From positions 1 through 29,684 of the IMG/VR virus record IMGVR_UViG_3300032050_007149: a stretch of DNA of 29,684 nucleotides. One strand, 5' to 3'. A program made the translations under genes and the position numbers. Each line of letters starts with the position of its first letter. The first letter of the stretch is position 1. Origin of the DNA: a virus. Under the pieces are notes generated by a model. It saw only the letters and a list, made by a program, of their open reading frames with translations. It was not told the origin of the DNA and did no database searches. This document shows positions 1 to 29,684 of this stretch, piece after piece.

Positions 1-303
1 GTTAAGTTAGTATTAGACGATTTATATGCAAACTTAGAAGGCCATAGAACTACAATGGCACAGGCAGTTAGCATTCTAACAGGCGAAGAAGGTCCAGGCG
101 CTGGCGCAGCATCTGCAATGGGAGACATGGGCGGGGCTGAAATGCCTGCTACTATGGGTGCTCCAGATGCAGAAATGGGCGGAGATGAATTTGCAGCTAG
201 TGAACCTGCAACAGGCGGAGAAGCTCCTGCAGGTCGAATGAAGCGTGAAAGCATTGAATACAGCCGCAAACTAGGCACTATCCTAAGCTCAAAAAAAAAG
301 TAA
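1..303 (+). CDS. 3' part of unidentified phage protein, zero frame
   Basis: The reading frame is open from base 1, so the gene begins before the window; the visible part codes for 100 residues and ends at TAA 301-303. A short helical stretch (VLDDLYANLEG) is followed by a low-complexity region rich in Gly, Ala, Met and Glu, then a basic tail ending in three lysines. No domain is recognised. The ATG at 55 is internal: it has no ribosome site and the frame is open upstream. The last codons form an A9-G run followed at once by the stop and a strong hairpin, and the -1 frame continues for 110 more codons, so this frame is probably the short product of a frameshifted gene. A virion or head-assembly role would fit T4-like gene order but is not shown by the sequence. 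Confidence 0.6.
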   Translation, partial: VKLVLDDLYANLEGHRTTMAQAVSILTGEEGPGAGAASAMGDMGGAEMPATMGAPDAEMGGDEFAASEPATGGEAPAGRMKRESIEYSRKLGTILSSKKK

Positions 304-632
304 ATGAAGATGCGGATACACTTATCCGCATCCTTTCTAATCTAAAAGGCAGAGCTGATAGCAAAGGGGCTAGCGGAACATTTAGTTGGTCTGCTATCAG
401 CAGTATGTTACAAAACGTAGGCGGCCAAGAATTGGACTACGATGCTTTTAAAGCAGCCTTTGACAGCAATCCATCGTTTCAAAACTTAGTTGATAAGTTT
501 GATGCTGACGGTGTAACAATCAAAACTAAAAATCAAGCCCAACCTCCCGGAGTGCCAGGTGATAAAGCCAAAAGCCAAGCTAATGTAATTAGCAGTGCAA
601 AAAAAGCAGCAGCAAAGGCATTGAACAAATAA
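258..632 (+). CDS. -1 frame extension of the preceding gene
   Basis: This frame is open from just after a TGA at 255-257 to TAA 630-632. It has no start codon before 405, and that ATG has no ribosome site, while the codons before it (for example NEDADTLIRILSNLKGRADS, 303-362) look like real protein. The natural reading is translation of the upstream gene, slippage at 300, and continuation through this frame. The joined product would end in a Lys/Ala-rich tail (AKKAAAKALNK). A region around 405-500 (FKAAFDSNPSFQNLVDKFD) looks like an acidic helical domain. No family is recognised. The alternative is a one-base undercall in the A9 run, which would make one continuous gene. Confidence 0.6.
   Translation: MQPQTRHYPKLKKKVNEDADTLIRILSNLKGRADSKGASGTFSWSAISSMLQNVGGQELDYDAFKAAFDSNPSFQNLVDKFDADGVTIKTKNQAQPPGVPGDKAKSQANVISSAKKAAAKALNK
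291..332 (+). promoter_or_regulatory. Programmed -1 frameshift signal: slippery A-run plus hairpin
   Basis: Bases 291-300 are nine A and a G; in the zero frame they contain the heptamer A AAA AAG (294-300), a classic bacterial -1 slippery site. The zero-frame stop TAA follows directly (301-303). After an 8-base spacer comes a perfect 10-bp stem, GATGCGGATA (309-318) and TATCCGCATC (323-332), with loop CACT. No U-run follows, so it is not a terminator. Heptamer, spacer and hairpin have the standard geometry. Confidence 0.65.
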
Positions 633-635
633 AAG

Positions 636-677
636 TTGACATAGTGACAAAAATACTACATAATAGTATATGTCACT
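636..677 (+). promoter_or_regulatory. Early sigma70-type promoter inside an inverted repeat, leaderless start
   Basis: TTGACA (636-641), 17-base spacer, CATAAT (659-664). The predicted +1 is near 671 and the nuclease ATG is at 670-672, so the message would be leaderless; there is no ribosome site. AGTGACA (643-649) pairs with TGTCACT (671-677) and ATACTA (653-658) with TAGTAT (664-669), so read-through RNA could fold over the start codon while RNA started at 671 lacks the left arms. Confidence 0.7.
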
Positions 678-1356
678 TTTAATCAACAAATTTAATTACG
701 AAAAACTCTCTAGGGACGAGTCCACTGGCAAGCGTTTATATGCTACGCCAGATGGGCATAAAGTCCCTAGTGTCACGACTATACTGGACAAAACTAAACC
801 AGAAGAAAGTCGTATAGCATTAGCCAATTGGCGCAAAGCAGTTGGCGAAGCTAAAGCACAAGCTATTACTACAGAAGCAGCTAATCGCGGCACACGAATG
901 CACAAGTTCTTAGAAGACTATGTCAAAGGTGAGCCGATGAATGAAAGCATTACTAATCCATTTGCACAGCAAAGTCAGAAAATGGCTAAGATTGTAATTG
1001 CACAAGGGCTGTGTAATGTAAGCGAAGTATGGGGCAGTGAAGTACCCTTATACTTTCCAGAACTATATGCGGGAACTACTGACTGTGTAGGTGTGCATAA
1101 CGGTGACGAAAGCATCCTGGACTTTAAACAGACTAACAAGCCCAAGAAGCGTGAGCACATCGACGATTACTTTATTCAGCTAACTGCTTATGCTATGGCT
1201 CACAACGAAGTACACAAAACTAACATTCGCAAGGGTGTTATTCTAATGTGTTCAAAAGACTACGAATATCAAGAGTTTATCCTAGAACCAGCAGATTTTG
1301 ACTACTGGACTGAACGCTGGTGCAAGCGTGTGGAAGAATACTACCGCCTAAACTGA
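670..1356 (+). CDS. PD-(D/E)XK superfamily exonuclease-like protein
   Basis: 228 residues. RecB/Cas4-like nuclease signatures occur in order: a helical N-terminal part with RGTRMHKFLEDYV (about residues 76-88), TTD at about 137-139 (candidate metal-binding Asp), ILDFKQT around 150 (the D-x-K of the active site), and YFIQLTAYA around 168 (the QxxxY motif). It would cut or resect DNA, likely in recombination, repair or host DNA breakdown. It follows the frameshifted gene after 37 bases and has its own early-type promoter with the ATG at the predicted +1. The tail-fibre gene follows after a late promoter lying across this gene's stop codon. The fold is fairly sure; the exact substrate is unknown. 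Confidence 0.75.
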   Translation: MSLLINKFNYEKLSRDESTGKRLYATPDGHKVPSVTTILDKTKPEESRIALANWRKAVGEAKAQAITTEAANRGTRMHKFLEDYVKGEPMNESITNPFAQQSQKMAKIVIAQGLCNVSEVWGSEVPLYFPELYAGTTDCVGVHNGDESILDFKQTNKPKKREHIDDYFIQLTAYAMAHNEVHKTNIRKGVILMCSKDYEYQEFILEPADFDYWTERWCKRVEEYYRLN

Positions 1357-1380
1357 TAAATATCCTATAAAGAGGATATT
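1355..1380 (+). promoter_or_regulatory. T4-type late promoter overlapping an RBS-masking hairpin
   Basis: GATAAATA at 1355-1362 overlaps the TGA of the nuclease gene. AATATCCT (1359-1366) and AGGATATT (1373-1380) form a perfect 8-bp inverted repeat whose right side holds the ribosome site AGAGG (1371-1375) of the ATG at 1383. Predicted late +1 is about 1368, after the left arm. The layout resembles T4 gene e, where read-through RNA is folded and silent while late RNA is free. Confidence 0.65.
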
Positions 1381-1382
1381 CT

Positions 1383-2927
1383 ATGGCCGTAGTGCAAATT
1401 TCAAAAATTCAGTTAAGAAGAGGTAAGAAAAACTCTGGAACAGGATTACCGCAATTAGCCAGCGGAGAATTGGCGTGGGCAATTGATACTCAAGAATTAT
1501 TTGTAGGTAATGGTGCTGTAGGAGAAGGTGCTCCCTATGTTGGCAATACTAAAATCCTAACAGAACACGACAGTATTCTAGAGTTAATAGCTAATTATAC
1601 TTACAAGTATGATTCTGCACTGGGACAAAGCTTAATAGACGGCACTGTAACTAGAACATTACAAGCAAGACTAGATGACGGTGTTGTAAACGCAAGAAGC
1701 TTTGGTATTGTTAGTTCAAAAGAATGGCCTGCTGGAACATTAATTGCAGACCAAACTGAAAAAATTCAACAGGCTATTGACAGTATAACTAGAGACGATC
1801 TAAGTCCTAATGTAACTATTGAATTTGAACCTGGAGAATATTATTTCTCCGACACAATTTCTTTGCCTAGCAATGTTAAAATTTCAGGATACGGTAAAGA
1901 TCAAACAGTATTCACATATACTGGAACTCCAGAAGTTTTGTTTTCTACTGAAACTGATGCTACTAAAATAAGACTTGGAAATTTTACTATCAAAACAATT
2001 GCTAACAATAAAACTCTATTAAAGATAGATGGTGCAAAAGATTGTGAATTTGTTAATCTTAAATTAGTCTATGAAAGCGGGACTGATGCTGCGGGCACTG
2101 TGGCTAACGACAGAATAGGAATAGATCTAGCAGGAAATGGAACTATCAGCTATAATAGATTTATAGGGTTAGAGTTTAAAAATTTAACCTACGGTGTTCA
2201 TGCAGGAAGCAATGCTTCGTTTAACAAGTTTGAAGATTGTCTGTTAGAATATCTGTATCAAGGATTTAATCTAGGAACAGGTAGTTCTAGTGGAGCAAAC
2301 TATAATATAATTGAAAACTGTATCTTTGATAAAGTTACTCGTCAAGGGTTATTTGTTCAAAAGGGCACAGGTAATAGAAGCAGAGGAAACACTTACAAAG
2401 ATGTAGGAAGTACCAATTCTGGAACATTCTCAGCATATAGTGTTATCAAGTTTGTCACTGATGGTAACAGCAGTATGCATGACGTATTTGAAAGACAACG
2501 TTATCTAGAACCTAATGATCCTGCCTTTAACAACAATCCCTATATATCAGAGATTGACGGGGTATCTTACAGAGAAAAAATTGAACCAAGGCAAATTAGT
2601 TTAAACTTCACAGCTATACCAGTTATGGCGTTTAAAGTAGGAATTGGTGCAGGAAGCGGACTGGTAGTAAATTATGTGTTTAGAAGTACTGCTTATGATC
2701 AAACAAGAAGAGGAACTCTTACTGTTGTTGTAGACAAAGATTTAAGCACTACCCAATTGTCTGACGAGTACGAATACATAGGAACTAATCCGGCTGGAGA
2801 AGATGCTGTGATATTTACTGCTACTCTACAGACTTCTGGAGGTGAGAAAGTTCTTCGAATTAACTATACCAATATTAATCCAGGTGACAGCAGTACATTT
2901 ACCTACACCTACTCGTTAATGAGTTAA
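1383..2927 (+). CDS. Tail fibre or tailspike with Mtd-like N-terminus and beta-helix
   Basis: 514 residues. The first 45 residues (IQLRRG...LPQLASGELAWAIDT...LFVGNG) match the N-terminal module of many phage fibres of the Mtd/hyaluronidase type, which holds the fibre to the virion. From about residue 95 a long right-handed parallel beta-helix follows, with pectate-lyase-3-type repeats such as IEFEPGEYYFSDTISLPSNV and NCEF/NIIENC turns. The last 110 residues are a beta-rich C-terminal domain. Likely role: host surface recognition, perhaps polysaccharide cleavage; no catalytic residues can be assigned. It is driven by the late promoter at 1355 with ribosome site AGAGG, and its stop overlaps the next ATG (TAATG), so the two are coupled. 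Confidence 0.8.
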   Translation: MAVVQISKIQLRRGKKNSGTGLPQLASGELAWAIDTQELFVGNGAVGEGAPYVGNTKILTEHDSILELIANYTYKYDSALGQSLIDGTVTRTLQARLDDGVVNARSFGIVSSKEWPAGTLIADQTEKIQQAIDSITRDDLSPNVTIEFEPGEYYFSDTISLPSNVKISGYGKDQTVFTYTGTPEVLFSTETDATKIRLGNFTIKTIANNKTLLKIDGAKDCEFVNLKLVYESGTDAAGTVANDRIGIDLAGNGTISYNRFIGLEFKNLTYGVHAGSNASFNKFEDCLLEYLYQGFNLGTGSSSGANYNIIENCIFDKVTRQGLFVQKGTGNRSRGNTYKDVGSTNSGTFSAYSVIKFVTDGNSSMHDVFERQRYLEPNDPAFNNNPYISEIDGVSYREKIEPRQISLNFTAIPVMAFKVGIGAGSGLVVNYVFRSTAYDQTRRGTLTVVVDKDLSTTQLSDEYEYIGTNPAGEDAVIFTATLQTSGGEKVLRINYTNINPGDSSTFTYTYSLMS

Positions 2928-3361
2928 TGTATAAGACATTTGATCAAAAAACAGAACTAAGATTTTCTGCTTGGAGAGAAATAAGGCAGAAATTAGAAGA
3001 ATCAATTACACCTTTAGAGAATGTAGTTGATTTTTTTCAAACGTTTCCAAAAGTTAAAGTTTATACAGATCCCTATGATCAATCCACTTGGCCTACAGCT
3101 TGGGAACTGATAGAAGAAAACGAGTTTTGCCCGTTCAATCTTATCTTAGGTATATGCTATACTCTCCAACTATGTGATCGCTTTAGTCATATACACCCTA
3201 AAATAACCATATCAATAGACATTGTAACTAAATCAGTGTATTATATGTTATTCATAGACGACTATGTCTATGGATTCGAAGACGGCGCTTGGATTCCAAC
3301 GAAAAGATTGCCTAAGTCATTGAAAAATATAAAGATCTACGACATGCCGCCTCTTCACTAA
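2927..3361 (+). CDS. Conserved small protein translationally coupled to tail fibre
   Basis: 144 residues, starting on the A of the fibre gene's stop codon (TAATG). It is acidic and aromatic-rich, with a distinctive stretch TWPTAWELIEENEFCPFNL around residues 62-80 and YTLQLCDRF near 90. I recall similar proteins beside fibre genes in marine T4-like phages, but know no function. Tight coupling to the fibre suggests a fibre chaperone, attachment or assembly factor; this is inference from position only. No signal peptide or membrane segment. Its stop codon lies in a late-promoter-like box, CTAAATA (3358-3364). Confidence 0.6.
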   Translation: MYKTFDQKTELRFSAWREIRQKLEESITPLENVVDFFQTFPKVKVYTDPYDQSTWPTAWELIEENEFCPFNLILGICYTLQLCDRFSHIHPKITISIDIVTKSVYYMLFIDDYVYGFEDGAWIPTKRLPKSLKNIKIYDMPPLH

Positions 3362-3364
3362 ATA
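3358..3364 (+). promoter_or_regulatory. Possible late promoter CTAAATA before nrdA
   Basis: The box lies on the stop codon of the preceding gene, 39 bases before the nrdA ATG at 3404, followed by TACTACT as at two other late boxes here (14383, 20429). RNR genes are usually early or middle, so this may be a secondary promoter. Confidence 0.35.
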
Positions 3365-3403
3365 CTACTCCGCATTTTAGAAAAGTTTAAAAAATAAGAA
3401 AAT

Positions 3404-5737
3404 ATGATTAACATTACAGTAACCAAACGGAGCGGTGAACGAGAACCGCTAACTATTGAAAAATGGCAGGCGCAAATCCTAAAGGTATGTAGTGGCATAG
3501 CAGATGTTAGTCAGTCAATGATTGAGATCAAAGCACAACCTCATTTCTATGACGGTATCACAACAAGAGAAATTGATGAGATTACTCTACGTGCTATTGT
3601 AGATCTTATTGACACAGAATCTAACCCAGACATCGGACATACCAACTATCAATACGTAGCAGGTAAGCAACGTGTTAGCATGTTACGTAAAGATGTGTAT
3701 GGTGACTACCAACCCCCTTGCCTTTACGAAATCGTTAAAAAGAATGTAGCAACAGGATTGTATACTGCTGAACTTCTTGAATGGTATTCAGAAGAAGACT
3801 GGCACAAAATGGAAGACATGATTGATCATGAAAAAGATGAGCAATATGGTTACGCTTCTATTGAACAGTTAATTGAAAAGTATCTTGTACGTAATCGTGC
3901 TACAAAGGAAATTTATGAAACTCCACAGGTTAGATATATGGTCGCGGCCGCTACTGTATTTCACAAAGAAGAACCGAACAGCGCGAGAATGCGCTACATC
4001 AAGGAATACTACAATGCTGCGAGTGATGGTCTATTTACTCTTGCTACTCCCGTGCTTGCTGGTCTTGGAACTCCTACTAAACAATTCAGTAGTTGCGTTC
4101 TTATTCGCAGTGATGATGATTTGGACTCTATATTTGCTAGTGGAGAGATGATGGCCAAGTATGCTAGCAAACGTGCTGGCATCGGACTTGAGATTGGACG
4201 CCTACGCCCGTTGGGATCCCCTATTAGGGGAGGTGAGATAATGCACACCGGCATGATTCCCTTCTTAAAGAAATGGTTCGGTGACCTACGTAGTTGTTCG
4301 CAAGGAGGTATTCGTAATGCAAGTGCTACTGTTTTTTATCCTATTTGGCATCATCAGTTTGATGATCTTATTGTCCTTAAGAACAACCAAGGAACAGAAG
4401 AAACCCGAGTCCGTTTTATGGATTATGGGGTTGTGCTTAGTGCCTTCTTCTGGAGACGATTTAAAAACAAAGAAGACATAACCTTCTTTGATCCTAACGA
4501 AGTTCCTGATCTTTACGAAGCTTTCTATAAAGACACTGCTCTATTTGAAGAGTTGTATGTCAAATACGAAAAACAAAAAGGTCTACGTAAAAAGACTATG
4601 AGTGCCGAGGAAGTATTCAAGTCAGGCATTTTAAAAGAACGTACAGATACAGGACGTATCTATCTAGTGTTTATTGACAATGTAATGAACCAGGGTCCGT
4701 TTGATCCTGAGTACCATACCATTTACCAGAGCAACCTTTGCTGTGAAATCCTATTACCTACTCGCTCTTTTAAACGTCTTGATGATCCCGATGGTCGTAT
4801 CGCTTTATGTACACTTGGTAGCATCAACTGGGGAGCTTTCCGCAACCCAGAAGATATGCGTAGGGCTTGCCGTATTCTTCACCGCAGCCTTAACAATATT
4901 CTCGATTACCAAGATTTTCTTTCTATCCAATCCAAGTTGAGCAATGACGAGATTCGTCCGTTAGGTATTGGTGTAACTAACCTAGCTTACTGGCATGCCA
5001 AGCGTGGCATAAAATATGGTGATAAGGATGCTCTAGCAGAAGTTAAAAGCTGGATGGAACATCAAGCTTATTACTTAACAGAGTCTAGTGTTGAGTTAGC
5101 TAAAGAACGTGGCAAGTGCATAGGTAGTGACCAGACTCGTTATGGGCAAGGAATCTTTCCTTGGGAAACTCGTGCTCTTGGGTCTAATGAGCTTGCTGAC
5201 TTTACTCCTGAGCTTGATTGGGAAACACTTCGTGTTCAAATGAAACAACACGGAGTACGTAATGCTACACAAATGGCTATTGCTCCTGTAGAGTCTAGCT
5301 CAGTTGTTATTAATTCAACTAACGGTATTGAAATGCCAATGAGCCTGATTAGCGTAAAAGAATCTAAGGCTGGATCTTTTGTACAAGTTGTTCCTGAGTA
5401 TCAGAATGCAAAAGTTCGTAAGAACTACCAACTGATGTGGGAACAAACAGATTGTGTACCCTACTTAAAAACCAGTGCAGTGCTACAAGTCTACATTGAT
5501 CAAAGTATTTCAACAAACACATTTTATAATCCTGCACACTTTGAAGGCCGTAAAGTTCCTACAACACTAATTGCTAAGAACTTGATGCAAGCACAGATGT
5601 GGGGTATTAAAACATTCTATTACAGCTTGATCAATAAAGCTGGCGCTAAAGCACCTCAAGAAACTTCTATGGATGCTGTAGCATTAGCGCCTATAGATTT
5701 TGACGATGCTGATGATTGCGAGGCATGTAAACTATGA
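3404..5737 (+). CDS. nrdA: Class Ia ribonucleotide reductase, large (alpha) subunit
   Basis: 777 residues, normal for the family. With NrdB it reduces ribonucleoside diphosphates to deoxynucleotides. An N-terminal ATP-cone ([20 protein letters not shown], from residue 8) provides dATP feedback. Catalytic features are visible: first redox Cys in QFSSCVL, radical Cys and partners in NLCCEILLP, second redox Cys in [11 protein letters not shown], and the finger-loop substrate site [10 protein letters not shown]. The C-terminal swinging tail ends DDCEACKL: its two cysteines are two residues apart (CEAC), closer than the CESGAC end of E. coli NrdA as I recall it. It leads a cluster with three Fe-S proteins, nrdB and glutaredoxin, and overlaps the next ATG by ATGA. 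Confidence 0.95.
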
Positions 5738-6060
5738 TTACTATAACCGACTCTGCAAAGTCTAAAATTGTTGATTTGTTATTAGAGGAAAATAATCCTA
5801 ACTTAAAGCTACGTACATTTGTACAAGGCGGAGGTTGCTCTGGTTTTCAATATGGCTTTACTTTTGATGAAGTTACTAACGAAGACGATTTTGAACTCGA
5901 CGTTGACCAAACTTACAAAGTATTAGTAGATGCTATGAGTATGCAATACTTGACAGGTGCAGTTATAGATTATAAAGAAGACTTGATGGGTTCTAATTTT
6001 AGTATTAGCAATCCCCAAGCACAATCAACTTGCGGTTGCGGCAGCAGTTTTTCAGTTTAA
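5734..6060 (+). CDS. iscA: A-type Fe-S carrier, ErpA/IscA-like (first copy)
   Basis: 108 residues, full length for the HesB/IscA family. The three cluster-binding cysteines are present: Cys35 in [11 protein letters not shown], and Cys100 and Cys102 in STCGCGSS. The GGGCSGFQY wording is closer to ErpA than to IscA. It would carry Fe-S clusters or iron from a scaffold to target proteins. Its ATG overlaps the nrdA stop (ATGA), showing coupling with ribonucleotide reductase. Near-neighbours are a small membrane peptide, an IscU scaffold and a second IscA, so a phage-made cluster or diiron supply for NrdB, glutaredoxin or the radical SAM enzyme is plausible. No cysteine desulfurase is in the window, so sulfur must come from the host. 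Confidence 0.9.
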
Positions 6061-6071
6061 AGGAAATAATC

Positions 6072-6188
6072 ATGTTAGAAACTTTATTTTGGTTAGCAGT
6101 AGGTGCTTTTGTTGGATGGAACTTTCCTCAACCTCAGTTTGCTAAAAACTTACAAACAAAGATACTTGATATGTTTAGGAAAAAGTAA
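6072..6188 (+). CDS. Small single-pass membrane peptide, 38 aa
   Basis: A clear ribosome site (AAAGGA, 6059-6064) precedes the ATG at 6072; the stop TAA is at 6186-6188. The peptide starts MLETLFWLAVGAFVGWN, one hydrophobic helix, and ends in a basic tail (MFRKK). It sits between the first iscA and iscU with tight spacing (11 and 2 bases), so it is almost certainly translated. Function unknown; it might anchor neighbours to the membrane, but nothing in the sequence shows this. Confidence 0.7.
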   Translation: MLETLFWLAVGAFVGWNFPQPQFAKNLQTKILDMFRKK

Positions 6189-6190
6189 GA

Positions 6191-6580
6191 ATGGCTTACT
6201 CTAGTCAAGTTATTGATCATTACGAAAATCCTCGTAATGTAGGAAGTTTTGATAAAACTGACACTGATGTTGGTACAGGTATGGTTGGTGCGCCTGCGTG
6301 TGGCGATGTTATGAAACTCCAAATCAAAGTAAATACAGATGGAGTCATTACAGATGCTAAATTCAAAACGTATGGTTGCGGCAGCGCGATTGCGTCGAGT
6401 TCGCTTGTTACTGAATGGGTCAAAGGACGGACACTTGACGAAGCGGCGCAGATTAAAAATAGCGAGATTGCTTCTGAGCTTGCCCTCCCCCCTGTTAAAA
6501 TTCATTGTTCGATACTTGCGGAAGATGCAATCAAAGCGGCAGTAGAAGATTATCGTAAAAAGCATGATCTCAATAACTGA
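6191..6580 (+). CDS. iscU: IscU-type Fe-S cluster scaffold
   Basis: 129 residues, one more than E. coli IscU. All key residues fall at the same positions as in E. coli: Cys37 and Asp39 (GAPACGDVM), Cys63 (KTYGCGSAIASS), His105 and Cys106 (KIHCSILAEDA). The chaperone-binding LPPVK motif (99-103) used by HscA is intact. This argues for a working scaffold that plugs into the host IscS/HscAB machinery rather than a remnant. It overlaps the following iscA by 17 bases and lies inside the nrd cluster. A complete IscU in a phage is unusual compared with lone IscA/HesB proteins. Likely job: supply of clusters for phage or host enzymes during infection. Confidence 0.93.
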   Translation: MAYSSQVIDHYENPRNVGSFDKTDTDVGTGMVGAPACGDVMKLQIKVNTDGVITDAKFKTYGCGSAIASSSLVTEWVKGRTLDEAAQIKNSEIASELALPPVKIHCSILAEDAIKAAVEDYRKKHDLNN

Positions 6581-6890
6581 AAAGGCTGCTGAAAAAATCA
6601 ATCAGCAACTTAAACGCAGAGGCAAGGGATTAGGAATACGAGTTGGGGTAAAAACAACTGGTTGCTCAGGTCTTGCATATGTGTTAGAATATGTAGACGA
6701 ATACAAAGCTGAAGTAGGTGTTATAAATTATGCCCAACAAGATTTTGTAGTTTTAGTAGATGCTAAAAGTCAAGTCTATCTCGATGGATTAACAATAGAT
6801 TGGATTCGCAACGGATTGAATGAAGGATTTGAATTTAAAAATCCAAATGAACGTGACCGCTGCGGTTGCGGGGAAAGTTTTAGAATATAA
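6564..6890 (+). CDS. iscA: A-type Fe-S carrier IscA (second copy)
   Basis: 108 residues. The pattern LGIRVGVKTTGCSGLAYVL is the IscA signature, with Cys34 and the C-terminal pair Cys100/Cys102 (RDRCGCGESF). It differs clearly from the ErpA-like copy at 5734, so the two are not a recent duplication and may serve different targets. The start lies inside the end of iscU (17-base overlap), indicating translational coupling and a fixed iscU-to-iscA ratio. nrdB follows after 8 bases. Confidence 0.92.
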   Translation: MISITEKAAEKINQQLKRRGKGLGIRVGVKTTGCSGLAYVLEYVDEYKAEVGVINYAQQDFVVLVDAKSQVYLDGLTIDWIRNGLNEGFEFKNPNERDRCGCGESFRI

Positions 6891-6898
6891 AGAGCACT

Positions 6899-7999
6899 AT
6901 GTCAAAAAAACAATATAACTTATCAACAAAGACAGACTATCTAAATCGTAAGATGTTTCTAGATCCAGCGGGTCCAGTTACTATACAACGCTTTGAAGAA
7001 GTCAAATACAATAAAATTGCAGACTTTGAAAAAACTGCAAGGGGTTTCTTCTGGGTCCCAGAAGAAGTAAGTCTTACAAAAGACGCACAAGATTTTAAGG
7101 ATGCCAGCGATGCGGTTAAACATATCTTCACTAGCAACTTGCTTAGGCAAACTGCTCTTGACAGTTTGCAAGGCCGTGGCCCAAGTCAAATCTTTACTCC
7201 GGTCGTGAGTCTACCAGAGCTAGAAGCATTAGTTTACAATTGGACATTCTTTGAAACTAATATTCACAGTCGTAGTTACAGCCACATCATTCGTAATATC
7301 TATAATGTGCCTAAGGAAGTTTTTAGTACTATCCATGACACTAAAGAAATTGTTGAAATGGCTTCAAGCGTAGGCAAGTACTACGATGATCTCCATGTAA
7401 TCAACTGCCGAAAAGAAACAGGTGAAATTATTGATGAACATGAGCACATCAAAGCAATCTATCTAGCACTACATGCAAGTTATGCCTTAGAAGCATTCCG
7501 ATTCATGGTTAGTTTTGCTACTAGCTTGGCAATGGTAGAGAACAAGATCTTTATTGGTAATGGTAACATTATCAGCCTGATTCTACAAGACGAGCTATTG
7601 CACAAAGGTTGGACAGCCTTCTTGATTAATCAAGTGGTTAAAGAAGATCAACGTTTTGCCAAAGTAAAGCTAGAGTGCGAAGCTGAAGTTTATCAAATTT
7701 ACATGGATGTTATTTGTGAAGAAAAAGAATGGGCAGATTATTTGTTTAAGCTAGGTCCTGTAATTGGTCTTAATGCTAACATTCTAAAAGACTTTGTTGA
7801 TTACACCGCAGTGGGCGCACTGAAAGATATCGGTATCAAGTATCTTGCACACGCACCAAAATCAACTCCTATTCCGTGGTTCAACAAGCACAGTGACACA
7901 AGTAAGAAACAAACTGCACTGCAAGAGAACGAATCGACTAACTATGTTATAGGCGTTATGAGTGATCAATTAGACTACGACGCTCTACCAAGCATTTAA
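6899..7999 (+). CDS. nrdB: Class Ia ribonucleotide reductase, small (beta) subunit
   Basis: 366 residues, typical length. The diiron/tyrosyl radical protein partners NrdA. Visible ligands and radical residue: Asp in TALDSLQGRGP, Glu and His in FFETNIHSRSY with the radical Tyr at the end of that motif, and later Glu/His residues in LQDELLHKGW. The Glu to His spacing in FFETNIH is E-x3-H, one residue more than the E-x2-H I recall for E. coli (SETIH); this may be a family trait. AAAGAG (about 6889-6894) gives the ribosome site for the ATG at 6899. The three Fe-S genes upstream and glutaredoxin downstream form a functional cluster with it. Confidence 0.95.
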   Translation: MSKKQYNLSTKTDYLNRKMFLDPAGPVTIQRFEEVKYNKIADFEKTARGFFWVPEEVSLTKDAQDFKDASDAVKHIFTSNLLRQTALDSLQGRGPSQIFTPVVSLPELEALVYNWTFFETNIHSRSYSHIIRNIYNVPKEVFSTIHDTKEIVEMASSVGKYYDDLHVINCRKETGEIIDEHEHIKAIYLALHASYALEAFRFMVSFATSLAMVENKIFIGNGNIISLILQDELLHKGWTAFLINQVVKEDQRFAKVKLECEAEVYQIYMDVICEEKEWADYLFKLGPVIGLNANILKDFVDYTAVGALKDIGIKYLAHAPKSTPIPWFNKHSDTSKKQTALQENESTNYVIGVMSDQLDYDALPSI

Positions 8000-8009
8000 G
8001 GAAATAAAG

Positions 8010-8177
8010 ATGGCAAAATTACATGAAGAAGTAGTTATCTTAAAATTAAGTAAACTAGTAAAAGAAAACAGTTCAGAACAAGCGACCCTAGCAGACAACG
8101 ATTTTTGCACAGCAATTGAAGAAGTTGCACAGCAACTGATAGGCGAAAATATTATTGTAGAAGTAGAAAGAGCATAA
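8010..8177 (+). CDS. Small acidic protein of unknown function, 55 aa
   Basis: ATG at 8010 follows a good ribosome site (AAGGAA, 7999-8004), 10 bases after nrdB. The product is MAKLHEEVVILKLSKLVKEN... ending IIVEVERA, a likely beta-alpha small fold with no membrane part. It lies two bases before the glutaredoxin start, filling what would otherwise be a gap. Not recognised; position suggests a link to ribonucleotide reductase. Confidence 0.65.
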   Translation: MAKLHEEVVILKLSKLVKENSSEQATLADNDFCTAIEEVAQQLIGENIIVEVERA

Positions 8178-8179
8178 AA

Positions 8180-8410
8180 ATGAAAGCTATTGTATGGAGC
8201 AAATACAATTGCCCTTATTGCGATCAAGCAAAGGCATTATTAACACAAAAAGGTTACACCATCGAAGAACGTAAAATTGGAGATGGATATACTAAAGAGG
8301 ATTTGCTGGAGGCAGTTCCAACAGCACGTACAGTACCGCAGATTTTTATCAATGAAGAATTAATCGGTGGATTTACTGAATTAAAGAAAAAACTAACAGA
8401 AGAGGCATAA
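8180..8410 (+). CDS. nrdC: Glutaredoxin
   Basis: 76 residues with the dithiol active site CPYC at 11-14, the TVPQIFI cis-Pro loop and the GGFTEL glutathione-binding end, all in the usual order. It would keep NrdA's C-terminal cysteines reduced and could also carry Fe-S clusters. It lies two bases after the small acidic gene and abuts the next ATG directly (TAA then ATG at 8411). Confidence 0.92.
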   Translation: MKAIVWSKYNCPYCDQAKALLTQKGYTIEERKIGDGYTKEDLLEAVPTARTVPQIFINEELIGGFTELKKKLTEEA

Positions 8411-8728
8411 ATGTTTTTAGAAAAATCAAAGTTCGCAGAAGGCGATATTATCAGTTTGAAATTAATCTCAGGCGAAGAAATCATTGGCAAGATGGTCAAA
8501 GAAGAAATGACTTCGATCACTATTGCAAGACCTTTGAGTATTGCAATGACTCCAAAAGGACCAGGACTTGCACCTGTAATGTTTACAGTAAGTCCTGATG
8601 CAGAATACACTATAAATAAAAGTGTAATTGTATTCCAAGGAGAAACTGTTAAAGAAATCGGTGAGCAGTATCTATTTCAAACAACAGGAATACAACCTGT
8701 AAGCGCAGGAAGCATTGTAACAGGATAA
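8411..8728 (+). CDS. Sm-like (LSm-fold) small protein
   Basis: 105 residues. The stretch GDIISLKLISGEEIIGKMVKEE (12-33) followed by a beta-strand alternation (SITIARPLSI) matches the Sm1 pattern of short LSm-like proteins, and a longer C-terminal half carries SVIVFQGE. T4-like marine phages often carry such a gene. It may bind RNA or act as a structural ring protein; function is not established. The start abuts the glutaredoxin stop, with AGAGG upstream inside grx. Confidence 0.55.
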   Translation: MFLEKSKFAEGDIISLKLISGEEIIGKMVKEEMTSITIARPLSIAMTPKGPGLAPVMFTVSPDAEYTINKSVIVFQGETVKEIGEQYLFQTTGIQPVSAGSIVTG

Positions 8729-8732
8729 TAAA

Positions 8733-9851
8733 ATGGCATTAGTACAGAGCATAGTTTACGACAACACAGTCAATCAGTGGAAGGTAACTCTTGATAGTCC
8801 TACTATCACTGTACAATCTTTTCCTGTAACTGTTTCCTATGATGGCACCTTAGGATCTACTTATATTGTTCCAACTGACGGTGTTCTTTACTCTGCAAAT
8901 AACAATACCTTAATAGTTCCAGCAGGCATTAGAGAGTTTGCTGTTATAATTGGGGTATTCTCTACTGTTTACAATATTTTCTTAGATGATTACACTATTG
9001 AATTAACTATCGGTACTGTAACAACATCTAAATTTTTCGATGTACAAGATCCTCAAGGAACTCCTGGACCAAAAGGTGATCCTGGTGCCCTTGGTCCTAA
9101 AGGTGACAAAGGGGATATTGGTTTAACAGGACCAATAGGACCGATTGGTCCTAAAGGTGATCGCGGAGATCAAGGTCTACCTGGCGCTAAAGGTGACCAA
9201 GGTGAGAAAGGCGAAAAAGGTGAAAAAGGCGATCGTGGCGAACAAGGTCTGCAGGGAGATCAAGGTGTACCTGGAATACAAGGGATACAAGGATTTAGGG
9301 GAGACACAGGCGCCGACGGAGCTCCTGGTCCTAGAGGATTTAATGGACCTCCTGGTCCCCAAGGCCCTTCTGGCCCTAAAGGTGAAGATGGTGTATTAGT
9401 CTGCCAAGGAGAAGAAGAACTTCCTGAATTAGATTTAACTATTCCGGGTGCGCCAGGTGCTGCACCTAAAGTAACTGAAGAACTTAAAGGCGTAGCATTT
9501 GACTATAGTGCTATACTAGGTAGAGCTGTAACTGCTTTAGAAACAATGGCAGAAACACAAAAGTTTATTGCACAGAACGTAGCCAGTATTCGTCAAAGTC
9601 AACTTGTTATTCGTATGCTGGCCTGCGGTCCGGGTATTAGGAATAGAGGTCCATATGACTGGGCTGGATTTGCATCTATCTATAGACAGTATGTACAGCA
9701 AGGTGAAGTACTTGATACTAGTAGACAAGTAACTGAAGAAGAACAACAACGTGCTTGGGCTGAATACATTTCTCTATTCAATGCTGTCAAAACTTTAGCA
9801 GCGTTTGACGATCCTCCAGTTGACAACCCGTTTGTTTCAGGACCAACCTGA
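8733..9851 (+). CDS. Collagen-like virion fibre protein
   Basis: 372 residues in three parts. Residues 1-105 are a beta-rich head (probably the virion attachment domain). About 107-219 are roughly 36 Gly-X-Y triplets with many KGD/KGE units (for example GEKGEKGEKGDRGEQG), able to form a triple helix. Residues 220-372 are an alpha-helical C-terminal domain (ALETMAETQKFIAQNVASIR, then EEEQQRAWAEYISLFNAVKTL). Such proteins serve as fibres or whiskers in tailed phages. The PAAR gene begins one base after its stop, linking it to tail-spike or baseplate genes. Repeats are short and varied, so replication slippage may change repeat number between relatives. Confidence 0.85.
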   Translation: MALVQSIVYDNTVNQWKVTLDSPTITVQSFPVTVSYDGTLGSTYIVPTDGVLYSANNNTLIVPAGIREFAVIIGVFSTVYNIFLDDYTIELTIGTVTTSKFFDVQDPQGTPGPKGDPGALGPKGDKGDIGLTGPIGPIGPKGDRGDQGLPGAKGDQGEKGEKGEKGDRGEQGLQGDQGVPGIQGIQGFRGDTGADGAPGPRGFNGPPGPQGPSGPKGEDGVLVCQGEEELPELDLTIPGAPGAAPKVTEELKGVAFDYSAILGRAVTALETMAETQKFIAQNVASIRQSQLVIRMLACGPGIRNRGPYDWAGFASIYRQYVQQGEVLDTSRQVTEEEQQRAWAEYISLFNAVKTLAAFDDPPVDNPFVSGPT

Positions 9852-9852
9852 T

Positions 9853-10116
9853 ATGCCAGGAGTATCAAGAGCAAGCGCAGACATTGCAGGATCTACGATT
9901 GTTAAAGGATCGAGTAATGTCTTTACTAACAATCTACCTACTGCACGTATAGGTGATCCTGTAGCAGGGCACGGTAAAGCACCGCACTCTGCACCGGTAA
10001 TGTCTACCGGAAGTCCAAACGTTTTTGCAAACAACATACCAGTATGTAGAGCCGGAGATATTGCAACATGCGGGCATCCAGCAACCGGTTCGTCAAATGT
10101 GTTTGCTAACGGTTGA
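9853..10116 (+). CDS. PAAR-domain tail spike tip protein
   Basis: ATG at 9853, one base after the collagen-like stop, gives 87 residues. The protein shows the PAAR repeat pattern: GSSNVFTNNLPTARIGDPV, then GSPNVFANNIPVCRAGDIA, then GSSNVFANG. Candidate zinc ligands are in GHGKAPHSAP and TCGHP. PAAR proteins cap the central spike of contractile tails, as T4 gp5.4 does. An in-frame upstream start at 9805 would overlap the collagen gene without a ribosome site and is less likely. Confidence 0.9.
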   Translation: MPGVSRASADIAGSTIVKGSSNVFTNNLPTARIGDPVAGHGKAPHSAPVMSTGSPNVFANNIPVCRAGDIATCGHPATGSSNVFANG

Positions 10117-10170
10117 CAAACGTTAAAAAATATAGTATTATGTGAGTATGACAAATAAACTTATACTCAC
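10107..10170 (+). promoter_or_regulatory. Early sigma70-type promoter with leaderless start and start-codon hairpin
   Basis: TTGACA (10113-10118), 17-base spacer, TATTAT (10136-10141); predicted +1 is 10148, exactly the ATG of the phosphatase gene. GTGAGTAT (10142-10149) and ATACTCAC (10163-10170) form a perfect 8-bp repeat that would pair the start codon in read-through RNA but is broken in RNA starting at 10148. A second small repeat, TAACG/CGTTA (10107-10111, 10121-10125), brackets the -35. Confidence 0.7.
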
Positions 10171-10738
10171 AGACGCAGACGGAGTGTTATTGGATTGGGA
10201 ATGGGCTTTCAAAGTTTGGATGACTGAACGAGGTTATCAGTTTGAAGAATCTGGAAAAACAACCTATTACCTACATCATCACTATAAAGGTACTACTAAA
10301 GAAGAAATCAAAAAGCTAGTTAAAATTTTTAACGAATCAGCCGCTATTGGATTTCTTCCTGCACTTCGTGACAGTGTTTACTATGTAAAACGACTACACG
10401 AAGAACACGGTTATCAATTCCGTGTAATTACAAGTCTTAGCTTAGATAAAAATGCCGCAAAACTTCGTGAAATGAACTTACGTAAGATTTTTGGCGATGC
10501 TATCGAAAGTGTCATTTGCCTAGACACTGGAGCAGACAAAGATACAGCATTAGAACCTTACAAAGATTCTGGTATGTGGTGGATTGAGGATAAACCAGAA
10601 AATGCTGATGTTGGGCAACGACTAGGACTAAAATCTATTCTAGTAGAGCACGGTCATAATATGCATTATCTTTGCACTTATCACCTAGTAAAAAATTGGA
10701 AACAAATTTATAGCATCGTAGTAGATGCTGATATATAA
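10148..10738 (+). CDS. HAD-like phosphatase (possible 5'-nucleotidase)
   Basis: 196 residues from ATG 10148, or 198 from GTG 10142; the promoter places +1 at 10148, so ATG is preferred. HAD motif I is seen as ILTDADGVLLDWEW (nucleophile Asp and acid Asp two residues apart, near residue 6), motif II probably as FRVITSLS, and motif IV as MWWIEDKPENADVG. The size and cap layout fit the 5'(3')-deoxyribonucleotidase-like HAD proteins found in marine phages, which would act on nucleotides; the substrate is inferred. Confidence 0.75.
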   Translation: MTNKLILTDADGVLLDWEWAFKVWMTERGYQFEESGKTTYYLHHHYKGTTKEEIKKLVKIFNESAAIGFLPALRDSVYYVKRLHEEHGYQFRVITSLSLDKNAAKLREMNLRKIFGDAIESVICLDTGADKDTALEPYKDSGMWWIEDKPENADVGQRLGLKSILVEHGHNMHYLCTYHLVKNWKQIYSIVVDADI

Positions 10739-10756
10739 TATAAAGGAGACCATAAC

Positions 10757-10954
10757 ATGGCACAAAACAAATATCAAGAGTTCACAAAAATCGTAGAAGC
10801 AATGGAGTCAGACTTCGAAAAGTTCTACGACAAAGAAGTTGGTGCTGCTGGCACTCGAGTTCGTAAAGCTTGCCAAGATTTAGCAAAGCTTTGCAAAGAA
10901 ACTCGTAACGATGTTACAGCAGTTAAGAATGCACGTAAAGAAACTAAAGAATAA
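10757..10954 (+). CDS. Histone H1-like (Hc1-type) DNA-binding protein
   Basis: 65 residues with strong ribosome site AAAGGAG (10741-10747). The pattern FEKFYDKEVGAAGTRVRKAC followed by QDLAKLCKETRNDV matches the N-terminal helical part of bacterial Hc1-like proteins as I recall them (FEKF..GN.AAGTRVRK..QEL). The Lys-rich tail of longer members is absent; only KNARKETKE remains. It may compact or coat DNA, phage or host. Transcribed with the upstream phosphatase after 18 bases. Confidence 0.65.
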   Translation: MAQNKYQEFTKIVEAMESDFEKFYDKEVGAAGTRVRKACQDLAKLCKETRNDVTAVKNARKETKE

Positions 10955-10964
10955 TTTCTTACTT

Positions 10965-10987
10965 CATGCAAACTAAATATTTGCATG
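10965..10987 (+). promoter_or_regulatory. Late promoter in the loop of an inverted repeat ending on the start codon
   Basis: CATGCAAA (10965-10972) and TTTGCATG (10980-10987) are a perfect 8-bp repeat; the 7-base loop holds CTAAATA (10973-10979). A T4-type +1 six bases after the box is 10985, the A of the ATG. Read-through RNA would hide the start; late RNA would be leaderless. Confidence 0.65.
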
Positions 10988-11563
10988 AAACTAGTTTACA
11001 TTCACGGAGCAAGTGCTACAGGTGAGAGCTTTAATTATATAAGAGAACATTTAAATCATAATAATGATATTGTAATCGAATATAATAGCAAAAATGGATT
11101 TGAAGAAAATCTAGCGCAGATGAAAGATATGCTTGTCAATTTTGACAATATGTTTTTCGTTTGCCACAGCCTGGGCGGCATCTATGCTCTGCACTTGGCA
11201 AATCATTTTAAAAATCAAGTTATTGGCGCTGTTACAATAAGTACCCCTTATGGAGGAAGTTCAGTAGCAGACTATGCTAGATATTTTCTTCCTTTCAGTA
11301 GGCTACTTAGGGACATAGGTCCTAATAGTAAGCCTATGAGGACAACTAGTAAACTTAAAGTTCTACATCCCTGGCTTAACATTGTTACCGTTAGGGGAGA
11401 CAGTCCTTGGATGGTTGAACCCAACGACGGCGTAGTTACTATTGACAGTATGAAAACTCGTAGTGACATGGAGTTTATTGAATTAGAACTCAATCACTAC
11501 GAAGTTGTAATAAGTCCAAAAACTGTAGAAATTTTAAAAGAAAAAATAAAAACTCATGTCTAA
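10985..11563 (+). CDS. Alpha/beta hydrolase, lipase-like
   Basis: 192 residues. It has an early strand VYIHGASATGESF (oxyanion region), the nucleophile elbow CHSLGG (Ser about residue 61), ISTPYGGSS after the next strand, the acid loop EPNDGVVTID (Asp about 143) and catalytic His in ELNHYEVV. The layout is that of small acylglycerol/PGAP1-like lipases. In phage it may attack host lipids at lysis or modify small esters; the substrate is unknown. No ribosome site; the ATG sits at the predicted late +1. It overlaps the radical SAM start by 8 bases. Confidence 0.82.
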   Translation: MKLVYIHGASATGESFNYIREHLNHNNDIVIEYNSKNGFEENLAQMKDMLVNFDNMFFVCHSLGGIYALHLANHFKNQVIGAVTISTPYGGSSVADYARYFLPFSRLLRDIGPNSKPMRTTSKLKVLHPWLNIVTVRGDSPWMVEPNDGVVTIDSMKTRSDMEFIELELNHYEVVISPKTVEILKEKIKTHV

Positions 11564-12665
11564 CCAGTTTTGCAGATTCTTAGGCAATCAATATAGATTC
11601 GATCTAGCTGGAACATCTCCTTGCTGTTGGTATTCAACAAGAATAAACCTTTCAACTAAAGAAGAGTTTCATTCTCTAAATGAAAAACTAACTGCACAAG
11701 ACACCTGGACAGACGAATGTGCTTTTTGTTTTAACAAAGAGAAAAAAGGATTAACTTCTCCAAGACAAGGATCAATGGAGAAATTTAATTTAAAAGGGTT
11801 AAATGCAACACACGAGCCGGATGAAATAACATCATTGGAAATACAGACTGATGCTGATTGCAATGGTGCTTGCCTTATTTGCGGAGTTCATAGTAGTAGC
11901 ACTTGGCAAAAACACGAAGCAAAATTTAACAAATATATAAGATTAGAAAACTTTAAAGACAAAGCTCAAGAAAGATTAGATTTTATAAAAGAAGTCATAG
12001 ATCTTTCTAAACTTAAAAAATTAGGATTTTCCAACGGAGGAGAACCGTTAAGAACTAAAACTCATCTGCTGTTTCTAAGAGAATTAGAAAAGATTGGAAA
12101 TCTAGGAAACGTACATGTACACTATGTTACCAATGGAAGTGTTAAACCTTGTGAAGAAACTGTTAAACTTTGGCGCAAGGCCAAAACTGTTGACATTTAT
12201 GTTAGCATAGATGGAATACAAGAACACTTTGATTATCTAAGATGGCCAATGGTATTCTCTCAAGTTGAAGATAATCTAAAATTTATATTAGATCTAGATA
12301 TTCCAGGAGTTCTTGGAACAAGTTACGCAGTAACTCCCTTTAGTGCATTCTATCACGATAGATACGAAGAATGGGCCAAACAGTTTTTCCAGTACTACAA
12401 AGATAATCCTAAAAAAATGAAGATTTTTGATTTTTTCTCAAATCCTTTTTCAGCAACTGGTACAGTGAATATGTCAGCAATTCCATCTAAGCTGAGATTT
12501 TTAATACTTAACAAATTCGGTCCAACACACAGCATATCTAAATTAACAATGCCTTTTGAAAGAGAACGTTATAATGTCTTTATGGAATATATAAAAGATC
12601 AAGATCAAAAGAGAAATTTAGATTTTAGAACAGTGTTCCCAGAAGTACAAGAATATTTTATATAA
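11556..12665 (+). CDS. Radical SAM (twitch-type) protein
   Basis: 369 residues. The [4Fe-4S]-binding triad is C-x3-C-x2-C in DCNGACLICG (near residue 100), with SNGGEPLRTKTH as the SAM-binding GGEP motif and a TIM-barrel-like course through VTNGSV and DIYVSIDG. An extra N-terminal set of cysteines (SPCCWYS near 22 and CAFCFNK near 56) lies ahead of the core, as in twitch-type members, and may hold an auxiliary cluster or zinc. These proteins occur in marine myophages, product unknown. The phage isc genes could serve this enzyme. It starts inside the lipase-like gene. Confidence 0.8.
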   Translation: MSNQFCRFLGNQYRFDLAGTSPCCWYSTRINLSTKEEFHSLNEKLTAQDTWTDECAFCFNKEKKGLTSPRQGSMEKFNLKGLNATHEPDEITSLEIQTDADCNGACLICGVHSSSTWQKHEAKFNKYIRLENFKDKAQERLDFIKEVIDLSKLKKLGFSNGGEPLRTKTHLLFLRELEKIGNLGNVHVHYVTNGSVKPCEETVKLWRKAKTVDIYVSIDGIQEHFDYLRWPMVFSQVEDNLKFILDLDIPGVLGTSYAVTPFSAFYHDRYEEWAKQFFQYYKDNPKKMKIFDFFSNPFSATGTVNMSAIPSKLRFLILNKFGPTHSISKLTMPFERERYNVFMEYIKDQDQKRNLDFRTVFPEVQEYFI

Positions 12666-12672
12666 CAGATTT

Positions 12673-12999
12673 ATGAAATATTGGTCTAGAGAGGATACTA
12701 AAAGTTGGATTGCTCAACTTGAGCATCGAATAGAAGATATCGAATACTATCTTAAAAAGACAGTCCAATGGTGCGAACAAAATGAAGTGTATGATGATAG
12801 GTTAATTTTTGTCTGTTTAATAATGACTGCATCCTGGGTTAGTTATATGCGTCATGAACCTTTAAGCAAACAAGAAATTTTTGAAATTTTGGGTGTTGAC
12901 GGTTGGGAAAATATTGAAGACGCCATTTTTGAATTTAACGGTGATTATGACTTTATGGAACATGAAGAACTATTGGAAATGATTGTAAGCTCATTCTAA
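12673..12999 (+). CDS. Hypothetical acidic protein
   Basis: 108 residues starting MKYWSREDTKSWIAQLEHRIEDIEYYL, a likely helical N-terminus, then FVCLIMTASWVSYM, which is moderately hydrophobic, and an acidic C-terminus (HEELLEMIVSSF). It starts 7 bases after the radical SAM gene without a clear ribosome site, so it is likely coupled. Not recognised. An early-type promoter begins immediately after its stop. Confidence 0.5.
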   Translation: MKYWSREDTKSWIAQLEHRIEDIEYYLKKTVQWCEQNEVYDDRLIFVCLIMTASWVSYMRHEPLSKQEIFEILGVDGWENIEDAIFEFNGDYDFMEHEELLEMIVSSF

Positions 13000-13052
13000 T
13001 TGACACGTTTCCAAAAAGGCTATATAATAGTGCTTGTGTATATAACTTTGGA
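13000..13052 (+). promoter_or_regulatory. Consensus early sigma70-type promoter within an inverted repeat
   Basis: TTGACA (13000-13005), 17-base spacer, TATAAT (13023-13028); +1 about 13035, leader about 24 bases. TCCAAA (13010-13015) pairs with TTTGGA (13047-13052) and TATATA (13021-13026) with TATATA (13039-13044). Both left arms lie before +1, so only read-through RNA can form the full hairpin. Confidence 0.75.
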
Positions 13053-13058
13053 CTAAGA

Positions 13059-13448
13059 ATGACCATGCATTTGCATCACCCTAGTTTGAGCCTTAATGGT
13101 AAAAAGAAGGGTAAAAAGAAATTCCGTAATGCAGATGAAGCTCAAAAAGCTCGTGACTTAGATGCAGATTGGAAAGAACTTCAAAAGAAGTGGGGTGTTG
13201 AAGCTGAAGAAAAAAAGCGTAAACGTGCCTTAACTTCGGAAGTTTGGACGCCGGGTCCTGCTACACATCGTGGCGCACAGGATCCTAAAATTGCCAGCGT
13301 AGACACTGGTTGGGCACCTTGCGTAAAGGCACCTGACAAAGTTTACACTGGTACCGAAATGCTGGGCATTGGACAGTTGCACAAAAGTAACGCTATCCCA
13401 GTCTTTAGGCAACAAGATGCCGAAGATCTAGCTAAAATGCGTAGATAA
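13059..13448 (+). CDS. Conserved phage protein of unknown function
   Basis: 129 residues, strongly basic N-terminal half (NGKKKGKKKFRNADEAQKAR, then a helix ELQKKWGVEAEEKKRKR) and a conserved-looking end with VDTGWAPC, YTGTEMLGIGQLHKSNAIPV and AEDLAKMRR. I recall the pattern SLDTG... YTG..MIGI..MHKSN.VP.F...A.DI.KMRR from proteins of many podoviruses and myoviruses; no function is known to me. It has its own consensus early promoter. ATG codons at 13059 and 13065 are both possible starts. Confidence 0.75.
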   Translation: MTMHLHHPSLSLNGKKKGKKKFRNADEAQKARDLDADWKELQKKWGVEAEEKKRKRALTSEVWTPGPATHRGAQDPKIASVDTGWAPCVKAPDKVYTGTEMLGIGQLHKSNAIPVFRQQDAEDLAKMRR

Positions 13449-13518
13449 TTAACTCTACATTTTAACTAATTAAATTACTAGCCTAAAAAACTAGCAATCC
13501 CGCGTAAAGGAGGAAAAA

Positions 13519-14049
13519 ATGATACGCTTTATTAAATTTTTACTTGTAGTACTTGGACTAGCATTAGTCGCAATAATAGGCTACAAAGCTGTCAAGTTCA
13601 AACTTGATCCTAATAAGGAAATCAATATCAAGATGAGCTCTGTGACTGCAGAAGTTCGTAACAAACAATTAGAGTGCCTTGCTCGTAATATCTATTACGA
13701 AGCAGGCAGTGAACCGTTTGAAGGTAAAGTTGCTGTAGCACAGGTTACTATAAACCGCGCCGAAAGTGGAAAATTCCCTTCAGATATTTGTCAAGTTGTT
13801 TATCAAAAGAATGTAGTGTATAGTAAAGTACTGTGCCAATTTAGTTGGTACTGCGAAGGCCCTAGTAAGGTGCCGCCAAAACATGTGGCAGCTTTCAAAG
13901 AAAGTGAAATCGTTGCTCGACAAGTTTTACTAGAAGGCTTTAGATTGCCTTCGATTACAGATGCGCTTTATTTTCATGGAGATTATATTAATCCCGGATG
14001 GAAACGAGAAAAAGTAGCTAAAATTGGCCGTCACATTTTTTACAAATAA
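13519..14049 (+). CDS. SleB-type cell wall hydrolase with signal anchor (lysin)
   Basis: 176 residues with a strong ribosome site (AAAGGAGG, 13507-13514). An N-terminal hydrophobic segment (FLLVVLGLALVAIIGY, 8-23) is a signal anchor. The Hydrolase_2 (SleB/CwlJ) domain follows: ECLARNIYYEAGSEPFEGKV with the catalytic Glu in YYEAG, AVAQVTINRAESGKFP, and later CQFSWYCEG and ALYFHGDYINPGW. It would cut peptidoglycan at lysis; the anchor suggests a SAR-like endolysin that needs no large holin hole. A small membrane protein follows after 9 bases. The 70 bases upstream (13449-13518) hold only a weak CTAG repeat. Confidence 0.88.
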   Translation: MIRFIKFLLVVLGLALVAIIGYKAVKFKLDPNKEINIKMSSVTAEVRNKQLECLARNIYYEAGSEPFEGKVAVAQVTINRAESGKFPSDICQVVYQKNVVYSKVLCQFSWYCEGPSKVPPKHVAAFKESEIVARQVLLEGFRLPSITDALYFHGDYINPGWKREKVAKIGRHIFYK

Positions 14050-14058
14050 AGGATTGAA

Positions 14059-14382
14059 ATGAATATCAGTACACTTCGCAATTTGGTTAGTATCCGTCAC
14101 ATGATGGATGGCATCAAAGAAAATATTGCTCACTTGTCTGCAGAGACGTTAGGATGGATTGGTGTTATTCTTATTCATCTAGCAACAATTCCTACATTAG
14201 TAGCTGTTTTAACTGGGCTCACTGAAAAAATGCCGCCTGTTGATATCGTATTGCTAATGTGGTTAGGTTTGTTTATGTTCTTTGTTAAGAGCGTAATTAG
14301 CAAAGATCTGCTCAATATCATTACTATTGGATTTGGATTCTTTGTTCAAGCTGTGTTATTAGCTTTGATCGTCTTTAAATGA
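14059..14382 (+). CDS. Small membrane protein, candidate holin
   Basis: 107 residues with about three membrane segments: around 33-53 (GWIGVILIHLATIPTLVAVL), 64-78 and 85-105 (IITIGFGFFVQAVLLALIVF). The ribosome site AAAGGA (14048-14053) precedes ATG 14059. Size, topology and its place directly after the SleB lysin make a holin or lysis regulator plausible, but no holin family is recognised. Confidence 0.6.
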   Translation: MNISTLRNLVSIRHMMDGIKENIAHLSAETLGWIGVILIHLATIPTLVAVLTGLTEKMPPVDIVLLMWLGLFMFFVKSVISKDLLNIITIGFGFFVQAVLLALIVFK

Positions 14383-14408
14383 ATAAATACTACAATAACA
14401 TAAGGAAT
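14381..14408 (+). promoter_or_regulatory. Late promoter ATAAATA with ribosome site
   Basis: ATAAATA at 14383-14389 overlaps the TGA of the membrane protein gene (14380-14382) and is followed by CTACA. Predicted +1 is about 14395; TAAGGA (14401-14406) is the ribosome site of the ATG at 14414. This is an ordinary leadered late promoter and a useful contrast with the leaderless ones. Confidence 0.65.
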
Positions 14409-14413
14409 GGATT

Positions 14414-15028
14414 ATGCCATCAGGATTTCAACAAGACGCAAACCAATTAAGCCCAGACTTCTACCGTGTAGTATTAACACTTAGCGGCGGTACTGGCAAC
14501 TACGGCGGAGCGGCGCCAGCAAACGGTGCAGTTAACCCATACGACTGGAACAGTTTCACTACTGCTCCTACTAGCCTTGCAAATGCACAACGTTTAGCAC
14601 GTGGCAATATGCGTTGGCAAGCTATTATTGAAGAATTAACTAAACATGCAGATGCACAAGTTATGGACGTAGAAGTTACTAGTGCCAACAATGCATTAGC
14701 TGACAGTGTACCTACTGCCATTAGTTTTACAGTTAAGTATGACCGTGATGACTTTGTATTAGGTGCAGTTCAAAAAATTGCTACTAGCTTTGCTCCAACA
14801 ACTGGTGCGGCAATAACTATTGACACTACAGCTAAAGCTATTCGTTACTTAGTAGGCACTGCTATTGCTCGCAATGCATACACTCGAACCTACAGAGTTT
14901 ATGACCCAAGTGACTTGTCCGAGACCCAAGTAAGTGTTACAATCAACACACCCGATACACAAGCTGATATCTTCGACGATGTTAGTGTTAGCTTGATTGA
15001 CGGAACTGAACTTACTTCAACAGTCTAA
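14414..15028 (+). CDS. Putative virion structural protein
   Basis: 204 residues. The N-terminus MPSGFQQDANQLSPDFYRVV and the stretch RLARGNMRWQAIIEEL (about 70-86) resemble late structural proteins I recall from marine T4-like phages. The rest is beta-rich with many Thr, Ser and Ala, suiting a virion surface or decoration protein. It has its own late promoter and ribosome site, which supports high late expression. No specific T4 gene counterpart can be named. Confidence 0.6.
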   Translation: MPSGFQQDANQLSPDFYRVVLTLSGGTGNYGGAAPANGAVNPYDWNSFTTAPTSLANAQRLARGNMRWQAIIEELTKHADAQVMDVEVTSANNALADSVPTAISFTVKYDRDDFVLGAVQKIATSFAPTTGAAITIDTTAKAIRYLVGTAIARNAYTRTYRVYDPSDLSETQVSVTINTPDTQADIFDDVSVSLIDGTELTSTV

Positions 15029-15031
15029 TAC

Positions 15032-16555
15032 ATGATACTTGCTTGGTTACTGCTACTTACTGGCCTCACCATTTCAGCAGTCGCAATCTATTACAGCGTA
15101 ATAGGTTTGGCTGCTATTTTTGCCGCGGCAACTATTCCCATTTATATCATGGGCGGAAGTTTAGAAGTAGCCAAATTAGTATGTGCTAGTTGGCTTAAAG
15201 CTAATTGGGATAAAACGCCGGGCTTCATGAAGCTGTATATGACTACAGCAGTAGTCGTGTTAATGTTTATTACTAGCATGGGTATTTTTGGTTTCCTATC
15301 AAAAGCTCATACAGATCAAAGTTTAGTCAGTGGCGATGTTATATCAAAGATTGCCGTTTATGATGAGAAGATCAAAACAGAGAAGGAGAATATCGATGCT
15401 GCCCGAAAATCTCTTAAACAGATGGATGAAGCTGTTGACCAAGTCATGTCTAGATCAAACGACGAACGTGGTGCAGACAAAGCTACGCAAATTCGACGAG
15501 CTCAACAACGAGAACGAGCTCAACTCCAGCGTGATATTAACAACGCACAGAGTAATATTGCTAAACTCCAAGCAGAAAGATCTCCCATTGCAGCCGAAGT
15601 CCGTAAAGTTGAAGCAGAAGTAGGGCCGATCAAATACATTGCCAAACTAATCTACGGCGACGACCCTGATACTAACTTACTTGAAAAAGCTGTAACATGG
15701 GTTATCATATTAATTGTAGCAGTGTTTGATCCTTTAGCTGTTATCATGTTGTTGGCTGCTCAAATGACATTCCAATGGTTGCGAGAACAGAAGCAACAAG
15801 ACAGTACTGTATTACCTGTAGGAGAAGAGCCTACTAAAGAAGACTTAGATGATGACGGGATTAAAGAACCTTGCCCAAAGTGCGGAACGTCAATGTTAGA
15901 CGCACCTGGCATTGGCGTGTATTGTCCAAATAAAGAATGTGATGTACTAGACGGTCCAAAAAGTTATATAGCTGAGAAAGAAGATAAAGATGCAGTATGG
16001 CCGTTTCCAACTTACGATGAAATAACTCCTAAAGAAGAATCTAAATCTCATCATCCTGACACACATCCTTATCTTAAACAAGGATTTGCATATCCGGCAG
16101 ATTGGGTATTTCATCCTCCTATGGTTAGTAAAGAACCAGAGGTAAGCACTCCTACTGTTGACAGCACCGAAATAAAAATAGACGAAGTTAAAGACAACAC
16201 TTTTCAAATTCTTCCTGAACTAGAGGAAGAGTCAAAAAAAAAAGTTTATGATCAAGGAGAGGGGCCGACAGATAGTCAGGACCAAGCCTTAAATTATATC
16301 CAAAATGGAGAGCAAAACGAAGAAACTCTTTGGCAAAGGTTGCAAAAGAAAAAAGATCAAATGCGTCCCAAGGATAGACTATATAAAGAGTATAGTGATC
16401 ATGAATTTAAAAATATCACTGTAGACAAAGAGTTAGAACCCGAGCTTTATGAATTTGTTGAAGAAACAAAAAACAAAGGCACTAAATTTAGCAACTACGA
16501 TAACGACAAATTAGAATATTTCGCAAGAAGGATATATGAACTTAGGAAAGATTAA
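15032..16555 (+). CDS. Membrane protein with coiled coil and zinc ribbon
   Basis: 507 residues. N-terminal hydrophobic segments at about 1-24, 26-46 and 68-89 (TTAVVVLMFITSMGIFGFLS) are followed by a long coiled coil (about 100-200, KIKTEKENIDAARKSLKQMD onward), another membrane segment (about 218-242) and a four-Cys zinc ribbon (CPKCGTSML then YCPNKECD, about 280-302). The C-terminal third is acidic and disordered-looking. I recall similar membrane proteins in marine myophages without known function; a role in membrane remodelling, lysis timing or injection is speculation. It starts 3 bases after the structural gene and overlaps the next gene by 20 bases. Confidence 0.65.
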   Translation: MILAWLLLLTGLTISAVAIYYSVIGLAAIFAAATIPIYIMGGSLEVAKLVCASWLKANWDKTPGFMKLYMTTAVVVLMFITSMGIFGFLSKAHTDQSLVSGDVISKIAVYDEKIKTEKENIDAARKSLKQMDEAVDQVMSRSNDERGADKATQIRRAQQRERAQLQRDINNAQSNIAKLQAERSPIAAEVRKVEAEVGPIKYIAKLIYGDDPDTNLLEKAVTWVIILIVAVFDPLAVIMLLAAQMTFQWLREQKQQDSTVLPVGEEPTKEDLDDDGIKEPCPKCGTSMLDAPGIGVYCPNKECDVLDGPKSYIAEKEDKDAVWPFPTYDEITPKEESKSHHPDTHPYLKQGFAYPADWVFHPPMVSKEPEVSTPTVDSTEIKIDEVKDNTFQILPELEEESKKKVYDQGEGPTDSQDQALNYIQNGEQNEETLWQRLQKKKDQMRPKDRLYKEYSDHEFKNITVDKELEPELYEFVEETKNKGTKFSNYDNDKLEYFARRIYELRKD

Positions 16556-16964
16556 TCTAATCACACCTCCTGATACACTGTTTAACAGTAACATCGGATA
16601 CTTGCTAGTCAAGCCTAGCACTAGACTTAAATTACAGTTTCAAACAATACTAAGTGTTATAGATGAAGAAATTAATGTGTACATCTATGACTCTGAAGAA
16701 GTAGACATTGCATGGTTGCTTAACGCAGCCAATAATGTAGATATAATTATTATTGATGTGGATAATTGTGATCCAATCACTAAAAATTTCTTAAGTATTT
16801 TATTGGCAAATGCCAATGCACATTATATAACCAGTGACGAAATCACTCCTTGGGGATTGTTAAGTAGAAACAGGATATATAACTTAGACTGGCTTGTAGA
16901 ACAAATTAATCAAGCCAAAGCCGCAGGCGAAGAAAACAACGAAAGTGACGAGGAAGACGAATGA
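16536..16964 (+). CDS. Conserved hypothetical protein, coupled to the membrane protein
   Basis: 142 residues. The alternating pattern VDIAWLLNAANNVDIIIIDVDNCDP and HYITSDEITPW suggests a Rossmann-like or receiver-like alpha/beta fold: strand, helix, strand with an Asp-rich end, then a second strand and loop. The C-terminus is very acidic (NNESDEEDE). It overlaps the membrane protein by 20 bases and the bS21 gene by ATGA, so the three are one translation unit. Function not known. Confidence 0.55.
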   Translation: MNLGKINLITPPDTLFNSNIGYLLVKPSTRLKLQFQTILSVIDEEINVYIYDSEEVDIAWLLNAANNVDIIIIDVDNCDPITKNFLSILLANANAHYITSDEITPWGLLSRNRIYNLDWLVEQINQAKAAGEENNESDEEDE

Positions 16965-17200
16965 GAGAGACAAATAAAAAACCAAGAGGTACAGTAGTAT
17001 TTTTGCGTGACGGAGACGATGTAGGTCGTGCCCTTCGTAAATTCAAAAATAAGATTGAGGACAGCAACAAATTGAAGGACCTTCAAAAGAAGGAATTCTA
17101 TGAGAAGCCTACTACTATGCGTAAACGTAAAGCAGGCGCTGCCAAAGCTCGTTGGAAGAAAAAGTTGAAAGATCAACAACTTCCGCAGAAAATGTATTAA
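16961..17200 (+). CDS. rpsU: Ribosomal protein bS21 homologue
   Basis: 79 residues. The core ALRKFKNKIEDSNKLKDLQK and KEFYEKPTTMRKRKAGAAKA follows bacterial bS21 closely (ALRRFKR..EK.G.L...RRREFYEKPT..RKRK). An N-terminal extension of about 10 residues (MRETNKKPRG) precedes the first strand. bS21 sits at the mRNA exit side of the 30S subunit near the anti-Shine-Dalgarno helix and aids initiation; phage copies are known from marine viruses. It may replace host bS21 to bias ribosomes toward phage mRNA. The start overlaps the previous stop (ATGA), and its stop overlaps the stop of the opposing minus-strand gene. Confidence 0.88.
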   Translation: MRETNKKPRGTVVFLRDGDDVGRALRKFKNKIEDSNKLKDLQKKEFYEKPTTMRKRKAGAAKARWKKKLKDQQLPQKMY

Positions 17201-17451
17201 TACTCTACTTTGCCCGCTCTGGCAGCAACTAACGACAACGCCCGTCTTTCGATGGGCTTAAGATAGATAGCTACTTCCGGAATACTGTCTGCGGATTCGT
17301 CCTCAGTAGTTTCCGGATCGTCTTCTACCGCAGGTACAAATGGACTAACTATCCATTTTGTTCCACGCACTTCATTTGGATTGTCAACACCTTTAGCAAA
17401 GACTGCATTAAAAAAGTTTAGATAAATTGGTATTGGTACTAGTGTTGGCAT
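17197..17451 (-). CDS. Lone minus-strand small protein of unknown function
   Basis: 84 residues, starting MPTLVPIPIYLNFFNAV and ending RALSLVAARAGKVEY, with an acidic central loop (VEDDPETTEDESADS). It is the only minus-strand gene supported in the window. Evidence that it is real: a late-type GATAAATA box (minus strand, plus 17457-17464) sits exactly five bases before the ATG; the space between bS21 and the exonuclease would otherwise be empty; and its stop just overlaps that of bS21. Not recognised. Confidence 0.6.
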   Translation of the reverse strand: MPTLVPIPIYLNFFNAVFAKGVDNPNEVRGTKWIVSPFVPAVEDDPETTEDESADSIPEVAIYLKPIERRALSLVAARAGKVEY

Positions 17452-17478
17452 AAAAATATTTATCGAGACTTGACACTA
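17440..17478 (-). promoter_or_regulatory. Minus-strand late promoter with leaderless start
   Basis: On the minus strand, GATAAATA (plus 17464 to 17457) predicts +1 at plus 17451, the A of the ATG. The A/T-rich repeat ATAAA/TTTAT flanks it (plus 17459-17463 and 17450-17454), and TAGTGT/ACACTA (plus 17473-17478 and 17440-17445) forms a wider, weaker repeat. No ribosome site is present. Confidence 0.6.
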
Positions 17479-17505
17479 ACTGTTTTATCTGTTACAATTG
17501 CAGTA
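17470..17505 (+). promoter_or_regulatory. Early sigma70-type promoter, exactly leaderless
   Basis: TTGACA (17470-17475), 17-base spacer, TACAAT (17493-17498); +1 predicted at 17505, which is the A of the exonuclease ATG. It is divergent from the minus-strand late promoter, so both starts share 53 bases. Only a 4-bp CAGT/ACTG repeat flanks the ATG. Confidence 0.72.
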
Positions 17506-18071
17506 TGAAAACTGATATTATGATCGACTTAGAAACATTAGCAACCAGTCCAGACGCTAGTGTTTTATCAATAGGTGCAGTTAAGTTTGATCCGTTTGGA
17601 GACGAACTTAACGACCAACAAATGGACAGCTTTTATGTTCGAGTAGATTTAGATAGCTGTGATAGACTCGGTCTTGTCACTAGTGACTCTACAATTGCTT
17701 GGTGGGCGCAACAAAGCCAAGAAGCACAAGACGAAGCATTTAACCCAGAAGGTAGAGTTGACATTGTAGATGCAATGAATCAACTGTACAAATTCTGTTG
17801 GGGTGCCAAACGTGTATGGTCAAACGGTGCAGGCTTCGACATTGTGATTATGGAACATATCTTCCGTAAAATTGAAAAAGCATATCCTTGGAGCTATTGG
17901 GCTGTGAGAGATTGCAGAACTATATACGACTTAGGTATTGAAGCCAATCGTCCTCCTGTACTAAAACATCACGCATTGGAAGATGCTTGGAATCAAGCAG
18001 TAGGTGTACAAAACGTACTTAAAGAACTACGCAATCGCGGAGTTGAACCATTTAAAGATTTACGCAAATGA
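17505..18071 (+). CDS. dexA: DexA-like 3'-5' exonuclease (DEDD family)
   Basis: 188 residues. The three exonuclease motifs are seen: Exo I IMIDLETL (Asp8, Glu10), Exo II GAGFDIVIMEH (Asp near 116), Exo III HHALEDAWNQA (His and Asp near 157-161), the DEDDh pattern. The phrase DSTIAWWAQQSQEA resembles T4 DexA (KSTIEWWKNQSPEA), so an exonuclease A/Rv2179c-like enzyme is more likely than a polymerase proofreading subunit. It would degrade DNA or RNA ends early in infection. Transcribed from its own early promoter and overlapping the MazG-like gene by ATGA. Confidence 0.85.
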   Translation: MKTDIMIDLETLATSPDASVLSIGAVKFDPFGDELNDQQMDSFYVRVDLDSCDRLGLVTSDSTIAWWAQQSQEAQDEAFNPEGRVDIVDAMNQLYKFCWGAKRVWSNGAGFDIVIMEHIFRKIEKAYPWSYWAVRDCRTIYDLGIEANRPPVLKHHALEDAWNQAVGVQNVLKELRNRGVEPFKDLRK

Positions 18072-18352
18072 CTGAAGACAACAATGAAGTAATGGACATT
18101 GCACAAGAAGAATGTGCAGAAGTAATTCAAGCTATTAGCAAAATTCGGCGCTTTGGCATCGACAATGCTAAACCAGGAAAAGATCAAACCAATAGAGAAC
18201 ATTTAGAAGAAGAGTTAGGTGATGTTCTTGCCATGGTAGATATCCTAATGGTCAACGGTGTAGTAAGCTGGGGCAACTTACACAAGGCCAAACGTGCTAA
18301 GATCGAAAAACTGAAAACATGGTCCAGTATTCCAAATCTCGATAAAATCTGA
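18068..18352 (+). CDS. MazG-like nucleotide pyrophosphohydrolase
   Basis: 94 residues. The metal-binding pattern of the all-alpha NTP-PPase family is present: EECAEVIQAISK (E-E-x2-E, near residue 14) and HLEEELGDVLAMVDIL (E-x3-D, near 53). Phage members hydrolyse dNTPs or the alarmone ppGpp; which applies here cannot be told. It starts on the stop of the exonuclease (ATGA), and its stop region carries the hsp20 late promoter. Confidence 0.82.
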   Translation: MTEDNNEVMDIAQEECAEVIQAISKIRRFGIDNAKPGKDQTNREHLEEELGDVLAMVDILMVNGVVSWGNLHKAKRAKIEKLKTWSSIPNLDKI

Positions 18353-18438
18353 GATAAATAAATTTGTAGAACGCCGTTAGGGTTTTACAAACTGGAGCAT
18401 GGTGCTCCGAAACGTTCTTGCTTATTAAGGAGAAAACT
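18353..18438 (+). promoter_or_regulatory. Late promoter and structured 5' leader of hsp20
   Basis: GATAAATA at 18353-18360, then a 78-base leader, the longest in the window. It contains a strong hairpin GGAGCA-TGG-TGCTCC (18394-18408), an outer pair AGAACG (18368-18373)/CGTTCT (18413-18418), and TTTGTA (18363-18368)/TACAAA (18386-18391), which together allow a pseudoknot-like fold. The ribosome site AAGGAG (18427-18432) lies after the structure. It could be a regulatory RNA; no known riboswitch family is recognised. Confidence 0.5.
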
Positions 18439-18864
18439 ATGAACGCATTAACACGATTTGACACTCAAGCTCTAAACAGAGCACTTATTGGATTTGACAG
18501 CCTTTTCAACGATGTTGAAAAGCGATTTGCAAACTCCGTACAAACTAACTATCCTCCATACAACGTACTAAAACATGATGACGATCACTTTGAGATCGAA
18601 ATCGCTGTGGCAGGCTTTGACAAAGAGGATGTTACTATTGAGGTTGATCAAAATTTGCTGACTATCAAAGGCACTCGTTTAAAAGATGACAATGCTAGCA
18701 AATACCTACACCGAGGTCTTGCTGCTCGCGACTTTGAACGATCATTTACACTTGCAGAACACATGGTTGTGGGCGATGCAGAGTTGACTAATGGTATCTT
18801 AAGTGTTAAACTAACACGTGAAGTACCTGAAGCACTCAAGCCTCGTTTGATTGCAATTAAGTAA
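18439..18864 (+). CDS. hsp20: Small heat shock protein Hsp20 (IbpA-like)
   Basis: 141 residues from ATG 18439, chosen because AAGGAG lies 6 bases upstream; a TTG at 18418 would put the start inside the leader hairpin. The alpha-crystallin domain spans about 35-125: YPPYNVLKHDDDHFEIEIAV, FDKEDVTIEV, then LTIKGTRL and LTNGILSVKLTREVPE, with a dimerisation loop and C-terminal anchor PRLIAIK (I-x-I type). T4-like marine phages commonly carry such a gene, thought to protect proteins during head assembly. It ends at a strong terminator, so it is a unit of its own under a late promoter. Confidence 0.92.
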   Translation: MNALTRFDTQALNRALIGFDSLFNDVEKRFANSVQTNYPPYNVLKHDDDHFEIEIAVAGFDKEDVTIEVDQNLLTIKGTRLKDDNASKYLHRGLAARDFERSFTLAEHMVVGDAELTNGILSVKLTREVPEALKPRLIAIK

Positions 18865-18873
18865 ATATTATTA

Positions 18874-18898
18874 GGGGGAGGCAACTCCCCCACTTTTT
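18874..18898 (+). terminator. Rho-independent terminator after hsp20
   Basis: GGGGGAG (18874-18880), loop GCAA, CTCCCCC (18885-18891), then AC and five T. The stem is perfect and GC-rich, with a GNRA-type loop. It separates hsp20 from clpS. Confidence 0.88.
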
Positions 18899-18908
18899 GG
18901 AGTATATT

Positions 18909-19211
18909 ATGTCAGCAACTGATGTTCAAATTGACGAAAAAATTAAACAAAAATTAGAAGAACCTAAGCGTTGGAAGGTTGTATTTTTAAACGATGATTC
19001 GACTCCTATTGATTTTGTAGTGGGGTTGCTAACAGAAACTTTTAAGCACACTCAAGAAACAGCAAAACAAATTACTTTAGAGATACATAATGAAGGTAGT
19101 GGAATTGCTGGTGTTTATAGTTTTGAAATTGCTGAAGCAAAAGCAGTTGAAGCAACACAGTTAGCTAGAGGCAACGGATTTCCATTACAAATTAAAATGG
19201 AAGAAGAATGA
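18909..19211 (+). CDS. clpS: ClpS-like adaptor of the ClpAP protease
   Basis: 100 residues from ATG 18909, with GGAG (18899-18902) as ribosome site. The ClpS core is intact: WKVVFLNDDSTPIDFVV holds the N-D-D substrate-binding motif, EIHNEGSGIAGVYSFEIAE the conserved His and the VAE-type helix entry, and FPLQIKMEEE the C-terminal strand. The N-terminal tail (about 20 residues, acidic/polar) needed to act on ClpA is present. ClpS delivers N-degron proteins to ClpAP; a phage copy may redirect host proteolysis. It overlaps heme oxygenase by ATGA, linking it to the bilin genes. Confidence 0.9.
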   Translation: MSATDVQIDEKIKQKLEEPKRWKVVFLNDDSTPIDFVVGLLTETFKHTQETAKQITLEIHNEGSGIAGVYSFEIAEAKAVEATQLARGNGFPLQIKMEEE

Positions 19212-19753
19212 GTTTAAAAGAAATCACAAAAGATCTGCATCACGAAGCAGAAACTACAACATTTGCCAAGATGTTACTCAGTGGTAAAATTGGCAAGCAA
19301 GAGTATAAGAACTATTTGTACAACTTGTTGGCAATTTACGATCCAATAGAATGGTATTGTAAACGTCAAGGATTTTTTGATACAGTTCCAGACTTGCCTA
19401 GACTCAAAGGCATATTAGCAGACTTTATGGAATTAGACGATGGCACATACTGCTATCTAACTCCTGCAACACTTGATTATCAGGCGTATCTACATGCACT
19501 AGGTAATGACCCCGACAATAGGCACTTAGTAAAAGCTCATCTATATGTAAGACATATGGGTGATTTATTCGGAGGCCAAATTATCAAAAAACAAGTGGCA
19601 CATATTTCAAGCGGCAAGTTCTATGAATTTGACAATGCTGATGCTATGAAGATGTCTATCCGCAGTATGTTGACAGACGACTTAGGCGAAGAAGCCAAGA
19701 TGGCGTTTGAGTATGCCATCGCTATGATGAGAGATCTATATGACGGCGAGTAA
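19208..19753 (+). CDS. ho: Heme oxygenase
   Basis: 181 residues. The proximal heme ligand is His11 in DLHHEAE (H-x2-A-E pattern), and the distal helix shows YVRHMGDLFGGQIIKK with the GD-x-GG kink that sits above the heme. It is shorter than cyanobacterial HO1 (about 230-240) because the C-terminal end is trimmed. It converts heme to biliverdin, CO and iron using ferredoxin. It starts on the clpS stop and overlaps the bilin reductase by 14 bases, so the two enzymes are made together. Confidence 0.92.
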   Translation: MSLKEITKDLHHEAETTTFAKMLLSGKIGKQEYKNYLYNLLAIYDPIEWYCKRQGFFDTVPDLPRLKGILADFMELDDGTYCYLTPATLDYQAYLHALGNDPDNRHLVKAHLYVRHMGDLFGGQIIKKQVAHISSGKFYEFDNADAMKMSIRSMLTDDLGEEAKMAFEYAIAMMRDLYDGE

Positions 19754-20432
19754 AGTTTGGGATACATTAATTGAAATTGAAAAGCGGCTCGAGGCCGCTT
19801 TTTATGCCACTGGTAGTATTATACATGAACCTGGAATGGATCGTTTTAATCAACCAGGTTGGATTAACAAAGTTTGGGCCAGCAGCCAGTATCGACGAGC
19901 GCATATTGATGTAGTAGATGCCCGTGAAACTAAAGGACTTTGGATGATGCACTGCTGTGTATTTCCTCATCTAGATAACCCTGCTCCAATTTTTGGATTC
20001 GATGTTGTAGCAGGCAAAAACAAAATCACTGGATGTTTTATTGATTACAGCCCATCTGGCAATACTACTCACCCTATGATAGAATACTTCGGAGAAGAAG
20101 TCAGTAGATATGACTGGCACAAACCTCGTGCATTGCCTGAATGGGCACAACGTATTTTTAGCAAACATATGGTTGCAGCTGGTAATGTCAGTGATGAAAA
20201 TGAACTAGCCCAGATTTCCAGTCTTGCTTCTATATTAGTTAACCATTACTTAGAAACAGTAGGCGAAACTAAAGGAACTGCTGATCTTGTTACGGTAAAA
20301 GCAGCACAGAACTTTTACGCACAAAATCAAAAGCAAAATCCGCACACTCCCAAAGTTATGGTAAGTCTCGGACTAAGTGAAGAGGATGTTACAGCATTCG
20401 TTCAAGAATGTCTGTTCCCTGAAATAGCATAA
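19740..20432 (+). CDS. pcyX: Ferredoxin-dependent bilin reductase, PcyX-like
   Basis: 230 residues. The family core is clear: HIDVVDARETKGLWMMHCCV, then PAPIFGFDVVAGKNKITG and CFIDYSPSG. His71 and Asp88 are 17 residues apart, as are the catalytic His88 and Asp105 of PcyA; the Glu76 position of PcyA appears to be a non-Glu residue (Val59), as in other non-PcyA reductases. It would reduce biliverdin made by the adjacent heme oxygenase to a coloured bilin. Marine phage ho-pcyX pairs making phycoerythrobilin have been described, outside cyanophages; this pair fits that description. Overlap with ho (14 bases) ensures joint synthesis. Confidence 0.85.
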   Translation: MTASKVWDTLIEIEKRLEAAFYATGSIIHEPGMDRFNQPGWINKVWASSQYRRAHIDVVDARETKGLWMMHCCVFPHLDNPAPIFGFDVVAGKNKITGCFIDYSPSGNTTHPMIEYFGEEVSRYDWHKPRALPEWAQRIFSKHMVAAGNVSDENELAQISSLASILVNHYLETVGETKGTADLVTVKAAQNFYAQNQKQNPHTPKVMVSLGLSEEDVTAFVQECLFPEIA

Positions 20433-20452
20433 ATACTCTACTATGAGATTTC
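20421..20452 (+). promoter_or_regulatory. Late promoter within an inverted repeat, near-leaderless start
   Basis: ATAAATA (20429-20435) overlaps the pcyX stop; predicted +1 is 20441, two bases before the ATG at 20443, with no ribosome site. GAAAT (20421-20425)/ATTTC (20448-20452) and CATA (20428-20431)/TATG (20442-20445) form a stem with a 2x2 internal mismatch that covers the start codon in read-through RNA. Confidence 0.6.
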
Positions 20453-22173
20453 GTGAATTTAAAACCCCACTATATGAGTTTGCGCCGCCTAAGAGCGTTA
20501 GCGTAGATCTAGTTGGTAGATTAGAAACTATTCTAAAATCTACTGATGAAACTAGCCCTGAACATTTAGAAGCAATTAAGTTATTACAAGACATTATTGT
20601 TTCTGCTAGAGAAGAGTCTACACCACAGCCTGCACCGATACAGCCTGCACCACCGCAACAAGCTGCGCCGCCACAAGCCGAAACACAGCCAGTAGAATCA
20701 ATTGCTACACAAGATCAACTACCTTTAGCAGAGTCTAATGCTTCAGTTTCAAAATTAATAACTCAAGCTAGTAAGTCTCAAGCAAAATTGTCATCTGCAA
20801 CTAAGCAAGAACTGCTTGCTAGGATTTTTGAATTAGAAGCAGCAGTAGCCAACGCAGAAGAAGAAAAGATTAAATACGGACAAAGTCAATACAAAAAAGG
20901 CCAGAAAAAAGAATTTGCAACAAACAAAGCGGCCTTTGAGAAAATTGCTACACTTGCCGAAGAACTAGCATACAAAGTTAGCGGAACGCTCAACGCAATG
21001 AAAAAAGCATACGATGAGCAGATGGCAAGGGGAGACTTTAACAAAAAAGAAATGCAGAGCACAGATGTCGCTCCTATTAGACCGCCAGTGAAGGCTCCTA
21101 CTACAGCAGCTAAACAAGAGTTAATTAATCTAATTCAAGACATGTTTAGCCGTCCATTAGGCTCTGCTGAAACTATTGCTGACAGAAACGCAAAGCTAAG
21201 AAATTTAAGCAATTTTATGTCGCGTTGTATTATAGGTATAGTAGATTTTGAAGAATTACTTTCTTCCAAACGTGGAAACGTCTTGAATACATTAGACGAA
21301 GAAGCACAAGAGATTATAAAGATAATTGGAAACTTATTGTTAATTAAACCTAGCGCCACAGCAGGCAACTGGGGTCCAGGTGAACTAGGTTTGGCAATCT
21401 TAGGAACTCCTGTACATAAAGGTGGCAAAGGCGACTTACAGGTTAACGGTAGAGATATCGAATTAAAAGCCAGCCAGAATCCAGAGAAAGGCGGCAGGCT
21501 TGGTACTGTTGCACTTGCTAGGGGTGTCGACGGATACGATAAGTACAAAGGTGCGCTAGTTGAACTATTCAATAATGCCGGTTACGGAAAAAACGAATTA
21601 GACTATAGTTTAAAAAAGAAAGAAGAAGTAACAGAAGCAAGGGCTAAAGCAGTTAAAGAACCTAAAAAGTCTGTATTACCAAGCAATAATGTCGGTGTTT
21701 ATCTGGATGATAAGGGAAACGAAAAAGATATCAAATGGACATCATTTGGAAGAACCTTTGTCGTAAATGCACTTAATCCTAAGATTCAAGATCGTGTTGG
21801 TAAAGTAACGACTCAGAAATTCTTAGCGACTGTCGCTACAAGTTGCTTACTTTCTAAATTTGAAAAGAAAGCAGGCGGATACGACACTAGTTTTGTTAAA
21901 CAGTGCGTTAACAGTGATGGAACAATTGATTATGATGCTTTTTCGTCAGGTTACGCAAAAATGTTATACGATATCTATCAAACAGTGGACGGCAAAGGCG
22001 AAATTATGGTGTTGAATCCCCTTACCGGCTCTTACTACGTGATGCTAGACTCAAGCGAGTTTGATGAAGCTACAACTGCTGGCGGAGACTATCAACCTAT
22101 TAGGATTGGTTCTGTTGCTATTGATTTTACAGATAGCCAAGGTAAAGCAAGTCCACAAATTGGCATTGCTTAA
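20443..22173 (+). CDS. Large phage protein with nuclease-fold motif
   Basis: 576 residues. N-terminal short domain (MRFREFKTPLYEF), a Pro/Gln/Ala-rich linker (about 60-90), a helical region (110-200), and from about 290 a domain with NWGPGELGLAILG, KGGKGDLQVNGRDIELKASQ and GGRLGTVALA. The G-D-L-x8-E-x-K spacing is that of the PD-(D/E)XK active site. I recall related proteins annotated as structural in marine myophages, so a virion-packaged or DNA-processing nuclease-like protein is possible. It has its own late promoter, supporting late expression. The C-terminal part (440-576) is unrecognised. Confidence 0.6.
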   Translation: MRFREFKTPLYEFAPPKSVSVDLVGRLETILKSTDETSPEHLEAIKLLQDIIVSAREESTPQPAPIQPAPPQQAAPPQAETQPVESIATQDQLPLAESNASVSKLITQASKSQAKLSSATKQELLARIFELEAAVANAEEEKIKYGQSQYKKGQKKEFATNKAAFEKIATLAEELAYKVSGTLNAMKKAYDEQMARGDFNKKEMQSTDVAPIRPPVKAPTTAAKQELINLIQDMFSRPLGSAETIADRNAKLRNLSNFMSRCIIGIVDFEELLSSKRGNVLNTLDEEAQEIIKIIGNLLLIKPSATAGNWGPGELGLAILGTPVHKGGKGDLQVNGRDIELKASQNPEKGGRLGTVALARGVDGYDKYKGALVELFNNAGYGKNELDYSLKKKEEVTEARAKAVKEPKKSVLPSNNVGVYLDDKGNEKDIKWTSFGRTFVVNALNPKIQDRVGKVTTQKFLATVATSCLLSKFEKKAGGYDTSFVKQCVNSDGTIDYDAFSSGYAKMLYDIYQTVDGKGEIMVLNPLTGSYYVMLDSSEFDEATTAGGDYQPIRIGSVAIDFTDSQGKASPQIGIA

Positions 22174-22206
22174 TTTCGAGTAATTTAACCGTTCTTCTTT
22201 ACTAAA

Positions 22207-22245
22207 GTTTCCGTGTGTGCTATACTAAATAAAACACATGGAAAT
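22207..22245 (+). promoter_or_regulatory. Overlapping early and late promoters in a start-codon inverted repeat
   Basis: TTTACT (22198-22203), 17 bases, TATACT (22221-22226) preceded by TG gives an early-type promoter with +1 about 22233. TAAATA (22226-22231) gives a late +1 about 22237, one base before ATG 22238. TTTCCGTGTG (22208-22217) pairs with CACATGGAAA (22235-22244) over 10 positions with one G.U, covering the ATG; both promoters lie mainly in the loop. Confidence 0.65.
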
Positions 22246-22606
22246 ACTAGCACTTTTATTCCTATTCCAGATCAAACACTGGTATGCTGACTTTAAGATC
22301 CAAACCTACATGCAAACTGTTAAGAAAGGCGTGTGGTTAGATCCTATTGGCATAAGCCATACTGTTGATCATATTTGGACAACGTTAGTTGTTCTAATGA
22401 TTTTTAATTTCTTTCATCCATTAAATGCATTTGTTATTGTTTTTATAGCTATAGCAGAAGGCATTTATCATTACATGATAGATTACACTAAAGTAAAATA
22501 CGGATGTAAAGACAACACAAAACCTCAATTCTGGAATCAATTCGGCCTAGATCAACTAGCGCATCAAGCAAGCTATCTACTCATCGTAGCATTTTTATTG
22601 GTATAA
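22238..22606 (+). CDS. DUF3307-like membrane protein
   Basis: 122 residues. The opening helix has LLFLFQIKHWYADFKIQTYM, matching the H-x-x-x-D-F-x-x-Q start of DUF3307 proteins; HTVDH, then IDYTKVKYG and FGLDQLAHQASY continue the family pattern of polar His/Asp residues in membrane segments (about 3-18, 45-72, 75-90, 105-122). The conserved His and Asp residues hint at metal binding or an enzyme activity. Function unknown; similar genes occur in marine phages. Dual promoter at the start suggests expression through infection. Confidence 0.7.
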   Translation: MEILALLFLFQIKHWYADFKIQTYMQTVKKGVWLDPIGISHTVDHIWTTLVVLMIFNFFHPLNAFVIVFIAIAEGIYHYMIDYTKVKYGCKDNTKPQFWNQFGLDQLAHQASYLLIVAFLLV

Positions 22607-22637
22607 TCTGCTAGCTTAATTCGAATCTCAGCTTCGT

Positions 22638-22664
22638 TAAATAATAATGAAGATTAGTCGGGAG
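22638..22664 (+). promoter_or_regulatory. Late promoter and ribosome site of the curli-like operon
   Basis: TTAAATA at 22637-22643 predicts +1 about 22649. The ribosome site GGGAG (22660-22664) lies 7 bases before the csgF ATG at 22672. CTTC (22632-22635) and GAAG (22649-22652) bracket the box. The gene pairs that follow overlap or are close, so this promoter could drive csgF through the discoidin/curlin gene. Confidence 0.55.
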
Positions 22665-22671
22665 CGAATCG

Positions 22672-23151
22672 ATGATCAAAATCACAGTAGGACTCTGTCT
22701 AGTTGCTGCGGCGGCAGTGGCAAACGCAGAATTAGTACACCAATTTAAAAATCCAGCCTTTAACGGCCAAGGATGGAGTAGTCACGCATTGACTATAGAC
22801 AGCATTGAGAAGAGTCGCAAGGATTCTATTGAAGCTGATAAAAAAGCTGCGATTGCTAAGGCTGAAACAGATTTATTAAATACACCTTTGAATAGATTTA
22901 TGGGTCTATTCCAAAGTCAAGTTTATGCACAGTTGGCAACACAACTCAGCAACAACTTATTTCAAAACAAGTGTGCGGCAGCAGACGGCGGCACTATTCC
23001 AGGTTGCGTTAACCCATCTACTGGTAATTTTGTATTAGATGGTAATACAGTGACCTGGACTAAAAATGCCAACAATGTAACATTAACCGTAGTTGATGCT
23101 AAAGGCACTAGAACTACTGTTGTAGTGCCAATTGCCAGCTTTAGCTTTTAA
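22672..23151 (+). CDS. csgF: Curli assembly factor CsgF
   Basis: 159 residues. A Sec signal peptide (VGLCLVAAAAVANA) is cleaved before ELVHQFKNPAFNGQG, the conserved CsgF N-terminus (FQFRNPNFGGN in E. coli) that plugs into the CsgG pore. The helical middle (NTPLNRFMGLFQSQVYAQL) and the C-terminal strands (GNFVLDGNTVTWTKN, VTLTVVDAKGTRTTV) also match CsgF. An insert with two cysteines (NKCAAADGGTIPGCVN, about 102-117), absent from E. coli CsgF as I recall it, may form a disulfide loop. It guides curlin nucleation at the outer membrane. csgG starts 9 bases later. Confidence 0.88.
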   Translation: MIKITVGLCLVAAAAVANAELVHQFKNPAFNGQGWSSHALTIDSIEKSRKDSIEADKKAAIAKAETDLLNTPLNRFMGLFQSQVYAQLATQLSNNLFQNKCAAADGGTIPGCVNPSTGNFVLDGNTVTWTKNANNVTLTVVDAKGTRTTVVVPIASFSF

Positions 23152-23160
23152 AGAACAAAC

Positions 23161-23967
23161 ATGAACATGATTAAATTATCCTTAATAGCGTTGGCAGCAA
23201 CAGTATTAACAGGTTGCGCTAGTTTTAGACCTACGTTTGATGCAGAAGTAGTAGGCGAAGCTAAGGTAAGCGAAACAATTAGTAAAAACTTTGACAAGAT
23301 TGCTGCACCTGATGGAGCACCTATTGCTATTGCAGTATACGGCTTTACTGATAAGACAGGCCAGCGTAAACCAAGCAATACATTGAGCTTGTTTAGCACA
23401 GCAGTTACACAAGGTGCAGAAGCATACTTGATTAAAAGTTTACAAGAAGTTGGCAATCGTCAATGGTTCACAGTTGTTGAGCGTGTTGGCCTAGACAACT
23501 TGTTAAAAGAACGTCAGATGATCAAACAGACACGTGAGATCTACGAAGGCGATAAAGCGAAGATGTTACCTCCGTTAACTATGGCAGGTGTCATTCTTGA
23601 AGGCGCTATTGTTGACTACAATAGCAACACACTAACAGGCGGAACTGGAGCACGTTGGTTAGGTGTGGGACCTTTTACCCAATATACACAAGATCTAGTT
23701 GTTATTAGTTTACGACTGGTCAGCGTACAAACTGGGGAAGTACTAACTACTGTGACAGTAGAGAAGAATTTATTAAGCACTGCCGAAGGCGTCACTGCTC
23801 TTAGATTTTTCAATCAAGCAACTCGAGCATTTGAATTTGATGCGAGTCAGACTTTTAACGAACCAGGCAATTATGCACTACGTTCAGCTATTGAAACAGC
23901 AGTCATTGAATTAATCAACAAAGGACAACGTCAGAACCTTTGGAAATTTAAGGAGCAGAAAAAATGA
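23161..23967 (+). CDS. csgG: Curli secretion channel CsgG (outer-membrane lipoprotein)
   Basis: 268 residues. The lipobox LTGC gives a lipidated Cys after an 18-residue signal. CsgG hallmarks follow: YGFTDKTGQRKPSN, LFSTAVTQGAEAYL, WFTVVERVGLDNLLKERQMI, GVILEGAIVDYNSNTLTGG with GARWLGVG, and FNEPGNYALRSAIETAVIEL. It forms a nonameric pore for curlin export. The constriction loop between RKP and FSTAV is one residue longer than in E. coli, and Leu replaces Asn55 while Phe56 is kept; the Tyr51 equivalent is missing. It overlaps the curlin-like gene by ATGA. Confidence 0.93.
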   Translation: MNMIKLSLIALAATVLTGCASFRPTFDAEVVGEAKVSETISKNFDKIAAPDGAPIAIAVYGFTDKTGQRKPSNTLSLFSTAVTQGAEAYLIKSLQEVGNRQWFTVVERVGLDNLLKERQMIKQTREIYEGDKAKMLPPLTMAGVILEGAIVDYNSNTLTGGTGARWLGVGPFTQYTQDLVVISLRLVSVQTGEVLTTVTVEKNLLSTAEGVTALRFFNQATRAFEFDASQTFNEPGNYALRSAIETAVIELINKGQRQNLWKFKEQKK

Positions 23968-24758
23968 AAAAAACAATATTAGCAATTGTGTTGGCAGCGG
24001 CATTACCAGCCATGGCGCAGACAGCAGTGTCTGCTCCTACAACACCAACAATCCCAACAATGGTAACAGTTAGCCCTAATGCTACAGCAGCATTGGCCAG
24101 CTCAACTACCAACCGTGTGTTTATTGACCAAAGCGGTGCAAACCCTAACGTCAACGTAACACAAGAAGGTACCGGCAACAAGGCAGGATCGGATACTCGT
24201 CCAGTATATCTACGTGGTATTGACCAAACTGTTGTTACTCGTCAGATTGGCAACAACAACGAAATTATGTTAGAAGCAGTCAATGCTACAACTGGGACAG
24301 GTCAAGGAGTTAAAGTTACTATTCAACAAATTGGTAACAGCAACAAAGTTGATGCAGCTTGCGGATACGGCACAAGTACAAGCGGATCAGGCAGTGTAGC
24401 ATTAACAGGTTGTAAAGCAGCTGACTTGAACTGGAAGTTTGACGGCAATAGTAACGAACTACAGTTCCGTGGTACTGGTGCTGATCTAAAGAGTGCTATT
24501 GATGTAAAAGGCAACACTAACAAGTTCTATATGGATGTCATTGGTGACAAGCACACACAAACTATCAAAGTTGTAGGTGATACTAACACTATGAATATCA
24601 ACCAAAGCAACACAGGTTCAGCAGGTAGCAGCATTTGGATTGATCTAAACGGTTCAAGCAATACTATGACTATTGCTCAAACTGGGACTATTGACCATGT
24701 GTTAAACATCAAGAGTGTCAGCACAGGCGGCACATTCAATATCGTTCAGAAGAACTAA
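23964..24758 (+). CDS. Secreted curlin-repeat protein
   Basis: 264 residues with a Sec signal (ILAIVLAAALPAMAQ). The mature part carries degenerate curlin units of the form Q-x-G-x-x-N-x5-Q, for example QQIGNSNKV, DGNSNELQF, KGNTNKFYMDV, VGDTNTMNINQ, NGSSNTMTIAQ. These Ser/Asn/Gln-rich strands are the amyloid unit of CsgA/CsgB. It is longer and less regular than CsgA (about 150), with a Cys pair around the segment ACGYGTSTS...LTGC, possibly a disulfide loop. Likely substrate of the CsgG pore encoded just upstream (start on the csgG stop). Confidence 0.85.
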   Translation: MKKTILAIVLAAALPAMAQTAVSAPTTPTIPTMVTVSPNATAALASSTTNRVFIDQSGANPNVNVTQEGTGNKAGSDTRPVYLRGIDQTVVTRQIGNNNEIMLEAVNATTGTGQGVKVTIQQIGNSNKVDAACGYGTSTSGSGSVALTGCKAADLNWKFDGNSNELQFRGTGADLKSAIDVKGNTNKFYMDVIGDKHTQTIKVVGDTNTMNINQSNTGSAGSSIWIDLNGSSNTMTIAQTGTIDHVLNIKSVSTGGTFNIVQKN

Positions 24759-24788
24759 GAGGCTGCTATGAGAGCAGCCCTCTTTTTC
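24759..24788 (+). terminator. Terminator-like hairpin with the FecR start codon in its loop
   Basis: GGCTGCT (24761-24767), loop ATGAG (24768-24772), AGCAGCC (24773-24779), then CTC and TTTTT (24783-24787). G59/A58 can extend the stem past a bulged A. The shape is that of an intrinsic terminator placed across the start of the FecR gene, so it could both end transcripts after the curlin gene and limit translation of FecR. Confidence 0.6.
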
Positions 24789-25907
24789 TCAGCATTATTT
24801 CTTGCGGGCTCAGCCTGGGCCAATATTGGTTCAGTTACTGAGTCTACAGGTGTTGCTGTTATTAAAAGAGGAAAAGAAACTATTGCTATCGCCAAAGGTA
24901 CAGTAGTTCAAACCAACGACAAGATTGAAACTAAAAACGGCAAGGTAAAAGTTGTATTCAAAGATGATACGGCTGTTACAGTAACTGAAAGCAGTGCATT
25001 GGTCATTGACGACTTTGTTTATGATCCAAAGAGCGGAGCAGGTAAGTTAGGCCTTAAAGCCACTGCTGGCGCTGTGCGATATGTATCTGGCAGTATTGCC
25101 AAAGATCCTAAGAATGTAAAAATCAACACACCTACCGCAGCCATTACTGTTCGCGGTACTGACTTTGTTATGGCAGTGAGCGAAACTGGCGGCAGTATGA
25201 TTATGTTGATGCCTACATGTGAAATAGAACAAGGTATCAACTTGAAAGGTCTTACATGCGGTAGCGGAGCTATTGATGTAGAAACGCCTGCTGGCATAGT
25301 CAAAATGAATCGCCCTTATCAGGCTACTATTGTAGAAACTGCAGGTGCTGCTCCATTGCCTCCTATCACCGTAAATCTAAGTGGAGCCCCTATTGGTACT
25401 AACCTTTTAATTACTCCTCCCAAGACTGCTGGAGGTGTTAGTATTGTAGCTGCTGCTCGTGCTGCTGCTGAACGTACTGGCGACGCCAAGCGCGATGATA
25501 AAAAAGACGACAAAGAAGACAAGGATGATGCTAAAGATGGTGAAAAGCAACATGTAGCATCAAAGCAAGGCGATGATAGACAACGTCAAAATTCTCAGCA
25601 ATCGCGAGAAACAACTACTAAGGTAGAAGCAATTGATACTAAAAAGTTAGATGTTGCAGTGGGCGATGTCGGCACAGAAAATCCCAATGTTAAAAAGATT
25701 TGGAAAGATCGAAGCGAAACACAGCAAGTGGGATGGCAATATGAAAGTTTAAGTAGTAATGGTAATAACTATGCCAATGTTAGTTTACCTATGGATACAA
25801 AAGCATTGGTTATTGTTACACAGGATCGAGTTGTTGATGCTTTCAACTTTAATACTCAAAGCACTAAGTCATACGGACTGATTGTTATCAATCAGACATA
25901 CAGATGA
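24768..25907 (+). CDS. FecR-domain secreted/periplasmic protein
   Basis: 379 residues. Signal peptide ALFFSALFLAGSAWA; FecR domain about 45-155, with KRGKETIAIAKGTVVQTNDKI, FKDDTAVTVTESSALVIDDF, and NTPTAAITVRGTDFVMAV (the VRGTDF signature). There is no cytoplasmic anti-sigma part, unlike classical FecR. A charged repeat linker (KRDDKKDDKEDKDDAKDGEK, about 242-261) leads to a C-terminal beta domain. Stand-alone FecR proteins often sit beside CHASE2 cyclases in bacteria, as here, so it may be a periplasmic partner or ligand of the downstream CHASE2 sensor. The start codon lies in a terminator-like hairpin. Confidence 0.85.
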   Translation: MRAALFFSALFLAGSAWANIGSVTESTGVAVIKRGKETIAIAKGTVVQTNDKIETKNGKVKVVFKDDTAVTVTESSALVIDDFVYDPKSGAGKLGLKATAGAVRYVSGSIAKDPKNVKINTPTAAITVRGTDFVMAVSETGGSMIMLMPTCEIEQGINLKGLTCGSGAIDVETPAGIVKMNRPYQATIVETAGAAPLPPITVNLSGAPIGTNLLITPPKTAGGVSIVAAARAAAERTGDAKRDDKKDDKEDKDDAKDGEKQHVASKQGDDRQRQNSQQSRETTTKVEAIDTKKLDVAVGDVGTENPNVKKIWKDRSETQQVGWQYESLSSNGNNYANVSLPMDTKALVIVTQDRVVDAFNFNTQSTKSYGLIVINQTYR

Positions 25908-27748
25908 AAAAGATATTTCTTGCACTGTTATTGTTGTGCTCTAATGCGTTTGGAGCCTTGACAGATATAAAATTCGGGAAATACCAAATCGCTGATAGTC
26001 AATGGAATGTCAGTGCCTGTTTGAATACAACAACCTGTCAAATCTACAGTAAGAATCCAGGAACAATGTACAAAATACCCTGGACCGCTGGAACTTGGAA
26101 TTGGCAAGCAGGTCAATATGTTCAATTTGCAACAACTGGTAATGGCAGTTATCCTTACGAAGGTAAAGTTTACAATAGCAATGGCACACAAGCAGGAACT
26201 ATCGGCACAGGTAAAATTGTTAATATGGGCCCAGATTATTTCTTCTTTGTGGGCAACGACAACAATACAGGACAACTATTCAGCGGCAGTTCGGGTATGA
26301 GCAATACCAGCGGAGTGTCGTGGACTGGTACACTTAATCCAACTATACAACAGGCCGACACTTATGCTAATGCATCTTATTCCACAGTCCCGTTAAGTTC
26401 AGGACAGACTGCTACATCTACTCCTAGTAGTTCACCTCCTCCGCCCACTTATGGAGTAAACTTTACACGAGTCACTAGTTATGAATGGCGTAGTTACACA
26501 GCAGGTACTCAACCTATTAGCAGTGAACAAGCACACGAAGCATTTGACGGCAACAACGGCAGCAAATGGTTTGGACTCAGAAGTCAGGGTGCTTGGGCTG
26601 TTGTGCAATTTGTAACAGATGGGACATATTCTCCAACCAGGGCTGTACAGAAAATACAGTTTGTCACAGCCAATGACGCATCTAACCGCGATCCATCGGG
26701 ATTTAGAGTATGGGGCAGTGTCAACGGATATGACTGGGTGCTGATATCAGAGCAAGCAATATCATTGCCTACTGGCAGATACGCAGAGAGCACTGTTTAT
26801 AGTTTAAACAATGTCACTGCTTTTAGTTATTACAAAATAGAATTCACCGGATCCAGAGACGGCGGCGATGCGTTCCAAGTGGCTGAGATTAGATTGCTTT
26901 ACGATGTAGATGATCCACAAGGCACACAAGCGGGGGGTGGTGTGTATGTTGCTCCTGCTTGGCCTTCAACCAGTGACATATCAATAGCACAAACTGCACA
27001 GCGTAACTCAGCAAAGAGTCGTGTATCAAACATAGTATTAGGCAATAGCTTGCATCTTGAACAAAAGATAGGTAGCAGCAATAACTCAGTGACTATTGAA
27101 CAAACTGGTAACTATAACAAGATTGCAGGCATTGGTGGCGGAACTTATGCTGTCGTAGATGGCGATAATAATATAGTTAACATCAAACAAGGTGATACTT
27201 TAGGTAAGAACTTGATTGAGTTCAACATAGTAGGCAACACTAACAATGTAACCATATGGCAAGCACGTAATCCAACAACAGGTTTACAAGACGGTGGTGA
27301 AAGTGGCGGACACTACATTGGATTAAATGTAAATGGCAGCACCAATACATTAAGCTTAAAACAGAGCAATACTGGAGGTGCAACATCAGGACACTTTGCC
27401 TATGTTGATGTAACGGGCAACAACAATCAAGGCACATTAACACAGTCAAATAACAGTGAAAAAACGTTCTTTGGCATAGTTAACGGCAACTACAATGTGT
27501 TTAATGTTACACAGCAGGGCGGTATAAACTACTTTGATTTAAGTTTAACTGGTTACGGGCATAACGTTACTGCTAACCAAAAGGACTCAGGTAGCCATAA
27601 AGCTACTATTAACCTAACTAATGCAGGCGGCGCCAGCACAGTTAACCTTGTACAACAAGGTGCTACAGCACAAAACATCAATATTACACAGCAATGCGCT
27701 ACGCTATCAGGATGCTCAGTTAGCGTCACACAGGGTGGAGGCCCATAA
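25904..27748 (+). CDS. Discoidin-like/curlin-repeat fusion, secreted
   Basis: 614 residues. Signal peptide MKKIFLALLLLCSNAFG; domain of about 145 residues of unknown type; Pro/Ser linker (TPSSSPPPPT); an F5/8 type C (discoidin-like) domain about 186-332 (SSEQAHEAFDGNNGSKWFG, FRVWGSVNGYDWVLISEQ, FQVAEIRLLYD); then about 260 residues of curlin-like repeats (SVTIEQTGNYNKIAG, NVTIWQARN, TLSLKQSNTG, VFNVTQQGG, VNLVQQGA). The discoidin-type domain would bind sugars or lipids on a cell or particle, while the repeats add to an amyloid fibre. Its ATG overlaps the FecR stop by four bases. This arrangement suggests an adhesive curli-like surface protein exported by CsgG. Confidence 0.82.
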   Translation: MKKIFLALLLLCSNAFGALTDIKFGKYQIADSQWNVSACLNTTTCQIYSKNPGTMYKIPWTAGTWNWQAGQYVQFATTGNGSYPYEGKVYNSNGTQAGTIGTGKIVNMGPDYFFFVGNDNNTGQLFSGSSGMSNTSGVSWTGTLNPTIQQADTYANASYSTVPLSSGQTATSTPSSSPPPPTYGVNFTRVTSYEWRSYTAGTQPISSEQAHEAFDGNNGSKWFGLRSQGAWAVVQFVTDGTYSPTRAVQKIQFVTANDASNRDPSGFRVWGSVNGYDWVLISEQAISLPTGRYAESTVYSLNNVTAFSYYKIEFTGSRDGGDAFQVAEIRLLYDVDDPQGTQAGGGVYVAPAWPSTSDISIAQTAQRNSAKSRVSNIVLGNSLHLEQKIGSSNNSVTIEQTGNYNKIAGIGGGTYAVVDGDNNIVNIKQGDTLGKNLIEFNIVGNTNNVTIWQARNPTTGLQDGGESGGHYIGLNVNGSTNTLSLKQSNTGGATSGHFAYVDVTGNNNQGTLTQSNNSEKTFFGIVNGNYNVFNVTQQGGINYFDLSLTGYGHNVTANQKDSGSHKATINLTNAGGASTVNLVQQGATAQNINITQQCATLSGCSVSVTQGGGP

Positions 27749-27760
27749 GGGCAATAAGGT

Positions 27761-27789
27761 TAAATAATAGTATGAAAAAAATACTATTA
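27761..27789 (+). promoter_or_regulatory. Late promoter with leaderless start and start-codon inverted repeat
   Basis: TAAATA at 27761-27766 predicts +1 at 27772, exactly the ATG of the cyclase gene; no ribosome site is present. TAATAGTAT (27765-27773) and ATACTATTA (27781-27789) form a perfect 9-bp repeat with loop GAAAAAA. Only read-through RNA from the curli-like genes contains the whole left arm. Confidence 0.68.
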
Positions 27790-29684
27790 AGTCCTTGGAC
27801 AGCACTAATAACATTAGCCATAATTGTAGGCATCAGATTTGCAGATCCTGCATTTGTAGAAAGCGTAAGACTACGCTACTTTGATCAACTGGTCACAAGT
27901 CAACCTGCAAAAGATATTCCTGTACACACAGTTAATATCGATGAAGCAGCATTGGACAAGTATGGACAGTTTCCATTCAGTCGCGATATCTATGCTGAAA
28001 TCATTCGAGACTTGTACAAGCGTGAAGCAGGATTAGTTGTATTCAACATATTACTTGCTGAAAAAGATCGTTTTGGAAAAGATCCTGTACTTGCAGCTAC
28101 ATTAGAAAAACATGCTGTGATATTGCCTAACTTGGGTTCAATGCAAAACAAGAACACAGCACATGGATCGCCAGCAGCAGTTATTGGACAAGACCCTGCA
28201 GGATTAGTTGTAGAGTATCCAGGCATATTAAGCAACATTGATATGTTAGGTGAACGAGCAGCAGGTGTTGGTATGGTCAACACATTTCCTGAAGTAGACG
28301 GTGTAGTTCGTCGTACTCCATTAGTAATTTACAGTCAAGAACATTTGTATCCCAGTTTAGCACTGGAAACACTTCGTGTAGCAGCTGGTGATAAAAACTT
28401 CCAAATTAAGATCGGTGAGATGGGTGTAGAAGCACTTAGAGTTCCTAAGTTTGGTAAGATTGCAACGGATGATATCAGTCGTGTATGGATTGATTGGTCA
28501 GCAACTCCTAAACAACACAGCCTTGCTAAAATGCCCGCAAGCTTCAACGGTGAAATTGTTATTGTAGGATTAAGTGCAGCAGGATTAGTACAGCCAGTGG
28601 CAACCAGCAAGGGAGAAGTATGGCCGCAAGACCTACAGGCAGCAGCATTGGGCACAATGATGACGGGCACAACTATCCAACGTCCTGGCTACGCAGATAC
28701 TGCCGAAGTAATAGCCATTGTGATAGCAGGCTTACTATTATTATTTTTAACAAGGTGGACATATGTTGGACTTGCCGCAGTGGTTGTATTGGTCGGTGGG
28801 GGTATTGCTGGCAGTATTCTTGCTTACAGTAATCTTCTATTCTTATTCGATGCTACTGCCTTTGCAGTTGGCACAACTTTGGTCGCTTTGCATGCCTATG
28901 GCATCAAGTTTGTAAGTGAGTTCTTACAGAAGCAACAGATCAAGAAACAATTTGGCGGTTATGTTAATCCTATTATCGTAGAACGCTTACAGAAAGATCC
29001 AAGTTTTATCAAACTCGGTGGCGAAAAGAAAGACCTAACAGTTATCATGAGCGACATGCGTAACTTTACTGGACTCGGTGAAACTTACGGTGATGACGTT
29101 GTGGCATTTACACATACTATGAATCGTTACATGACTGCCATTGCAGAACCTATACTACGTAACAATGGATGTTTGATCAAATTCATCGGCGATGCAAGTC
29201 TACACGTACACGGTGCTCCTATTCAAGAAGAACAAGATCCAGATCATGTACTTGCAGGTGTACGCACAGGTCTTGAAATGTTACACGCTGTTGAACTGTT
29301 TAACATTGAGCTTACCAAAGAAGGCAAGCCATTAGTAGGTTGCGGATTGGGTATCAACACAGGTCCTACACTGATTGGTAACATTGGTAGTAAGGACCGT
29401 TTTGGCTATGACGTCTTAGGTGACTCAGTTAGTTTAACAGCACGTCTAGAAGGACAAACTAAGAACTACGGTGTGCTAATTATCATCAGTGAGTTTACAC
29501 AAGCTCGTGTAGGTGACAACTACTTTACAATTCCGTTAGACTGCATTGCTGTTAAAGGTAAGACCATCGGTGTTAACATATTCACAGTGTTTTACAATCC
29601 AGATGTTACAGTGGCAGCAGATTGGATTAGTGCCCGTGAGCATCATGAACTGATGTTGCAGTATTATCGTGAACAGCAATGGGA
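27772..29684 (+). CDS. CHASE2 sensor-class III adenylate/guanylate cyclase (partial)
   Basis: Open to the window end, 637 codons seen. An N-terminal membrane helix (about 10-22) leads to a periplasmic CHASE2 domain (about 25-305; RLRYFDQLV, VNIDEAALDKYGQFPFSRD, GVGMVNTFPEVDGVVRR), three membrane helices (about 311-376) and a cytoplasmic cyclase domain (about 415-600). Metal-binding Asp428 (MSDMRNFT) and Asp474 (FIGDAS), Lys470 (base recognition) and Arg558 are present, but the transition-state Asn is Ser554 (GDSVSLTARLEG). It would sense an outer signal and make cAMP, or be impaired in catalysis. It follows the curli-like genes by 23 bases and has its own late promoter. Confidence 0.88.
   Translation, partial: MKKILLSPWTALITLAIIVGIRFADPAFVESVRLRYFDQLVTSQPAKDIPVHTVNIDEAALDKYGQFPFSRDIYAEIIRDLYKREAGLVVFNILLAEKDRFGKDPVLAATLEKHAVILPNLGSMQNKNTAHGSPAAVIGQDPAGLVVEYPGILSNIDMLGERAAGVGMVNTFPEVDGVVRRTPLVIYSQEHLYPSLALETLRVAAGDKNFQIKIGEMGVEALRVPKFGKIATDDISRVWIDWSATPKQHSLAKMPASFNGEIVIVGLSAAGLVQPVATSKGEVWPQDLQAAALGTMMTGTTIQRPGYADTAEVIAIVIAGLLLLFLTRWTYVGLAAVVVLVGGGIAGSILAYSNLLFLFDATAFAVGTTLVALHAYGIKFVSEFLQKQQIKKQFGGYVNPIIVERLQKDPSFIKLGGEKKDLTVIMSDMRNFTGLGETYGDDVVAFTHTMNRYMTAIAEPILRNNGCLIKFIGDASLHVHGAPIQEEQDPDHVLAGVRTGLEMLHAVELFNIELTKEGKPLVGCGLGINTGPTLIGNIGSKDRFGYDVLGDSVSLTARLEGQTKNYGVLIIISEFTQARVGDNYFTIPLDCIAVKGKTIGVNIFTVFYNPDVTVAADWISAREHHELMLQYYREQQW

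Follow-up and report, generated by a model that had tools for sequence, protein, structure and literature searches.

The boundary between the curlin and FecR genes of a phage curli operon carries an RNA hairpin that, judging from comparison of related junctions, is real, conserved and under selection within one phage lineage. The hairpin is predicted to sequester the FecR start codon, and we consider it somewhat probable (roughly 0.6) that it acts as a translational brake that also couples FecR synthesis to translation of curlin. Elements of this kind are known, but the conserved curlin/FecR instance is new.

Results

The window, by which we mean the whole 29,684-base virus record that was analysed, is a phage fragment bearing a curli operon on its + strand. 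The genes are, in order, CsgF (22672–23151), CsgG (23161–23967), curlin, the fibre subunit (23964–24758), a FecR-domain protein (24768–25907), a second protein that we take to be curlin-like on account of its repeats and the established gene order (25904–27748), and a CHASE2-adenylate/guanylate cyclase cut by the window end (27772–29682). Pfam matches follow the same order (CsgF, CsgG, FecR, and CHASE2 plus a cyclase domain); the curlin match (Curlin_rpt, 19.6 bits) falls just under the Pfam cut-off of 20.7, and the second curlin-like protein has a weak F5/8 type C match, also below cut-off. In the window, the start of this second curlin gene and the FecR stop share 4 nt (ATGA). Given an apparent N-terminal signal sequence (judged by eye) and a FecR domain as its sole Pfam match, the FecR protein is unproven as a gene regulator, the label it carried in the first-pass annotation. 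A Burkholderia biofilm operon in which, according to sections of PMC5192318, a FecR-domain protein with a predicted signal peptide adjoins a CHASE2 sensor may be a parallel for the pairing of FecR with a CHASE2 cyclase here.

At the curlin/FecR boundary an exact 7-bp inverted repeat, GGCTGCT/AGCAGCC, has its arms at 24761–24767 and 24773–24779 and occurs only once in the window. In the predicted RNA fold, flanking A-U and G-C pairs lengthen the stem to 11 bp with a single bulged C (24757–24784), and the FecR ATG (24768–24770) sits in a 5-nt apical loop, AUGAG (24768–24772), so that the start codon is predicted to be unpaired at the tip while the Shine-Dalgarno-like AGAGG (24758–24762) lies in the stem. 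The 5′ arm (24757–24767) is formed by the intergenic spacer together with the two A of the curlin stop codon UAA (TAA in DNA; 24756–24758), which pair at the stem foot, and the 3′ arm with its bulged C (24773–24784) lies within FecR codons 2–6. A run of five U followed by C (24783–24787 for the run) belongs to Leu-Phe-Phe codons of the signal sequence, the two U at its 5′ end being able to pair with the final AA of the curlin stop codon. The 51-nt fold at the FecR start has an energy of −17.5 kcal/mol (z −3.05), which 0 of 200 dinucleotide shuffles reached, and its core persists in a 241-nt fold. These coordinates, the fold and the shuffles bear out the original observation of a hairpin covering the curlin stop and the FecR start with the ATG in its loop.

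Among the 37 window gene starts examined, that of FecR is the most structured, the next reaching −11.4 and the others averaging −4.5. For the window on its own, stricter nulls give modest support, the native energy being reached in 109 of 5000 trials of synonymous recoding and in 63 of 5000 of spacer shuffling; strong support for the fold comes from the relatives.

Scanning viral contigs for FecR yielded 323 matching relatives, from which 80 loci were kept; our junction rule gave no junction in 12 of 80 loci. An alignment scan likewise kept 80 loci, mostly on contigs already in the FecR scan, and a junction pattern fixing neither hairpin arm found 17 stretches, two of them on new contigs (L084 and L087). 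The loci nearest in FecR (59–66% identity) all have the hairpin at the start. We defined group A, after the junctions had been seen, as 24 sequences including the window; once identical junctions (L003, L008, L010 and L011) were removed, 20 distinct junctions were left, the window and 19 others, L043 having been excluded beforehand for a junction identical to that of L013. Group B consists of loci with 47–59% FecR identity plus a few others, and comprised 20 distinct junctions in the swap, synonymous and spacer tests described below (duplicates were excluded, as were L042 and L046, whose genes overlap) and 22 in the counts of start codons and MFE, in which L042 and L046 were included. In a FecR tree, from which L084 was left out and in which L087 was retained though its protein is cut to 83 aa, the A/B split, and with it a single origin of group A, is poorly supported (46/24), while a 16-row FecR clade has 100/100 support. 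Dating the hairpin from this tree was abandoned because the split has a support of only 46/24. Among the wider relatives, 8 of 42 distinct loci have a candidate start at −11 or lower, but start choice is uncertain there, the low-energy starts often being internal TTG or GTG codons; only L179–L183 of 11 bacterial loci entered this set.

The hairpin is kept in all 20 distinct group-A junctions, with differing stem sequences and registers. In each predicted fold the ribosome-binding site is buried and the AUG is in or beside the loop, which takes the form AUGAG, AUGA, AUGAGA, AAUGAG, AAUGAGA, AAUGAGAC, or GAGA/GAAA where the first two letters of the AUG are paired. The MFE over positions −20 to +30 is −9 or lower in 20 of 20 junctions (mean −15.1 kcal/mol), as compared to a mean of −4.4 (sd 2.9) for 152 other ORF starts in the same loci, one of which was at −14 or lower. 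One contig, IMGVR_UViG_3300042868_005134 (383,411 bases), holds two differing curlin/FecR junctions, L012 and L014, at opposite ends; both have the hairpin, in different registers.

The stability of the group-A fold depends on both arms. When spacers and coding sequences were swapped between partners, the mean energy weakened from a native −14.28 to −12.39 kcal/mol (sd 0.48), and 1 of 20000 swaps reached the native value; when each distinct 3′ arm was represented once (11 sequences) the figure was 11 of 20000, without the window 12 of 20000, and without the stop codon 205 of 20000. Synonymous recoding of codons 2–10 gave −9.65 (sd 0.61) and shuffling of the spacer −11.59, neither reaching the native value in 1000 trials; the result was also 0 of 1000 when the Shine-Dalgarno was kept and the rest of the spacer shuffled. 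Group B gave no such signal, the native value being reached by 10497 of 20000 swaps, 931 of 1000 synonymous recodings and 560 of 1000 spacer shuffles, and we rejected its members as carriers of the same element on the swap and synonymous tests.

Because group A had been drawn after viewing the junctions, the tests were repeated on the 16-row clade with 100/100 support, which was picked without regard to the hairpin. There, 0 of 500 synonymous recodings, 1 of 500 spacer shuffles and 621 of 20000 swaps reached the native value; for all 40 junctions of groups A and B the corresponding figures were 0 of 500, 1 of 500 and 6 of 20000. Covariation counted in a fixed register is weak, with 3 of 12 and 2 of 8 pairs changing on both sides, counts that shuffles often reach, in part because the helix slides; the A3 fixed-register count also took in the window and L002, whose stems form in another register. 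These comparisons suggest that selection for the fold beyond coding and composition is well supported, while pure covariation within the tight 16-row clade appears to have moderate support.

The same tests bear on the possibility that the fold is an unselected by-product that arises when signal-sequence codons rich in pyrimidines pair with a G-rich Shine-Dalgarno. Shuffled spacers do still fold at −11.6, so part of the stability is composition, and the weakness of fixed-register covariation is in keeping with such an origin. However, the synonymous and spacer nulls (0 of 1000 each) and the swap (1 of 20000) argue otherwise, and group B, with an equally strong Shine-Dalgarno, nevertheless gives no signal (931 and 560 of 1000), making a by-product highly improbable.

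The signal also has the polarity expected for RNA: the + strand folds more stably than the − strand in 17 of 20 group-A junctions. A palindrome acting at the DNA level was disfavoured for this reason, G-U pairs favouring the + strand in those 17, although the − strand still shows a weaker swap signal (14 of 20000).

The first-pass annotation had described the hairpin as terminator-like and proposed that it cuts FecR and downstream expression by ending transcription. The description is fair for the window, in which a GC-rich stem-loop is followed directly by five U (24783–24787) and a d'Aubenton-Carafa-type score is +5.7. As a main function, termination is not supported: the score is negative in the other 19 group-A junctions, and a U-run of 5 occurs in 1 of 20, the window, the longest run being at most 3 in the rest. 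Because the stem over the start codon is conserved and the U-run is found only in the window, a terminator is not the general function, and we rejected a conserved terminator on the ground that the U-run is not kept where the stem is kept. What evolution appears to keep is the stem over the start codon, with the U-run belonging to the Leu-Phe-Phe codons of the window's phage.

An intrinsic terminator or attenuator at this site would have RNA polymerase stop in part at 24783–24788, leaving FecR and downstream RNA below curlin RNA, and closely trailing curlin ribosomes would suppress it. The site was listed by a terminator scan of the window, but that scan's yield is near chance (16 sites as compared to 10.4 expected, sd 3.5). 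Judging by the usual ribosome footprint, the 5′ arm would be covered by a ribosome positioned at the curlin stop, which counts against this reading, as do the confinement of the U-run and positive score to one of the 20 junctions that keep the hairpin and the coding role of the five U. We thus regard termination as a decidedly unlikely explanation of the element, although partial termination in the window's phage is possible.

Two other hairpins in the window were seen. A perfect GGGGGAG/CTCCCCC-type hairpin followed by ACTTTTT (18874–18891), just past a gene ending at 18864, is a more classical terminator candidate than 24759–24788, and a two-way terminator-like hairpin of 10–12 bp (307–334) lies just after the end of the first open frame at 303.

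The FecR Shine-Dalgarno is strong in group A (mean duplex energy −7.9, as compared to −2.7 over the window genes) and is predicted to be mostly paired within the hairpin. The gap between the curlin stop and the FecR start is fixed, 9 nt in 18 of 20 junctions and 11 nt in the other two, whereas csgG and curlin are separated by anything from −4 to 149 nt. The start codon and Shine-Dalgarno lie within predicted structure in 20 of 20 junctions, and the stop is near enough for a ribosome to disrupt it. Further downstream, both FecR and the second curlin could be placed in 17 group-A loci, and in 12 of these they share a 4-nt overlap, which suggests that the second curlin may follow FecR.

Group B mostly lacks the hairpin, 6 of 22 junctions having an MFE of −9 or lower, and its FecR genes start with GUG in 17 of 22 cases, UUG in 2 and AUG in 3, so that GUG or UUG accounts for 19 of 22. 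Other genes of these loci mostly start with AUG (csgF, 21 of 21; csgG, 20 of 21; curlin, 21 of 22; second curlin, 15 of 19; cyclase, 10 of 10). Two of the three FecR exceptions, L042 and L046, overlap the curlin stop. The group-B Shine-Dalgarno is as strong as that of group A, and both groups thus pair a strong Shine-Dalgarno with a weakness, a buried AUG in A and a weak start codon in B. This is suggestive of GUG and UUG being another way to weaken FecR initiation; the pattern is no test of convergence, because the rows are related and the start codons were chosen by our own rule. In more distant operons such as L050, L063 and L068, curlin appears by eye to enter the FecR signal-sequence region in another frame, and the overlap may be tens of bases.

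Discussion

Given that all 20 distinct junctions retain the hairpin and that it is under selection there, it likely affects how much FecR is made relative to curlin. This part of the original proposal survives, though not through conserved termination; its second suggestion, that the hairpin acts on translation, appears from the junction sequences to be the better of the two. When curlin is not being translated, the hairpin would hide the Shine-Dalgarno and AUG, and new ribosomes would seldom start FecR. On reaching the curlin UAA, a ribosome would sit on the 5′ arm and melt the stem; FecR initiation would then fall mainly to such terminating ribosomes, or come just after them, and yield a fraction of the curlin output. 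The hairpin thus probably lowers FecR translation, and curlin translation probably opens it. The second curlin gene, overlapping the FecR stop by 4 nt, probably follows FecR, so its output would probably be lowered too, and we infer that the hairpin may set how much fibre subunit is made for each FecR and second curlin.

Sections of PMC12548453 describe an RNA-unfolding model of coupling, in which independent initiation is low and the downstream site is opened by upstream translation, with phage f1 genes VII/IX, E. coli atp and rpmI-rplT, and MS2 coat/lysis as examples. By analogy, the curlin/FecR junction has the layout of this model: a short gene boundary where the downstream ribosome-binding site lies within structure that upstream translation could open. 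Unlike those systems, as they are presented there, the curlin/FecR case is known from sequence and conservation, has a 9-nt gap, lies in a phage curli operon and, in many group-A members, places the curlin stop codon in the stem foot. A rule given in part of PMC10666635, that genes with gaps near +10 nt and a Shine-Dalgarno are more likely to initiate independently, counts against coupling at a 9–11-nt junction.

A reading with a different role for the curlin-ending ribosome is that the hairpin is a translation insulator, or ribosome termination structure, which blocks that ribosome and keeps FecR low whatever the curlin traffic. The strong structure does start at the stop codon, and like the structures described in sections of PMC7518266, which reduce downstream expression in a synthetic operon, it may be a stable fold right past a stop that limits the next gene. 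The same sections report such structures to be depleted where genes are less than 25 nt apart, whereas the fold here is strong and conserved at 9 nt; a stable fold just past the stop is thus present, but with a gap of 9–11 nt as opposed to at least 25 nt. With so short a gap, and with a strong Shine-Dalgarno and AUG kept inside the stem, the junction looks like coupling rather than a pure block, and an insulator is unlikely.

The MS2 coat protein represses replicase at a start-codon hairpin. A phage or host factor could similarly bind the junction hairpin as an operator and repress FecR; like the MS2 replicase operator, the hairpin has a start codon in its apical loop and lies at a boundary after a structural gene, its loop is always made of the letters of AUGARA, and in 10 of 20 cases it reads GAGA or GAAA, both of which fit GNRA. 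Unlike that operator, its loop size (4–8) and register vary and it has no known protein ligand. Furthermore, the loop letters are fixed by Met-Arg/Lys codons, there is no candidate binder, and an Rfam search of the window returned no matches at the gathering score. An operator is scarcely plausible.

Within the coupling-and-brake reading, a broader scheme may be entertained in which interchangeable brakes hold FecR initiation low relative to curlin across phage curli operons and set the ratio of subunit to FecR and second curlin. The proposed brakes are a selected start-codon hairpin with AUG in one lineage, GUG or UUG without a hairpin in sister lineages, and start/stop overlaps in others, with the U-run adding partial termination in the window. 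We hold this scheme only tentatively, as possible but doubtful. If true, interchangeable brakes would mean that the virus controls the stoichiometry of an amyloid that it encodes.

Selected control on FecR output suggests that the amount of FecR relative to fibre matters, which in turn would mean that FecR and curlin are expressed and used together. For the phage curli genes themselves, aggregation, uptake or lysis has been proposed in parts of PMC9599517 and PMC9004378. The junction, being compact and occurring naturally in many sequence variants, also provides a case for the debate over whether coupling proceeds by RNA unfolding or by reinitiation.

Pelagiphage curli operons carry FecR and adenylate cyclase according to sections of PMC9599517, and curli operons are treated further in parts of PMC9004378 (phage Melnitz) and PMC7029224. 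The gene order CsgF, CsgG, curlin, FecR, second curlin and cyclase is shared with the pelagiphage operon, being annotated in the records of Pelagibacter phage HTVC008M and Methylophilales phage Melnitz. Unlike in the window, the HTVC008M junction has an annotated gap of 2 nt and a weak fold and that of Melnitz an annotated overlap and a weak fold, and FecR is ∼45% identical over half its length. No RNA hairpin is mentioned in the available portions of PMC9599517, PMC9004378 and PMC7029224, and searches confined to one open-access collection turned up no publication describing such a hairpin in the curli operons of phages. The Melnitz record (L191, MZ577097.1) annotates two curlin-associated repeat proteins beside FecR, in contrast to a statement in part of PMC9004378 that Melnitz lacks csgA and csgB.

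Follow-up and report, generated by a model that had tools for sequence, protein, structure and literature searches.

The window analyzed here is the whole of a 29,684-nt (29.7-kb) viral contig, IMG/VR record IMGVR_UViG_3300032050_007149, from a T4-like virus. Its phage genes, several of which were named by eye, include nrdA/nrdB (the nrdA having merely generic similarity to that of other phages), Hsp20, ClpS, a PAAR-like protein (9805-10116), and, adjoining the last, a collagen-repeat protein (8733-9851; PF01391, E 1.3e-18) that is probably a fibre. No tRNA and no Rfam family were found in the window, and promoter and terminator scans of it gave matches at chance level.

Positions 22672-29682 constitute a single, tightly packed operon on the (+) strand that codes, in order, for homologues of CsgF and CsgG, a headless curlin-repeat protein, a FecR-domain protein, a fusion protein, and a CHASE2-cyclase. 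The csgF homologue (22672-23151; PF10614, E 1.2e-11, 45.3 bits against a cut-off of 25.8), associated with pore capping and fibre anchoring, and the csgG homologue (23161-23967; PF03783, E 5.1e-50), for the lipoprotein that forms the outer-membrane secretion pore, both lie above the Pfam cut-offs and place the locus among type VIII secretion (curli) operons; the CsgG is 44% identical to that of the cultured pelagiphage HTVC008M. The stop of csgG overlaps (23964/23967) the start of the gene for the headless curlin (23964-24758), the presumed fibre core (CsgA/B-like), which is matched by a CsgB model (E 1.5e-7), lies narrowly below the cut-off of PF07012 (E 8.6e-4), and shares 27% identity with the curlin of the fusion (E 3e-6). 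The gene for the exported FecR-domain protein (24768-25907; PF04773, E 3.8e-10) overlaps by 4 bases (25904/25907) the start of the fusion gene, gene 5 of the operon (25904-27748; ATG start, 614 aa). The last gene (27772-29682, where it leaves the window), for a CHASE2 sensor with an adenylate/guanylate cyclase domain (PF05226, E 9.8e-37; PF00211, E 3.3e-13), is phage-encoded and shares its operon with the fibre genes.

A hairpin between the headless curlin and FecR genes (24761-24779; GGCTGCT-ATGAG-AGCAGCC) carries the start codon of FecR within the loop and is followed by a T-rich stretch. Another stem (ggcaac-ATGAGA-GTTGCC) stands at this site in the type 1 relatives L008 and L028, a similar one is found in L010, L013, and L019, and some relatives (L003 and L011) have no stem there. 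The hairpin may set the ratio of the fibre core to the products of the downstream genes.

Domain architecture of the fusion protein

The fusion begins with a signal peptide (residues 1-17, 25904-25954; read by eye as MKKIFLALLLLCSNAFG), followed by a conserved N domain (residues 18-170, 25955-26413), delimited by alignments of relatives and by AlphaFold2, and by a Ser/Thr/Pro linker (residues 171-185, 26414-26458; ...STPSSSPPPPTYG) that contains SSSPPPPTYG and coincides with a swap junction in relatives. Next come a discoidin domain (residues 186-337, 26459-26914), a short second linker, and a curlin-type β-solenoid of about 264 residues (residues 350-614, 26951-27745).

Taken alone, the discoidin domain of the window protein falls below the Pfam cut-off (PF00754, 17.0 bits against 28.2; E 0.0065). 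The F5/8 type C match is found in 15 of 24 aligned family members (best E 7.3e-12), the module of the relative L002 passes at 38.2 bits, and a 13-member profile of the module retrieves the CBM32-type domain of a GH92 mannosidase (PDB 7nsn; E 4.9e-31). The AlphaFold2 model of residues 186-338 matches the same structure (Z 16.5, rmsd 2.6, 141 residues). By profile homology to solved members and by its predicted jelly-roll fold, the module is an F5/8 type C (CBM32-like) domain.

The curlin repeat is likewise below the cut-off in the window protein alone (PF07012, 14.7 bits against 20.7); among relatives it reaches E 4.6e-9, and L030 (23.3 bits) and L079 (24.7 bits) pass. At full length, the AlphaFold2 model has moderate confidence (mean pLDDT 65) and contains a regular strand ladder across residues 382-610, with pLDDT of about 80-89 over most of 470-580. 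Its C-terminal solenoid matches a β-helix protein (Z 19.2, rmsd 2.7 over 213), a likeness of shape that alone is no proof of curlin. Together with the matches in relatives, the predicted strand-pair solenoid in the csgF/csgG operon setting identifies the C terminus of the fusion as a curlin-repeat protein. The initial annotation had read this ORF as a secreted protein in which a discoidin-type domain is joined by a Pro linker to about 260 residues of curlin-type repeats, to be checked by domain search and structure prediction; each of these elements was recovered, the discoidin fold also in the AlphaFold2 model.

The N domain is predicted with high confidence (pLDDT 95.3, pTM 0.91) and is conserved at 63% mean column identity across 39 diverse members. 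Fold searches against the PDB and the viral models of BFVD returned nothing significant (best Foldseek E 0.064-0.076; best Z 3.3, to a lectin), and no sequence relative was found in the PDB. We do not name it a lectin-type fold, for which a Z of 3.3 is too weak; on the basis of the model, it is possibly a new fold. Searches of 84,980 bacterial and archaeal genomes with exact peptide patterns did not find the domain, an absence that can be trusted no further than the patterns themselves.

Heads and anchors in viral relatives

Scans of viral loci with the whole protein, the N domain, and the discoidin profile yielded 36, 72, and 80 loci, respectively, which collapsed to 102 distinct proteins. 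Per-module identities across these relatives revealed that the N, middle, and curlin modules assort independently, with sharp junctions in identity profiles taken over 30-residue windows. Thus, the window protein shares its N domain (93%) and discoidin domain (88%) with L005 but not its curlin (35%), and it shares its N domain (74%) and curlin (81%) with L018, the middle domain of which is unrelated; L003 and L008 share the discoidin (86%) and curlin (88%) modules and have remote N domains (36%). The middle position is occupied by discoidin domains of two clades, by PA14-like domains (L072 and L104; weak matches), by a FETGN type of no assigned family (L018, L030, and L035), for which no relative was found in the PDB, or by no domain at all (L032 and L029). 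Two of these head types, discoidin and PA14, belong to adhesin/lectin-type families. Judged by sequence comparison, gene 5 codes for a modular display protein, with the curlin part as a pore-matched anchor and the head as exchangeable cargo.

Long ORFs of RCC1-like or glycine-rich, fibre-like character lie between the fusion and the cyclase in L032 (11880-17840), L029 (12161-14467), and L034 (12168-13526). A further protein, encoded on another virus contig (L132, 8747-10432), has two discoidin domains, no recognizable signal peptide, and no curli genes nearby, and is perhaps structural. We also considered whether the head copies the phage's own tail fibre or receptor binder; no discoidin copy was found in other genes of the same phages, such as those for tail fibres, and the idea is therefore unsupported.

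The operons fall into two types by their CsgG, which is either 75-88% or about 50% identical to that of the window. Rank correlation of pairwise identities with those of CsgG over 52 non-redundant operons, also run in a permutation version, gave a rho of 0.69 (bootstrap 0.60-0.77) for the curlin module and 0.65 for FecR, against 0.12 and 0.15 for the N and discoidin domains, respectively, the sequence pairs not being independent and the bootstrap over loci being only a rough guard. Between the two types, the maximum identity is 93% for the N domain and 90% for the discoidin domain, against at most 50% for the curlin and 45% for FecR. That heads cross between operon types and the curlin does not is as expected if the curlin, unlike a cargo head, has to fit either the pore or the partner fibre. 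In every one of the 84 curlin-anchored relatives for which there is upstream sequence, csgG lies alongside.

Four relatives found by their heads (L074, L084, L094, and L190) carry the same heads, have no curlin, and end in an autotransporter-type barrel. The C-terminal domain of L094 is the Pfam Autotransporter β-domain (PF03797; E 1.6e-10, 41.6 bits against 26); the barrels of L084, L190, and L074 are assigned solely through their homology with L094 and among themselves (L084-L094, 48% over 430; L074-L190, E 1.7e-51; L190-L084, E 4e-11; L190-L094, E 1e-12). Amphipathic alternation, run as a barrel test, gave no discrimination, and a further scan for the barrel returned the known locus only. 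None of the four has csgG, either at the locus or in the whole record, three of the records being fragments of 25-37 kb and one measuring 367 kb. The association of csgG with anchor type (84/84 versus 0/4) has a Fisher p of 4e-7, which is overstated because the loci in both groups are related rather than independent. Upstream, L094 retains homologues of the window's SleB-like protein, g14059, g15032, exonuclease, Hsp20, and ClpS, so that the autotransporter there occupies the place of the curli operon. The presence of the N domain on both kinds of anchor makes it unlikely to be a CsgG-targeting signal.

Gene 5 of HTVC008M (AGE60352.1, annotated as a hypothetical protein) is a PA14-curlin fusion in which both domains exceed the Pfam cut-offs. 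Its relatives L204 (91 versus 23% identity), L208 (87 versus 23%), and L230 (89 versus 29%) retain the curlin with a different head, and L199 (curlin 58, head 95%) and L198 (60 and 93%) retain the head with a different curlin. A third type of marine head, about 210 residues long (DTAHINYV..LKSELEDLGYTVT..) and seen in L204 (3600-4922), L208, L219, and L230, has no Pfam match; the curlin joined to it shares 79-91% identity with the HTVC008M curlin. Gene 5 of the pelagiphage Melnitz is headless; the head is therefore not essential in every phage.

Possible role on the infected cell

The intact operon, the domain architecture, the module exchange, the co-variation of curlin and pore, and the replacement of the anchor can be read directly from the sequences. 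The swapping of heads on a fibre part that stays matched to the export pore suggests that the virus probably decorates the infected cell with an exchangeable adhesin. We consider it reasonably probable that the fusion is a phage-encoded, curli-anchored surface-display adhesin. According to this proposal, the signal peptide would direct the fusion to the host Sec system during infection, and the operon context suggests that it would leave through the phage's own CsgG/CsgF pore. The curlin domain might then co-assemble with, or cap, the fibre of the headless partner curlin, leaving the N and discoidin domains exposed on the infected cell, where they could bind glycans or other surface ligands. 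The benefit would lie in attachment: either neighboring hosts would be held, or the infected cell would itself be fixed to a surface, such that progeny reach hosts in dilute water. The initial annotation had suggested a fibre decorated with an adhesin; the csgF/csgG operon, the headless curlin, the swapping, and the alternative membrane anchor lend support to that suggestion and reinforce it, although it had missed the N domain, the operon, and the exchangeability of the head.

In favor of display are the operon of csgF, csgG, and headless curlin, the assortment of modules, the tracking of CsgG by the curlin, the swap of anchor, the adhesin-type heads, and the precedent of engineered CsgA fusions (PMC9477280). 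CsgG is a narrow pore, and the heads must therefore pass it unfolded or nearly so, which counts against display, as do the sub-threshold Pfam scores of the window domains taken alone, the headless gene 5 of Melnitz, and the lack of clumping in Melnitz-infected cells (PMC9004378).

The same display anatomy would also serve a block to superinfection, as proposed for pelagiphage curli (PMC9599517), with the head covering or occupying the receptor or glycans of the infected cell itself, thereby excluding competing phages. The diversity of heads would suit such an arms race at the cell surface; however, the confinement of discoidin to gene 5 in these phages gives no sign of a head that copies the receptor binder, and we regard this reading as rather unlikely. 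Attachment is favored here with superinfection block as a close second, the evidence separating the two poorly. It is quite improbable that the operon instead serves the pore itself, for lysis timing or uptake, with the curlins as passengers or plugs. A pore service of this kind was proposed for Melnitz (PMC9004378), and these operons, as described, lack CsgE (PMC9599517); yet it leaves unexplained the selected, swapped head, the tight tie of curlin to pore, and the retention of that head, on an autotransporter, in relatives without the pore. The remaining reading, in which the fusion is a tail fibre or spike of the virion with a solenoid shaft and a discoidin head, draws on the discoidin domains of phage tail proteins (phrog_17517, annotated "tail"; E 8.9e-6) and on the frequency of β-solenoids in tail spikes (PMC10192328), but the signal peptide, the secretion-pore operon, and the autotransporter variant are all unsuited to assembly in the cytoplasm, making this the most doubtful of the proposals.

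Returning to display on the infected cell, the swappability of the adhesin head on one curlin, the tie of the curlin but not of the head to the pore, and the occurrence of that head on another anchor in the absence of the pore point to surface display as the purpose. More broadly, and with slightly less than even confidence, we suggest that T4-like phages of lakes and oceans possess a virion-independent display platform, the exchangeable adhesin head of which is swapped like tail fibres and mounted on the infected cell by either a phage-made amyloid or an autotransporter. If true, this would constitute a second, cell-borne recognition layer of infection. The purpose of phage curli operons has so far been a puzzle, with suggestions spanning lysis pores and "sibling capture," and the question is now testable in a cultured system, HTVC008M and its SAR11 host.

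Relation to known systems

The pelagiphage curli (type VIII secretion) module has been published (PMC7029224, Zaragoza-Solas 2020; PMC9004378, Buchholz 2022; PMC9599517, Wittmers 2022), with sibling capture, lysis pore, and superinfection defence, respectively, as proposed roles. Like the window, it has csgF, csgG, curlin, FecR, second curlin, and cyclase in this order, the last three being included in its description (PMC9599517), and its gene 5 is already named as the second curli fibre gene. In the available text of these papers, the second curlin is only a curli repeat fibre; nothing is said there of a fused head, of its exchange or uncoupling from the pore, or of replacement by an autotransporter, and PA14, fusion, and adhesin do not occur in the text of the main paper. 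No discoidin-curlin or PA14-curlin fusion of a phage came up in the accessible text of the open-licence literature either. The initial annotation, which knew of no such architecture in phages, had missed that phage curli operons as such are published. What is new is the modularity of the gene 5 head, the tracking of CsgG by the curlin, the csgG-less barrel anchor, and the PA14-curlin fusion of HTVC008M with its head swapping.

Bacterial CsgA/CsgB share with the window the curlin repeats and the CsgG/CsgF partners; unlike the fusion, the bacterial curlins of five plasmid-borne operons, a small sample, have no head domain, and no plasmid was found to carry the curlin of the window or HTVC008M. 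The only such mention in Dueholm 2012 (PMC3521004) is of curli-like repeats in large Shewanella adhesins. L094 bears the same head on an autotransporter β-domain (PF03797), where the window protein has curlin instead. The closest solved relative of the discoidin module, the CBM32-type domain of 7nsn, belongs to an enzyme. In engineered CsgA fusions (PMC9477280), a functional domain is likewise carried on a curlin, and binding domains pass CsgG and are secreted and displayed on the fibre; these are man-made, with a nanobody on CsgA, whereas the fusion of the window is natural, has its head N terminal to the curlin, and lies in a phage operon. It would thus represent a natural, combinatorial amyloid display that parallels the engineered one and supplies head-anchor junctions already made.
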